Position numbers and translations under genes: made by a program
Notes under the pieces: model-generated
Told to the model about the DNA's origin: nothing
Database searches by the model: none
The model's input: the letters and a program-made list of their open reading frames with translations, nothing else
In this document: positions 1 through 64,000 of the stretch, in pieces
Layout: every line of letters starts with the position of its first letter
Position numbering within the stretch: position 1 is the stretch's first letter
NCBI GenBank assembly: GCA_037893245.1
Contig: JBAIAA010000750.1
Span: forward strand, 248,001-312,000
Direction: 5' to 3'
DNA from: Crossaster papposus
Taxonomy: Eukaryota; Echinodermata; Asteroidea; Velatida; Solasteridae
Length of the DNA: 64,000 nucleotides

Positions 1-514
1 ACGGCTGCTGCCGATTTACGAAGCCAGGCGTTGCCCTGGTAGGATATGGTACGGTGGTGACGGCCTTCGTGCTGGGGCGCTTCCTGGATGGCTTTTTGGC
101 GGCGGCTGCTTTCTCGGCCTTTCTAATGCGCTTTTCGTCGTCGGAATTTTCGGCGAGGTCGTCAGCTATGTATTCTTTGACAAGACCCCAACCGAGATCC
201 GATCGATCTGCCAAGCGAATTAGCTTTTGCCTGTCCTTAGTCTCCTTGATGGCCGCTTTAAGGCTGGTCTTGGCACCGTCGATGTCCAAAAGTTCTAAGG
301 ATTGCAACGATGCTTCGATGAGGGCCAGGGTCTTATCGCAATGGTTGTATTGCTGCTGATTGCCTTGTTTCTTGAAAGTGGGGACGTCCGACAGGCGCTG
401 TATTTTGCAGGCTGACTGCACGCGAGTGTCCAAGGAGTTGGATAGGTCGCGTATGGCCTGGAGGACTTCCTGGTTTCCGCCAGTGGGTTGGTTGGTGTCG
501 TCGTCGTCAAACAT
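1..514 (-). CDS. Partial coding sequence, 5' part of a gag-like or mobile-element-associated protein
   Basis: Reading the minus strand from the ATG at 514-512 gives about 171 codons with no stop before the left edge, so the gene continues outside the window. The protein starts with an acidic run (MFDDDDTNQP). It then has a helical, polar stretch, a conserved-looking block around residues 100-115 (LADRSDLGWGLVKEY), an acidic block (DDLAENSDDEKR) and a basic tail rich in Lys, Arg and Ala. From memory, proteins with an 'ADxSxxGWxxVxEY..DELADxSDDEKR' block are multicopy in cnidarian and echinoderm genomes and often sit beside tyrosine-recombinase (DIRS-like) retroelements; I treat that link as a suggestion only. 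The start is supported by a TATA box about 100 bp upstream. Overlapping frames on both strands are shorter and look like shadows of this one. Its function is unknown. Confidence 0.6.
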   Translation of the reverse strand, partial: MFDDDDTNQPTGGNQEVLQAIRDLSNSLDTRVQSACKIQRLSDVPTFKKQGNQQQYNHCDKTLALIEASLQSLELLDIDGAKTSLKAAIKETKDRQKLIRLADRSDLGWGLVKEYIADDLAENSDDEKRIRKAEKAAAAKKPSRKRPSTKAVTTVPYPTRATPGFVNRQQP

Positions 515-609
515 TGTACTTGTAGCGGTGTTTGTGTAGCGTACTGAAGAGCGCTGCAAAGGCTGTACCGATGCGTGAACGAGAGTGCGCTATCGCTGTA
601 AGCGCTCAG

Positions 610-618
610 CTTATATGC
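610..618 (-). promoter_or_regulatory. TATA box for the partial gene at 1-514
   Basis: The minus strand reads GCATATAAG here, a good TATA element. It lies about 100 bp before the ATG at 514, which would leave a short 5' leader if transcription starts 25-30 bp downstream. No initiator or other element is assigned. Confidence 0.45.
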
Positions 619-874
619 TGGTGGTTACGTAACCACAGGTATGCAAGTGTGGAGACACTTGCACCTGTCGTTCGAAAACGAAAAGAAATTTCACTTCCTC
701 AGAAAAAATAGTGTGGCGCAAGTGGAACAAAACCTTAATGCCAAATCCTATTGGTCCATGATTGATCAGTTGGAGGATTATCAGACAATGTAATACTTGT
801 TTTACTTTGTGAATGCTGCCTGGTTGGCAACATAGGCCACTTTGCAAATTGAACTGTCGATCATTCTCGGACCT

Positions 875-1487
875 GCAGCCGATTTCACGAAACCTTATGC
901 AATTGCGTAAGCCCCCTTGCGCCACAATTTATTGTGTAAGCTGCGCTACTTTTGTTTGCTGCGCAACATTTCGCTTACGACAGTTTCACGAAAGTTTGAC
1001 AGTGCGTAAGTCCACGGCTTGCGCAACAAATTATGGCGTAGCTTGCGCAGTCAATTTAGGTGGCGTAAGATATGGCGTAGCGACTGAAAAATGACCTATT
1101 TTACCAGCAAATCGTAATTGACGTGGAGCCCGTCATTGCTCAACTTATTAAGCTTGATAAAAGACACTCACAGTTTCATGATTGAAGTAAAAGAATCACT
1201 ATTTTACCTGTGACAGAATTGTTAATGTTGCCACACGATTTCGCGGAAAGTCGGACAAAACTATTTTCAAAATGTTGGGCGAAGGTGATACAACGACGAT
1301 TTCGTGAAAGAACACAATAATACGCAAACAGTCGCCGTAAACGGTGTTTAAAACGTTGCGCAGCTACGCCAAGTTTCGTGAAATGCTCCGTAAGGAAATG
1401 GCGCAGCTACGCAACATTTTTGTTGCGTAAGCCTTACGCCACTTTTGAAAATGGCGCAAGCTACGCACTTTTCGTGAAATCGGCTGC
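875..1487. mobile_element. Fold-back/MITE candidate with 18-bp inverted ends
   Basis: The ends carry an 18-bp perfect inverted repeat: GCAGCCGATTTCACGAAA at 875-892 and its complement at 1470-1487. Inside, both arms repeat degenerate GCGTAAG/GCTACGC words in opposite orientations (about 895-1085 and 1355-1465), so the DNA can fold on itself. I see no target-site duplication and no coding capacity. A non-autonomous inverted-repeat transposon is the likely origin. Confidence 0.55.
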
Positions 1488-2342
1488 TGGAGAGTCAGTT
1501 GCTGAATTAGTATTTTTTCTGGGCTGGGCTGCGAATTTGGAAAGAATAACAAATTAGGCATGGGACAAGTTTATAAAATGATGCACTTCGATGAATGCAG
1601 GCATTACAGGGTATTGTTTGACATCCGAGATTGTGGTGGTTTATATTTTATTTTTCTTAACTACAATTTGCAAAGGCTGGAATGAGCCTTTTTAAATCTA
1701 TAGAACAATGTATTTCTAACACCATTTTAACACTAAACACACAACTTATATAAATGCCGGTAATATTTTGTTTATTGGGAAGGGGCGTAATCATACATGC
1801 AGCTTACATTTTGTTTAACGATTCTCGGTCACATGGGATGGAAATTAAATTGAAGAACGTGTAATGCTGGGTTTTGTGGATTTTTGTTCTGTCAGGCTAT
1901 TAGGTTTTTTAGTTAAAGATGAGGTGCTTTTGCAAGAAAATAACAAGGAGAAACCGGTTTATGCAAACATACTTCATAGTTTATTTATTGATTTTGATTG
2001 ATCGATGCTAGAGTTAGCTGCAGTGAGTCAGAACTCATTCTATATTGGAAGGGGAGGGTGTTTATGGGAGTTTTTACAAGTTTTAACATAACTATTTCTC
2101 ATAGTTTTCGTTATTTTTTTGTTTCGTTATTTCGTTGATTTGTATCTCATTCGTTCTTCGACGCTCGCAATGCAAACATCCGTACCGTACCATACCATAC
2201 CATTGTACGCAGCGTGGTAATTTGGGTGTCATTCTTATGGAGCATGGTAATGCAAATCCTGTTATCGTCATTGATTGGAATTTTGCTCCTTGGCTTAGCA
2301 AGGCAGACTTAGAATAATTCCTGGCATATAGTAATTATGTGA
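1488..2342. other. AT-rich sequence without recognised features
   Basis: I see no coding exon, RNA gene or organised repeat here. Short open frames on both strands lack codon bias or recognisable motifs. Confidence 0.5.
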
Positions 2343-2553
2343 TGAGCTTGGATATTTTGCCAGCTCGAGTTGACTTGGTTAGTCCTGGTGTGAGCTTGGA
2401 TGGGCTTTTGCCAGCTCAGGTACACTTATTGGGAGCTTGGATGGGCTTTTGCCAGCTCAGGTGGATTTGGTGTGAGCTTGGGTGGGCTTTTGCCAGCTCA
2501 GATGGACTTGGTGTGAGCTTGGATGGAGGCTTGCCGAACTTGGTGGAATTTCT
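2343..2553 (+). repeat. Short tandem repeat, unit about 42-48 bp, 4-5 copies
   Basis: The phrase GAGCTTGGATGGGCTTTTGC followed by CAGCTCAGG recurs four to five times with small changes and two unit lengths (42 and 48 bp). The units read as Ser-Leu-Asp-Gly-Leu-Leu-Pro-like peptides, but only because the repeat contains no stop. A minisatellite is the simplest reading. Confidence 0.75.
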
Positions 2554-3066
2554 AACAGTTCGGTAAATAACTGCCTCATGTCACATCCTTGGGACCTTTT
2601 CCCGGGGCTAGCCTCTGCGTATTTTGCAGAGGTTGAATTGGGGCCGGCATACAGATTTTTCAAAAAATTCAGTATATCACTGCTACATCCTTTTTTAACG
2701 TATTCATACAAAAAACTGTGTGGGTTCGAAGAAGAATTTTCAAAAATGTATCGATTATTGTTGCCCTTTTTAGGGGAGGTATTTGTTAACGTCGTTTGTG
2801 TATTTGTGCACGATCTCCACGTGCAGCATTGGTACGTCAACGGCTAATTTTTAGGGGACTGTTTTTTTATTTTCAATACAATTTTTGTCATTAGATGATA
2901 AAAATGTATGTAAATAACAACCTTTTTTTTTAAAGACAAGAGACAAAATGTTAAGATTAAATGCAAAAAACCAAAGACGATACTGTCTATATCGTCTTCG
3001 GTATCGTATCGTGACGATATTATCGTCCAGCGCTATCCACGTCATCTCCTTGAAGTTCTTGCATAC

Positions 3067-3177
3067 CCAGCGATATGCCATGCATGGTCCATTAAGCTTT
3101 CCTATAGCTTTTGCAAGAGGAACTCCATCCACTTCCTTCTCCAACCAGTCCCATTTGCAAGCATATTTGATGCGGCC
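3067..3177 (-). pseudogene. Probable exon fragment of a BED-like zinc-finger family (KWDWLE type)
   Basis: On the minus strand an acceptor-like TTTAG at 3178-3180 is followed by an open segment reading GRIKYACKWDWLEKEVDG and on to GKLNGPCMAYRW, where a GTATGC donor-like site begins at 3066. The layout (Lys-Trp-x-Trp-Leu-Glu, then a Gly-x-x-Met-Cys zinc-ligand start) is the same as in the fragment at 61880-62122 and in multicopy C17orf113-like BED/hAT-related proteins known to me. No partner exon was found nearby, so it is probably a relic or an isolated exon. Confidence 0.4.
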
Positions 3178-3180
3178 CTA

Positions 3181-3729
3181 AAGTTTGTGTCGGTAAGTTT
3201 TTTAAAAAAAATCAAAAATGAAAACAAACTGTCTTTTCTGTCTTCACGAAATGACTCTCAACTATACCTATTTATGTCAAAACGCTTCTAATTTGTCGGC
3301 CCACTTACGTTCGCTATTTTCTGAGAAGAAACCTCTGTGCGTAACATGTGCGTAACGCTCAATGCAGTAACGCTGTACTGGTCCCTGCCGCGCCAAAGAA
3401 GGCATGATGTATGCGACAATCAGTCTATGCATGTACATGTACATGCATGGCCGATTAACATCGTAACACTGCAGTTCCAGGTCGATCTAAATGCCGAATA
3501 AACATCGATGGAGAACGAATATTTCTGCAAGTTAATTCACAAAACTTGATCTCTCAACTGTGTATGTGTTTTCTGTGTTCATGAATTATGATGAGGTTGT
3601 ATCGCTTGTACTTGAAATGATAGCGCAGCATGTTTCCCCGACATTTTCTGCCGCAACGCGAGGTTCGTCGCCTGCCACACAGTGCTTCACACACTACAAA
3701 CGGACAGTGTTGGCAAGTTTCCCTTCGTG
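3181..3729. other. No gene seen; short ACATGT-rich stretch
   Basis: Around 3425-3450 there is a palindromic CATGTACATGTACATG microsatellite. I find nothing else that can be named. Confidence 0.5.
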
Positions 3730-3912
3730 GGTAGCGTTGTGCATAGTGGTGTGCACGACCTAAATTCTCCATTATTTTAAAGAATTATCGACAGTAAATA
3801 GTTGACATTAATTAAGGCAAGTTTTTATCACTTTTTGTGGCAATTGTTTTAATGGCTTTTGTACATGTAGCGTAAATCAATGTCAACATTTGAAGCGCGA
3901 GATGTGCCGCGG
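3730..3912 (+). repeat. Dispersed repeat, copy 1 (partner at 5800-5975)
   Basis: This stretch, from CGTTGTGCATAG through GAGATGTGCCGCGGCAAC, matches 5800-5975 closely and in the same orientation, with small gaps. It has no coding potential. Two copies 2 kb apart indicate a dispersed element or a local duplication. Confidence 0.75.
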
Positions 3913-5442
3913 CAACTCACACCGCGAGGCTCGCAGCATGCTACTTGCTACAAACGTTTTCACCGTACTTCCTTTTGGATTGAGTTCTGCCAACTACGTA
4001 TTCACTAAGGTGGTGTACGTATCATTAGCGTGCTCAAGGCATTTTATCCTTTGTGTACAATTGACGACAGACTCATTGTTTCATCAAACCAACACTCTGC
4101 CCTTAAGAATGTCGAAATCGTACGGAATTCCATAGTTCGCAGCGATTTGTTCTTAACCAAAAACAAAGCGTCTGGAACCCCACAATGTCCATTCAATGAT
4201 TCTGGCTTTATCATAGATTCAAACACGTGTTCTTTTTATCTGCCCGTTTCCTGTTGGTCGGCCGTGTATGCATAGACTCCATCCTGCCTTCTTTGGCACT
4301 TTTAGTTTTAGTGGGCGGTGCGGGGGGAACCAGTACAGCATTGCTGCATTGAGCATTATGCACGTGTTTTCATCACCTTGATACTGATAGGGAATCGCGC
4401 AACGCGTTGTCATTGCGAACAGAAAGTGATAGGGAATCTCAGAAAATAGCGAATGTAAGTAGGTAGTTGGGTAGTTGAAATGCATTTTGTAAAGACAGAA
4501 AAGATATTTTTGTTAATTTAAAAAAAAATGTTTTAATGGTTATTATTATTATTTTTTAACTTGCCGATAAAAACTTTAGGGTAGCAGCCTTAACAAAACA
4601 TGTCTTTTAAAACATGATTTTAATTATTACTGTGTTATAATTGGGTCTAGGTAAAATTTATTAATGATAAAATGAAGAATTGATGAGGCCAAAAGAAAAA
4701 TGGTGTGTTTACACTAACCCTACCTACCTGGATTTTTGGTGGCCCAATTGCCAACCTCATTGTAGATGAATACTAGTTTCAATTATTTGTCACAAATAAT
4801 CATTTTCCACACTTAAAACACAACTAAAATGAAAAAGAAAAGACAAAATTAAAATATTTCCCTGCCTACCTACCTGTATTTTTTTCAAGCCGTTACTGTA
4901 AACACACCATTTATTTTGTTTAGCCTAAGCATACATCTGGATATGGGAGCCCAAAGAGCTGTGCTAAATGGCTAAAAACGTAACGTAATCGTGGAATTGC
5001 CCATTAGTGAAAATTGAGAGGGTTACAGCATATTAAGCGCAGGTAGTAACTTTGAGTTCATTATGATCAGAAGCAACTTACCACAGTGAAACACCGCTAG
5101 TCTTGAAGAAGAAGAAGAGAAACGATCCCTTTTCGTCTGGGTATGTGTCCTGCCACTGTTCCCCTTTTAGTATGAGTTATCAGTTCTCCCCGATATTCCA
5201 GCAAGAAATTGGCTTTTTTGAAAATTCTTCTGAGCAAACGTTCCTCGATCGACCTAAGAAAATCAAAACCAGCAAAAAGCATACATACCTGAGACAGTTT
5301 TTCATTTTCATCTATGAACACAAATCTTTATAAAGGTCAGTATCACTATACAAGTGATCCCCTGAGTCGCGAGTGTCGCCTTTTCCCCGCGGTCGATCCC
5401 TATGTTTAGTTTTCTTTAAAAAGTTCAATTTTGTGCATTTTT
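3913..5442. other. Intergenic sequence with no supported feature
   Basis: This is AT-rich DNA with scattered short open frames. None has recognisable motifs or credible splice context. Confidence 0.45.
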
Positions 5443-5735
5443 CAATGACCTCAAATGACCCCTTGATTACCTTTGACCTCCTATTTCAAAGGAGTTGTGA
5501 TGAACCCCACCCAAGGATCACTCCATCCAAGTTACATTAAAATCCATCAAATTCTGTATACATGTACAAAGAAACATTTGAAGTACCGGTATGTTTGAGC
5601 AATGACATCTAATGACCCCTACATGACCTTTGACCTCTGTAACCCAATGAGGAAATGTGTCTTCCGACCCAAGGGTCACTGCATCCAAGTTTTATCAAAA
5701 TCTGTGAAAGCATGTACATGTAGAAGTTATACAAT
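5443..5735 (+). repeat. Two tandem copies of an AATGACC/CTTTGACCTC repeat
   Basis: Two copies of about 135 bp (5443-5577 and 5599-5735) share AATGACCT(C)AAATGACCCC, CCTTTGACCTC, CCAAGG(A/G)TCACT, CATCCAAGTT and ATCAAA(A)TCTG in the same order. A related, more diverged piece lies at about 62865-62960. This is a common type of dispersed repeat in marine invertebrate DNA. Confidence 0.7.
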
Positions 5736-5799
5736 ATTATTTTTAAAAACTCATCACGCACGCTTACCGCCGCACCTCAAACTCGGGGCTACAATGTAG

Positions 5800-5975
5800 G
5801 CGTTGTGCATAGCACTGTTCATGATCTAAATTCTCCATTCTTGTTAAAAGAATGATTGACTGTAAACATTTTTGACATTAATTGAGGCAAGTTTTTATCA
5901 CTTTTTGAGGCAATATTTGATGGCTTTCGTAGCGTAAATGGAAACATTTAAAGCACGAGATGTGCCGCAGCAACC
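5800..5975 (+). repeat. Dispersed repeat, copy 2 (partner at 3730-3912)
   Basis: Direct-orientation homologue of 3730-3912. It sits directly after the tandem repeat at 5443-5735. Confidence 0.75.
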
Positions 5976-6008
5976 TTTTGAAAGGCATGTAATCGGAAGC
6001 AGAACTAA

Positions 6009-6032
6009 GGGGTCGTCCAAAGTTGTCACTAT
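6009..6032 (+). repeat. Solitary end of the GGGGYCGTCCAAAGTT MITE family
   Basis: TAA followed by GGGGTCGTCCAAAGTTGTCA matches the terminus of the complete element at 7416-8096, including the TAA in front. No opposite end was found nearby, so it looks like a truncated copy. Confidence 0.5.
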
Positions 6033-7154
6033 ATCTGCAATGCAACCTTAACTCCCTGGGGTGTGTGGAAAATCATATTGAAATTTTAGGCTGTTCGCTT
6101 TACGCGATCCTTGCCCGGCATTGTTGATTTTTCTGATTTTCTTCCTAACAAATTCAATGCCGTTCATTTAGCAGAGGGATAACTTCATCAAAAACCTGTT
6201 GACAATATTGGAGCACCAGCCGCATGCAGGGTGATCGCAGCCTCGACTCCATATGAGCGTGTGCGCGTTATCGCGAAGGCATGGTGGGAAAACATAGCGC
6301 AGCAAGATCATAGCCATGGTAACGAGGTTGGGGTGATTGTAACGACTATCGTTTGCCTCGTACACGTATCACACGTACACCCCCACGAACACAAACACGC
6401 ATTCGTATTGTACACTGCGCGTCACGTGTACAGTAGCACTGAGAAAAAGAAAGTCAGTTGACTTCGCAGGTACGATCATGCCGTACTTACTCCTGCTGGT
6501 ACGTGTGTTGCGGCGGGGTGTCGCAGCTAGAAGTATCAGCATACTCCGAAATTAGCTGGACTCGGCTGTACATACAAACATGTACAGTACATAGCGTGCG
6601 CTATATTTATGGGGCCTGATCGCGAAGCTAGATTCAGTTTGTGTCGTTAACGTTGCTGCGTGCGCGATACGTAACGTATGCAGCGATATTTTGTTCTACA
6701 ACAATGATTCAGTGATTAGAATACTAACATTAGGCTGAAGGATGTTTTTGCAAAAAAGGGCACGACGGCCGGGCCAAGGTAAAAATTGGGCAAGGCAAAA
6801 CTAGCCGTGAAGACGGCAATTTTTAGTGGGGCACCTCGGCCATCAAAAAGGCAACAACGGCAATGGCCGTCGTGGCCGTCGTTTACTTCAAGCCCAGGTA
6901 TGGTTCCTAAAATAATAATAATACTAATACTAACATATATTTAAACCTAAAAAAAAAATTTAAAAAAAAATGTCATGCTGACCGACCGACCGACCCAATT
7001 GTTTTCTCACCATGTGACCCAAACCAAAGTTTGTTGGTTGTATGATACACAACACACAATGTATATCTATAATTAAAGCTTGAAACCTGTACTTTCAGGA
7101 AATACCATAGTCTTGATTTTGAAATTTTGCCACTTCAGGGCAACAGGTCACATA
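6033..7154. other. No gene seen; short GGC(A)ACGACGGC-type degenerate repeats at about 6755-6900
   Basis: Between 6755 and 6900 words such as GGCACGACGGC, GCCGTGAAGACGGC and GGCCGTCGTGGCCGTCG repeat in both orientations. The remainder shows ACATGTAC microsatellite words and no credible exon. Confidence 0.45.
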
Positions 7155-7232
7155 CGTCATTCTTATGTTTATGACTTCTGACTATCGCCCCCAAATAAAG
7201 ATACTGACAATTTGGGAGACCGCCAACATACA
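7155..7232 (+). repeat. Conserved SINE-associated block upstream of a tRNA-like head, copy 1
   Basis: The block containing ATACTGACAATTTGGGAGAC and GCCAACAT is found again at 38045-38118, and in both places a tRNA-like sequence follows in the same orientation. The shared order suggests that this block belongs to the same short interspersed element. Confidence 0.6.
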
Positions 7233-7262
7233 TGTAGGCTAGCCTCATTCATAGGGCATTGC

Positions 7263-7335
7263 GGCAAGATAGCTCAGTTGGTATAGCGCTGGTACGGTAA
7301 CCTGGAGGTTGCAGGTTCGAATCCAGCTCCTGCCA
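7263..7335 (+). repeat. tRNA-like SINE head (degenerate)
   Basis: A cloverleaf can be drawn: acceptor GGCAAGA against TCCTGCC with one mismatch, an A-box-like TAGCTCAGTTGGTATAGCG, and a B-box-like GGTTCGAATCC. The anticodon stem and T stem contain mismatches and the anticodon position would read GGT. Because the same arrangement recurs at 38297-38366 behind a shared upstream block, I call it a SINE promoter region rather than a working tRNA gene. Confidence 0.6.
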
Positions 7336-7415
7336 GCTTTGTTCACTTTAAAATATTCAATATTTATGTAGTTATAGGATGTGACTTACAAATGTCTGTG
7401 TTACTTCATGACTAA

Positions 7416-8096
7416 GGGGCCGTCCAAAGTTTTCAACATTTTAATGGTCGTACAAAGCGTACGACAGGGGGGAGGGGGGTCGGAGGCCGCGTACGACTTT
7501 AAATTGTAAATAAAATGTTGATTTTGTACCATACAATCAGCAAAGGAAAATTATATGATTGGTTTTGTTTCCTTCTTGTTTTATCTGGAAAGAATTTCCA
7601 ACGTTAAAATCAGAAGCGATACAAATAGTCCGCTGTTCAAAAATGATTGCTTCGGCAGGTTATACCTTGTTAGCAGCTATGCAACTCCGTGAAAAAAAAT
7701 CTGATGCGTCCCTGGCTAGCTATACAGTACGTAGCTTGCGAGGATGAGATACTTTTGACGCCGCCCGCCCTACACGCCGCGGCGACCGAGTTGGCAATGA
7801 TTTCGTATAGCGCAACGTTAACCATGCGGTGTACATACACACATGTATTGATGCCCTATATACTAGCCCTCAATAAGCGCGCGAATGTGCCAAGCGTGAA
7901 TGAATAACCTTTGACACAGCTTTACTGCGACTCGTTCCCACAGCTGTGCATGGACATCGTGCACGCAATGCCCCACACAGCTCTACCGGTGTTTGGACTA
8001 AATGTTGAAAAGTACTACTTTGGGGGGAGGGAGGGAGGTCTTAAAAGTAGTACGCTCTGTACGACCTTAAAAATGTTGACAACTTTGGACAGCCCC
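7416..8096. mobile_element. Harbinger-like MITE, 681 bp, TAA target duplication
   Basis: The ends are inverted copies of roughly 50 bp: GGGGCCGTCCAAAGTTTTCA at the left and the complement of GGGGCTGTCCAAAGTTGTCA at the right, followed inward by CATTTTAA(T/G)GGTCGTAC. TAA stands directly outside both ends (7413-7415 and 8097-8099). A 3-bp TAA duplication with such ends fits the PIF/Harbinger superfamily. The interior has no transposase, so the element is non-autonomous. A lone end occurs at 6009-6032. Confidence 0.75.
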
Positions 8097-8475
8097 TAAT
8101 GAATCACCTATCCAAAGTGTTTAGTACAAACGTTCTTACCAATGTACTCATTGATGAACTGCACTTCAAAGAAGCCTGTTTGTTGTGGTTCACATGATAA
8201 TCTCTGCTGAATGAAGTACACTACGAGTCTGGGTCTCGATCAGGAGGTTACTGCAAATATTAAAAATGTATGATTAGAAATACTGTATGCATGTTAACCC
8301 TATGCAAAGGGTTCAACATGTCACAAGTTAAAGCTAAACAAAAAATAACCGACCAACCCTATTTTTAGAAAGGATAAAATGCAACCCCACAAAATGTTAA
8401 TTGTTAGCCAGTGATCGTTTTCTTTCTGGTATTATCCGAAAGACAAACATCGTGGTTTAATGTACATGTACCATG

Positions 8476-8789
8476 CACTGACCTCTACACCTGGACGGAT
8501 CATTGTCCATATTCTGCTGTGCTAACACTTGAAGTCGGCGCGAACTGGAAGTGCAACATGGCGGAGCCGAGACGTCACTGCTGTGAGCCAATGAAATGTC
8601 CAGGTGTAGAGGTCAGTGGATTTACTCTGTACATTTTGTATTTATAAACATTACGTAATACGTATCGTACCAACACCTGGACATTTCATTGGCTCACAGA
8701 GTGACGTCGTGGGTCCGCCATGTTGCACTTCTCCGCATGCCGACTTCAAAATGAAACAATGATGATCTGTCCATGTATAGAGGTCAGTG
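8476..8789. mobile_element. MITE with 8-bp target duplication GTACCATG, built of two inverted halves
   Basis: The element starts CACTGACCTCTACACCTGGA and ends with a near complement (TATAGAGGTCAGTG). GTACCATG flanks it on both sides (8468-8475 and 8790-8797). Inside, another copy of the terminal sequence ends at about 8618, and the second half (about 8669-8789) repeats the first in opposite orientation, including the GGACATTTCATTGGCTCACA and GCCATGTTGCAC words. An 8-bp duplication fits hAT or a related superfamily. There is no coding capacity. Confidence 0.75.
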
Positions 8790-8882
8790 GTACCATGGCA
8801 TGGAGGAAAGAACACAAACAAACAGGTCAGGAATTCAAACGAACGGGGTTCGAACGGGGTCCTATTTTTTCTGTGAACCAAG

Positions 8883-9100
8883 AATGTCTGAAACGCTATT
8901 GTTACGTGTCAAAATGTCTGAAACAAGAACAATATACTTATTAAATATATATTAAATGTCTGAAACGTAAGTAGCGATTACGTTTCAGACATTTCAAATG
9001 TCTGAAACGTAAGCTTTCTAATCACCGAAACATAAATGTCTGAAACATAATTAGGTTATAACATTGGCCCAGTCTTGGCCTGTAAATGTCTGAAACGTAA
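8883..9100. repeat. Interspersed AATGTCTGAAAC motif, seven copies, including a hairpin
   Basis: AATGTCTGAAAC or AAATGTCTGAAACGTAA occurs at 8883, 8913, 8954, 8996, 9034 and 9084 on the plus strand and inverted at 8978-8994. The copies at 8954-8970 and 8978-8994 form a 17-bp perfect stem with a 7-bp loop. Spacing is irregular (about 30-50 bp), so this is not a simple tandem array. Confidence 0.8.
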
Positions 9101-10184
9101 TACAGCCATTGTGTAAGGATAAGAGGTGTTAGATAGCTAGCCTCTTGCCACCACCAGTTGTCAACAACCACAACTACTTGCCTGGCCTTTTTTATACTGA
9201 TATGCAAATATCCAATACCACAGAGCTAACTGTTAATAACCACAAACTTCTTAAAAATTGCAAGGAGAGACTGCAGGCCTATAGTCATGTAATACACACA
9301 TTTGAGGGAAATTGTAATGCTTCGTTGATCATAAACTACAATTACAGCAATCAGACCAATTATAGAATGCAGGGCTCACTGACAACTTTCGACTTTCTCT
9401 CTCGGTATTTTCCCCTCTTAAAATACCACAAAATACTTTACGTGTACTGGACTGTTGAGGAATGAGTCTATTAAAAGCATCTTGTAAAAATATAGTTCCT
9501 GGCGTGCTGACATTTTCAAATAAAGTGCCATTTTCGTATCAATTTCCAACACTGGTTGGCTTAATTACCAGTGTTTGAAAAAACTGGCTTAAAACAAACT
9601 ACTGCTCTTAAATTTAGAAATTTAGTTATTCCGCATTTTGGATTACACCAGCAAACAACTAGACTAATTCTATGACCTTATAATTCTCTAACTCTATAAT
9701 TGCTTCGCTTCATTTTAAGTGGGGCCAGGGAACCAGACTACAAGAACATGGTAGATTTTCTATCTTTTTCCAGCATCTACAAACCGAATTCAAACAATTA
9801 AATCAGTGAAACGAATCAGTGTAACAATATTTGCTATACATACTATCCCCTCAAATCCATCCATTGTTTTATGAAAATTACAGCAAAATGAATTAGCGAA
9901 ATGTGCATCGGGAACGATGATCAAAATGCACATTGGGAATGGAGATGAAATATTCGTCTAAAAAATTCTAAAAAGAATCTAACGTTAGGCCTATAACCAC
10001 TCGATCGGTGAGCGGTCCTCGTTATGCTCGTGGTAGCCTAACCTGCATGACCTGTCCCTGGTCGTGTGGCTGTGTCAGCGTGGCCACTCATCAAACCCTG
10101 GCATCAAACTTGACCATGAATGGCAGTAGAATTCCTAAGATGTCATGATACTACCACTACTAGTACGGACGATGGTAAAAGCCG
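9101..10184. other. No supported feature
   Basis: AT-rich sequence. A 106-codon open frame at 9145-9465 has two Asn-rich segments but no recognisable domain or splice context, so I do not call it a gene. Confidence 0.45.
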
Positions 10185-10227
10185 CAAAAATATGGAACGC
10201 CAAAGAGGCATAAACCCCGTTCAACGC

Positions 10228-11018
10228 ATCGATCGGTCTTTTACATCGACCGATCGGTCTTTTACATCGACCGATCGGTCTTTTACATCGACCGATCGAT
10301 TTTTTGCATCGACCGATCGGTCTTTTACATCGACCTATCGGTCTTGTACATCGATCGATCGTTTTTTTACATCGACCGATCGGTCTTTCTACCGATCGGT
10401 CTTTTACATCGACCGATCGGTCTTTCTACCGATCGGTCTTTTACATCGACCGATCGGTCTTTTACATCGACCGATCGGTCTTTTACATCGACCGATCGGT
10501 CTTTTACATCGACCGATCGGTCTTTTACATCGACCGATCGATTTTTTGCATCGACCGATCGGGGGGGGGGGGGGGGGGTGACCACCACTTTTACATCGAC
10601 CTATCGGTCTTGTACATCGATCGATCGTTCTTTTACATCGACCGATCGGTCTTTCTACCGATCGGTCTTTTACATCGACCGATCGGTCTTTTACATCGAC
10701 CGATCGGTCTTTCTACCGATCGGTCTTTTACATCGACCGATCGGTCTTTTACATCGACCGATCGGTCTTTCTACCGATCGGTCTTTTACATCGACCGATC
10801 GGTCTTTTACATCGACCGATCGGTCTTTCTACCGATCGGTCTTTTACATCGACCGATCGGTCTTTTACATCGACCGATCGGTCTTTCTACCGATCGGTCT
10901 TTTACATCGACCGATCGGTCTTTCTACCGATCGGTCTTTTACATCGACCGATCGGTCGTTGCCATCGACCGATCGGTCGTTGCCATCGACCGATCGGTCG
11001 TTGCCATCGACCGATCGA
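10228..11018 (+). repeat. Palindromic satellite array, left arm: GACCGATCGGTC with 21-bp and 16-bp spacing
   Basis: The self-complementary core GACCGATCGGTC repeats about 40 times. Long units (21 bp, spacer TTTTACATC) alternate with short ones (16 bp, spacer TTTCTAC) in a pattern that itself recurs. The last three units use the spacer GTTGCCATC. A run of 18 G at 10561-10578 followed by GTGACCACCACTTTTACATC interrupts the array, and a second series begins after it. Long open frames reading (Ser-Thr-Asp-Arg-Ser-Phe-Thr)n arise because the repeat lacks stops. Confidence 0.95.
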
Positions 11019-11267
11019 TGAAAAAAGAGGCATAAATCCGACCAACCTTGTTGACGTACGTGTACATGTACACAATCTTGGCCTATCTTTCATTGTGTAT
11101 CTGAATAGTTAAAAAACCTACGGTTGTCGGGAATTTGCTTGCAAGACATGCAGTGCTCAAGGAGACCATTTCACGAGGGGACCGTGCAGTGGTCAGTCCA
11201 TTTTCTTAACTGGTCGTTGATAAATAGCATCAGCGGCCTTCTCCGACAACGCTAAAAGTGGTGGTCA

Positions 11268-11298
<31 letters not shown>

Positions 11299-11496
11299 CC
11301 CCGCCAGGCGTAACACAGACCATAATTATGCCAAATACACTGAAAGGGAAACTCTACCCTTTTTGGCAGTAAATATACAAACAAAAGGGGTTCTCCAAAA
11401 TTTGTTATCATTTATTATTTCTGGTTTATTAAAAAAAAAAATGGAAGCAGCCAAAAGCGGAAATAAAATGGCTTAAATAAAACAGAGTAGTATTTT

Positions 11497-13137
11497 TTAT
11501 GAAATTTAGTAAATCGTTTTGTTTAAGCCATTTTATTTCAGCTTTTGGCTGCGACATTTTTTTTTTTAAAATAAACCAGAAATAATAAATGATAACAAAT
11601 TTTGGAGAACCCCTTTTGTTTGTATATTTACTGCCAAAAGGGTAGAGTTTCCCTTTCAGTGTATTTGGCATAATTATGGTCTGTGTTACGCCTGGCGGGG
11701 GGAGGGGGGGGGGTTTGACCACCACTTTTGGCGTCGTCGGAGAAGGCCGCTGAGGCTATTTATCAATCAACGACCAGTTAAGAAAATGGACTGACCACTG
11801 CACGGTCCCCTCGTGAAATGGTCTCCTTGAGCACTGCATGTCTTGCAAGCAAATTCCCGACAACCGTAGGTTTTTTAACTATTCAGATACACAATGAAAG
11901 ATAGGCCAAGACCAAACAAACTCGATTGAAAGTACTAAAACGTTAGGTTATAAATTAATTTAAAAACAAAGTAGCGTCTTAGCTAACACAATTTGTACAC
12001 AAATATGCCAACTCTATTATTATGTACACGCGAAGTTTGATTGTACACGAACCACGATATACGTTGGGTTGCTCGGCTGCCGCGGGCTCGTGGCGACACT
12101 GTTTAATGTGCATTATTGACTCGGTAATTAACGAGCTACGTAGGCGTAGCGGGATTTAAGAGATATTCAATGTGTCAATGATAAAACCAAGGAAATAATG
12201 TAATGGATAGAACACGATATTGTGATGTGTGCGGATGGATATGGGAAACCATGGAGGAATAAGAACAGGTGAAGGAAGTGGGGGAGTTGGGGGGGGGGGG
12301 GGGGGGGGGGGTCATGTTTGAGTACCACCGTTTATAACAAAAATCTGTAGGAATTAGGAACCACTGATTAAGGCTAACATAGGGCGGAGCACGTAAACAA
12401 TTAGTTGAAAACAAAATGCAGGTAGTATACACCATTGGTAATTGCTTGAATTATCATGAATGGGTAGATTTGGGGGGTTGTATTTCATAGTAAATATCGT
12501 TTAACTGACTTTTCCGAAGTTTTACAATCATGGATGCCGAGAAAAGCACGAAAAACGGCGTTTGTTTTCAACCGGGGTCGAGCAGTTATTCTTATGTTAT
12601 CTTTGTTTTTTCGCTCTCGCCGTCTGGCGAGAGCGAATTTTTCTTTATAAAATTCATTTTTTTGGAATAATTACAGGATATCTAGCGCAATCCTTTTGCT
12701 GAATGCCTAGAATCATTATTTACTTTCAATTGAGTAAGGTATTTCTTAATAATTCAGTAGTAAATATTTTCGATATCTGCAAATGGTGTATACTACCTTT
12801 AACAAGAATTTTATAGGAATATAATTATTTTGTTCCCAAAACTTTTCCACCTGGTCTAAACGGAGGGCACATGCATGCTAATATTAATTAGGCTTGGCTG
12901 TATATGTCAGGCAGGATGATTTTGTTAACTTCATGATAGTATTTAATATCAATCAAATCATCTTTCTTTTGAGACATACAAATCCTACATCTTAAAAAAA
13001 ACCAAAAAAACTCCCAAACTTAACGTCCCTGCCCAGGATCGTGGGGTCGTGTGGCGTGTGAATCGTAGGGTAAAGGTTTTTTTAGAAAGGGTTTAGGGTT
13101 TTTAAACTTAAAAAGTTTGTTTTTCTGTGGCAATTTT
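11497..13137 (+). repeat. 1.64-kb tandem unit, copy 1
   Basis: The unit starts at TTTATGAAATTTAGTAAATC and recurs 1641 bp later with few changes. Its first 400 bp is the inverted counterpart of the left arm just before 11497, so the junction at about 11440-11560 is a palindrome (AAGCCATTTTATTTC against GAAATAAAATGGCTT). After GATAGGCCAAGA (ends 11911) it enters sequence absent from the arms. It contains a poly-G run at about 12291-12311 and a smaller inverted-repeat element at 12420-12798. Confidence 0.9.
12420..12798. mobile_element. Small inverted-repeat element AGGTAGTATACACCATT, copy inside unit 1
   Basis: Ends are AGGTAGTATACACCATTGG and AATGGTGTATACTACCT. The 379-bp interior contains a perfect GCTCTCGCC/GGCGAGAGC hairpin. 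A second copy lies in unit 2 (14058-14436), and diverged relatives in the opposite orientation are found at 49662-50038 and about 63165-63375. Non-coding. Confidence 0.7.
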
Positions 13138-14775
13138 TTATGAAATTTAGTAAATCGTTTTGTTTAAGCCATTTTATTTCAGCTTTTGGCTGCGACAGTT
13201 TTGTTTTTTTAATAAACCAGAAATAATAAATGATAACAAACTTTGGAGAACCCCTTTTGTTTGTATATTTACTGCCAAAAAGGGTAGAGTTTCCCTTTCA
13301 GTGTATTTGGCATAATTATGGTCTGTGTTACGCCTGGCGGGGGGAGGGGGGGGGGTGACCACCACTTTTAGCGTCGTCGGAGAAGGCCGCTCATGCTATT
13401 TATCAATCAACGACCAGTTAAGAAAATGGACTGACCACTGCACGGTCCCCTCGTGAAATGGTCTCCTTGAGCACTGCATGTCTTGCAAGCAAATTCCCGA
13501 CAACCGTAGGTTTTTTAACTATTCAGATACACAATGAAAGATAGGCCAAGACCAAACAAACTCGATTGAAAGTACTAAAACGTTAGGTTATAAATTAATT
13601 TAAAAACAAAGTAGCGTCTTAGCTAACACAATTTGTACACAAATATGCCAACTCTATTATTATGTACACGCGAAGTTTGATTGTACACGAACCACGATAT
13701 ACGTTGGGTTGCTCGGCTGCCGCGGGCTCGTGGCGACACTGTTTAATGTGCATTATTGACTCGGTAATTAACGAGCTACGTAGGCGTAGCGGGATTTAAG
13801 AGATATTCAATGTGTCAATGATAAAACCAAGGAAATAATGTAATGGATAGAACACGATATTGTGATGTGTGCGGATGGATATGGGAAACCATGGAGGAAT
13901 AAGAACAGGTGAAGGAAGTGGGGGAGTTGGGGGGGGGGGGGGGGGGGGGTCATGTTTGAGTACCACCGTTTATAACAAAAATCTGTAGGAATTAGGAACC
14001 ACTGATTAAGGCTAACATAGGGCGGAGCACGTAAACAATTAGTTGAAAACAAAATGCAGGTAGTATACACCATTGGTAATTGCTTGAATTATCATGAATG
14101 GGTAGATTTGGGGGGTTGTATTTCATAGTAAATATCGTTTAACTGACTTTTCCGAAGTTTTACAATCATGGATGCCGAGAAAAGCACGAAAAACGGCGTT
14201 TGTTTTCAACCGGGGTCGAGCAGTTATTCTTATGTTATCTTTGTTTTTTCGCTCTCGCCGTCTGGCGAGAGCGAATTTTTCTTTATAAAATTCATTTTTT
14301 TGGAATAATTACAGGATATCTAGCGCAATCCTTTTGCTGAATGCCTAGAATCATTATTTACTTTCAATTGAGTAAGGTATTTCTTAATAATTCAGTAGTA
14401 AATATTTTCGATATCTGCAAATGGTGTATACTACCTTTAACAAGAATTTTATAGGAATATAATTATTTTGTTCCCAAAACTTTTCCACCTGGTCTAAACG
14501 GAGGGCACATGCATGCTAATATTAATTAGGCTTGGCTGTATATGTCAGGCAGGATGATTTTGTTAACTTCATGATAGTATTTAATATCAATCAAATCATC
14601 TTTCTTTTGAGACATACAAATCCTACATCTTAAAAAAACCCAAAAAAACTCCCAAACTTAACGTCCCTGCCCAGGATCGTGGGGTCGTGTGGCGTGTGAA
14701 TCGTAGGGTAAAGGTTTTTTTAGAAAGGGTTTAGGGTTTTTAAACTTAAAAAGTTTGTTTTTCTGTGGCAATTTT
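13138..14775 (+). repeat. 1.64-kb tandem unit, copy 2
   Basis: Near-identical to copy 1 (1638 against 1641 bp). The main differences are lengths of homopolymer runs, as expected for a recent duplication. It carries the same small inverted-repeat element at 14058-14436. Confidence 0.9.
14058..14436. mobile_element. Small inverted-repeat element AGGTAGTATACACCATT, copy inside unit 2
   Basis: Same element as 12420-12798, duplicated together with the 1.64-kb unit. Length is identical (379 bp). Confidence 0.7.
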
Positions 14776-15193
14776 TTATGAAATTTAGTAAATCGTTTTG
14801 TTTAAGCCATTTTATTTCAGCTTTTGGCTGCGACAGTTTTGTTTTTTTAATAAACCAGAAATAATAAATGATAACAAACTTTGGAGAACCCCTTTTGTTT
14901 GTATATTTACTGCCAAAAAGGGTAGAGTTTCCCTTTCAGTGTATTTGGCATAATTATGGTCTGTGTTACGCCTGGCGGGGGGAGGGGGGGGGGGGGGTGA
15001 CCACCACTTTTAGCGTCGTCGGAGAAGGCCGCTCATGCTATTTATCAATCAACGACCAGTTAAGAAAATGGACTGACCACTGCACGGTCCCCTCGTGAAA
15101 TGGTCTCCTTGAGCACTGCATGTCTTGCAAGCAAATTCCCGACAACCGTAGGTTTTTTAACTATTCAGATACACAATGAAAGATAGGCCAAGA
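14776..15193 (+). repeat. 1.64-kb unit, truncated copy 3 leading into the right arm
   Basis: The first about 418 bp of the unit is repeated up to GATAGGCCAAGA. It then passes into the arm sequence (TTGTGTACATGTACACGTAC) instead of the unit interior. This is therefore the true element arm, and copies 1 and 2 are internal. Confidence 0.85.
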
Positions 15194-15304
15194 TTGTGTA
15201 CATGTACACGTACGTCAACAAGGTTGGTCGGATTTATGCCTCTTTGGCGCGGGGTACTTTTCATCGGTTTTTTTTCATCGGTCTTTTTTCATCGGTCTTT
15301 TTTT

Positions 15305-15636
15305 CATCGATCGGTCGATGGCAACGACCGATCGGTCGATGTAAAAGACCGATCGGTAGAAAGAAAGACCGATCGCTCGATGTAAAAGACCGATCGGTCG
15401 ATGTAAAAGACCGATCGGTCGATGTAAAATACCGATCGGTCGATGTAAAAGACCGATCGGTAGAAAGACCGATCGGTCGATGTAAAAGACCGATCGGTCG
15501 ATGTAAAAGACCGATCGGTAGAAAGACCGATCGGTCGATGTAAAAGACCGATCGGTCGATGTAAAAGACCGATCGGTAGAAAGACCGATCGGTCGATGTA
15601 AAAGACCGATCGGTCGATGCAAAAGACCGATCGATG
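15305..15636 (-). repeat. Palindromic satellite array, right arm
   Basis: Inverted counterpart of the array at 10228-11018, with the same GACCGATCGGTC core and the same 21/16-bp spacing, but only about 16 cores. One core is changed to GACCGATCGCTC and one spacer lacks the usual G. The two arms therefore differ about 2.4-fold in array length. Confidence 0.95.
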
Positions 15637-15678
15637 CGTTGAACGGGGTTTATGCCTCTTTGGCGTTCCATACAAAAA

Positions 15679-16318
15679 GGCTATAATTTGATGTGACCGT
15701 CATCGCAAATCAGCAAGGCATATTGCGTATATTACTTCATGCGCTGTTTACATATTCGGCCTACTCGGGCGTAGCCTTTAAACAAGGCCACATGTCTGAT
15801 AGACGCCGAGCGACTAAAAAGAGACTAATCGCGAAAACCTGAGTGAACGCCAGTGTGAATTGCCCAGACAAGTGGCCTTTATCAATCTGGTTTGGATTTC
15901 TTATGTTAACCTTTGTTTCCGACTGGAATCGCTACCGAAATGGTAGCGTCCAATCAGCGAACGTATCTCCGCGTGACGTCAGCTTATATTTGAGTTGGAC
16001 TAGTTCATTTTACAAACAGGGAATGTCCAATCATGTCACTTACAATATTTAGCTCAAATCATTAGTTGCTTCCTAATTTATTGCAATTTTGCATGTAAAA
16101 TAGATTTAAATGTGATATCTTGTATTTATTGTATTTATCATTCATATATTCAACTCAGAAGCAAAATTTATATACGTTTTTTTACCTTTCTTACATGCTT
16201 TGATATTGAACGAATCACGAACGAAGCCAACTGGGAGATCGCCGTTCTGATTGGGCGTATTGGCACGCTAATATGTATCTATGAATAATTCATGCGGAGC
16301 AGTGAAACCTACATTGCA
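15679..16318. other. No supported feature
   Basis: Unique AT-rich sequence between two transposon blocks, with short frames only. Confidence 0.45.
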
Positions 16319-16407
16319 AAAGGCCTCGTGACATTCGTCACTCGGTCGCGCGTTCACCCCGGGTATCTAGACTCATCCCAGCCGCTTAGCCAGAGTCACG
16401 AGGCCTT
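16319..16407. repeat. Short inverted repeat, AAGGCCTCGTGAC
   Basis: AAGGCCTCGTGAC at 16319-16331 and GTCACGAGGCCTT at 16395-16407 form a 13-bp perfect stem around a 63-bp loop. It may be a tiny MITE, but no target duplication is seen. Confidence 0.5.
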
Positions 16408-16741
16408 GTCAAAAGGCTAACTCGGGCGCGGCGCACGCCGCGACCGCGATAATACTTACCGACGCTAAAATTGATACAAAATTGAGGCCAGGCGCACATG
16501 TACAACGGCGGCACGTTATTCTGGACGTAGACTTGATGACAAGTCGTTAGATAGTCGGGTTTAATCCGTGTATTTCAGTTGAAGTTTATCGGCACGGCTG
16601 GTTTAAGACTAGTAACGTGCCGAGTTGCGACATATCTAACTTCGAATTTGGGAACGAGGCAACCGCAACCTCCCCCCTGTATATACCGAGTGGACCGCTA
16701 TTATACCGACTTGGCACCAAGTCTATTGTGGACGTGGCCCT

Positions 16742-17347
16742 GGGCCCAATTTCATAGCGCTGCTAAGCACACGATTTTCTGCTAACCGAGCCTCCGTCTA
16801 TTTCATGGGGACCGTAAGCAGTAAGCGCAGCAAAAGGCACCCTTAACCTAGCGGGAAAATTTGCTTAAATCAGTGACGTAACAGTAGAATCTCCATGCGC
16901 GCGCAAACGTTAGCACAAAAACGCCGTGAAATAGCGCTTAAGGTTAGCAAATTTTTCTGCTAAAGTTAGCACGACTTTTCCGCTAACTGATAAGCAGCGC
17001 TATGAAATTGGGCCCTGTTAACCACAGAATTCCTCGCTTACGGTCACCATTTTCCGCTACTCCGCGCTAGCAGAAAAATTATTTGCTCACCCGGTAAGCA
17101 CAGAATCCTTAGTTGCGGGATGTACGCATGCAGAGACCAACATATTCCTTGCTAACGCGTGAAATACGTTTACCGTAAGCACCGAATTTTCTGCTGTAAG
17201 CAGGGATTTTTCGTAGTAAGCAGAGCCAAGAAATTGGGCCCAGGGCCCAATTTCTTGGCTCTGCTAACCACAGAATTCCTCGCTTACGGTCACCATTTTC
17301 CGCTAACCGCGATAGCAGACGGTATAAGCAGAGCCAAGAAATTAGGC
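16742..17347. mobile_element. Cluster of GGGCCCAATTTC fold-back MITEs
   Basis: A first element (16742-17015) has ends GGGCCCAATTTCATAGCGCT and the complement AGCGCTATGAAATTGGGCCC, with GTTAGC/GCTAAC words repeated inside in both orientations. Directly after it, a second set uses GGGCCCAATTTCTTGGCTCT, inverted at about 17220-17235, direct at 17236-17260 and inverted again at about 17325-17347. This looks like several related MITEs inserted into or beside one another. Non-coding. Confidence 0.65.
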
Positions 17348-17822
17348 CCAGACCGATTGATCTCCATAAATGGAGCAAGTTCGGGCTATAGTTCGACTAA
17401 CGTCGCTCGAACGCATAATGGTTGCAATATCCATGGAGCTCCATGCACTAACCCGGGGCACGGTTGGCGCTGGTTAACTTAGTTGACAGTAGCCTCTTTT
17501 CATAGGAAAACAGAGGCGTGGACAAAGTGATGTCAGTAGTCGGACGGAAGGGAAAGGCAGTGAAAAACGTTAAGTGAAAATCTGGCGGGCCTAATGTAAT
17601 TTTTGTCTTGTTTTTGGACCAACACGACTAACGTTATGACTTATCCTACTTACAGTATGGAAGAATAGTGCCAATGACCATCATGTCGCAAATGTAAACA
17701 AAGCGGTTGCCATCTTTTCATAAATAGTTCGCCGGGAGCGCGTGCGAACGTACAGTAGAGCATGCGCATTGGTAAAGCAGAGACTGACTAAAGGTTGGAT
17801 GTCGCGTAGGCTGTTATGTGGG

Positions 17823-18140
17823 ATTTCAAAGTTGTGCATTTTTTTTTGCTAAGGATGCTTTTTTTTGTTTCATTGGAAAGAGTAGACATCCAGGTTTCAG
17901 AAAAGTATTGCTAACATTTTTTTCCATTAACCGTATGGCCGCCATCTTGGATTTCAAAATGGCCGCCATTTGTTAACCAAATGTTTAATAAATCAAAGTA
18001 TTAATGCTATGCGAAGTTCATTTTACTGACAATTACTTCAATTTATTAAGCAAAGGAGTTACAGATACAAATAGTATTGATTGATACCATCTCACTGGTT
18101 GATAGCCATCTTGAATTTCAAAATGGCCGCCACTTTAGGA
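17823..18140 (+). repeat. GGCCGCCAT-bearing dispersed repeat (inverted partner at 21838-22185)
   Basis: The stretch TTGCTAAGGATGC, TTCATTGGAAAGAGTAGAC, CAGAAAAGTATTG(C)TAAC and ATGGCCGCCATCTTGGATTT is found as a reverse complement at 22060-22185. The palindromic word ATGGCCGCCAT recurs at 18123 and, altered, at about 19237. A dispersed repeat with two inverted copies 4 kb apart. Confidence 0.7.
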
Positions 18141-18225
18141 CAATGTTTTTTAACCCAGGATTGGAATTTCGTATGATCTCCATTTTGGTGTCAATACCCA
18201 CATGTATTATGCTAAGGAGTTTAAA

Positions 18226-18660
18226 AACGCAGTAGAAGCGCAGTAGGATTGCCAAGAGCGTAATGGGAACGTAGTAGAGTCTACCTAGGTCGTGAGAGGG
18301 TCTCCATGGTCGCCAAACCTCGGCGATCTGGTCCAAAACGCAACGGGGGCGCAGTGAGAGCGTAGTGGGATATCAAAGAACGTACCGGGTACTTGGGACG
18401 TAGTGAAGTCTACCTGGGCGTGGCATGATCGTAACAAGAGCGAGTTGGTATCGCCGTCTGCCTAATCTGCGACTGAAGTACGTCTGAAGTACGACCGCTG
18501 TACGCTTATCACGCTCTCACTACGCTCTTACCACGCTCATACTGCACTTCTACTACGTCGTATAGGGCTTTTTCACGCTCATACTGCGTCCACACGGGGC
18601 TGCCAGTACGACTATGGCGCCCCCAATGCGTCCATGGCGATGTTATGGAGCTTCCTGTAC
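18226..18660. repeat. Degenerate AGCGTAGTGAG array, inverted halves, copy 1
   Basis: Words such as GCGCAGTAGG, GAGCGTAATGGGAACG and GCGTAGTGGG repeat on the plus strand from 18226 to about 18450. The reverse complement (CACGCTCTCACTACGC, CACGCTCATACTGCAC) follows from about 18495 to 18600. The two halves could pair over long, imperfect stretches. Non-coding. Confidence 0.7.
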
Positions 18661-18884
18661 GATCACAGTGTGATTAAACTGCGATTATACTGCGTGTATA
18701 ATACGTTCTGACTTTGACATGCGTAAAGGCCACAAATGGTATACAGCCTATATCCTCCACACAACATACTAATGTGCATCTCCTCTTCACTATGGCTGTA
18801 GAGAGTCAGAACATAAACATTGTACAACAGATAGCAAATATCTAGCAACATCGAGCTCGCTGTATTTATAGTTGCCGCACGAAC

Positions 18885-19205
18885 GCGGTACAAACGCACA
18901 GAACGTAGTGGGGACGTATTGAGAGCGTCGTAAGGTCGTAGCGAGGTCGTAGCGAGGTCGCCTTGGTCGCAGCAAAATCGCGTAGAGCGTAATAGGAGCG
19001 CAGTGAGAGCGTGGCGATGATCAAACTGGGAACGCATAGGTCGCAGTGAGAGTGTAGTGAGAGCGCAGTGAGCGAGTCAAGAGCGTACTGTGAGCTACCT
19101 ACCTCATAGATTTCAGGATTTTTTGCCAGTTTTCGGCGACCCCACTGCGTTTTTGATGAAAACTGCATCGCAGTAAGGTCGCCGTGGGATCGCACACCGG
19201 TCTGA
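18885..19205 (+). repeat. Degenerate AGCGTAGTGAG array, copy 2
   Basis: The same word family (GAGAGCGTCGTAAGGTCG, GTCGTAGCGAGGTCG, GAGCGCAGTGAGAGCG) occurs without a matching inverted half of equal length. It ends in GGTCGCCGTGGGATCGCACA. Several short minus-strand open frames here come from the repeat. Confidence 0.7.
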
Positions 19206-19299
19206 CAGGGGTATTAGGATGAAAAGTCTTAAATTCCAAAATGGCCTCCATTTTAGAATCAGTTTGCTTAAAAACTTAGGATGTGAATGCCATAATCAA

Positions 19300-21560
19300 C
19301 ATTGAGTTTGCCAAGAAGATGCAATATTAATTGCCGGACAGCTGTAGGCATGGATGTCCTTGTACCTGTCATTGGGGTCAGGTACAGGATCCCTGTTGAT
19401 GGCAATGAACTCGTGGGGAATTGTGTACATCATAATGTTGGTGGCTGCTTCCTTTCTAGCTTGAAGTGAAGGCCCCTGCAGATTCTGCAGCATTGCAGTA
19501 AAACTTTTATTGCGCTGATAGATGTTCTGCACAAATCTAGCTGCTCTTCTCTAGATGGCTTGTACTTGATTGATGGGGGTTTGATGATGGGGATTCCAAA
19601 CTGTTGAGCAATATTCTAAATGTGGCCTGACCAGAGAGATGTAAGCTTGGCTTGTTTCTGCAGCCGTGGGTTACAGTGCCTATAGATTCCTCTAAATTAA
19701 CCCTAGCATCCGGTTGGCTTTCAAAGTGATGATATGTGTGTATTCCAGGAAAGTTTGCGTTTGTTTTTGATTGAAACAGGGGACGTATGACAAAGGGAAC
19801 AATGGGGTCCCCTATTCCGCAAAGGTCCCCGATTCAGACTCGTGTGCAAATCCTATGGCGATCATCCGAAAACGTTAGAGTACAAACAAAAGAGGGAAGA
19901 CGGTCGGACAATGCCCCGTCCCCTATTGACGGCATTTACCCACTTGTGTGGAGTTGAAAGATAGTCCCAGATATGGATGTTCATCAACTGATGACCGTAC
20001 ATCATAACCCAAGTGGTAGTCAAAGCCGATGTTGTTTTCCAGGTGGGAAACTTGCATCGCATGGCATTTGTCGATGTTAAACTTCATCTGTCATTTGGCT
20101 GAGCAAGAATGCAGCTGAATCAAGATCTTTTTGAAGAGCTCCGCATTCATACACCTTGTTAATAGAACGGTGAATAAAACAATCGATGTGATGAAGATTG
20201 ATATACCATTGGTGAATGTGAGAAATAACAATGGCCCTACCACCGTGCCTTGGGGAACTCCAGAAAGAACATCTGACCACTCCGAAGCTTCGCCATCCAC
20301 CACAACTCGCAGGCTTCTTTGGGTGAGGAAATTGTTGAACCACTTCAGAAGAGAGCCACAAACTCCGTAATGATATAGTTTTAATAAGGAAGAGCCTTAA
20401 TAGGGTACTCTATCAAAAGCCTTAGAGAAGTCAAGAATGATGAAATCTGTTTGCTTTCTGTCATCCAAGGCCTCAGCAAGTTCATGAGTTGTAATGATAA
20501 GCTTTGATTATTCAAAGGAGCGGCCAGGGCAAATGCCAAGTTGACTTTCAAAATAAAATGTTGTGAGTTTCATAATGATCCATCACAGGGATACAAATAA
20601 TATGCTCAAGTATTTTACATGATATTGATGCGAGTGATACGGGTCGGTAGTTGGCGGCTTCACTGCGATCACCTATCTTTATTATGGAAACCATGTTTGC
20701 AATCCCCCAGTCATGAGGGATTTTACCAGACTTCAACGACTGTTGAAAGATGGATGACAAGATAGGAGATATTTTTTCCGCCATGTCTTTTAAAAAACGG
20801 GCTAGAATGGAATCCGGACCTGTTGCCTTGATGATGCTAATCTTCTCAAGGAGTTTACGCCCACCACTCACTGATATTTCAATGTGCATCAGGAAACGAA
20901 GACTTGCCCATTGATGGCAGATCAGACAGACTCTCGGAGGTAAAAACAGACATGAATTTCATGTTAAAAATTCTAGCTTTACCTTTGTTGTCTGAGATGA
21001 TCTTGTTATTGTGTGTAAGGGTGAGATACCAGTAGTATGTAGCGCCAGAAATTGTTTTTATGTTTGTCATTAAGATGCGGTTGGTGTATGACCAGTAGGA
21101 GGCTGGGATCTTTTTTCATTGCGGAATGACTTAAAATGATCCCAGTCATCCTTGGAGTTGGAAGCTTTTGCCTTCTTTTACATTCTGGCCTTCTTTCTGA
21201 TCATACGTTCGAGGGAAGGTGTAATCCATGGCCGGTTGGCACGATATCCTACAATCTTACTAGGGGTGTTTTTCTTCATTGTCTGCAGAATAAAATTCTT
21301 CAACAGGAACCAGTTCTCATTGGTTGATCGCCGAGGTGCTGAAAAATTCTTCTTGAAAGGTTACAAAATCCGATCTCACACCTTCCATGTAACATTTGCT
21401 GTAAAAAACAGATTCTTCTAGGTGCCTTCTTGTTGACTGCAGGCTGGAAGTCAATGTCACTCAATACCGCCTCATGATCACTAATAATACCTTTTACTAT
21501 ACGAGTGTTCTGGAGTTTTGATGCGATGAAAGGGTTAGATCGTTGATTGCGGGAGGGGGG
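19300..21560 (-). pseudogene. Decayed non-LTR retrotransposon (LINE), Jockey/CR1-like, 5' truncated
   Basis: Minus-strand pieces of one LINE open frame appear in the right order. At 21560-21430 there is the end of an endonuclease domain (GIISDHEAVLSDIDF). A linker follows, then reverse transcriptase: KATGPDSILARFLKDMAEK and NYRPVSLASISCKILEH at 20548-20889, and SGVPQGTVVGPLLFLTF at about 20220-20270. Next is a YLG-like thumb segment at about 19990, and lastly the 3' segment (SLVRPHLEYCSTVW, QRRAARFVQNIYQR) at 19300-19660. The frame is broken by many stops and shifts, and about 19745-19930 looks like inserted foreign sequence. Reverse transcriptase and endonuclease would have acted in target-primed insertion; this copy is dead. 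Clade assignment is from motif style only. Confidence 0.85.
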
Positions 21561-21837
21561 GGGGGAGTTGATAGCCTGAGGCTGGCATTGGTATATACAG
21601 GGTTAAGTAACCACAACGGCACCCAATAGCTCTCATATTGTCATGTTGTTACAGATTACCAAAAGGGTCAACAATTTAATTAGCATATTATGATCTGGTA
21701 CAAGTAAAAACAGCATCAAAAGCAAATTATTATTGTCAATTTTATAATTTACATTTATAGCTGCGTAATTACACCTGCCAGCCTAAGATTGCTGACAACA
21801 GCTAGAGCTACATGTATACATTTTATTGCCACCAAGT
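21561..21837. other. Spacer with a short G run; no gene seen
   Basis: Contains a G11 run near 21557 and AT-rich sequence of no evident function. Confidence 0.4.
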
Positions 21838-22185
21838 TTGACTTTATATGTTGCTCAAAACAAATGTTATAGGGCAACATTCTCTAGAAATGGCGGCCAT
21901 TTTGAAATCCAAGATGGCGGTCATACGTATATAGCTATAAACTTAATTTTGATATTTTTGAACTCCCTGGTATTGAAAACATAGGCTTTGCCACCAAGTT
22001 TAACTCCATATGTTGCTCAGAACCAAAGTTATAGGGCAAATTATTTTGGAAACGGCGGCCATTTTGAAAATCAAGATGGCGGCCATACGTTTGACGGAAA
22101 AAAATGTTACCAATACTTTTCTGAGAGCTGAGAGTCTACTCTAGCCAATGAAACCAAAAAAAGCATCCTTAGCAAAAAAAAATGC
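21838..22185 (-). repeat. GGCCGCCAT-bearing dispersed repeat, inverted copy
   Basis: Inverted relative of 17823-18140. It contains two internal tandem versions of a 120-150 bp subunit: GCCACCAAGTTTGACTTTAT at 21830 and GCCACCAAGTTTAACTCCAT at about 21990, each followed by GGCGGCCATTTTGAAA and AAGATGGCGG. Confidence 0.7.
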
Positions 22186-22439
22186 AAATATACATAGCAT
22201 CCTACACTATATAGCTGGTCGTGCTTCTCTCTGGAACCCTTTCAGATTGGTTGCAGTAACTGCAGCCAAGGTAGCCTGTTCCAGATCCAAACATAATACG
22301 TCGATACATGTATGTACATATGGTCATGTACGTCGATATACGGCGTTATATTGCGCGAGATAAAAATACGACTTTGTTGCACAATTGAGTTACGACAAAA
22401 TAATTGCACTGACGTGACGATATCTTAAAACCAATGTTT

Positions 22440-22790
22440 CACTAACATTGCAACGTGGTCCGATGATTACAGTGTCTGCCATGTGCGGTGGTACATGTAG
22501 TGGGTTAATTTGAACCCTAGCGTGGGATCATGGTGCTGCTTGTGTCCTTGGGCAAAACACTTTATCACATATTACTCATAATAGGGGTAATGCCTTTTCT
22601 TCGGACTGTGGTTATATACCCCTAGCTCCCAGCTCTATTTGCACTTTGAAGAGATCCGTGGAACAGGGATCTTGTTTCAGTACGAGGGTCTGGTTTCTCC
22701 ATTCTATCTCCCCTTAGTAGCCCCCACCTTGGCACTTGTGGTGGTCAAATTGCATATTAAAAATTATAAATAAATATAAATAAATATAAG
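22440..22790 (+). repeat. SINE-like element with TTGGGCAAAACACTTTAT core and ATAAAT tail
   Basis: The phrase GTGTCCTTGGGCAAAACACT resembles a core shared by many invertebrate and fish SINEs. The sequence ends in a (TATAAATAAA)n tail at about 22755-22790. A head with a weak B box may lie around 22510. I infer a SINE; its family is not named. Confidence 0.5.
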
Positions 22791-22954
22791 TACTATGAAT
22801 ATTGTTCTATAAAGTGGTAACAAACAATGTAGTTTATGTACACATCAACCCTGCACGAGTCCAGGTCTGAATCACCTCTCTAATTGAGTCCGAGTCATGC
22901 AGGTCGGTTCCGATTCACTTTTACATTTGTAATACCATTAGAAATCAATGTTAG

Positions 22955-23210
22955 ATTTTTGCCCTTCACCGATGTATACATGTATGCACTGTGTACTTGT
23001 CGGTGTGTAACCACTCGAGTGGGGCTTGACCCACGACCTCCTGCTTTGTAGTGCAGAAAATGACATCACCACTCGACCACCGAGCTTACGGGATCCTGTG
23101 GCTGGTTCGAATCTGATGTACATATAGCACCGGGACTGCGATTTAACTATAATATTCAATATAGATTTTTGCCCTTCACCGATGTACAACACTGTAGGTA
23201 GGCACACACA
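22955..23210 (-). repeat. tRNA-derived SINE head inside a duplicated block
   Basis: On the minus strand 23097-23011 reads TAAGCTCGGTGGTCGAGTGG (A-box-like) and later GGTCGTGGGTCAAGCCCCAC (B-box-like), as in tRNA-derived SINEs. It is flanked on both sides by the same phrase (AGATTTTTGCCCTTCACCGA at about 22951 and 23163). That phrase could be the host target duplicated on insertion, or part of a larger repeat. Confidence 0.55.
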
Positions 23211-23216
23211 GAGTTA

Positions 23217-23320
23217 TGGGGACAGGCTCCTTTGTTTGGAAAAGACAGACCGAGTAGTTGAGTCCCCATAGCGCGGTGGGTCTTCTTCAGTAAAGGTAGA
23301 ACAAGGTAAAATTAGGGTAT
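23217..23320 (+). repeat. GGACAGGCTCCTTTGTTTGG dispersed repeat, copy 1
   Basis: From GGGGACAGGCTC through AGTAAAGGTAGAACAA the sequence matches 27591-27685 in the same orientation. The second copy has a short insertion (AGACATTTTC). In both places a tandem or SINE-like repeat adjoins. Confidence 0.75.
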
Positions 23321-24717
23321 AACGAAAGAAAATGTAGAAGGGAACAAATTAGGGTGATGCTAAAATTTTTAGAGTGTTCCGGTTTGAGATTAGAGATATT
23401 TCAGTTTACACACAAACCCTATGTACATGTACCGAAAGAATATATATATACTCGGTGTGTAACCACCACTCACCAGAGTGAACATTGGAAAAGTATTAAC
23501 ACTATGTGTAATAATAATAGGATTTAAGACCAAATGCGAATACATACGACAGTGCGTCGGAAACTTGGGCCATTTCTAAGATCCCGACTTCGGTCCGTAT
23601 AAGGCTCCATCTTCATTGCCATACTGAACGAAAAAAGGCACAATGCAGTCGAAGTTGGGGTTTGGGAAAAAGCTCTAAATAATAAAAATATCTTCAATGT
23701 TTGAAAACACTTCTCTCCTTTGTTATATTTTTTCGTTGATCTTTTACATAAACTATATAGAGTACAAAATATTTTAAACTTGTTTACAACTTTACAATTG
23801 ACGGAAACATTGTAGTTTTCAAGACATAACTTTATTCACAGTCCTAGTCGCTTCTGACAGAGTGGATGACTTTAACTTTCACCCAACAGTGCTTAAGTCC
23901 ATAGATGAAAAACATTCATTATTTTGCAAAAAGAATGTAGAAAATTTAAGTTTGATCCTTGGATATTAAAAACAGTGGACAATTTATATTCACTGAAACT
24001 TTCAGTGAAAGATTTCAACCCTGCACGTTTTTTCTTCATTAAGGCTTTTGGCGTCTACTTTTTACAATTATAAAGTTATGCCAAGAACGTTAATTTCTCA
24101 GGAAACTCTTGGAATTTTGGATTTGGGATATATCCCCAAAATGGGCTCAAGCTTTTGTGCATGGACACCTAAATTTAACTTCAAATGGGTCACTTTCTGC
24201 ACATCATTGCCGGACCCTGTTTTTGAATTTGCCTTATTTATGCCAAAACATTCTAAAACAAATAGTTTATTGAACATGAGGGTCGATTTATTTTAACCGA
24301 TTAATAATTTTGACAGCCAAAATTATTCAAAATTCTTGACCTTTTTCTAGAAAATACCAAAATAATATTATTGTGGGGCAAGGTAGATTCCCATTATATA
24401 AATTGGTAGACAAGGCATCTGCTTGTGATAAGTCTAGTTTCGAGGTATCGCTTGCATGATGTGAGCGATTTTTCTGAGGGTTACCAGACGCAAAAGATAA
24501 ACAACACTCCCTCTGTACCGGTTGTTGTTGTATGGTAAAAAATAGTAGCGAAAAAGTTAATACAAATCACTTTTCCACTCATTGGGGGATTTAGATTATG
24601 AGTGATACTTCCCCCACGTGACAGTGTTAAACTAAATTATATTGCAATTACTTCTAGGTAAGGCCCTATTTTGATGTAAATTGACTATGAGTACAGCCTG
24701 TAGTCCCACATGCAGCA
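23321..24717. other. No supported feature
   Basis: Mostly AT-rich sequence. The 82-codon frame at 24048-24296 has no recognisable motif. Confidence 0.45.
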
Positions 24718-24932
24718 TGATACAGGGCCGACATACCCCCCCCCCCCCCCCCCCCTGCCCCTCTATTGTGTTGGCCATTGTGCTCCCGGAATCTCAGGAT
24801 TTTTTTTTTAGGTTTTAAGGAGTGGGGGGGGGGGGGGACGTGTGTTAGGTAACAATAGTGTAAAGTGGGTTAGGGTATAGGGATAAGGGGGGGGGGGGGT
24901 ACCCCTCGGCCCCATATCGTGCTGGGTATATG
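24718..24932. mobile_element. Poly-C/poly-G-bearing MITE-like element (inverted relative at 32884-33062)
   Basis: Ends are imperfect inverted repeats around CAGCATGATACAGGGCC and GGCCCCATATCGTGCTG. The interior holds runs of C (24737-24755) and G (about 24823-24838 and 24888-24899). The same order of words (reverse complement of GGAATCTCAGGA, GGTAACAATAGTGTAAAG, TATAGGGATAAGGGGG) occurs at 32884-33062. Confidence 0.6.
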
Positions 24933-25599
24933 TAGTCGTGAGTATGTCATCCTCTTGAGCTGACGAATCATGGTCTCTATGCTTGGAAGATCCACCCTTG
25001 TTGTCTGTAACATCGATCCTCCCGTTTCACTCCAAGAATAGAACAGAGCTTGGAGTGATGGAACCTTCTGATGGAACTTTCTGATACAGAGTTCATGTCT
25101 TAGAGCTGTACAGGATGGATAAAAAACCGAAACGAGATATTATTGCTACATGTAATTGTAACAGAAATAGGGAGATATTCTCTTTAAAATGACACCTTGC
25201 TCATGGCATTACAGTCACGGTGACCAATGTTATGAAAGGGTATATTTAGGAAAGTGCACCACTATTTATTTGTGGTTGTTGTGGTGGGCCCCATCGCTGC
25301 ATCATCATACAAGAGCGATTGGTGGAACTGTTTGGAGAAAGAATCATTGCTCTGAACCACAAAGCCCCTCGAGATCCATGTTTAATTATGTAAATAACAC
25401 TGCTGTCATGTTTACATGATAAAATCTCTTGTTTTCCCCCATGATTGGCAACCATAGCCTTCACTCTTGGAATACTGCTTTGTAGACAAGGATCTTAGTC
25501 ATGTTTATTATGAGCAACATTTATATTTGGCTATTCAAACTGGTCCAAAAAGAGCAAAATTTACAGATGAATTTTTTTTATGAGTGGAGGTAGTCCGAT

Positions 25600-25780
25600 T
25601 AACTTAACCCTACATTCGCCAGACAATGACCAAATGCTAAAAGACGAATTGTAGGGTCCAAGTCCAAACTGTGATACCAAACTTCTGCGTGCGTCACACG
25701 TCCAACATTTGTTCAACATGTCTCAGCAAAACCATCATTTTCAGCACCAAAATAGCTATAAAACGACCCAAATAATATCA
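25600..25780 (-). repeat. Dispersed repeat, inverted partner of 30805-30995
   Basis: CCAACATTTGTTCAACATGTCT, CAGCAAAACCATCATTTTCA and CACCAAAATAGCTATAAAACGACC match the reverse complement of 30812-30880. ACATTCGCCA/GCGAATTGTA-type words lie beside both copies. Non-coding. Confidence 0.65.
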
Positions 25781-26498
25781 TTGTCTAATTTTTATATGAC
25801 ACCGGCAATTGAGTTACAAAGGTTTCCCCTACACAATCCATACGGTACCAGTCTGGTTTCCGCCACGCAAGGGATATCTCATGAATTGTACACAATGATC
25901 GTTCAAGTTGTGCTTGATGGAAACCTTATCGACATTCTCAAAGCATCATGGGATTGGATGACAAACAAACCTGAAAATTTGTGCACAATCCTATGGAGCC
26001 GAGTATTTTTTGTTTTTTGATTCCTTATTGTATTTTAGGAATTAACTGATAATCTTTTCACACATTGTTAAACTGGTAATTTAAAATATATTCATTTCAA
26101 AGAAATCCAAATTTAAAGCGTATTAGAATTAAAAAAGTTCATGGAAATCCATTTTACAGACCAGTTTCATGATTAATGTTATGCTGCTAATATTGACCAA
26201 TCAGAATCAAAGATTCAACCTCACACCCACAACACTGACCAATCAGAACTGTTCCTGCTTCCTGTTCCAATTTACATGATTGGTTCTTATTTTTATTTAT
26301 AAAGTTTACAAAATAAATTTTATTTACAAATTATATTCTTTTTGTGTCCCTGAAAAAAGGAAACCCACGTTTTCGGGTAAATTACTCAATAATTCAGATT
26401 TTTTTTGTCAGAAATGTACATACATGTACATACAGGTATGTATACATGTACGAGAATTATGAGTTTGATTTGTTTTTTAATCAAATGAACGCTAACCA

Positions 26499-26551
26499 GT
26501 GACAGGAAAAGTGTGCTTGTTTGTCCGGTCCCGGAATTGATGGCAGGAAGC
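26499..26551 (+). repeat. Isolated single copy of the 41-bp minisatellite unit
   Basis: AGTGTGCTTGTTTGTCCGGT followed by CCCGGAATTGATGGCAGGAAG is the same unit that is amplified at 27700-28590. Here it stands alone, 1.2 kb before the array. Confidence 0.85.
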
Positions 26552-26574
26552 AGGGCCGTAACAATTATTTTTTT

Positions 26575-26660
26575 TATTTCGGGGGCTCCATTTTCCATTT
26601 CGGGGGCTACTCTTTCGGGGGCTACTTTTTTCCATTTCGGGGGCTACTTTTTCAATAATT
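26575..26660 (+). repeat. TTTCGGGGGCTAC short repeats
   Basis: The word TTTCGGGGGCT(A/C)C occurs four times here. It recurs at about 27470-27500 on both strands (CCCCCGAAAT and ATTTCGGGGGCTCC). Spacing is irregular. Confidence 0.7.
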
Positions 26661-26704
26661 AACAAAAGGATACAATTTGTTGAGTACTTGAGTTTATCTG
26701 GCAC

Positions 26705-26915
26705 TAGTCTTGATCCAAGACCGAGCTAGCTGTTCATTTGTTCCGCGGCGCGCTGTCTGTATATCCAGCCTTATTCCAGGCTTATTGAGGGCGCCCTAAA
26801 TTATCGCCAGATTCGAACGAATCTGGCGATAATTAGGGCGCCCTCAATAAGCCTGGATACGGACGACGCGCCGCAAAACAAAATGAACGGCTAGCTCGGT
26901 CTTGGATCAGGACTA
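26705..26915. repeat. Near-perfect palindrome of about 211 bp
   Basis: The arms run from TAGTCTTGATCCAAGACCGA to its near complement ending at 26915 and meet at AGATTCGAACGAATCT near 26812. The inner half pairs almost without mismatch (TATCGCCAGATTCG, GGGCGCCCTAA, GCCTTATT). The outer half has a few indels. One strand would form a stem of about 100 bp. No coding frame spans it. Confidence 0.9.
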
Positions 26916-26957
26916 TTAAATTTGGCACGCAAACAATCTATGAAAACTTCAAACCAG

Positions 26958-27310
26958 TACAGTCACAATATCGCACGAGGTTTACTTTGCCAATATATCG
27001 CTGCATGCAGTATATACTGCATGCATACTACCTGTACATACCGTAGCACATGCGCTGCAGCGATCGCGTGCCCAGAGAGGGTTATCCCTAATTGCTCAAT
27101 TGCGACACCCCCTAGTCTTTTTTCCAGTCGTTTTGAATGCTCCGCGCTGTGTAGTTCGGACGGTGAATTGCATGAAGCCGGAATGTAGACGAAACAAACG
27201 TTTAGAAAACGGCCACATACATGTAGTACAGGCCAGCTTTTTATCGCTGTTGTACGCGTCATGCATGCATGCAGCGCGCGCTGCTGAGTGCTAAATCTAT
27301 GTACTGTACA
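26958..27310 (+). repeat. Dispersed 300-350 bp repeat, copy 1 (partner at 62258-62555)
   Basis: From TCACAATATCGCACGAGGTT to GCTGCTGAGTGCTAAATC it matches 62258-62555 in direct orientation, about 85-90% by eye. The minus strand is open in both copies and gives nearly the same peptide (SPSELHSAEHSKRLEKRLGG), but so few bases differ that this says little about coding. The copy at 62 kb lies just upstream of a zinc-finger start, so the repeat might be a promoter-bearing piece of that element. Confidence 0.75.
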
Positions 27311-27590
27311 TGTACCGTACATGTACCGCGCGCTCTAAATCTCCGGTCTGCATGCCGGCGCGGCCGCTTAGCAGTGGCGCTAGGATCAGAGAGAGCGGCC
27401 GTTCGTAGTCGTGCAGCAAATATTACGGGGACGATTTTGGACCATTTCCTATTTTTAAGTCGCCCCCGAAATCGCATTTTTTGCCTATTTCGGGGGCTCC
27501 TATAGGTGTTTCCGGGGCGAATTCGCCCGCCGCCCCCGTGTATTTTTTTTGCAGGCAGGAAGAGTGGGTAGGCACTCACCGCGTTAGGGG

Positions 27591-27685
27591 GACAGGCTCT
27601 TTTGTTTGGAAAAGACAGACCGAGTAGTGGAGACATTTTCGAGTCCCCATAGCGCGTTGGGTGTTCAGTAAAGGTAGAACAATGT
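27591..27685 (+). repeat. GGACAGGCTCCTTTGTTTGG dispersed repeat, copy 2
   Basis: Direct match to 23217-23320. It ends about 10 bp before the minisatellite begins. Confidence 0.75.
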
Positions 27686-27699
27686 ATAACAAGCTTGTT

Positions 27700-28590
27700 T
27701 GTCCGGTACCGGAATTGATGGCAGGGAGAGTTTGCTTGTTTGTCCGGTCCTGGAATTGATGGCAGGAAGAGTGTGCTCATTTGTCCGGTCCCGGAATTGA
27801 TGGCAGGAAGAGTGTGCTTGTTTGTCCGGTCCTGGAATTGATGGCAGGAAGAGTGTGCTTGTTTGTCCGGTCCTGGAATTGATGGCAGGAAGAGTGTGCT
27901 TGTTTGTCCGGTCCCGGAATTGATGCAGGAAGAGTGTGCTTGTTTGTCCGGTCCCGGAATTGATGGCAGGAAGAGTGTGCTTGTTTGTCCGGTCCTGGAA
28001 TTGATGGCAGGAAGAGTGTGCTTGTTTGTCCGGTCCCGGAATTGATGGCAGGAAGAGTGTGCTTGTTTGTCCGGTCCTGGAATTGATGGCAGGAAGAGTG
28101 TGCTTGTTTGTCCGGTCCTGGAATTGATGGCAGGAAGAGTGTGCTTGTTTGTCCGGTCCCGGAATTGATGGCAGGAAGAGTGTGCTTGTTTGTCCGGTCC
28201 TGGAATTGATGGCAGAAAGAGTGTGCTTGTTTGTCCGATCCTGGAATTGATGACAGGAAGAGTGTGCTTGTTTGTCCGGTCCTGGAATTGATGGCAGGAA
28301 GAGTGTGCTTGTTTGTCCGGTCCTGGAATTGATGGCAGGAAGAGTGTGCTTGTTTGTCCGGTCCCGGAATTGATGACAGGAAGAGTGTGCTTGTTTGTCC
28401 GGTCCCGGAATTGATGGCAGGAAGAGTGTGCTTGTTTGTCCGGTCCTGGAATTGATGGCAGGAAGAGTGTGCTTGTTTGTCCGGTCCTGGAATTGATGGC
28501 AGGAAGAGTGTGCTTGTTTGTCCGGTCCTGGAATTGATGGCAGAAAGAGTGTGCTTGTTTGTCCGGTCCTGCATGGAATTGATGACAGGA
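27700..28590 (+). repeat. 41-bp minisatellite, about 21-22 units
   Basis: The unit GGTCCTGGAATTGATGGCAG followed by GAAGAGTGTGCTTGTTTGTCC repeats with mostly single-base changes (CCTGG against CCCGG at one site, GGCAG against GACAG). One unit lacks a G (near 27923) and one has an extra GCAT (near 28570). Because 41 is not a multiple of three and the unit has no stop, several minus-strand frames stay open for hundreds of codons. I regard those as artefacts. Confidence 0.95.
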
Positions 28591-28599
28591 AGAGTGTGT

Positions 28600-29998
28600 A
28601 TGCAGTGAGCCCCCTTTCCTTCGGGGAAAAAAGAGCAATATAGAGAAGGAGAGAGACTCAAAAAAGAAAAATACGCTGTAGATTACAGGGAAATGCACAG
28701 GAAAATGCACCAACACTGCCGATGAATAATTACTGAGTCTGTTTTGTACACGTTTTTAAACAAGTACACAAGACTTGACCGTCATGCATGTGATCATGTG
28801 ATGGGGCTTTGTTCCGCATCGTGGTGGTGATGCTGTGGGTTTGTTTGGGTCAGGATTTTCCACTGTTTTAACTATAACCACATGACATGTTCTATTTTGA
28901 TGGCCAATACAATATTATGTTTGTGATTATGGAAATTAACGGGATCAATCAATCTAAGCCTAACAACAATATTCAACAAGCCACGCCTAGCTCCATGGGC
29001 CAACCCCCCCCCCCCCCCCCTCTCCCCTGAGCAAGAAAATAAAGAAAGAATGCGAGCAAGATACATGTATTCCTTGTGATGTTTGTGAGTGGCTGTGGGC
29101 TATTTTTATGTTGATATCACTGATCACGCTGATTCTTAAAATAAATTTAGAGTCAGACTTTAAATGAATGTCATGTCGTTAATGTTTCATCTTCTAAAAT
29201 TCTACATACTTTATTTATTATGATTCAGATTTCCGTTTGCGAGGCTTTCACTTAGGACATGCATTGATATGGAGGGATTGACAGTGAGCAGATGTTCTTG
29301 CATCAGCAAATCAGTTTGAAGAGGTCTGGGCTCCAACAAAGCGCTTGTTCAGGGTATTGAACAATGCATGCATGCTCTCGCCGCCCTGTTCGCCCTAGTA
29401 CATGCTCTGTTCGTTGGACAAATGACAGAACGTGGACTTCAAGGATGTGACTTTGGAGGGAAATTGGTTCAGTAAAAGTCCATGAAATGAGTGATGTCGT
29501 CATCTAGCAGAAAAATTGTGACAGTATTGGCGGTGTTCTTCATCAGCCGAGCTGAAATATCGATGGTACTTTTCTTGGCTTGGCTTTATGTTTGTGTTTT
29601 TGGACATTGCTCCCGCACAGCCTACATGTACATAACCTTTTGGAGGTTATTTACGTGCTCGTTGCTCATTTTGACCTTGGCTCGACCTACATGTTGAAAA
29701 AAAGGTGGGAGTTTATTTGCAAAATTTGTATTCGTGTATGAGCTTTATGATGGGTCTTTGTTAGTCATGACATGTCTAAATATAACGTAGCAAAAATCTC
29801 GACCAATTAGTGTAAACCAAGGAAAGACAGACTGGGTGGAGCTTCGGCTGTACACCGCTAACCGGCTATTCCCGCTTGCGGACTCACTGCATGTACAGTA
29901 CATGTACGTATGTATCGTCCACCCAATACATTGTATGCACACAATGTATTGTACGTACATGTACAATACATACAGCCTGAGCGCGAAAGTACTAATAA
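28600..29998. other. No supported gene; C run and ACATGT microsatellites
   Basis: A C18 run lies at 28984-29001, and GTACATGTAC words cluster at 29885-29970. Nothing else could be named. Confidence 0.45.
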
Positions 29999-30165
29999 CC
30001 CGAATCCTCCAAAATCATCAGTTGGATAATTACCCATGTAACCTCAATCCTGCAAAATCATCTAGTATTAGTTTAGGCCTAATGACCTACATGTAGATCT
30101 TGCATTATCCTCCAGTGGCCAATAAAACACCATGCCCTCCAATCGAATCCTGCAAATTCCTCCGA
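29999..30165 (+). repeat. Degenerate AATCCT(C/G)CAAAATCATC repeats
   Basis: Four spaced copies of AATCCTCCAAAATCATC-like words occur (about 30002, 30047, 30100 and 30144), with about 45-50 bp between starts. A short decayed tandem repeat. Confidence 0.5.
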
Positions 30166-30804
30166 TGCAACAACTTAGAGATCCAAGTGTCCACAATTTG
30201 CCCATCCTCAAAATTAATAGATGGTAGATAAAAACTCATGTTCAATGGATCGGGAAAACTTACTTTAACCCTAACCCTCCAGGGTATTTTGGCTAGAAAA
30301 CCTGCCAGACGAACAGATTGCATACTTTGTCACATTGACTTGTGTGCAGAGTGAAGCAAGGTCAAGCAGTCACCACAGATGCACTGTGCTGTATTTGGCA
30401 CGGTTAGGTTTAATCTACAAATTATGCAACAAAACAACCGCATTTTCCGGATTACGCGCAACATCACGTTAAACTTGGTCAGTGTTTTCACCATTTTTTC
30501 CGCGGCTGGTTGCTCTTGAGAAAACAATATTTGGTATATAAATGCAAGCACTCCTTTGCACTTGAAACAGCTGTCGGCAAACTGCAAGCATGCAGCGTCG
30601 TCATGATTATGCCTACGTCACGTCACATGATCATAACAACAACAACATTCAAATTGTACGTGAACTCAATGCAGTCAGTACGCTGAGAAGAACTTGTCGG
30701 AATAAAGCTGAAATTCAAAATTCAACTTCCCATCCAGATGGTAAGTCAACCAGTATACAACCCAATTAATCAGGAAGTCTACAGATTCTTAGGCTGCATA
30801 TCTG

Positions 30805-30995
30805 GTCGTTTTATAGCTATTTTGGGGCTGAAAACAAGGGTTTTGCTGGGACATCATTGGACAAATGTTGGACGTGCGACCATAGTGTGGCACACGCAGA
30901 AGTTTGCGTAGTTTGCGCTTGGGCCCTACATTCGCCATAATATGACCAAAAAAGCGAATTGTACTTGTAGCGTCCAAGTTACTCGGACTATACAC
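30805..30995 (+). repeat. Dispersed repeat, inverted partner of 25600-25780
   Basis: GGTCGTTTTATAGCTATTTT, GGGCTGAAAACAAGGGTTTT and GGACAAATGTTGGACG match the opposite strand of 25700-25770. Confidence 0.65.
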
Positions 30996-31917
30996 GGCCC
31001 AAAACGGTGGACCACCACTACTCACTAGGCACTACAGACATTTTCCTAGTTCCGGATCGCAAAAAATATTCAGGCTGTTTTCGGCAAGTCTAATCCTCGA
31101 AATTTAAATGAAATAGGTTCAGTAGTTCTTGAGTGATGCAGAAACTACCGTTTTGTTTCCATAATGCCCTTCTTATTTTGAAAATACGACGTCAAAAGTA
31201 CCGACATCACTTTTCCTAGTTGCGTATCGGTTTAACCAATTCCGGATCGGTTAAAAAAATGCTTCGTACATGAAAAATTATCACGCTAGAACCAACCCGT
31301 ATCAAGCCTTTATTTCTGATAAAGAATTCATTAATTTATAGAAATACAGTCTAAAATACATTTCAAATACTTCCGCTTCTAATAAAGTTTAAAAAGAGGG
31401 CTTGCAAGAAAATGTTCCATAATGTTTTGTCCGTGTAGCGGTTTTGCGGCTCCCGTGATTTTCCACAAACCGTCCAAACATGTCAAAGTACGAGTCGAAA
31501 ATCTAGCCAAAATTCCTTTTCTGGATATTTTATTGAAAAGATATTTATGTATCAAGCAGCTTGTATGTTTCTTCTCAAAATGCACTTCATCTAAAAAAAT
31601 AGTATTGAAGACCAAGCCATGAGAGGTAGGTTATGCGATCCGGAACTAGGAAAACAACTGCGCTTACCTTGGCCTGGTTGTAACAGTTTTTGCACTGAGT
31701 GCAGATATTATGGCAGTCGTCACCAATTTCACGTACTTGTACTCGTAGGCTACTTTAAATATTGGAGTGCAGTGGACATCGACGTGACAGACATAACAGT
31801 AACGTTGCTGCGCTCGGCGCGGTCCCCAGATTACGTGTAGGATATCTTCAGAAACATTGCACATTTTGCAGCACAACTGAACTACTCGCTCCACGAACGT
31901 TAACTTTCGGTCCCAAG
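30996..31917. other. No supported feature
   Basis: Contains three TTTTCCTAGTT(C/G)CG-like words (about 31041, 31213 and, inverted, 31642) but no gene or complete element that I can define. Confidence 0.4.
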
Positions 31918-32330
31918 AGTGTTCCTTCGTTTTGAACGTACGTACGACCGTACACCGTCAAGACCTCGCCGTCGCCCAATGAGAAGCTCTGCACAACAGG
32001 CTCCGCCCAATTCAGACCGTTGTATTGATTGAAAATCATAAATATTCATGTTATACATAAGAGCTTTTTCAAGAAAGGCAGTGCACACAGAAAATCCCGT
32101 ATTGTACATGTACATGTACATGTACACTGTACATGTACATAATGTACAGTATAAGCGTGTAGCTATGTAGTTCCCCTGTACCGCACGTTGCTATGCGGAC
32201 TATTGGTCCCCATAGCACCGTGCGGTACGAACAAAAACAAAACAAAAGCCACTTGTTAATAGGAATTAGGCACGTAAAATAATGTCATTTGAATGTAGGT
32301 TATGTTGCGTGGCTCTTGACACGACTCTGT
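31918..32330 (+). repeat. Left terminal inverted repeat of the Harbinger element
   Basis: Pairs with 40100-40508. Shared landmarks include GCCCAATGAGAAGCTCTGCA, ACATAAGAGCTTTTTCAAGA, the ACATGTAC microsatellite, and GTACCGCAC(G/A) words. Confidence 0.85.
32104..32152. repeat. ACATGT palindromic microsatellite
   Basis: Eight or so TACATG/GTACAT words stand in a row inside the Harbinger end. A shorter version is in the other end (about 40295-40325). The same word is scattered across the whole window. Confidence 0.85.
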
Positions 32331-32883
32331 TTTTATTTGCATCTAAATAAATAATCACCTAATAAATAATAATTTAAATAACAACCATCTTTTATGAACC
32401 AAATAGTAAAAATGCCTTATTGTGTAGATGCATTGAAATTATATTAATTGCAGGGGACCCCGTTATTTATGTACAGCATCATTTTGAATACCTAAAATGT
32501 TCTAGAATGTTTCAATCCTGGTATTTGTTACGTATTTAAATTTAAAAATGTTAAATTAAGAAAAATGTCCATGTCTCAAACAAGCACATTACTTATCGCA
32601 TTACTCAGCTTTTCCATCAAGGTGTTGTCGAACTTTAATGTAAATACATACACTGGTAATGACATCCGAAATAAAACAATTCTCAGAGTATTTTTTTAAA
32701 ATTCATCGTAATGAATTTATTAAAAACACGAGGGTTTAAAATAACATAGCAAAAGAGTATCTTGTGACATCTTTAAAATAAATAAAAACTATAGCCTAAT
32801 AGGCTAATTATAATAAGCAAACTTAAATCTTACATGAAATGGACAGCCTATTCCTGTTTGTCGTTCATCATCTTGCCGTATAC

Positions 32884-33062
32884 CCAGCACGATATGTGGC
32901 AGAGGGGTACCCCCTCTTATCCCTATACTTTATACACACTCAACACTATTGTAACCTAACCCATCCCCCCTTGAAACCTAAAAGGAACTCCTGAGCTTCC
33001 GGGAACACAATGGTCAACACAAAGAAGGGGGGTTTTCTCTGCCACATATCGTGCTTCATAAT
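32884..33062 (-). mobile_element. MITE-like element related to 24718-24932
   Basis: Inverted relative of 24718-24932, with CAGCACGATATGTGGC and its complement GCCACATATCGTGC near the ends. The 51-bp minisatellite begins about 45 bp after it. Confidence 0.6.
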
Positions 33063-33105
33063 GTCTTGCCGTGGTGGAGCCGGGTGCATCTCTCCTTGCA
33101 ACAGG

Positions 33106-34005
33106 TCTGCTGTTCACATTCAAATGAGATTTCGTTCGGTCGTAATGCTGTTCAGTTCTGCTGTTCACATTCAAATGAGATTTCGTTCGGTCGTAATGCT
33201 GTTCAGTTCTGCTGTTCACATTCAAATGAGATTTCGTTCGGTCGTAATGCTGTTCAGGTCTGCTGTTCACATTTAAATGAGATTTCGTTGGGTCGTAATG
33301 CTGTTCAGGTCTGCTGTTCACATTCAAATGAGATTTCGTTCGGTCGTAATGCTGTTCAGGTCTGCTGTTCACATTCAAATGAGATTTCGTTCGGTCGTAA
33401 TGCTGTTCAGTTCTGCTGTTCACATTCAAATGAAATTTCGTTCGGTCGTAATGCTGTTCAGGTCTGCTGTTCACATTTAAATGAGATTTCGTTTGGTCGT
33501 AATGCTGTTCAGGTCTGCTGTTCACATTCAAATGAGATTTCGTTCGGTCGTAATGCTGTTCAGGTCTGCTGTTCACATTTAAATGAGATTTCGTTGGGTC
33601 GTAAGGCTTTACAGGTCTGCTGTTCACATTTAAATGAGATTTCGTTTGGTCGTAATGCTGTTCAGGTCTGCTGTTCACATTCAAATGAGATTTCGTTCGG
33701 TCGAAATGCTGTTCAGGTCTGCTGTTCACATTCAAATGAGATTTCGTTCGGTCGTAATGCTGTTCAGGTCTGCTGTTCACATTCAAATGAGATTTCGTTT
33801 GGTCGTAATGCTGTTCAGGTTGCTGCTGTTCACATTCAAATGAGATTTCGTTCGTTCGTAATGCTATTCAGGTCTGCTGTTCACATTCAAATGAGATTTC
33901 GTTTGGTCGTAATGCTGTTCAGGTTGCTGCTGTTCACATTCAAATGAGATTTCGTTCGGTCGTAATGCTATTCAGGTCTGCTGTTCACATTCAAATGAGA
34001 TTTGG
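33106..34005 (+). repeat. 51-bp minisatellite, about 17-18 units
   Basis: The unit TCTGCTGTTCACATTCAAAT followed by GAGATTTCGTTCGGTCGTAATGCTGTTCAGG is 51 bp, exactly 17 codons. Two units have an extra GCTGC-type insertion of 3 bp (about 33820 and 33925). Frames on both strands stay open: 33051-33947 plus (17-residue VCCSHSNEISFGRNAVQ) and 32956-33786 minus (17-residue RPEQHYDRTKSHLNVNS). The substitutions do not favour either frame, so I do not call a gene. Confidence 0.95.
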
Positions 34006-34637
34006 TTTGATCATAGACCACACTGCTGTACCTTTGGTTACATTGCCGGACAACTGACCGGACAACCAAACCCTTGCTATATGTTTGACCAGGGCCCCGT
34101 CCAACTCCCTGGTAAATACACACATTTATAAAGTACTCGTAACGACGGAAATTTACCTTTCTCTTACAAAGTTGTTTTTGTTTGCTTAAAGTTAGGGCCT
34201 GATGTTTCAATCCTTGCAGGATCTTTCTTTTAAGATGAAAGTATATGTGAAACTTCTAGAAAGTGCCGGTGTGAACATTAACAAAAGGTGACCATATTTA
34301 GTTTCAATGTCCCCAAACTTGAAACACGAATTGGAGAATGAAAATCGCAACATGAAAATATTTCTGTCTGAAATACTCCAAAAGTCGAGAAAATAGCATT
34401 TTAAGCAATTTTGATTGTAACAATCGAAATTAAGGACAATGTCAGTGTTTACACGCTGAAAGTTTGCACGGATTTTTAATATTTTCTCCTGACTTAGATG
34501 AAGGATTAAGCCTAAATTTTTACGGGTTTGTTTTATCATGTATATATTGAATCACACAAAGTAAAAACACTGCACTGTCAGCTTTACTAAGTCTATATTT
34601 AACCTTTAAACAACCAACGGTATGCCTTTAATTTAAA

Positions 34638-35035
34638 TCAATGAATATTGTCTGTTAATCTCAAATGTCGCTGGGCTAGGCAGGCGCAGAGTTCCGCGAC
34701 AATGGGCATTAGCCATCTTGGATGTCGGTACACACCCTTCACTGCTCGGTATGTCTTGAAGAATCCTATAACGTGCTCAATTCTACATCTCGAATGTTCC
34801 TCATTAAACACACCCATGGCCATACGTTCATCAGCATCTGCCACATTTCGGATCTGATCCCGTCTGTATCTTGTCATTACTGGATACCTGTTGGCGTAGC
34901 AGTTATCCCCAAGAAGACAACTGTCATCCGGAAAGTTCAAATCCAGGTCAGGGCCAATGTATGGTGGTCCTGGCCAACATCGTTCTGATGTCCAAGAAAG
35001 CCACTCTGAACATAGCGGATGTTGTCGATGATTAT
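34638..35035 (-). pseudogene. Harbinger transposase, C-terminal exon (frameshifted)
   Basis: An acceptor (TTCTTCACAG) precedes 35035. The exon reads IIIDNIRYVQSGFLGH, then after a one-base shift PGPPYIGPDLDLNFPDD, SCLLGDNCYANRYPVMT and NEEHSRCRIEHVIGFFK. In HARBI1-type transposases the LLGDxGY block holds the second catalytic Asp and the N(E/x)xHSxxRxxIE block the final Glu of the DDE triad; both are visible here (Asp of LLGDN, Glu of IEH). The exon ends at a stop (34638). The transposase would cut and rejoin the inverted ends. The frameshift near 34975 makes this copy inactive. Confidence 0.85.
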
Positions 35036-36575
35036 CTGTGAAGAAAACAAATCTATGATTTTATTATGATGTTTTTCAAGGGATGATTGTGGTGTAATTA
35101 AAGAAATATGACAATTGAGAGACGTTAGTGAAAATGGAAGACGGTGAGGGGAAAATAATTAGAGTTGATCGTAAAATATGACGATGGGGAAGATGAGAGA
35201 TGATAGATAGGAGATATGAGACGATGATGAGGGATCAGGTAATATCCTTCTTACTAAAAACCTTTCTCTTTTTATTTCTTAAAAAAAAATATATATCTTC
35301 AGTTTGAGACCTTACACGGAATTATGTTATAGGGATATATACAGAGTATATAACCAAATAAATAAAACTTGAGGCTTTGCATGGTGGGAGATACAAACTG
35401 AGGCAAATATAACTGGACTGGTGATCTTCTATTGTAAAGTTCATTTCATGGCCCTAAGAGCACTTAAGAGTGGGTCCACGTAAATATTTCATATAAGTGT
35501 CCTCGGCATTTTTTTTTTTTTTTTTAATATGAAAGGACTTGGTAAGCAAGTAACCAAAATTGAAATAATTTTTTTTTTCTATTGCCCGTTGCCATGGTAA
35601 TGGGCCATTTTGTGTTTTGGGCACTTTTAGCCAGTTTTGGGGCCGCAAAAACAGTTTTTGTGCTTATTTTCAAAAAATCACCAAGTCAAAATACAAAATT
35701 TTATCACAAAATAAACTATATCATTACAAAGTATCATCCTTGCCCTTACTTGAGAACAAAAATAAATGTTTTAAATTTCACCCTTATGCTATTTTTAGAA
35801 CATGCATTAAAGCATGTTTTCAGAACTTGTAAAATTGACATTTTTAACCTATTTTTGTCTCTCTAAAAGTCACCTTGCCAGGGGTCTCAGAATATTTTCC
35901 TTTTGGATTGGATTAGAGCCAACATTGGTCTTTTCATATCTGGTGAGAAAAGTTTGGGGGATTGTATCCTCTTAAGGCAGTACTGAATCAAAATTTGTCA
36001 TTTTTCCAAAAAACTAAACAAATGAAATTTGAACTTTTTCTTTAGTTTGAAGTAATAATACACGAAAACAATAACATTTGTTGAATCTGGCGCCTTTTTC
36101 AAATCATACAAGTGAGTTGTAGGCCTGTGAATTACTTCTACTGAATAAGCAGCATTTTTGACAGCGAAACTTTAGACTAACCCCCTCCACAACATTTCTT
36201 ACATACCATTTTCTGATAACATTTTATTAGTGGCATATACAAAGAGGAAACAATACTTGTTGTGAACGAAACAATTATTTCTACAGAACCCAACTAAAGC
36301 ATTATTTCTACATAACCCAACAGTCCCGTTATGCAACCAAAATGCAAAATTAAATCACAAAATCAACGATCACAAAGAATCATCCTTGCCCTTACTTGAG
36401 AAAATAATTAAATGGTTAAATTTTTTTAGAACATGCGTCAAAGCATGTTTTTAGAACTTGTAAAATTGTAATTCTATTTTTGTCCCTCAAAAAGTCAACT
36501 TGCCAGGGGTTTTAGCCTGAAATATTTCCCTTTTGGATTTGATTAGAGCCAACATTGGTCTTTCCATACTGGTAA

Positions 36576-37350
36576 AGCCCCTGTCACACTTGTCCGAATC
36601 GTCACTCCGTTCATGTTCCGAGTAAAAAATTGTGAATTCGGTGTTTAATCGGTTTGAACTGAACTCAAACGGTTTTCCCTCGGTTTCCCTCGGTTTTCCA
36701 ACGCTATATACTCGTGTACGTTCGGTGATGCACTGAGAAACTCGGAGAAATTATTGAACCTGTTTAATAATTTATCCGAATTGTCGCGGCAACCTCAATA
36801 CGGACGGTATCCGGTATACACACGGAATATGCACTGTACTCATTCGTTGCCATTCGTTGCAATGTGGAATAGGTACGGAAGAGTACGGAAAAGGCCTCCG
36901 ATTCCGATCGATAACCGTATGTATTCAGATTTCATTCCGAACCCACACCATTGTAATGCCGATCAAAAAACGGACGCACCGACTTTGATGTCACTAAATC
37001 CGACGATATACCGCATTACCACGATGTAATTATATATAACATCATATAACGAATAAATTCCGGTTCAGCGGGAGATCCGGGGACGGCAAAATTGCTATAA
37101 AAGCGGTCGGTCTTGAGATCAATACATTTTTCAAAGTGGCATGTCCGGTGATGATCGGAGAGGTTTTGAATATAGACGGATTGCAATCGGAATAGCAACT
37201 TATTAGATCCGGAATAAGACCGGATTATGATCGGTGTATTATCATTTCTGGCTGGTTTTTTGACATTTCTCTCCGAACGTGTTCGAATTAATAATATTTC
37301 AGATCGGTTTATGAATGGAATTATAGATTCGGACAAGTGTGACAGGGGCC
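36576..37350. mobile_element. Harbinger-like MITE, 775 bp, TAA target duplication, inside the fold-back arm
   Basis: Ends are AGCCCCTGTCACACTTGTCC and the complement GGACAAGTGTGACAGGGGCC, with TAA on both sides (36573-36575 and 37351-37353). Removing it restores the same sequence as in the other arm copies (CTGGT(A/G)AGAAAAGTTT), which proves insertion. Non-coding; short frames only. Confidence 0.85.
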
Positions 37351-38044
37351 TAAGAAAAGTTTAGGGGATTGCATCTTCTTTAGGCAGTACTGCATCAATG
37401 GTAATTTCCCCAAAAATCTGGGAAAATGAAATTTGAGCTTTTCCTTCAAAGTAATAATACACACAGCAATTGTACTTGTATGAATCTGGCTTCTTTTTCA
37501 AATTATAAGAGTGAGTTGTAGGCCTGTGAATTACTCCTACTGAATAAGCTGCATTTGTTATGGCGAAAATCTAGACTAACTCCCTCCACTGCATTTCTTA
37601 CATTCTATTTTCTGATAACATTTTATTAGTGGTATATATAAAGACAAAACAATACTTGTTGTGAACTAAAACATTATTACTACAGAACCCAACTAAATCA
37701 TTATTTCAAAAAAACAAACCAACAGCCCCTTTAAGCACGTCACCTCTCAAAAACAAAACGTTCTTGCCTGCTAGTGTATTCAAAGTGCTACATTATAGCG
37801 CTCCCTTAGAGCTATGTCAGTTCGAAGAACAAAACATAGGGCTTTTTTGCACTTGTATATTTTTATATTTGAACTATTATACCATATAACAACTTTTTAA
37901 AACCAATCAAAACAAACAAATGTATGTGGTTTATTTGTGTGGTACACATGTATAAGATAAAAAGCTGTATCCTCATTGAGTGATCCCCACAATGTCGCTT
38001 CCCAGGTTGTATCGTAAAATCGAGTGTGATCCCATGGCGACACG

Positions 38045-38118
38045 GCATTATGGTGTTTGTGACTTCCGACTGGCGTCCTCGAACAAAGATACTGACAATT
38101 TGGGAGACTGCCAACATA
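38045..38118 (+). repeat. Conserved SINE-associated block, copy 2
   Basis: Contains the same ATACTGACAATTTGGGAGAC/GCCAACAT block as 7155-7232, again upstream of a tRNA-like head. Here about 180 bp separates the two. Confidence 0.6.
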
Positions 38119-38296
38119 GTTGAATGGTAGTTGACTGCGTGAAGAAGCTATGCCTATATTCGAATGGTCGAATTTGTATTTAAAAGTCACGCCCCATTTA
38201 AGCAATTTGCAAAGACCATTGCGTGATCGAGGGAGCTGATGGGAATATAAATCGTGTGCGGTTGCACTGTCGAATACAGTGGTCGTTGGCAAAGAC

Positions 38297-38366
38297 TATA
38301 AGATAGCTCAGTTGGTAGAGCGCCGGTCCGTTATTCCGGAGGTCGCAGGTTCGAGTCCCGCCAATA
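38297..38366 (+). repeat. tRNA-like SINE head
   Basis: Has an A-box-like TAGCTCAGTTGGTAGAGCG, an anticodon arm CCGG-x-TCCGG with the anticodon position GTT, and a B-box-like GGTTCGAGTCC with a paired T stem (GCAGG/CCCGC, imperfect). There is no good acceptor stem. It lies in the loop of the fold-back element. Confidence 0.6.
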
Positions 38367-39472
38367 GGGGGGCGCTATAACGCAACACTTTGGATACACT
38401 TGCAGGCGATAAAGCTGTGTTTTTGAGGGGTGACGTGCTTAAAGGGGCTGTTGGGTTCTGTAGAAATAATGTTTTAGTTCACAACAAGTATCCTCTTTGT
38501 ATATGTCACTAATAAAATGTTATCAGAAAATGGTATGTAAGAAATGTTGTGGAGGGGATTAGTCTAGATTTTCGCCGTCAAAAATGCTGCTTATTCAATA
38601 GGTGTAATTGATAGGCCTACAATTCACTCTTATGATTTGAAAAAGGCGCAAGATTCATAAAAATATTATTGTTTGTGTGTATTATTACTTCAAACTAAAG
38701 AAAAAGTTCAAATTTCATTTTTTTCGTTTTTTGGGAAAATTACAATTTTTGATGCAGTACTGCCTCAAGAGGATACAATCCCCCAAACTTTTCTCACCAG
38801 ATATGAAAAGACCAATGTTGGCTCTAATCCAATCCAAAAGGAAAATATTCTGAGACCCCTGGCAAGTTTACTTTTTGAGGGACAAAAATTTGTTAAAAAT
38901 GTCAATTTTACAAGTTCTGAAAACATGCTTTAATGCATGTTCTAAAAATAGCATTAGGGTGCAATTTAAACACTTTTATTTTGTCTCAAGTAAGGGCAAG
39001 GGTGATACTTTGTAATGATATAGTTAATTTTGTGATAACATTTTGTAATTTGGCTGGGTGATTTGTTTTAAATAAGCAAAAAAACTGTTTTTACGGCCCC
39101 AAAACTGGCTTAAAATGCCCAAAACACCAAATGACCCGTTACCATGGCAACGGGCATAAGAAAAAAAAATTAGTTCAATTTTGGTTACTTGCTTACCAAG
39201 TCCTTTCATATTACAAAAAAAAAAAAAATGCCGAGGACACTTATATGAAATATTTACGTGGATCCACTCTTAATAATTTATGACAACCCTTGTTAAGAAT
39301 ACACAAATTTCATTTCCATTGCACTGTCACGCGAAGGCGTTTTACAATAAAACTTAAAAACATTGCTGTGGTAATAATAGTAACCGGAGTGTGGTAACCT
39401 AGACAACAGTGCTCGGTAAGAAGAGTTGAACGTAAACTTGAGTGAAAAAAATGGCAATTGCAAAACTCTTAC

Positions 39473-39985
39473 ATGTGTGCTCATACAGTGATATCGAGAA
39501 TATCCGCTGTAAAAGTCCTCTTGGTTCTCTGACTGTGGTCTTTTGTATTTCATGTAGGGTGCCATCGATGGCCCCCACTGCAGTAGGAAATACATCCCAC
39601 TTCCCTCTAATGGCGATCCATTTCTCCCTACTTGGCCAAGAAATGTTTGATTCGAAATAATACCAAAGTAAAGTTATGACAGAATAAATGTCTCTCGTAC
39701 GTGACAGCAGCCTCATTCATATTAAATAATGCAGCGAGTACATCATAAGTTGGGTACTGTCGAAGCCATATCAAAGCCATCAGGATTCTATTAATGGGGC
39801 GATAGAGATGTCTCCTTCCGGGTCCCTGGTTAGTGATAAAAGACTGCAGATCACGGGTGACCATCAGCATCGACTCTGGTGTTTCTCCTGTGAGACGAAA
39901 CAACCCTGGCGGGTCCCTCACCAGATCATCAAAGAGGTTTCTTGGATTGAGGTGAATGTCAACGACTAAATCAGGAAACATTTCT
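39473..39985 (-). pseudogene. Harbinger transposase, N-terminal/central exon (frameshifted)
   Basis: On the minus strand the exon reads MFPDLVVDIHLNPRNLFDD, RHLYRPINRILMALIWLRQY (helix-turn-helix-like region of HARBI1 proteins), then in a second frame WDVFPTAVGAIDGTLHEIQ, and in a third ENQEDFYSGYSRYHCMSTH before a GTAAGAG donor at 39472. AIDGT holds the first catalytic Asp of the DDE triad, and the FYSGYSRYH block is the usual conserved follow-on. Two frameshifts are visible: a 4-bp repeat (ACG-TACG) near 39700 and a one-base change in an A4 run near 39550. The intron after it contains the whole 3.8-kb fold-back element. Confidence 0.85.
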
Positions 39986-40099
39986 AACTTCTTCGAATTT
40001 GTTAAAATGTTAACACATTTAAATTTCTGTTGAACATAGCATTTTTTTATTTATTATTTAATAGCGAAAACTGTTTGTATATTATTCCATCTTGCAATA

Positions 40100-40508
40100 G
40101 AAACAGGGTCTACTTTCAACTACGCAACACAACCTACTTTCAAATGACATTCTTTTACGGGCTCAATTCCTATTAACAGGTGGCATTCTTTTTATTGTTC
40201 GTACCGCACAGTGCATGCTATGGGGAATAGCAACGTGTGGTACATGGAATAGGTGCATATTGATGCAGCTTTGCGCTTAGATATCAACTTTGTACATGTA
40301 CCTACTTTACAGGTACATGTACAATACGGGATTTTCTGTGTGCACTGCCTTTCTTGAAAAAGCTCTTATGTATAACATGAATATTTATGATTTTCAATCA
40401 ATACAACGGTCTGAATTGGGCGGAGCCTGTTGTGCAGAGCTTCTCATTGGGCGATGGAGAAGTCTTGACGGTGTACGGTCGTACGTACGTTCAAAACGAA
40501 GGAACACT
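40100..40508 (-). repeat. Right terminal inverted repeat of the Harbinger element
   Basis: Complement of 31918-32330 with scattered changes. The transposase start lies about 115 bp inside it. Confidence 0.85.
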
Positions 40509-40737
40509 AAGAATACGTGTGGGTTACCTGTATAGGCTGTACGTACAGAGAAACAATCGTTACACTGTTCGAGTCCGACAAAAGAGGGCGCGCTATACAT
40601 TTCGACAGTCTACACGTCGGCATCTGAGATGATCTTGAAAACAACAAAACGAAAACAAACGCGAATTGCAGGACCGGGCTGTAAAGTATTGAACAACAGA
40701 GGGCGGCATCATCTAATCACTTTTCTGGACTAAAAAA

Positions 40738-40788
40738 AGTCGGGACCGGAAATCCGGTCCCGACATTTCAAAATGTCCCGACTTTATT
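40738..40788. repeat. Short hairpin, GTCGGGACCGG
   Basis: GTCGGGACCGGAAATCCGGTCCCGAC is a 26-bp palindrome (11-bp stem), followed by another inverted AAATGTCCCGACT word. Possibly a remnant of a small MITE. Confidence 0.6.
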
Positions 40789-41849
40789 GGTTTGTTTTCC
40801 AACACTGGTCCCAGGATTGCAGGTGTTAGGTCATACACCCCAGTAAACAAACAAACAAAACCACCCTTGTTGCATAGAATTGTGTGCTTTCAGATGTCCG
40901 AGAAAGGGTTATCACTGAAGCCTTTCTCAGATTCAAATTTTGGTGAGAAAAATTACGCTACTAAACTACATTTATTCTAAGAGGTCGTTTCTATAACAAT
41001 GTCTTATAATATCAACATCTCAAGTGGTCTTTACCAAGTAATTTAATGCTCATTATTTTTTTGAGTAATCACCAAAGGTATACCCTTCCTTTTGAACCCC
41101 CCTTAAATTTTTGTTTTGTTAACCTCGTAATTTTAGTATGCTTTGGCCCAGAAGGTAGGCCTACCCTTGGGCATTGTTTTTAAGTAAACTAAACAGTTGA
41201 GCAGGCATCCTTCAAGTCTTCAGTACAGTTTGCACATCATGGGTAAAAGTAGGGTGCTTAAACATGATGATAAAAAAGGAAAATGTGGTCTATCAACCTA
41301 CTCTCAAAGGGTCATTGGGGGTGAAGATTGAATACTCAGTCTAAGTTTTCACGGGCGGACATGATTTGTATAAACTGAGAGGCTGTTCTAAACTTTGTGA
41401 GGTTGTATTCACTCATTCACAGAGAGACCAGTGTCAAAAACGTGGGGGAACATTTGATATTGTGTCCCCCCGTCCTTGACAAGTTTGGGGGACATGACAC
41501 ATGACCCATGACCCACCCCACCCCCCCACTGATTGACGCCCATGAGTTGAAGTGTAGAACACTACATCGTACTTGTACACTAAAATCACAAAAGCACACT
41601 GAATGTGTTTGGTAAATAAAAAAGAGAGAGTAAAGTCCATAGCTTTTGTTAAGTTCATTTAAGGAGTCCATAACAGAAAATAAAATTAAATAACAACATG
41701 GGAATAGAAGTTGCTAATGTTGATCAACTGATGTTTTTATTTTGTTTTTGAGAACATAACAAAACCTGCATGAGAAATTGCAGTGAAACTCTACAATACA
41801 ATTAAATACTTAAATATGATATTTTTATTAGCATCAGCTTTATAATTCC
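40789..41849. other. No supported feature
   Basis: AT-rich sequence with short frames only. A CCCCACCCCCCC tract lies near 41517-41527. Confidence 0.45.
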
Positions 41850-42235
41850 CTTATCAAAATGTCCAATTCAATTTTCCAGTTGAAACTAATTCGAATTTTT
41901 CTATTGTTGTGTTTTGGCACAAAGCCAATTGCACCCGATTTGACGCCGTTGGATTCAGTTTGAATTTGTTTCCAACTAGACCCTTTTGGGAAATACAATT
42001 TCCAGTTGGAAATATATTATTAGGATGTGAAATTTCCAGTTGATAGAAACAAATTACAACTAATTTCAATCAAATCAAATAAACAGTCAACAATTAAATT
42101 TCCAATTGGAATGAGTTGGTCTGAAATTCATTCAAATTGGAATTCCAAAAAGTTCAGTAATTGCAATATAGGCCAACTCACACCAACTCAATACCAACTC
42201 ATTCCAATTCTTTCCAACTGAAATTAATTTGAAAT
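41850..42235. repeat. Degenerate AATTTCCAGTTGGAA repeats
   Basis: Words such as TTTCCAGTTG, AATTTCCAATTGGAATGAGT, ATTGGAATTCC and TTCCAACTGAAATTAATTTG recur about ten times in both orientations. The region is self-complementary on a small scale. Non-coding. Confidence 0.65.
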
Positions 42236-44277
42236 GTTAAATAGTTTATTGATTATCTATTAAAAATACTTAAACAGAGTACAAATTTAAGGCAAAATCA
42301 CATAATGGACAAAAACTACCTACAAAGATTTCTTTTCATATTAGATTTCCCATCTAATAGAAACTTACCATTAGTGCAATTGCTATTCTTTTCTTTTTTT
42401 ATTTATTTTACTGCATTACTTTCCTGAGCTTCCTATAAAACCAAATGCACAGCAAACAGTAACAAGATGATATCGAGTATAAACAGAACTTTATAAAGAA
42501 GAAATCAACACACGTGAAAATATATTGTTGGCTGAGCTGACTGGTCATGTTGATTACTATCTGCCTGATTTTAAGGTTGAAAAATAGACTTTCTTCCCGC
42601 ATATTATTGTTCGGAAATTGTGATCAAATATAATGTTGGAATTTCATAACTCAGGGCTTCTAATCAGCAAAATACTTCTAGAGACTGACCACAGCGATTA
42701 TTTTACTACTCATGGAAATGATCCTATCTACTATCAAAAGATTCAGGTTCTCTTATCTTATCTGCACTTCTGAGGTAATAAGTTTGACTACAAACATTTT
42801 AAAATACAAAGATATTACAAAAAAGCAACGACTTTGAAGGGCTTGTGTTGTAGTACGTTGATTAAAAGTGTTGATAGCGAGCTGTTCTATTATTTTATAA
42901 GTTACTTTTTGTTTTCCAAACTAGACTAGGCCTATAATTTGAACTCACACCCACACTGTCATCCAAATTTTCCAAGATTTTCAGTATTACATTTGAAGTG
43001 ACGAATGCACTCATGAATTACCCTAATTTCAAAAATATCCTGGTGAAAATATTTGTTTGTTGCATTAAAATTTAGAAAACATGCACCATGGCAAATCCTG
43101 AAGACACACATGGTGACCATATGTTATGACATACTGCTCACAGGAAACTTGTTCATCATGATAATTACCAATTAATTCCAAAACTGTGTTGCCCATCAAA
43201 ACGTGGTTATAGTACAGTTATACAAAAACTTTAAACTAAACAATATTGAAAACTGGAATATCCAACAAAGTACAAAACTGTCGTAATATCAAAAAGTACA
43301 AAACTGTTGGAATATAAAAAAGTACATAACTGTGACGAGTTTACTTTAACAGTATAAAAGCAGTCAACAGTTTGCCAAGCAAATCAGATGTGTTCCATGA
43401 TCACGATGTCAATTACCCTAGAATATACAATGAAGTACATACAGTATATGTATCAAGTTTGAAGTGCATTCTCATAAATTTAAATTATTTATGGACTACT
43501 TAGGCTTTGTTAGGTGATGGCAACTGGCAAGAGTTATACCAAATTAAGTTATACACTCTGTCGGCAAGTTGACCTTAAACTTGTCATGATTAGGCCTAAT
43601 AAAAAATACTATGTTTTGTACACTACGGCACAAGTTGGTATGTGCTACAAATCTAAAAACGGACTGCACAAAAGTTATAGAAAATAGTGAAAAATAAGTT
43701 TTAAGTTATAGTTAAAAGCATATTTTCAGAAAGTGCTCTGTAACACAGCATGCAGGTAATACAATTGTCAAATGGGGTAAATGTCACAATCTTGCATTTA
43801 AGTTATCAGTCAGATGCCACTGTTTTTAAATGGGGCAACAAGTTAATGCTTTTTTTTCAGTGTACACTTTTTTTCATCTCTAAGGACTCCTTAGAGACAA
43901 TAAATGACATTACCAACGCATCATTTTGGCGTTATTGATACTGTTTGAAAAGGCTTTGACAAGGACAAATAGAACAAAAAATAATACCAATAAAAAACAT
44001 TAAAAATAACAACTACAACATGATTCATGACTCCTGCAGACTAGACATTCTGTTCTCCAAGTAAAAGGTTTTCAACCAAATCACCTTCTTCTATGAGGTG
44101 TTTGTACACTTGTACATGTAAAACCCACAATGTGTAAATACAATCAATATTTGTTTTAAGGCCTTATTAAAAATTTCCATAATAGATGCAGCTACACTGT
44201 AGTAAAACATTTTCAACATTAGGTTTGTAAGGCGGCAACTCTTTCAGGACTGACACAGTTGCCAAACATTTGCAAAT
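42236..44277. other. AT-rich sequence downstream of the HECT gene; possible 3' region, no gene seen
   Basis: No credible coding segment. It lies 3' of the minus-strand HECT-like gene and may hold its untranslated or intergenic sequence. Confidence 0.4.
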
Positions 44278-47069
44278 TTAGATAACATCCGTTATCCACA
44301 CACAACTTTCCAAGACTGCATTAAACTCTTGTCTCAAGTCGACAAAACCTTCATAGGTTGCTGGAACCTCAAGTACACAGCCACATGTGTGTGCGACTGG
44401 TCTTCTTTGAAAGCCGTCCAATCTGGTAAATATTATACTGATTGCCTTATCAGAATGTACATCTGATGCAGTGCAAAATCGCAAAAACCTTTTAATACCC
44501 CAGTCACAATTGGCTTGCGATGGGTTTGCGATTAGTTTGCGGCGGATTTATAGGCATTTTCGGCCGGGGCCCCACGGGACTCCTTGCGGCTGCCGGGTCA
44601 TTTTTTGGCATCGGGCGGGCATCGAGTTACTTTTAACTCGGACTTAAAACCTGGTGCGGCGTTTCGCATCGCAAACTGATCGCCAATAAATCGGTCGATG
44701 CCTAGCCGATGTCCGGCAGGGCGGGCGGGCGCCGAGCAAAATTTTGGACAACCCAGACAATCAATATATCGGCCAGGCGCCGCCCACACGCCGGCCGGGT
44801 CCCGCCAGGCGTCCGGCCGACTTGGCGGTGCCTGGCCAGAAATCAGCCGGGGGCCGGACGGCGCCCTGCCGGCGCCCAGCCTGGAATCGGTCATGCATCG
44901 GCCGGGGCTCGCAGGGTAAAAAAAGCGGCTCATCTACATCTACATCTACACACAGTTTATCACACAAGTTTCATAGTGCAAGTACTACATCTCTTCTTCA
45001 GCCACCAATGCAACAAGAACTAGGTTGTAGCGGTATAGCGTGCAAACGCCAACCTCGGCCGTTGATCGCTGGCCACTAGACAGGCACACTACAGATGCCC
45101 GTCCGGCCGCCGTACGACCTGTACGAATTGGTTGGCACCCTGCCGGATACCGCAGGGGTATCGCAAGGACATAAGCAGAGCACCGGACGAGTGCCTGCCG
45201 GTCACCGGCCGATAAACGGGCCAAGAATTCGACCCCATGTCCAAGAAAGTCAGCCGATCGCCGATCGGCGACTCCCCGGGCCCCGTCATGGCAGCGTACG
45301 GGGCACTTTTAATTGTGACTGTGACCGCCATATCGCACGATCTTTCGCCGACCTCTACACGCCGGCCGATGCCTAGAAATCGCACACGCCGCCCGGGCTC
45401 CGCTTTAATTGTGACTGGGGTATAAGCATGCACTCATTCAAAGACCTTCTTGGACGAAGGCCGCAATTCTTCATAGAGGTTCAGAAATTCAGCCTTTGTG
45501 AAGGCACGGCGGAGTGGTTTCATCACTGGCTGCATAAAATCTGCGATACACTTTGGTTTTTGGAAAAGTTCCTTAAATTCCATCTCAGAAATTATCTTTG
45601 GTAGATTTTCTTTGTTAACGACTGTTCGACAGTCATATTCACCAAGGATGTCAAGCAGTTCCTCTGTATCTATGGGAAATTCCTCGAGCGCACTGGTCAA
45701 AACTGTCCTCTCCACTTCTGGGACGAAAGACAGAAATGCTGATTTGGTGTCTGCGTCGCTTGGTGTAGCTCCAAAAATTGCACTTTCTGTAAAAATTGGC
45801 GAAAGTGACAGAGGAAAATAGTGATTGTCCAGCCACCCTTTTGCAAGAATTCTTCCAACTGCCTGCCACTCTTCTTCTTTGTAGTCATGGCGGATGATAG
45901 GCACTTTCTGAGTGTCACCTACTGTAAACTTTGCAAAGAATTCCTCCCAAAATTGTGTTAGGGCATCTTGATACACACCACTACCTTGCCCAGCTTCCAT
46001 GTCTCCATTTGGCAAAACCATGTGCATAGAAATTGTAGCATCCATGATTTCTGGATTGGAAAATGAATTGATCATGTCTTCCACAATCGCCACTCTTCTT
46101 ATGACGAGCACCTCAAATACTTGTGAGGGGCTAGTTTCATCGCAAGAGCCTTGGTTGAAGGATGTGGAGGGCATGGTGTCATCTAGCTGGCTCTGATGAT
46201 TTGGCAAGTCTCTGTGCCTGAATGAGACAGTTGGTGTATCTGGTTCTTGTATGTTAACATTTAGTGATGAGCATGCAGCAGTTGGTGTGTCTGATTGCTC
46301 GGTGTCAGCAGATTGCGGAACTTCTGGAGATGGAGAAGGTTCTGGAGATGGAGAAGGTTCTGGAGATGTACTGTCATGTACTTCAACTTCATTTCCTGGA
46401 ACTTCAAAAGGATCTAAAAAGATCGAATCTTCGAAGTCCTGCTCTTCTGAGGAGTCTGACTCTATTACCTTGCGTTTCTTTTTACTGTCCTTCTTGCACT
46501 TGATTTTCGTTCTCAGGTAAAATCTCAAAGTCGGCATTTTTGTCTCATCGTATAATTGGCCAACAGTTACTGCCTCTCCTAGTGGCCGATGTCTAAAATC
46601 ACAGAGGTCAAGCTCAAACTCACTCTCTTGCCCTTTGGAAGAAACACCCTCCCTGAAAAAACAAACCTCTGGCAAGCTCAAGAAGATCAGCATGACCCAT
46701 TGTTTTTGAAACACTTAGTTGTCTTGTACCACCCACTGTTTGTTTTCGTACTTGCTTAAAGCTTTGGCTAGCAAAGTCGAAATCGATCCACCCAATGTCA
46801 ATTTTTCTGTTATCCTTCGCAGCATTTCGATTCCCTTTTAGTCTTTCAGATTTGTTGGTACATGTAGCACTTGATTCCTCTTGTGCATGTTTAACTCCTA
46901 GCTTGACTCGGAGTTTCTGGAGGAGTGTGTCTTTTCTTGAAGAACTTCCATTGCCACCCTGAGGGTTTTGCATTTTGGAGCAAAAGTTCCGCAAGGCTAT
47001 CCTGTCTCCCAAGATTGGCACAAATTCTCGTGATGCATCATCCATCATTACCAAAACGGCTGCATCGAT
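44278..47069 (-). pseudogene. HECT E3 ubiquitin ligase-like gene (G2E3-like multicopy family), frameshifted and split by a MITE
   Basis: A minus-strand exon starts after a TATTTTTTCAG acceptor (exon from 47069). First part (47069 to about 46660): FVPILGDRIALRNFC and RKIDIGWIDFDFASQSFKQV. Then, after a one-base change in a T6 run near 46660, the second part (to 45434) has an acidic, Ser/Pro-rich linker with SPEPSPSPEPSPSPEV and the HECT N-lobe (ATISMHMVLPNGDMEAGQG, LTQFWEEFFAKFTVGD, EEEWQAVGRILAKGW). A stop at 45434 is followed at once by a MITE (44496-45422). Beyond it the C-lobe continues (RFCTASDVHSDKAISIIF) with AHTCGCVLEVPATYEG, where Cys of HTC is the catalytic thioester residue, and ends at 44278. 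Such enzymes pass ubiquitin from an E2 to a substrate. This copy cannot make a full protein as written; part of the C-lobe between the pieces may be missing. Confidence 0.8.
44496..45422. mobile_element. GC-rich Harbinger-like MITE, 927 bp, TAA target duplication, inside the HECT gene
   Basis: Ends are TACCCCAGTCACAATT and its complement AATTGTGACTGGGGTA. TAA lies directly outside both (44493-44495 and 45423-45425). The interior is strikingly GC-rich (CCGGCCG/GGCGCC words) in an AT-rich setting and is partly self-complementary. Overlapping long open frames on both strands result from the base composition and have no recognisable domain. The element interrupts the HECT C-lobe. Confidence 0.85.
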
Positions 47070-49537
47070 CTGAAAAAATATTTACAAAATGAACTTATTT
47101 ACTTTTTTGGTTATCATTTTCTTTGATGTTTCCTAAAACAGTTCACATGCATTGAGTATGTCACAAGTAGCACTACAAAACTGACTTTTGAGGCACTTGA
47201 TGGCACTCAAAATGGCAGTCTTTTTCTAATCCTACATTTGCTACATCGTATGCAAAAGAAAGTGGAAAAAGACTGCTTCAATTGCAGAGCAGCAATCTGC
47301 TACATACCAAAGACATAAATTGTACTGATATATTGTGATAACAATATTTATATCATTATGCACATGGACAGTGCAATTATAGTTTGCATACAGTTGGCAT
47401 TTAAACCCATTCATGCACATGTAACAGTACAATACTAGGAACTGAGTTATACTTACAGGGTGGACACAAATTTACGAACAATGTCTTATCTTAGTACAAT
47501 GTATAATTAACTGCTTACAGGCAAAGGCCAACCCACTAAGTTTATGGAGAACGATTTTGTGTCCAGTTGATAAGTTTAAGAGCACATGTATCGAAAAGGA
47601 AATCTTTGTTTCAAATGACTTGTTATGTTCCTCAGATCCTTACTCTATGCTCAGATTAGGTATTAGCCTGTCTTCGGTGTATCTGGTTTCTGAGAAGTAT
47701 TAGTCTGCTTCAGACACACACACCCAACACCATCAAATAAAGCTCCTCACTCTCACTGTGAGTGTGTTTTGTGGTAAAAAACACAGTTTAACATGACTTT
47801 TGTGAACACTAATTTCCTCACTTCTGATTGGTCAGTTGCTGCGTAATGAGATTCGTGTAGGAGAACACAGGGGGGGGGGGGGGGGGGCGGAAGGGGTGTT
47901 GCGCAATCATTTGCAATCGCAGTTTGGGTACACTCCATTTAAAAAAAAGGTAATGACCATTAAACATAAATAAATAATCCATGTATACTGTTAACATTTT
48001 CTCTTTAACAGCACTGAAAACATAATAGTTTATATTGAAAGAGTATTTTCAATTGTTGAGGTGCTTAGTTTTAAATAAAATGCGTACAAATATTACCGAC
48101 AATTTCCCGTTGGTTTATTGCAGCAGCTAACGTGTATGAATGGGTCCAGGTGGGAATTTCGTTACTAAACGTCTCCCCTAAAATGGCTACAAATATCGAC
48201 ATAATGTGAAAAAAAATTATCGTTCATCCTCTGATTTTTTTCCACTAACGTAATAATTAGGAATAGATCTTTCATTCCTGAAAGTTAAATAAAAATCCCT
48301 CGGTACATCCTCTGGATATTTGACCTTTTTTTTGAATTTGTTTTTGAAAATGGTTTCTGCCAATTCTCAATCGCGAAAGTTTACGCCATGCCTGTACTGT
48401 ACGAATCTGGCTTTGCGGACGTAGCATAAATCACTGAATTCGGGAGAGCTATGCACGGAGCAAATTTGTACGTGTTTCAATGGTGCGCTTCGAGGCAGCG
48501 ATCTATACGTGTTTACTGTATGAGATGTTCGACTCGTGAGCGTGGAAGAATGAATGAGATACATTTCAACGTTGGTGGCGCACTTTTTTGGGACCCCTTC
48601 CGCCCCCCCCCTGGGAGAACAGTAGATTCTCTGTAAATAAATACTTCGTTGGCGTTGCTGTATATTTACAGCAAAATGTGTTGTTATGAAACAGTAATGT
48701 TGATGTGTCTTAACATAACGGAAGGAAATACTTGTTCAAAAGATGATGTTTCTTGTTCCAGTACAAAACTTTAATTTAACAGCGAACATTCTGTAACCAA
48801 ACAGAGAAATTCAGAAAAATGTACATAGACAGTACTAGTTTTGTTTCTATGCAAAGAAATCCCAAAACAGTAATATCTACTGCTATATTTTGACATTTTC
48901 AACAGAAAAACAACTGTGAAGTTACACAATTTTTAACAGTGCAGGAAGACCATGTGACGTTAAATTACTATAGGGATACAGGGCTGCTGGCCCCCACAAT
49001 GTCCATGTATGTTTGATTGGATTCATCTATACGTTGGAAACGGGCAGTTTTGCAGAACGGCTGCACCGATGGACAGTTGCTGACCCATCTACACGCAATT
49101 TTCGCCAGGTTCAGCGGCGACCGTGGAAACAACAACACAGCTTTTCACCACCGAAATGGTTCTTAGGATCTGTGAAGAAAAAATGTGACTTCGATCAATC
49201 ATTAAACGTCATTTAGGAAACAGAAAGCAAAATAAAGAACACTTCGTTAAAAATCGTGTATAATTTAGGCCAAACTGGTTATTATGGCAACTACTTTACG
49301 TGCCACTATTCCTTTTTATAATTTATTTGAGGTCTTTAGGCAAAAGTTCCGATCCCAAAATAAGACTTCTAAGAAGTGAAATAAAGATGACCACAAAATT
49401 AAAAATAGACAAGGATTGGCCGAAACTTGTTTATGTTATTAAGGATGCCATGCTGGTACAAACAAATACCATTTAAACATTTTAGGAAGTATCCTTTAAT
49501 CCATAGCATTTTTTATTTTATTTTTTCTTTTTGCAGA
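47070..49537. other. Probable upstream intron/flank of the HECT gene; no exon identified
   Basis: Begins with the splice acceptor of the HECT exon. It contains a G17 run at 47871-47887 and a C-rich tract at 48603-48611. Further 5' exons of the HECT gene may lie here, but I could not identify any. Confidence 0.4.
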
Positions 49538-49661
49538 GGCTCGTCCTCTAATCTTAATCGGTTAGATTCATATCTAACACGCGTGGCCCGACCACTGCGG
49601 AACTTCATTTGTCACTCATGCCCGCCCTCTGAACTTAATCAGTTACATTCAAATGTAACAC

Positions 49662-50038
49662 GCCATTTGCAGATATCGAAGACAAAAATGTACTACCGAA
49701 TTGTTAAGAAATATCTTACTCATCTGAAAGTAAATAAAGATTCTAGGCATCCAGCAAAATGATTGCGCTAGATATCCTGTATAGTAATTATTCTGAAAAA
49801 TAAAATTCTATAAAGAAAAATTTGCAATCGCCGGACGGCGATCGGGAGAAAACACAAATAACATAAGAATAACTCCTCGACGCCGGTCGAAAATAAACGC
49901 TGTTTTCCGTGCTTTTCTCGGCATTTATGACTGTAAAACTTCGGACAGGTCAGTTAAAAGATATTTACTATAAAATACAACCTTCCAAATCCGCCCATTC
50001 ATGATAATTCAAGCATTTACCAATGGTGTATACTACCT
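49662..50038 (-). mobile_element. Small inverted-repeat element, relative of 12420-12798
   Basis: In opposite orientation it contains CCATTTGCAGATATCGAA, GCGCTAGATATCCTGT, ATCGCCGGACGGCGAT and ACCAATGGTGTATACTACCT. The left end has lost the GGTAGTATAC part. TAACACG lies on both sides, within a few bases of the ends, as if duplicated on insertion into the array. Confidence 0.65.
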
Positions 50039-50351
50039 TTAACACGCAGGGCCTAATCCACTGCGGAACTTCCATTTGTCTTAAATGCAGAGGCCCGTCC
50101 TCTGATCTTAATAAGTTACATTCAAATTTAAAACGCAGGGCCCGTCCACGCGGAGTTTCTATTGTCTTTCACGCGGAGGCCCCACCTCTGATCTAAAAAT
50201 AAACATGTTAGATTAAAAATTCAACACAAAGGGCCTGTCCACTGCGTAACTTCTATTTTCTCTTATCCTCTGATGATATCCATGTAAGATAAACATTCAT
50301 CACGCAGGGACCGTCCCCTGCGTAACTTTTATTCTCTCTTATCCTGTGATC

Positions 50352-50700
50352 TATAGGGTGGCATGGGTGGCTTGTGTGTAAAGCGCTTGCCTTTCACCAA
50401 TGTGGCCCGGGTTCGATTCCCGGCCGGACCATAATGTGAGTAGAGTTGTGCGTTGGTTCTCTCCTGTGCCACGAGGGTTTTTTCCAGGTCATCCGGTTTT
50501 CCTCCCTCCTGAAAAATTAAACACTTTCGATCTCAGGCTGTGCTCCGTAGTCATAATGAGTCGATGTGGCCGGCTGCCATAGGCGCCTTTACGTGCCAGC
50601 GACTCGACCACGTTGTAGCCGCGTCCTTCGCAATTCAGCACACCAGCTGCGAGTAAGGATGATTAGCCTCCCCAATTATTATTATTATATTATTATCTTA
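50352..50700 (+). repeat. tRNA-derived SINE inserted in the array
   Basis: The head GGTGGCATGGGTGGCTTGTG and the B box GGTTCGATTCC with a paired T stem (CCGGG/CCCGG) resemble a tRNA. A body with GCCACGAGGGTTTTTTCCAG and CATCCGGTTTTCCTCCCTCC follows, and the 3' end is an (ATT)n tail at about 50678-50697. It splits an array unit at GATCT/TAA. Confidence 0.75.
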
Positions 50701-50744
50701 ACGATGTTAGTTTTAAATTCAAGACGCAGGGCCTGTCCACTAGT

Positions 50745-53015
50745 TCACTTTTTGCTCCAACAAAGTTATTGCCTTGGTCCGACCTGATTTGCCGAACCTT
50801 GCCTCGTATGGCGATAAAACATCGCAGTCCATTGATGAAGGCATCAGTGGAGAGGTCATCCAGTAACTCTACGTGAACCGCTCTGGAGCACAAACAGGTG
50901 AACAGTATAGGCCGTATCTCTTGAACTCCTTGCGGCATTGCTTGGTGATAAAGGGACCGAAACAGTCCATGCACAGAATAAGAATGGCGGAGATGATTCC
51001 ACACGATCCTCAGGGAGATCTGCCATCTTCTGTTCTTGAGTGGGTCGCCGGTTTCTCCTATACAGACCACACATTTACGAATGATATCCGAAACCATCCT
51101 TCCACCGCTGATGATCCAAAACCCGTTCGCTCTGATTTCATTCCGATCCCACGGTCTTGGTGGTGGACTTTATGATGGTAGTGATTAGCGATGAGTCTGG
51201 ACATGTGGCTGTCCTTGGCTAGTATTGCCGGGTGCTTGACAAAAAACAAGAGTGACGAATTCCTCAGGCGACCACCTACACGCAGACTCCCTAAGTCATC
51301 AGTGAAGGGATCTAAAATTCTGGACTCGTGTATCAGGTAGACTGGAGGGGAGTCGATGCGGTGAGCCCTCTTGAAGCATGATCAGCGGGGTTGAATTCAG
51401 ACTCGACGTAGAACCACTGATCAGGATATGATTGTGCTGTCTCTGATTATTTGTACACGGTTGGCCACAAATGTATGAAAACGTCGCGCCTCGTTGTTGA
51501 TATACCCTATAGACTACCTGAGAATCGGTCCACAATTTCTTCCACATTTGAGAGCTGGAGCTCTTCAAGACCTTGCTGATTTTCACCGACACCACAGCTG
51601 CAGCTAACTTAAGGCGGGGGATTGTTGTGACCTCAGTCGGGGCCACTCGAGACTTGCCCATCAGGAGTGCATAGTATATCCTGTCTTACTGATCCTGAAT
51701 TCTGAGGTAGGAGCATCGACCATAACCCAAAGTGCTGCCGTCTGAGAAGTGGCAAAGCTGTGTAGACTTAACTTTCCTAAGACCACTCGGCTTCACGCAG
51801 CGTGGAATCCGAATTGCTGCAATGTTGGGAAGGTCCGCCATCCACTTCTCCCACCGTGGTCATAACTCTTTAGGCAAAGGATCATCCCGTCCACTTCCGT
51901 TGCGACACATGTGCTGCAGCAATACTTTACCTATGGAGCCAGAAATCCCAAGGGGTCATAAACCGATGCAACCATAGACAGAATTCCCCTACGGGTCAAC
52001 GCTGCCTCCTTGGTCTCAGTTCTGAAGAAGAATTCATCCTTCTCCACATCCCATTGAATCCCAAGCGTGGAGGACATATGCAGGTTATCTTTATTGAGGT
52101 TAACTTCCTTAACAGATGCAGCGCGTTTCTTGGCAGGGACAGATTCCAACACCTCGACTGTTGGAGATGAACCTGTGTAGATGTATGCCGCCTTTGCTAC
52201 ACAGATCCCTAGTCTCTTGAATGAGCTGAATTGCTTCATCGTTGGTTTCTATACTGATCAATCCATCGTCTACGTAAAAATGGTGATTGATAAACAGGGC
52301 TGCAGAGGGAAACTCCTTCTCATATTTCTTGGCCAAAAACTTGAGACTGTAGTTGCCACCCCCCCCCCCCCCCCCCCCCACCCCCGCCAGGAGATGATGA
52401 AGCTCCAAATAGGTGTGCCTTCATCCTGTACTCTGTTGGCTCCTGTGTGAGAAATCTCGGTCTTCTTGTCTGACAATGAACTGATGGAACATTCTTTCGA
52501 TGTCGCAAACTATAGCTATACTGGATGACTCCTGAAGCGGCTCAGTACTCCTACTAGGGCATTCGTCAGATCGGGGGCACTCAGAAGATGGTCATTATAG
52601 GAAGTGCCTCTGTGCTGACTTGAGCAATCGAACACAACTCGAATCCTTTGGCTTTCTAGGGTGGTACACACCGTGACGAGGGATGTACTACATGGCTTGG
52701 GCTTCCTCTGCATCACCATGCTCGATGACATCCTGAACAAACTTAACGTAGTCATCACGATACTTGGAGTCTCTAGCTAACTTGCGCTTGAGATGGCCTA
52801 GGCGAAGGAATGCTTGCGAGCTTTGTTAACCGGCAAGCCATGACGAAAGCGGAAAGGCAAGGGCATTTGAAGATGGCCATCCTCAAGCTGCGTGATGGAA
52901 GGCTCTAGAATATGCAGAAATTTGATATCTTCCTATGACACTTTACCCCCCTTGCCATCCGAAAAGTCACTTTCAAGCACCGACAATATCTTTCCGAAGC
53001 AATGCCTTGAAACCA
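50745..53015 (-). pseudogene. BEL/Pao LTR-retrotransposon pol remnant (reverse transcriptase, RNase H, integrase)
   Basis: Minus-strand blocks appear in pol order. A lead-in segment at 53010-52790 comes first. The reverse transcriptase follows at about 52760-52110, with [20 protein letters not shown] and the catalytic YVDD box in HHFYVDDGL. RILS-type connector LTRRGILSMVASVYDPLGF is at 51931-51990. RNase H-like sequence is at 51300-51660 (VTTIPRLKLAAAVVSVKI, WTDSQVV). The integrase zinc and core region at 50750-51100 has VHVELLDDLSTDAFINGL and RSDQGNNFVGA. The frame is broken by several shifts and stops and carries a poly-G run at 52361-52379. LTRs and gag were not found. The domain order and wording fit BEL/Pao; the copy is dead. 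Confidence 0.85.
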
Positions 53016-53589
53016 CATTAATTGCAATCTCTGACCCAGAAAACATAGGGATAGAGACTAGAACTTGTGGTATATAGTTTCCAAGATATGGAATGTTGAC
53101 GTTTTCGCTAAAATTGAGGTTTGGGCATTTCGCAGGTTGCTCGTGTGTTCCGGAATGACAGGAATGAGTGGTTTACATTTAAAATGATTCAAATATATCC
53201 AAGGCAGTTTAATAAACCCTTAAATCCTGGTATTTAATTATATAAATATAATCCAGGGGTGCATTTTGACCGGAACGTGCTTGCTTCCAGTACCTCAGTC
53301 GCGCCATTTTGTTCCGCCATTTTGAATTTCAGCCTCGCCTTCGTCTAAATGATCTGAAAATATTTTCATTGGATTCCTTGACCCCGAAAACATGATGGTT
53401 TGACACCAAAAAAAAAAACATTCTACGCTGGCCTGTAACCGAGTTATTAGATGCTGTAGAGAAATGGCGGCCGTACGCAAATCGCACGCAATTTTGACGA
53501 TGTCACCCTAATGATCAATTTTAGACATGAGGACAAATGTTATTATTCGGCTGCCGGTACCCTCCTCTTTGTCAGGCCTCTGCTGCTAG
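53016..53589. other. No gene; GCCATTTTG words
   Basis: GCGCCATTTTG, CCGCCATTTTGAATTTC and, inverted, AAATGGCGGCCG occur at 53301-53475, echoing the repeat at 17.8-22.2 kb. Otherwise unremarkable. Confidence 0.4.
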
Positions 53590-54745
53590 TATAAGGGTAA
53601 TTATAGACCTATATCAGTGGTGTGTCACGTAGGCAAAAGTATTGAAAAAGAAGTTCAAGTTCAACTTCTGGATTATCTTAACGATCATGGTATGATTAGT
53701 GTCGATCAGTTTGTATTAATGACATTACACAAAATGTTAATTTTAGTACTCTTAATATCTTCGCAGATGATGTTATTTATGTGACAGGAAATAATGTCCA
53801 TGATACAAACCGGGTGTTACAATCTAATATTGATGATATTTTTACTGTAGGTATAATAATAGACTTCGCATTAATCCAAATAAGACTTAAATCATGCTTT
53901 TGCAATCTCGTTATACTAACGAGTCTGACAAATTGAATATTGTTCCTAAAGGCACCTAGCTTTAACAAGTAAACAGTGTTAGGTATTTAGGAGTTGAAGT
54001 TGATGATAACCTCACTTGGGAACCACATGTAAGGAATCTCTGTAAAATAAATTGCCTACAAAGTATATTCATTATCAAGACTTGGAAATACTATTAATAC
54101 TTAGTCAGTTACTTGACACTCTTCATAAAACCACAATTCAACCATGTTTTGACTATGCTTGTTCTGTGTGGGGAAATTGTTCCTTGACCAGTAGAAAGGC
54201 TTTTCTCAGATTGCAAAAAAAAGCTGCTCGGATTGTCTCTAATAATTTTGACTATGTTAATTATCATGGCTAAGACATTATTCAACAATTATCTTGGCAA
54301 ACCCTAAAAGTAAAAAGAGATTTCTTCTTAGCCTGTTTAATGTAAAAATGTGTTCATGGGATTGCTCCAATTAGATTATGTTATGAAATTAAAATGTATT
54401 TTGATAGACATGGATTTAATATACAGAAATGCTGATTCTTTAAATGCCGTTTTCCCTAAAATCAATATTGATTTCTTCAAGCAGTCGTATAAGTATGCTG
54501 GTTCCAAAGTTTTGAATAACATTCCTTTATCAATTCAGATGTCGTCATCGTTTTATAATTTTATATGTTTATATAAGAAACTCTACTTTAAATGATTTTA
54601 ATTGTTGCTTTTTGTATTGCTGTTTAAATTATCCTACTTTTTTATAACATTTGTAGGCCTACATGACATTGATATAAAACAGCTTGTGCTGATTTTTTTA
54701 TCCAGTTAAAAAATGTTGTAGGCCTAATAAATAAATAAATATATA
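53590..54745 (+). pseudogene. Non-LTR retrotransposon (LINE), 3' part
   Basis: Plus-strand reverse transcriptase remains: NYRPISVV-like lead at 53600, NIFADDVIYVTGN at 53755-53790 (the ADD catalytic pair), NRLRINPNK and SVRYLGVEVDDNLTWEPHV at 53975-54035, then HKTTIQPCFDYACSVWGN and LQKKAARIVSNNFDYVNY at 54120-54265, and VLNNIPLSIQMSSSFYNF near the stop at 54593. A segment between about 53700 and 53720 is deleted, and several stops and shifts break the frame. The 3' end carries an (ATAA)n tail at 54727-54745. It differs from the LINE at 19.3-21.6 kb. Confidence 0.85.
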
Positions 54746-55222
54746 AAAAATAATTGGGCCTCTGAAATTAAAAAAATGGAATTCAAACTGGACAACAATA
54801 ATTCAAATTTAAATTGGTTCCAAAGTTACATCAGTTGTGACCCTACTTTCTTTTTGCAGCTGTCCCCAGTTTGAAAGTAATTTGAAATTGGGTTTTTAAA
54901 TGGTGTCATTTTGTTCATGTGGACCAACGATAGATGCAATTCCATGTTTCTGAATATTTTCAGAAATAGGCCTAATGTTTTTTGACTCATGTATATCGGA
55001 AGTTATACTTAATGTCTTATATATACAAATGTCTATTGATATAAAAGTTGGTGTGATGAAGAGAGCAACACGAACACAAAAAACGTACTTGGTTTTTATG
55101 TCCTTTTTGTAATAAATTTGTTTTGCATTTAAAATGCAAATATAATTTCTTTTGTGCGGTTCAATTTCGTTCTTCCATGGTTATATAGGCCATATGAGTG
55201 TTCCATGTCATTTTAGAAATTC
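54746..55222. other. No supported feature
   Basis: AT-rich sequence with short frames only. Confidence 0.45.
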
Positions 55223-55227
55223 AATAC

Positions 55228-55407
55228 CAGGGGCGGATCCAGGAATTTCGGTTAGAGGGGGCGCCAAAAATTGTCAACATAATATATTGGGAGAAGATAT
55301 GGGAGCGCAGGAGGCGCGAAGCCCCAACGCCGAGATCTTCTCAATCTTCTCGAGATTTTTTTAGGGGGGGCGCGCGCCGGGTGCGCCCCCCCCTGGATCC
55401 GCGCATG
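55228..55407. mobile_element. MITE, 180 bp, CAGGGGCGGATCC ends
   Basis: Starts CAGGGGCGGATCCAGG and ends CCTGGATCCGCGCATG. AATAC lies on both sides (55223-55227 and 55408-55412), giving a 5-bp target duplication. The interior has GGGGGCGC/GCGCCCCC arms. This end sequence is widespread in animal genomes in my experience. Non-coding. Confidence 0.7.
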
Positions 55408-55629
55408 AATACGACCAATAAATTCACTCTGTGTTTGTCTCCAACCAAACTATTAAATGATGTACATTCTACACAGAGTGATGACATGAAAGAGCAATAT
55501 ACTAGAAACCAATTTCAGGGAAGGGCCTAAATTACGTAGGAAAAATTAGTAGGCCTATATCAACAAAGTGTGAAAAAGCTAGCTGTGTATAGGGTTGCAT
55601 GACTCCCTATCGTTATTCGTAAAGGCCCA

Positions 55630-56060
55630 GTCCCATTGCCAATGACGCATAAATCACGCATAAATCACGCATAAATCACGCATAAATCACGCATAAAATT
55701 GGTTTGTGCGTGATTGTTCGTGGAGAAATTGGTCATTTTCTGGGGTTGTGCGTGGTCAGAATCACCGATGAATCGCGTATAAACTGCGCATGTATCACTT
55801 ACAATCACTGACAAAGAACATTCCACGCACAATAATAATTTTGGTAAGTGATTGTAAGTGGAACATACGTGGATTGTGCGTGTTTTGTAAGTGATATGTG
55901 CGTGTTCTGTAAGTGATTCGTCAGTGATGTGCGTGCTAGGAGCCAGTTCCTGACGCACAAGCACTGACGGAACACTGACAGAACACGGACATATCACGCA
56001 CCTTCCACGTCCAAACTACGTACAAACTGCGCATAAACTGCGTATAATCGCGCACGTTGT
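55630..56060. repeat. CACGCATAA-rich repeat region with a 12-bp tandem block
   Basis: The 12-bp unit ATAAATCACGC(A) repeats five times at about 55646-55697. The following 360 bp is filled with single GTGCGTG, GTAAGTGAT and TGCGCATAAACTG words in both orientations. This resembles a degenerate fold-back element whose right side is cut by the next element at 56119. Confidence 0.65.
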
Positions 56061-56118
56061 GCGTGGAAAAATTTTTGAACCGTTCAAAACCGGCGATCGC
56101 GCACAAACCCGTCTTCGC

Positions 56119-58668
56119 AGTCCGTGGGCCAGAGGGGGCTACCGTGCACCCCCCCTATGATCCTACTTCTTGGGTGTCATCTTGTTCATTGGGATCCATA
56201 ATATCAGAAAAAAGATGTTCCCAAGAAAAAAAACTCATTTGGACACTGTTTATTTGCTCCTTATTTGAAGATATGTAAAAATTTCAGTTTTTCGTGTTTT
56301 GAACACTTTCTTAGGGTTCGTGAATTATGTGCTTACATTTTACTCTGTTTCTCAGCAGATATAACTCTAATCTCCACCAAATTAATACACAATCTTCATA
56401 AATCATACAACAATGGGTAGACAAAATTATTTTAATATGTTTTATTGTCTTCTATTATTAATGACGTCATAAATTTGCATATAATTAAATATGCAAATTT
56501 TCATCTCAAAATCTGTCAAAATCACCTGGAAGTTGTATTTTGTCTGCTATAATCATGAAATAAGTTTGCTAACCCCCTAATTTCGTGTAAAATTATTCAT
56601 TGATATGTTATCTGATGTTTCCTGCAAAAAAATAGTATCAGTCAACTCGTAATTAACCCCCTCCCCCGCATTACGGTTACTACATTCTGTATATTTAATG
56701 CACATTCAATCAAAGTTCCTGTTTATAAGAACAAAAGCTCGACAAGCAGTATTTTAATGACTGTTAGGGCTAGCCTGTTAACATCAAATTAAATCAAATC
56801 AAATTCCAGTTCTCCTGAGAATACACATAACATATGCACACTATTTGAAATGCAATGTACTTTCTTTTCCCTTTATGATATCATGAAGGGAAGTACTCTG
56901 TACATCTTTGTTATTGTGAAGTAAAATGATATCTAAAATGACGGTGATCTTCTTTCACTGTCCGTAGGATGATTTCTATCCCTATTATGTTTATAAATTC
57001 AATACAGTATATTACCGCATACAATATGGTTTTTTGATAGTTATAAACATGTATCAGTCTGAAAGGGGGGCTCAGACCAAGCCAACTTATTCAACTGTTG
57101 GTCATTAATCGCATTATATGCTATAACACAGGGTTGATGATTATACAAACGAATGAACGAACGTATACGGGGTGCAGTTTCATGAATTTCAACTGACATG
57201 ACACACTGAGCAAAACCAATCAGTGAATGAATCTGATTATAATCATGGTATATAACAAAGACTGATATTTAAATGTTTAACAACACCTTAAATGCACTAC
57301 GTTTCTATATTTCTATTCATACTTTTTCAGAAACACAGGTACATTTTTTCACTAGCACAAAATATTATGTAACTGCAACAGTGACAGAATGTTTTCCTCA
57401 AGTCCTTCATCCAAGGATAAACACATAAATGGCTTATCAAACTCAAATTTAAGGATGACATAATGAGTATTGTTGAAACTTTGCATTCTTTGAAAATACA
57501 TTTTAACGATGTGACCACTTTGGTGTCGACAATCTTTCTAGTTAATCTTATGCAGTTATCTGTTTATCGTACATAATGTACATTTATTATTTCAAGACGG
57601 AAGAATCAAGGGAAAGAAAATTAGATATCACAAGAAATCATTACTGAAATTCCTTATACAGCATTGAGTGTCCTTCAGTTATAAGTGATGAACCAGATTT
57701 ATATTGCTAATATTTACTTAAAATTTGATGGTTTGTCATTTTCTATGGGGCATGTTATTAACATTAATTATCACAAAAGCAAAACATGTCATACTGTACT
57801 ACTGAAACAAATAATGAAGCCTTTTCAGACTTCATCTTCGCTATCTGCGTCTTGGTCCGAGTCATAGTACTGGACATCATGATCTGAATCGTAGTCGTCA
57901 TCACTTGAGTCATCGTCTCCCATACAGTCAAGAACATCTACCAACCTTGGGGGCAGAATGTCTCTCGTTGACCATAGTGGTTCTAATTTGTCTAAATTCT
58001 TTGTCCAACCATGACCATCTGTTGGTGGTGGAACGATGGGTTTAGGCTCATGAGCCCTCTTCCATATCGCCACCTGGTAGTTCACTCTCCTGATGTGTTG
58101 TTGAAGACTGTCCTTGCATGGAGGAAATAAAGACAAGTCTACGTGGACCACAGCCTGAGAAAGCATGTAGTCCAAGGAGTGCTGTGCAATATTCAGGGGA
58201 GGACTGCTTGGCAAAATGAGTGACATCAATGAGCCGCTGCTTGTTTCCTCTCCCTGTGTGGAAGAGTGATGTCTGGAGTGAGATGCGCGTAATGAAGCAA
58301 TATGAAAAATATATCGGTGTCTGGGCTTTTGATCTGCACATGATCATAGCCTTGCTCCTTATCGTATTGGCAGTAGAGGATCACGCGTGAATCTGTTACT
58401 TCTTGGGTTGAGTTGAAAGATGGAATCTCAGAACGCAGTGTCTCTCTCCCATTCTGAGAAGTGAGCAGTTGGGCTTCTCCTTTGATGAATATCATCTTTT
58501 TCCCATACAGCCTCTTAGCCATGTCATGCTCACTCCAGACATCCAGAATAACTTGAATAAGTTGTTTCTTATTCTCATCATTCGTTAGGAACTGCTTCCA
58601 GTCAGGTGGTCTTTTGGTTTTGCCTCCTGTAATTATCCTCTTCTCTGTACACCCACGCCGTGTCCGTC
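56119..58668 (-). mobile_element. Left arm of a 5.7-kb inverted duplication
   Basis: Starts AGTCCGTGGGCCAGAGGGGG and is the near-perfect reverse complement of 59048-61782 over its whole length, apart from two large gaps. Shared landmarks include GGTAGCCCCCTCTGG, TGTTCCCAAG, AACCCCCTAATTTCGTG, CATTACGGTTACTAC and GCTATCTGCGTC. No duplication of target bases was recognised at the outer ends. Confidence 0.9.
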
Positions 58669-59035
58669 CGTTCACTTGACTTCACAGAGTCTGGCTTGTA
58701 CATGTCTGTGCTGAAGATGACATCGCATTTGGATGACACTACATTGTGAATTTTGATGCAAATATCGTGGAAGTTTGCAGGCATCTCTTTTAGGTAGTAG
58801 AAAACAGCATTACCATCTTCCACTACCAAGGTCTTGTCAGTGGGTGGAGGTTGCGAGTTCTCTACATCCTTCAGAAGATACAGTGTAGGCCCTTAGCTTT
58901 ATCTGTCTTAGCAAAGAAGTTGTCTGATGTTCCAATTGAGTAGGGAACAGGATCAAAGAATATTTCATGATTTCTCGTAGATCAAGTTGTGTGCATTTGA
59001 AGAGTCTAAAGATATTCCCTGGCCCTCAACCGCAG
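57825..59035 (-). pseudogene. PIN/XPG-like nuclease family gene, left copy (minus strand), broken
   Basis: N-terminal pieces at 59035-58860 (RLFKCTQLDLREIMKYSL and IGTSDNFFAKTDKAKG in different frames) are followed by LVVEDGNAVFYYLKEMPANF, then PPDWKQFLTNDENKKQLIQV, DSRVILYCQYDKEQGYDHVQ and IKSPDTDIFFILLHY. It ends in the acidic tail DDDYDSDHDVQYYDSDQDAD. The order (Asp-rich strand, SPDTD, then GCD helix-hairpin) matches the FEN1/XPG-type PIN fold by family knowledge. This copy has a 4-bp duplication (GGAC, near 58664), a 5-bp deletion near 58265 and a 248-bp deletion at about 58155 that removes everything after SGC, including the hairpin. It cannot make a full protein. Confidence 0.75.
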
Positions 59036-59047
59036 AAGCCCTTGCCG
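58669..59047. other. Spacer of the inverted duplication
   Basis: Single-copy 379-bp centre between the two arms. It carries the N-terminal segment of the left, minus-strand gene, which therefore has no counterpart on the right. Confidence 0.8.
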
Positions 59048-61782
59048 GACACGGCGTGGGTGTGCAGAGAAGAGGATGATTACAGGAGGCAAAACCAAAA
59101 GACCACCTGACTGGAAGCAGTTCCTAACGAATGATGAGAATAAGAAACAACTTATTCAAGTTATTCTGGATGTCTGGAGTGAGCATGACATGGCTAATGT
59201 GCAGATCAAAAGCCCAGACACCGATATATTTTTCATATTGCTTCATTACGCGCATCTCACTCCAGACATCACATTACTCTTCCACACAGAGAGAGGAAGC
59301 AAGCAGCGGCTCATTGATGTCACTCATTTTGCCAAGCAGTCCTCCCCTGAATATTGCACAGCACTCCTTGGACTACATGCTTTCTCAGGCTGTGACTCCA
59401 CAAGCGCCTTTAAAGGAATTGGCAAAGTCAAGCCTATCAAACTGTTGCAGCAACGCAACAAATTTGTCAAACCTCTTGCAGGACTTGGTGATTCGTGGAC
59501 TGTACCAGAGGAGTTGATGTCCAACCTGGAGGAATTTACATGTGCCCTGTATGGGAAACCAAGGTTTACTGATGTAGATGAGGCTAGATTTGCTCTGATG
59601 AAGAAAAAGTGTAAAAGTGATGGAGAGAAAATCAGCAAGTCGGTCCACGTAGACTTGTCTTTATTTCCTCCATGCAAGGACAGTCTTCAACAACACATCA
59701 GGAGAGTGAACTACCAGGTGGCGATATGGAAGAGGGCTCATGAGCCTAAACCCATCGTTCCACCACCTACAGATGGTCATGGTTGGACAAAGAATTTAGA
59801 CAAATTAGAACCACTATGGTCAACGAGAGACATTCTGCCCCCAAGGTTGGTAGATGTTCTTGACTGTATGGGAGACGATGACTCAAGTGATGACGACTAC
59901 GATTCAGATCATGATGTCCAGTACTATGACTCGGACAAAGACGCAGATAGCGAAGATGAAGTCTGAAAAGGCTTCATTATTTGTTTCAGTAGTACAGTAT
60001 GACATGTTTTGCTTTTGTGATAATTAATGTTAATAACATGCCCCATAGAAAATGACAAACCATCAAATTTTAAGTAAATATTAGCAATATAAATCTGGTT
60101 CAACACAGAAAGATCACGTGCTGTTAGTTTTGTCACGTGTAGGTGTTTACTTCCTTACACCTTTACTCCATTCATGTAAACAAGAGTTGATTAAAAATAT
60201 ATATATGTTCTATCACTTATAACTGAAGGACACTCAATGCTGTATAAGGAATTTCAGTAATGATTTCTTGTGATATCTAATTTTCTTTCCCTTGATTCTT
60301 CCGTCTTGAAATAATAAATGTACATTATGTACGATAAACAGATAACTGCATAATATTAACTAGAAAGATTGTCGACACCAAAGTGGTCACATCGTTAAAA
60401 TGTATTTTCAAAGAATGCAAAGTTTCAACAATACTCATTATGTCATCCTTAAATTTGAGTTTGATAAGCCATTTATGTGTTTATCCTTGAATGAAGGACT
60501 TGAGGAAAACATTCTGTCACTGTTGCAGTTACATAATATTTTGTGCTAGTGAAAAAATGTACCTGTGTTTCTGAAAAAGTATGAATAGAAATATAGAAAC
60601 GTAGTGCATTTAAGGTGTTGTTAAACATTTAAATATCAGTCTTTGTTATATACCATGATTATAATCAGATTCATTCACTGATTGGTTTTGCTCAGTGTGT
60701 CATGTCAGTTGAAATTCATGAAACTGCACCCCGTATACGTTCATTCATTCGTTTGTATAATCATCAACCCTGTGTTATAGCATATAATGCGATTAATGAC
60801 CAACAGTTGAATAAGTTGGCTTGGTCTGAGCCCCCCTTTCAGACTGATACATGTTTATAACTATCAAAAAGCCATATTGTATGCGGTAATATACTGTATT
60901 GAATTTATAAACATAATAGGAATAGAAATCATCCTACGGACAGTGAAAGAAGATCACTGTCATTTTATATATCATTTTACTTCACAATAACAAAGATGTA
61001 CAGAGTACTTCCCTTCATGATATCATAAAGGGAAAAGAAAGTACATTGCATTTCAAATAGTGTGCATATGTTATGTGTATTCTCAGGAGAACTGGAATTT
61101 GATTTGATTTAGTTTAATGTTAACAGGCTAGCCCTAACAGTCATTAAAATACTGCTTGTCGAGCTTTTGTTCTTATAAACAGAAACTGTGATTGAATGTG
61201 CATTAAATATACAGAATGTAGTAACCGTAATGCGGGGGAGGGGGTTAATTACGAGTTGACTGATACTATTTTTTTTGCAGGAAACATCAGATAACATATC
61301 AATGAATAATTTTACACGAAATTAGGGGGTTAGCAAACTTATTTCATGATTATAGCAGACAAAATACAACTTCCAGGTGATTTTGACAGATTTTGAGATG
61401 AAAATGTGCATATTTAATTATATGCAAATTTATGATGTCATTAATAATAGAAGACAATAAAACATATTAAAATAATTTTGTCTACCCATTGTTGTATGAT
61501 TTATGAAGATTGTGTATTGATTTGGTGGAGATTAGAGTTATATCTGCTGAGAAACAGGGTAAAATGTAAGCACATAATTCACGAACCCTAAGAAAGTGTT
61601 CAAAACACGAAAAACTGAAATTTTTACATATCTTCAAATAAGGAGCAAAAAAACAGTGTCCAAATGAGTTTTTTTCTTGGGAACATCTTTTTTCTGATAT
61701 TATGGATCCCAATGAACAAGATGACACCCAAGAAGTAGGATCATAGGGGGGGTGCACGGTAGCCCCCTCTGGCCCACGGACT
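59048..61782 (+). mobile_element. Right arm of the 5.7-kb inverted duplication
   Basis: Reverse complement of 56119-58668 with few substitutions. It ends CCCCCTCTGGCCCACGGACT. Relative to the left arm it keeps a 248-bp segment (59394-59641) and lacks a 174-bp segment (left 58341-58515). Confidence 0.9.
59076..59966 (+). CDS. PIN/XPG-like nuclease family protein, right copy, 296 codons, internally deleted and 5' truncated
   Basis: An open frame runs without a stop from ITGGKTKRPPDWKQFLTN through IKSPDTDIFFILLHYAH (residues about 45-60), LHAFSGCDSTSAFKGIGK (about 105-122), WTVPEELMSNLEEFTCALYG, and HVDLSLFPPCKDSLQQHIRR to the acidic tail DDDSSDDDYDSDHDVQYYDS. GCDSTSAFKGIGK lines up with the GCDY..IRGIG hairpin of FEN1/XPG nucleases, and SPDTD with a metal-binding acidic strand; both are inference from pattern. 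Compared with the left copy it lacks 58 codons (174 bp, in frame) between EHDMA and VQIKSPD, and it lacks the N-terminus. The ATG at 59076 is simply the first in the conserved region and may not be a natural start. It belongs to a multicopy family of uncertain function in invertebrates and fish. Confidence 0.6.
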   Translation: MITGGKTKRPPDWKQFLTNDENKKQLIQVILDVWSEHDMANVQIKSPDTDIFFILLHYAHLTPDITLLFHTERGSKQRLIDVTHFAKQSSPEYCTALLGLHAFSGCDSTSAFKGIGKVKPIKLLQQRNKFVKPLAGLGDSWTVPEELMSNLEEFTCALYGKPRFTDVDEARFALMKKKCKSDGEKISKSVHVDLSLFPPCKDSLQQHIRRVNYQVAIWKRAHEPKPIVPPPTDGHGWTKNLDKLEPLWSTRDILPPRLVDVLDCMGDDDSSDDDYDSDHDVQYYDSDKDADSEDEV

Positions 61783-61879
61783 ATAACAAAAACCAATATC
61801 ATTCTGATTCACCTCAGACTCAAGTACTAAAATACAAACTGTATCAAAATGACATAATTTGTCCTTATATTCACTAGAT

Positions 61880-62122
61880 TTACATGTTCCGCTGTGGTAA
61901 CATGATCAGTTTATTGCAAAGCGTGCACATCGACTTCCCTGGTATATCTACCTTTTTGGCGAACTCGCCGAGATTGCACTTTACTTTATTGGCAATACCA
62001 CTTTTACCAGGCAGTTTAATATCCACATCGGCCTCTAACCAAGACCACTTCCGTTTTTCTTTGACACCTTTATCCGACTCCCGTATGAAGTATTCTTCAT
62101 TTCTATCCAAAAATCTCGGCAT
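61880..62122 (-). CDS. First-exon-like fragment of a BED-like zinc-finger protein (KWSWLE type)
   Basis: From an ATG at 62122 in an A-rich context the minus strand reads MPRFLDRNEEYFIRESDKGV, then KEKRKWSWLEADVDIKLPG and GKSMCTLCNKLI, after which a GT (CATGTTACC) could be a splice donor. The Lys-Trp-x-Trp-Leu-Glu core followed by CxLC is the same layout as at 3067-3177 and is typical of multicopy BED-like/hAT-derived proteins. Downstream exons were not found, and the frame ends about 12 codons later. The dispersed repeat at 62258-62555 lies just upstream and may be part of the same unit. Confidence 0.5.
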   Translation of the reverse strand: MPRFLDRNEEYFIRESDKGVKEKRKWSWLEADVDIKLPGKSGIANKVKCNLGEFAKKVDIPGKSMCTLCNKLIMLPQRNM

Positions 62123-62257
62123 TTTGAAGTCGGATGCCTCCGATATTTCACGATAATTTTACTATAACTGTTTTTCTTTCACGTACACAAATAAGCGTTA
62201 ACACGATGGCTGCTCAATCAGCAACAGCATTTCCAAACGCTGTATATTTGTAGGGGA

Positions 62258-62555
62258 TCGTCACAATATCGCATGAGGTTTACTTTGCCGATACATGTAT
62301 CACTGCAGTATCATACACATGGAGCGATCGCACCCAGAGAGGGTTTTTCTTAATTGCTCAATTGCGACACCCCCTAGTCTTTTTTCTAGTCGTTTTGAAT
62401 GCTCCGCACTGTGTAGTTCGGATGGTGAATTGCATGAAGCCGGAACGTAGACGAAAAAAACGTTTAGAAAACGTCCACAGGACAGCTTTTTATTGCTATT
62501 GTACATGTCATGCAGCGCTGCTGAGTGCTAAATCATCATTATGTACATGTACGTT
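62258..62555 (+). repeat. Dispersed 300-350 bp repeat, copy 2
   Basis: Direct-orientation match to 26958-27310, with a few short gaps. It adjoins the zinc-finger start at 62122 on the opposite strand. Confidence 0.75.
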
Positions 62556-63164
62556 AACCGCAGGCTGTGTGCTGATCGTTGCGTGAAATCGCGTGCGCAT
62601 TTAAAAGTGCCGATCTCGGGGCATTGCAGCAATGATATTTCCACAATTTCTCTTTAAAAAAAAAATCACCCTAAACCAACTCTACCCCCCCCCCCCCCCC
62701 CCCAATTTTAAACCGGATTCACATTGAACTCGGAGAGGACATATTTTGGCCTCCAAAAAGCGGGAAACCGCGGAACGGCGGGGAATTCTCATGCCTGATA
62801 TTGGTTACTAAAAAGAGACAAGGCGGTTCTCGAACCATGATTTTCGCGATATCTCTATTTTACAACTTGACCTCAATGACCTTTTTCACTCAGCACGTGA
62901 CCCCCACATGGCTGTTTCCATATTGCATCTATGACCCAAGTTTGATTGCAATTGGACTTCAAGTTTTCAAATGAGACAAGTTATACAATCATATATTAGG
63001 GCCGTTTGTTTTAGCCTTAACAATCCAGATAACGATCAGTATGATCCTGTGTAAGCGTGAATGTCAGACTCTATAAAATGTGGATATTAGATAAAATGTG
63101 CATGTTTAACCAATTCGCGCCGGATTATTTCAAGTTACCGAGACCACTGGCAGGATTACAAGAA
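62556..63164. other. No gene; C run and a diverged TGACCTTTGACC-type repeat
   Basis: A C18 run lies at 62686-62703. At 62865-62960 TGACCTCAATGACC, CATCTATGACCCAAG and TTGCAATTGGACTTCAAG recall the repeat at 5443-5735. Confidence 0.5.
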
Positions 63165-63378
63165 CAAGAACAAAAAGAACAACTGCCCAACGCCGGTTGA
63201 AAACGAACGCCATTTTCCTTGCTCTTTTCTCAGCATCCATGATTGTAGAACTTCAGACAGGTCGATTAAACTATACTATAAAAAAAACTATACTATTTAC
63301 TATAAAATACAACCAACTCCCCCAAATCCACCCATTCCTGATAATTCAAGCAGTTACCAATGGTGTATTATACCTTTA
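63165..63378 (-). mobile_element. Partial relative of the AGGTAGTATACACCATT element
   Basis: CAACGCCGGTTGAAAACGAA, TTCAGACAGGTCGATTAAAC, CCTGATAATTCAAGCAGTTA and CCAATGGTGTATTATACCTT parallel the right half of 49662-50038. The other end is missing, and a 20-bp ACTATA duplication is inserted. Confidence 0.65.
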
Positions 63379-63532
63379 AGTGTGGATAATGGGGAGAGTG
63401 ACCGGTCACATAGTACGAAAAATAGGAGAAAAATAGGAGCCAGATAGAAAAAGTAGAAAAAGTAGGAATACTAAAAATATTTCAACTGGATTAACAGGGG
63501 TGACATTAGACAGACATGTTAGTCACGGTTAC

Positions 63533-63689
63533 ATTGTACAAGTTGGTCTGGTTACTGTATGTACCGGCTGGGAAGGTACTCCAATCTAGACCGGTGCCAT
63601 TGGTGCAGAAGTAACCAGCAGGGCAGTCAGTGATGCCTGGCTGTAGGTCTGGGTTCCCGACTGTTTCATTCTCTGGCAGGCAGTAGAAA
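63533..63689 (-). CDS. Internal exon of a secreted or membrane cysteine-rich protein (ephrin-receptor-like/GCC2-GCC3 repeat)
   Basis: A 157-bp exon on the minus strand is bounded by an acceptor (TCGTACAACAG, exon from 63689) and a donor (AAT-GTAACC, exon end 63533). It encodes FYCLPENETVGNPDLQPG, ITDCPAGYFCTNGTGLDW and STFPAGTYSNQTNLYN. The CPAGYFC...FPAGTYSNQ layout is that of the Ephrin_rec_like (GCC2/GCC3) cysteine-rich repeat of extracellular multidomain proteins. Two NxT/S sequons (NET, NGT) and NQT fit an extracellular, glycosylated chain. The usual Cys before PAGTY is Phe here. Only one exon lies in the window; the rest of the gene must lie beyond the edge or be absent. This is the most host-like coding piece in the window. 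Confidence 0.65.
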
Positions 63690-64000
63690 CTGTTGTACGA
63701 CAATATCAGAAAAATGAAAGAAAAACAATTTAAATGATGATTTGGATAGAAACCAAAATTGAAAAAATAATGGAACAGTTCTTTGTCATACTTCTAAAAG
63801 GTCCTTCTTGAAAAATTAAAACAAAAAAAAAGTTAAATAAGAATCTAATAAGCAGAAATTGTTTTAGATTAAATGTCCACAAAACACGCAAAAGATTGTA
63901 AAACAGGACAAGTAAGGTTTGGTTGAGCATAGCAACAGCTCTGTTCTAATCATTTTTTTTTTTTGAAGATTTCCACACATACGAAACTATTGCATAAACA
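63690..64000. other. AT-rich intron-like sequence at the right edge
   Basis: T- and A-rich sequence immediately 5' of the cysteine-rich exon (minus strand), fitting an intron. No exon was found before the edge. Confidence 0.45.

Follow-up and report, generated by a model that had tools for sequence, protein, structure and literature searches.

A probable shortened IS3EU/GingerRoot transposon with minisatellite fold-back arms in the sea star Crossaster papposus

Introduction

What kind of mobile element combines inverted ends, arms of satellite DNA and a centre of direct repeats, and how might such an element be moved? The question is raised by a locus within a 64,000-nucleotide stretch of the C. 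papposus genome (GenBank assembly GCA_037893245.1, contig JBAIAA010000750.1, forward-strand positions 248,001 to 312,000). This whole stretch is referred to here as the window, and all positions are window positions unless a contig is named. In a first-pass annotation the locus had been described as a fold-back element forming a complete mobile unit, with an end sequence that the annotation did not recognize.

Results

The transposon copy spans positions 10191-15672 (5482 bp) and is flanked by the target-site duplication (TSD) CAAAAA at 10185..10190 and 15673..15678, neither of which is assigned a strand. The match between the flanks is exactly 6 bp, with comparisons over 4, 5, 7, 8, 9 and 10 bp all failing. 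The chance of two random 6-mers agreeing in the window is ∼4e-4, and the frequency of CAAAAA itself is ∼1e-3. The ends, TATGG...CCATA, are perfectly inverted over 52 nt and show a single mismatch in 93 nt. The left terminal inverted repeat (TIR; 10191..10242, plus strand) starts TATGGAACGCCAAAGAGGCATAAA, and the right TIR (15621..15672, minus strand) terminates in ...GGCGTTCCATA. Pairing the 76 TAYGG starts of the window with its 80 CCRTA ends yielded a single candidate, 10191-15672, when the two had to lie 60-15000 bp apart, agree at 12 or more of 16 end positions and be flanked by duplications matching at 5 or more of 6 positions. The inverted ends, the 6-bp duplication and the complete unit with fold-back arms proposed in the first-pass annotation were all borne out.

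The window contains 44 occurrences of the satellite core ACCGATCGGT, compared with 0.02 expected, and every one of them lies in the arms (30 left, 14 right), in agreement with the earlier description of them. The surrounding 21-bp and 16-bp units fill unequal lengths, 788 bp in the left arm (10230..11017, plus strand) versus 326 bp in the right arm (15308..15633, minus strand), where they are the inverse of those on the left. At its inner edge, the right arm carries a short array of 14-bp units (15258..15309, minus strand), and the end motif recurs within it as an inner copy, CGCGCCAAAGAGGCATAAA (15233..15251, minus strand). On the left, an inner end-motif copy, AAAGAGGCATAAATCC, together with arm-specific sequence bordering the first central block, is located at 11024..11060 (plus strand). 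A poly-G tract with GTGACCACCAC lies inside the left satellite at 10561..10593 (plus strand). It matches the poly-G tract of central block B at 14979-15012 and, inversely, at 11253-11285, and was probably inserted by template switching.

The centre is composed of two blocks, B and C. Copies of block B were located at 11076..11483 (plus strand), 11492..11911, 13133..13551 and, in the right arm, 14771..15193 (all minus strand). The left copy is the inverse of the other three and forms a near-palindrome together with the second. Block C occupies 11912..13132 (plus strand), which includes a nested repeat at 12420-12789, and 13552..14770 (plus strand), the latter being part of a 1641-bp direct duplication. 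The direct copies, 11492-13551 and 13133-15193, are offset by 1641 bp and are 99.1% identical over 2066 columns. The claimed centre of direct 1.64-kb copies is therefore present in the window element, but it is not a general design: the other six copies at the same insertion site measure 3.72-3.74 kb, versus 5.48 kb, and the B-C unit is single in the one of these six that was mapped (L028). That the window copy alone reaches 5.48 kb among seven same-site copies would be explained if the second 1.64-kb copy were an assembly error, and assembly is difficult where poly-G tracts are long and copies nearly identical. This explanation is unlikely, however, given that the two copies differ in sequence and, by eye, in the lengths of their poly-G tracts, as real paralogous copies would. 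No coding match was found in the first block C copy, and a Pfam scan of the three longest ORFs of the centre, both in batch and singly, returned nothing transposase-like; these belonged to a set of 54 ORFs scanned, out of 121 in the window with a length of 85 aa or more.

The exact 20-nt end was found 263 times in the genome (134 forward, 129 reverse), and the reversed control sequence was found 0 times. The first-pass annotation had proposed a search for inverted pairs of these ends with a consistent 6-bp duplication, and an exact duplication was indeed observed in 28 of the 35 inverted pairs examined. Counted per distinct insertion site, 21 of 28 have an exact duplication, five have one mismatch and two (L019 and L024) have none. 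In control comparisons, shifting the boundary by 1-10 bp left at most one of 35 pairs with a duplication, and comparing left and right flanks taken from different copies gave 32 agreements in 1190, equal to the expectation of 30 + 2 from two same-site groups. Perfect inverted runs ranged from 28 to 173 nt (28-29 nt in L014, L015 and L019) in 34 fetched pairs, which were chosen by the exact 20-nt end and so constitute no independent test of the termini. Arm lengths vary from copy to copy. The 7.2-kb L019, which has no TSD, contains ORFs that by reading, rather than by profile scan, resemble reverse transcriptase/endonuclease sequences, and it has the appearance of a pair of ends enclosing other DNA. 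A 22.6-kb pair on contig C211 was considered as an autonomous copy and rejected: simple repeats account for over half of the sequence read there (20 kb), and the flanking AGGCTA is the duplication also seen at L037/L042. The end motif gave 0 matches in viral contigs and 0 in prokaryote genomes, and the satellite gave 0 matches in viral contigs.

The first-pass annotation had suggested looking for a transposase-encoding copy, and a relative with transposase coding segments between the same ends was identified at C106:1239925-1264543. This 24.6-kb element has the ends and satellite arms of the window element and GTACAC on both sides, and its subterminal DNA resembles window blocks B and C (∼81-95% identity). 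The transposase is known as separate open segments, in a reading that covered all but 4.8 kb of the 24.6 kb. These segments match the Pfam profile rva_4 at profile positions 2-21 (E = 2.9e-6), 21-117 (4.1e-43) and 113-186 (2.8e-21), and they also match rve at 6.7e-6, under the curated cut-off for rve. IS3EU/GingerRoot transposases are expected to have no HHCC zinc motif upstream of the core; in C106, an upstream segment gave a weak match to HTH_23 (5.5e-5, below cut-off), and the gene model is incomplete. The putative second D is separated from the E by 34 residues. Neither THAP nor hAT was matched in the four C106 segments scanned, and the transposase core had 0 matches when searched by profile against the PDB. 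The C106 element is a probable autonomous relative. A 104-aa transposase core is 100% identical in four loci, of which one (C106) has both ends with a TSD, the others having one end or a copy-to-copy junction. Neither end nor the 8-mer CGATCGGT, discussed below, was found in 30 loci of ∼3 kb each around transposase matches (L047-L076), an absence that says little because the C106 ends lie >6 kb from the core.

In the portions of the published descriptions available, the IS3EU/GingerRoot signature comprises TA..TA termini (TAYGG..CCRTA in fungal members), a TIR >30 bp and usually a 6-bp TSD (PMC12730594, PMC10045372). The window termini fit this pattern, as do the 52-nt perfect TIR and the 6-bp TSD that predominates among the copies and is exact also at C106, and the C106 relative with the same ends carries segments of a DDE integrase-type transposase. 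The earlier impression of an unfamiliar end sequence was thus overstated; the ends do belong to a catalogued group, although at the superfamily level only. In contrast to the available published description, from which such arms are absent, the window copy folds back and its arms hold 0.3-0.8 kb of minisatellite. The termini, the TSD length and the integrase-type DDE domain, rather than a tree, would place the element in IS3EU/GingerRoot. What lies at 10191-15672 is a genuine transposon copy in a large genome, most probably a shortened member of this known group; the superfamily itself is not new. Styx of Zymoseptoria, tied to IS3EU by its authors, likewise has a 36-bp TIR and a 6-bp TSD but is fungal and 7.9 kb in length, and satellite arms are unmentioned in the part of its description available (PMC10853768). 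Satellite DNA as such has been connected with IS3EU before: two oyster satellites are annotated as DNA/IS3EU in the source excerpt available.

Membership of another group with 6-bp duplications is highly improbable. Polinton/Maverick elements share the 6-bp TSD and have protein-primed DNA polymerase and capsid genes between their TIRs, but their AG..CT ends are unlike TATGG..CCATA. A TSD of 6 bp is also described, in the partial account available, for hAT6; here the termini fit IS3EU, and the C106 transposase is a rva_4/rve integrase. Among fold-back elements, the sea urchin TU elements resemble the window element in having short tandem repeats in their arms, with a TSD of 8 bp versus 6 bp here. 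Tetris of Drosophila virilis, as far as the available text describes it, is also a fold-back element with tandem-repeat arms and copies lacking conserved ORFs, but its units are 220 bp, its TSD is 8-10 bp and its authors suggested Mutator (PMC4079207). The available text on Galileo describes long tandem-repeat arms, the repeats containing transposase-binding sites, in an element of the P superfamily with a THAP domain (PMC3688188). A Mutator- or P-type fold-back element (Foldback, Tetris, Galileo) would account for the long arms with internal tandem repeats and, from Tetris, for the non-coding middle. Such an origin is the least probable of all, given the 6-bp TSD, shorter than that of Tetris, much as the first-pass annotation had contrasted it with the 7-9 bp of Galileo/Foldback, and the integrase-type (rva_4/rve) transposase of C106. 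Mutator/Foldback, Galileo, hAT6 and Polinton were rejected as families on TSD length, termini and transposase type.

The arms fall into two subfamilies with different repeats (21/16-bp versus 20-bp units), and a strongly enriched 8-mer, CGATCGGT, is common to both. In subfamily 1, 54 arms contain 821 occurrences, whereas shuffled sequences average 6.1 and reach 12 at most; in subfamily 2, 16 arms contain 108, against an average of 0.4 and a maximum of 2 after shuffling. The 8-mer is present in 54/54 and 15/16 of these arms, respectively. The next 8-mer common to both is ∼8 times rarer. CGATCGGT may be considered a candidate transposase-binding site. A tentative reading, to which we give close to even odds, is that a lineage of IS3EU elements turned its ends into multi-site transposase-binding arrays and that selection keeps the array of CGATCGGT, not the rest of the unit; the occurrence of different minisatellites around one core would then identify the core array as what is selected. 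This resembles the proposal for Galileo, in a superfamily that is here unrelated and integrase-like.

It is also possible, if somewhat doubtful, that in an IS3EU transposon the arm minisatellites are roleless by-products of slippage or unequal exchange and that CGATCGGT is common by descent only. The unequal arm lengths, both within the window copy and among copies, are consistent with this, and the poly-G insertion suggests that errors of the slippage or exchange type occur in the window element. The core variant CGAGCGGT is also frequent in subfamily 2, and thus the 8-mer is not strictly kept. L021, a 241-bp copy flanked by an exact TSD, contains approximately nine degenerate units in all (by eye), and one of its arms is without CGATCGGT; judging by L021, long arrays are not indispensable, unless this copy shrank after insertion. 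Against roleless arms stand the retention of one 8-mer far above others by units that otherwise differ, its presence in all but one of the arms of the two subfamilies and, in the available account, the precedent of transposase-binding sites in the arm repeats of Galileo (PMC3688188).

Discussion

Given a same-ended relative with segments of a DDE integrase-type transposase, the most likely explanation is that the window copy is non-autonomous, belongs with the IS3EU/GingerRoot transposons and is moved in trans by the transposase of that relative; to this explanation as a whole we assign a probability of about 0.9. The TATGG...CCATA ends would be recognized by the transposase from the longer relative, which would move the element and link it to the target with a stagger of 6 bp, resulting in the 6-bp duplications. 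The arm repeats may serve as repeated transposase-binding sites through their common core, CGATCGGT. Template switching and unequal exchange would also be favoured by fold-back DNA in the arms and in the B and C blocks; these processes could account for the unequal arm lengths, the inserted poly-G tract and the additional 1.64-kb copy of the window element.

In the parts of the literature available, fold-back elements whose arms contain tandem repeats occur in the P group, and assignments to Mutator have been made as well. Here the same architecture accompanies an integrase-type transposase. With two arm subfamilies and a relative that is probably autonomous, this case makes the binding of transposase to arm repeats testable by comparison and by one assay.

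Results

The element at window positions 10191-15672 (5482 bp) is a real transposon, most likely a non-autonomous member of the IS3EU/GingerRoot type with fold-back minisatellite arms. Its inverted ends are identical over 52 nt, and CAAAAA lies immediately outside both (10185-10190 and 15673-15678), giving a target-site duplication (TSD) of exactly 6 bp; lengths of 4, 5, 7, 8, 9 and 10 bp fail to match. A scan of the whole window for TAYGG...CCRTA pairs (76 starts, 80 ends) at a spacing of 60-15000 bp, requiring both a duplication and well-matched inverted ends, recovered only this element. All 44 occurrences of ACCGATCGGT in the window (0.02 expected) fall within the two arms. The inverted ends, CAAAAA flanks and satellite arms proposed for 10185-15678 in the first-pass annotation were thus borne out.

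From the outside inward, each arm comprises the end motif TATGGAACGCCAAAGAGGCATAAACCCC, the minisatellite, a partial second end motif AAAGAGGCATAAATCC and block B. The minisatellite is composed of 21-bp and 16-bp units with the common part CGATCGGT and extends for 788 bp on the left and 326 bp on the right, where a 52-bp array of 14-bp units is also present. Given that variant units close to the inner edge follow, by eye, a similar order in the two arms, we infer that the satellite is part of the ancestral end of the element and has since changed in length.

The interior reads B, inverted B, C, inverted B, C, inverted B. The B copies, four in all, look almost the same, and identity along the duplicated B-C stretch is 99.1% over 2066 columns. 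A poly-G tract with GTGACCACCAC lies within the left satellite (10561-10593); its counterpart is the poly-G tract of block B, which it matches at 97% in the right copy and, inversely, at 100% in the left copy, and it probably arose by a template switch between the fold-back arms. The centre contains three open frames that reach 85 aa (91-108 aa), none with a noteworthy Pfam match (best E 0.058, below the cut-off), and the open frames of at least 150 aa in the element are satellite translations. Block C contains a nested repeat starting GGTAGTATACACCATT (12420-12789 and 14058-14427), which is found twice more in the window (49660-50038 and 63175-63379; 86% and 77%) and to which a target duplication could not be assigned.

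Exact matches to the 20-nt end in the 1.02-Gb genome number 134 forward and 129 reverse, and a reversed control has 0. By eye, 72 of 100 end matches listed were assembled into 36 inverted pairs, of which 34 (0.24-7.2 kb) were fetched whole; the remaining two, of 24.6 and 22.6 kb, were each sampled by a pair of 10-kb pieces. Outside this sample lay 28 unpaired listed matches and 163 further matches, the window's own two among the latter; because copies were selected by exact ends, divergent copies are under-sampled. The check suggested in the first-pass annotation, a genome-wide listing of inverted end pairs and their flanking duplications, when applied to this sample gave an exact 6-bp duplication in 28 of 35 copies (the 34 fetched pairs and the window copy). 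Both 80-bp flanks are 100% common to the window copy and six fetched stretches (L028-L031, L034, L040), and the flanks of L037 and L042 are 96-100% alike; the 35 copies therefore represent 28 insertion sites. The duplication is exact at 21 of these, one base off at five (L009, L016, L018, L027 and L038, read from the flanks) and absent at two (L019, L024). Shifting the boundary by 1-10 bp in either direction left 0 of 35 duplications, save one at -1, and flanks crossed between different copies matched in 32 of 1190 combinations, as many as the two same-site groups should contribute (30 + 2). No target motif was obvious by eye within the duplicated six bases. With such ends and TSDs at many sites, the proposed fold-back mobile unit stands as a transposon. 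The 22.6-kb copy, on contig C211 (69934-92532; L045, L046), has an interior swollen by GT-type and TGTACC-type simple repeats and the same duplication, AGGCTA, as L037 and L042.

Six of the seven same-site copies measure 3.72-3.74 kb, the window copy being the sole one of 5.48 kb, and L028, the one of the six that was mapped, carries the window's two B-C units once. These data point to a single insertion, afterwards copied together with its surroundings, and to a 1.64-kb duplication that arose later in the window copy (or during assembly). The direct 1.64-kb copies, previously regarded as part of the element's design, are therefore unlikely to be a design feature. On contig C156, the window's insertion is present four times (L028-L031), at intervals of ~260-270 kb and with identical 80-bp flanks, either because a large duplication was repeated or as an effect of assembly.

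A copy with the same ends and transposase coding segments, as the first-pass annotation had proposed seeking, was located on contig C106 (1239925-1264543). This 24.6-kb element, read as two 10-kb pieces without the middle 4.8 kb, lies between two copies of GTACAC and shares its ends, satellite and inner motif with the window copy. Successive open segments on the minus strand match Pfam rva_4 at profile positions 2-21, 21-117 and 113-186 (of 194), preceded upstream by a segment with a weak HTH match; together they would constitute one putative gene with introns, with 34 residues separating the putative second D from the E. The transposase core has at least 133 genome matches (150 of 183 candidates scored), four at 100%; 14 others that were aligned are 61-80% identical to the first. 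The ends of the other three 100% loci were sought in 11 short stretches. Within these, C838 yielded one end past the second transposase copy and a junction at which the two copies are fused, with no outer left end found, and C216 a left end with satellite, with no right end found. The two C838 copies (around 71340; L078, L085) are arranged head to tail at a distance of 27487 bp, and their end-to-end junction is slightly shortened. Subterminal stretches of the C106 element match blocks B and C of the window copy at ~81-95%, as would be expected had the window family derived from a C106-like element via internal loss.

Eight of the 35 copies (L009, L011, L016, L018, L021, L023, L038, L039) do not contain ACCGATCGGT and were treated as a second subfamily. 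In the three that were read (L009, L011, L021), the first 21 nt are as in the window copy and a different repeat follows, spaced mostly 19-20 bp in L009 and L011. One 8-mer, CGATCGGT, is clearly common to both arm sets, occurring 821 times in 54 arms of the first subfamily (shuffled mean 6.1) and 108 times in 16 arms of the second (shuffled mean 0.4). This fits arm repeats that serve as repeated candidate transposase-binding sites. The 8-mer could also be common through descent alone, with no function for the arms: many CGAGCGGT variants occur too in the second subfamily, and L021, 241 bp with an exact TSD, has some nine degenerate units and one arm without CGATCGGT, which shows that an element can do without a long array.

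Elsewhere in the window, 56119-61782 forms a large inverted repeat that is near-perfect (98.5% between its arms, 56119-57711 and 60190-61782), with further inward pieces (95-99%); two of its long open reading frames, scanned singly, gave no Pfam match. Two tandem arrays, 27693-28598 (41 bp x 22.0) and 33102-34007 (51 bp x 17.7), differ in unit and both span 906 bp. A BEL/Pao-like retroelement remnant occupies 50693-51685, where a Pao peptidase and, below cut-off, an integrase core are matched. Since one of 54 scanned window reading frames matches Pfam HTH_Tnp_4 (3.4e-6), a further transposase remnant is probably present.

Discussion

In the portions of the literature consulted, fungal IS3EU elements have 6-bp TSDs, terminal inverted repeats of >30 bp and ends TAYGG..CCRTA (PMC12730594), and IS3EU, of the same lineage as GingerRoot, has TA..TA termini, usually 6-bp TSDs and 45 Repbase families, 17 of them autonomous (PMC10045372). 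Non-autonomous elements are classed largely by termini and TSD, with positions 1 to 11 aligned in the consulted part of PMC4455052; the terminus comparison here covers five published positions. Tetris and Galileo offer precedents for the fold-back anatomy, and in Galileo the repeats of the arms harbour transposase-binding sites. The open-licence papers searched yielded no account of a fold-back IS3EU.

Together with the ends and the 6-bp duplications, the presence of a relative that shares those ends and bears transposase segments suggests how the window element may move: the relative's transposase would mobilise it in trans, and joining to the target across a 6-bp stagger would produce the 6-bp duplications.
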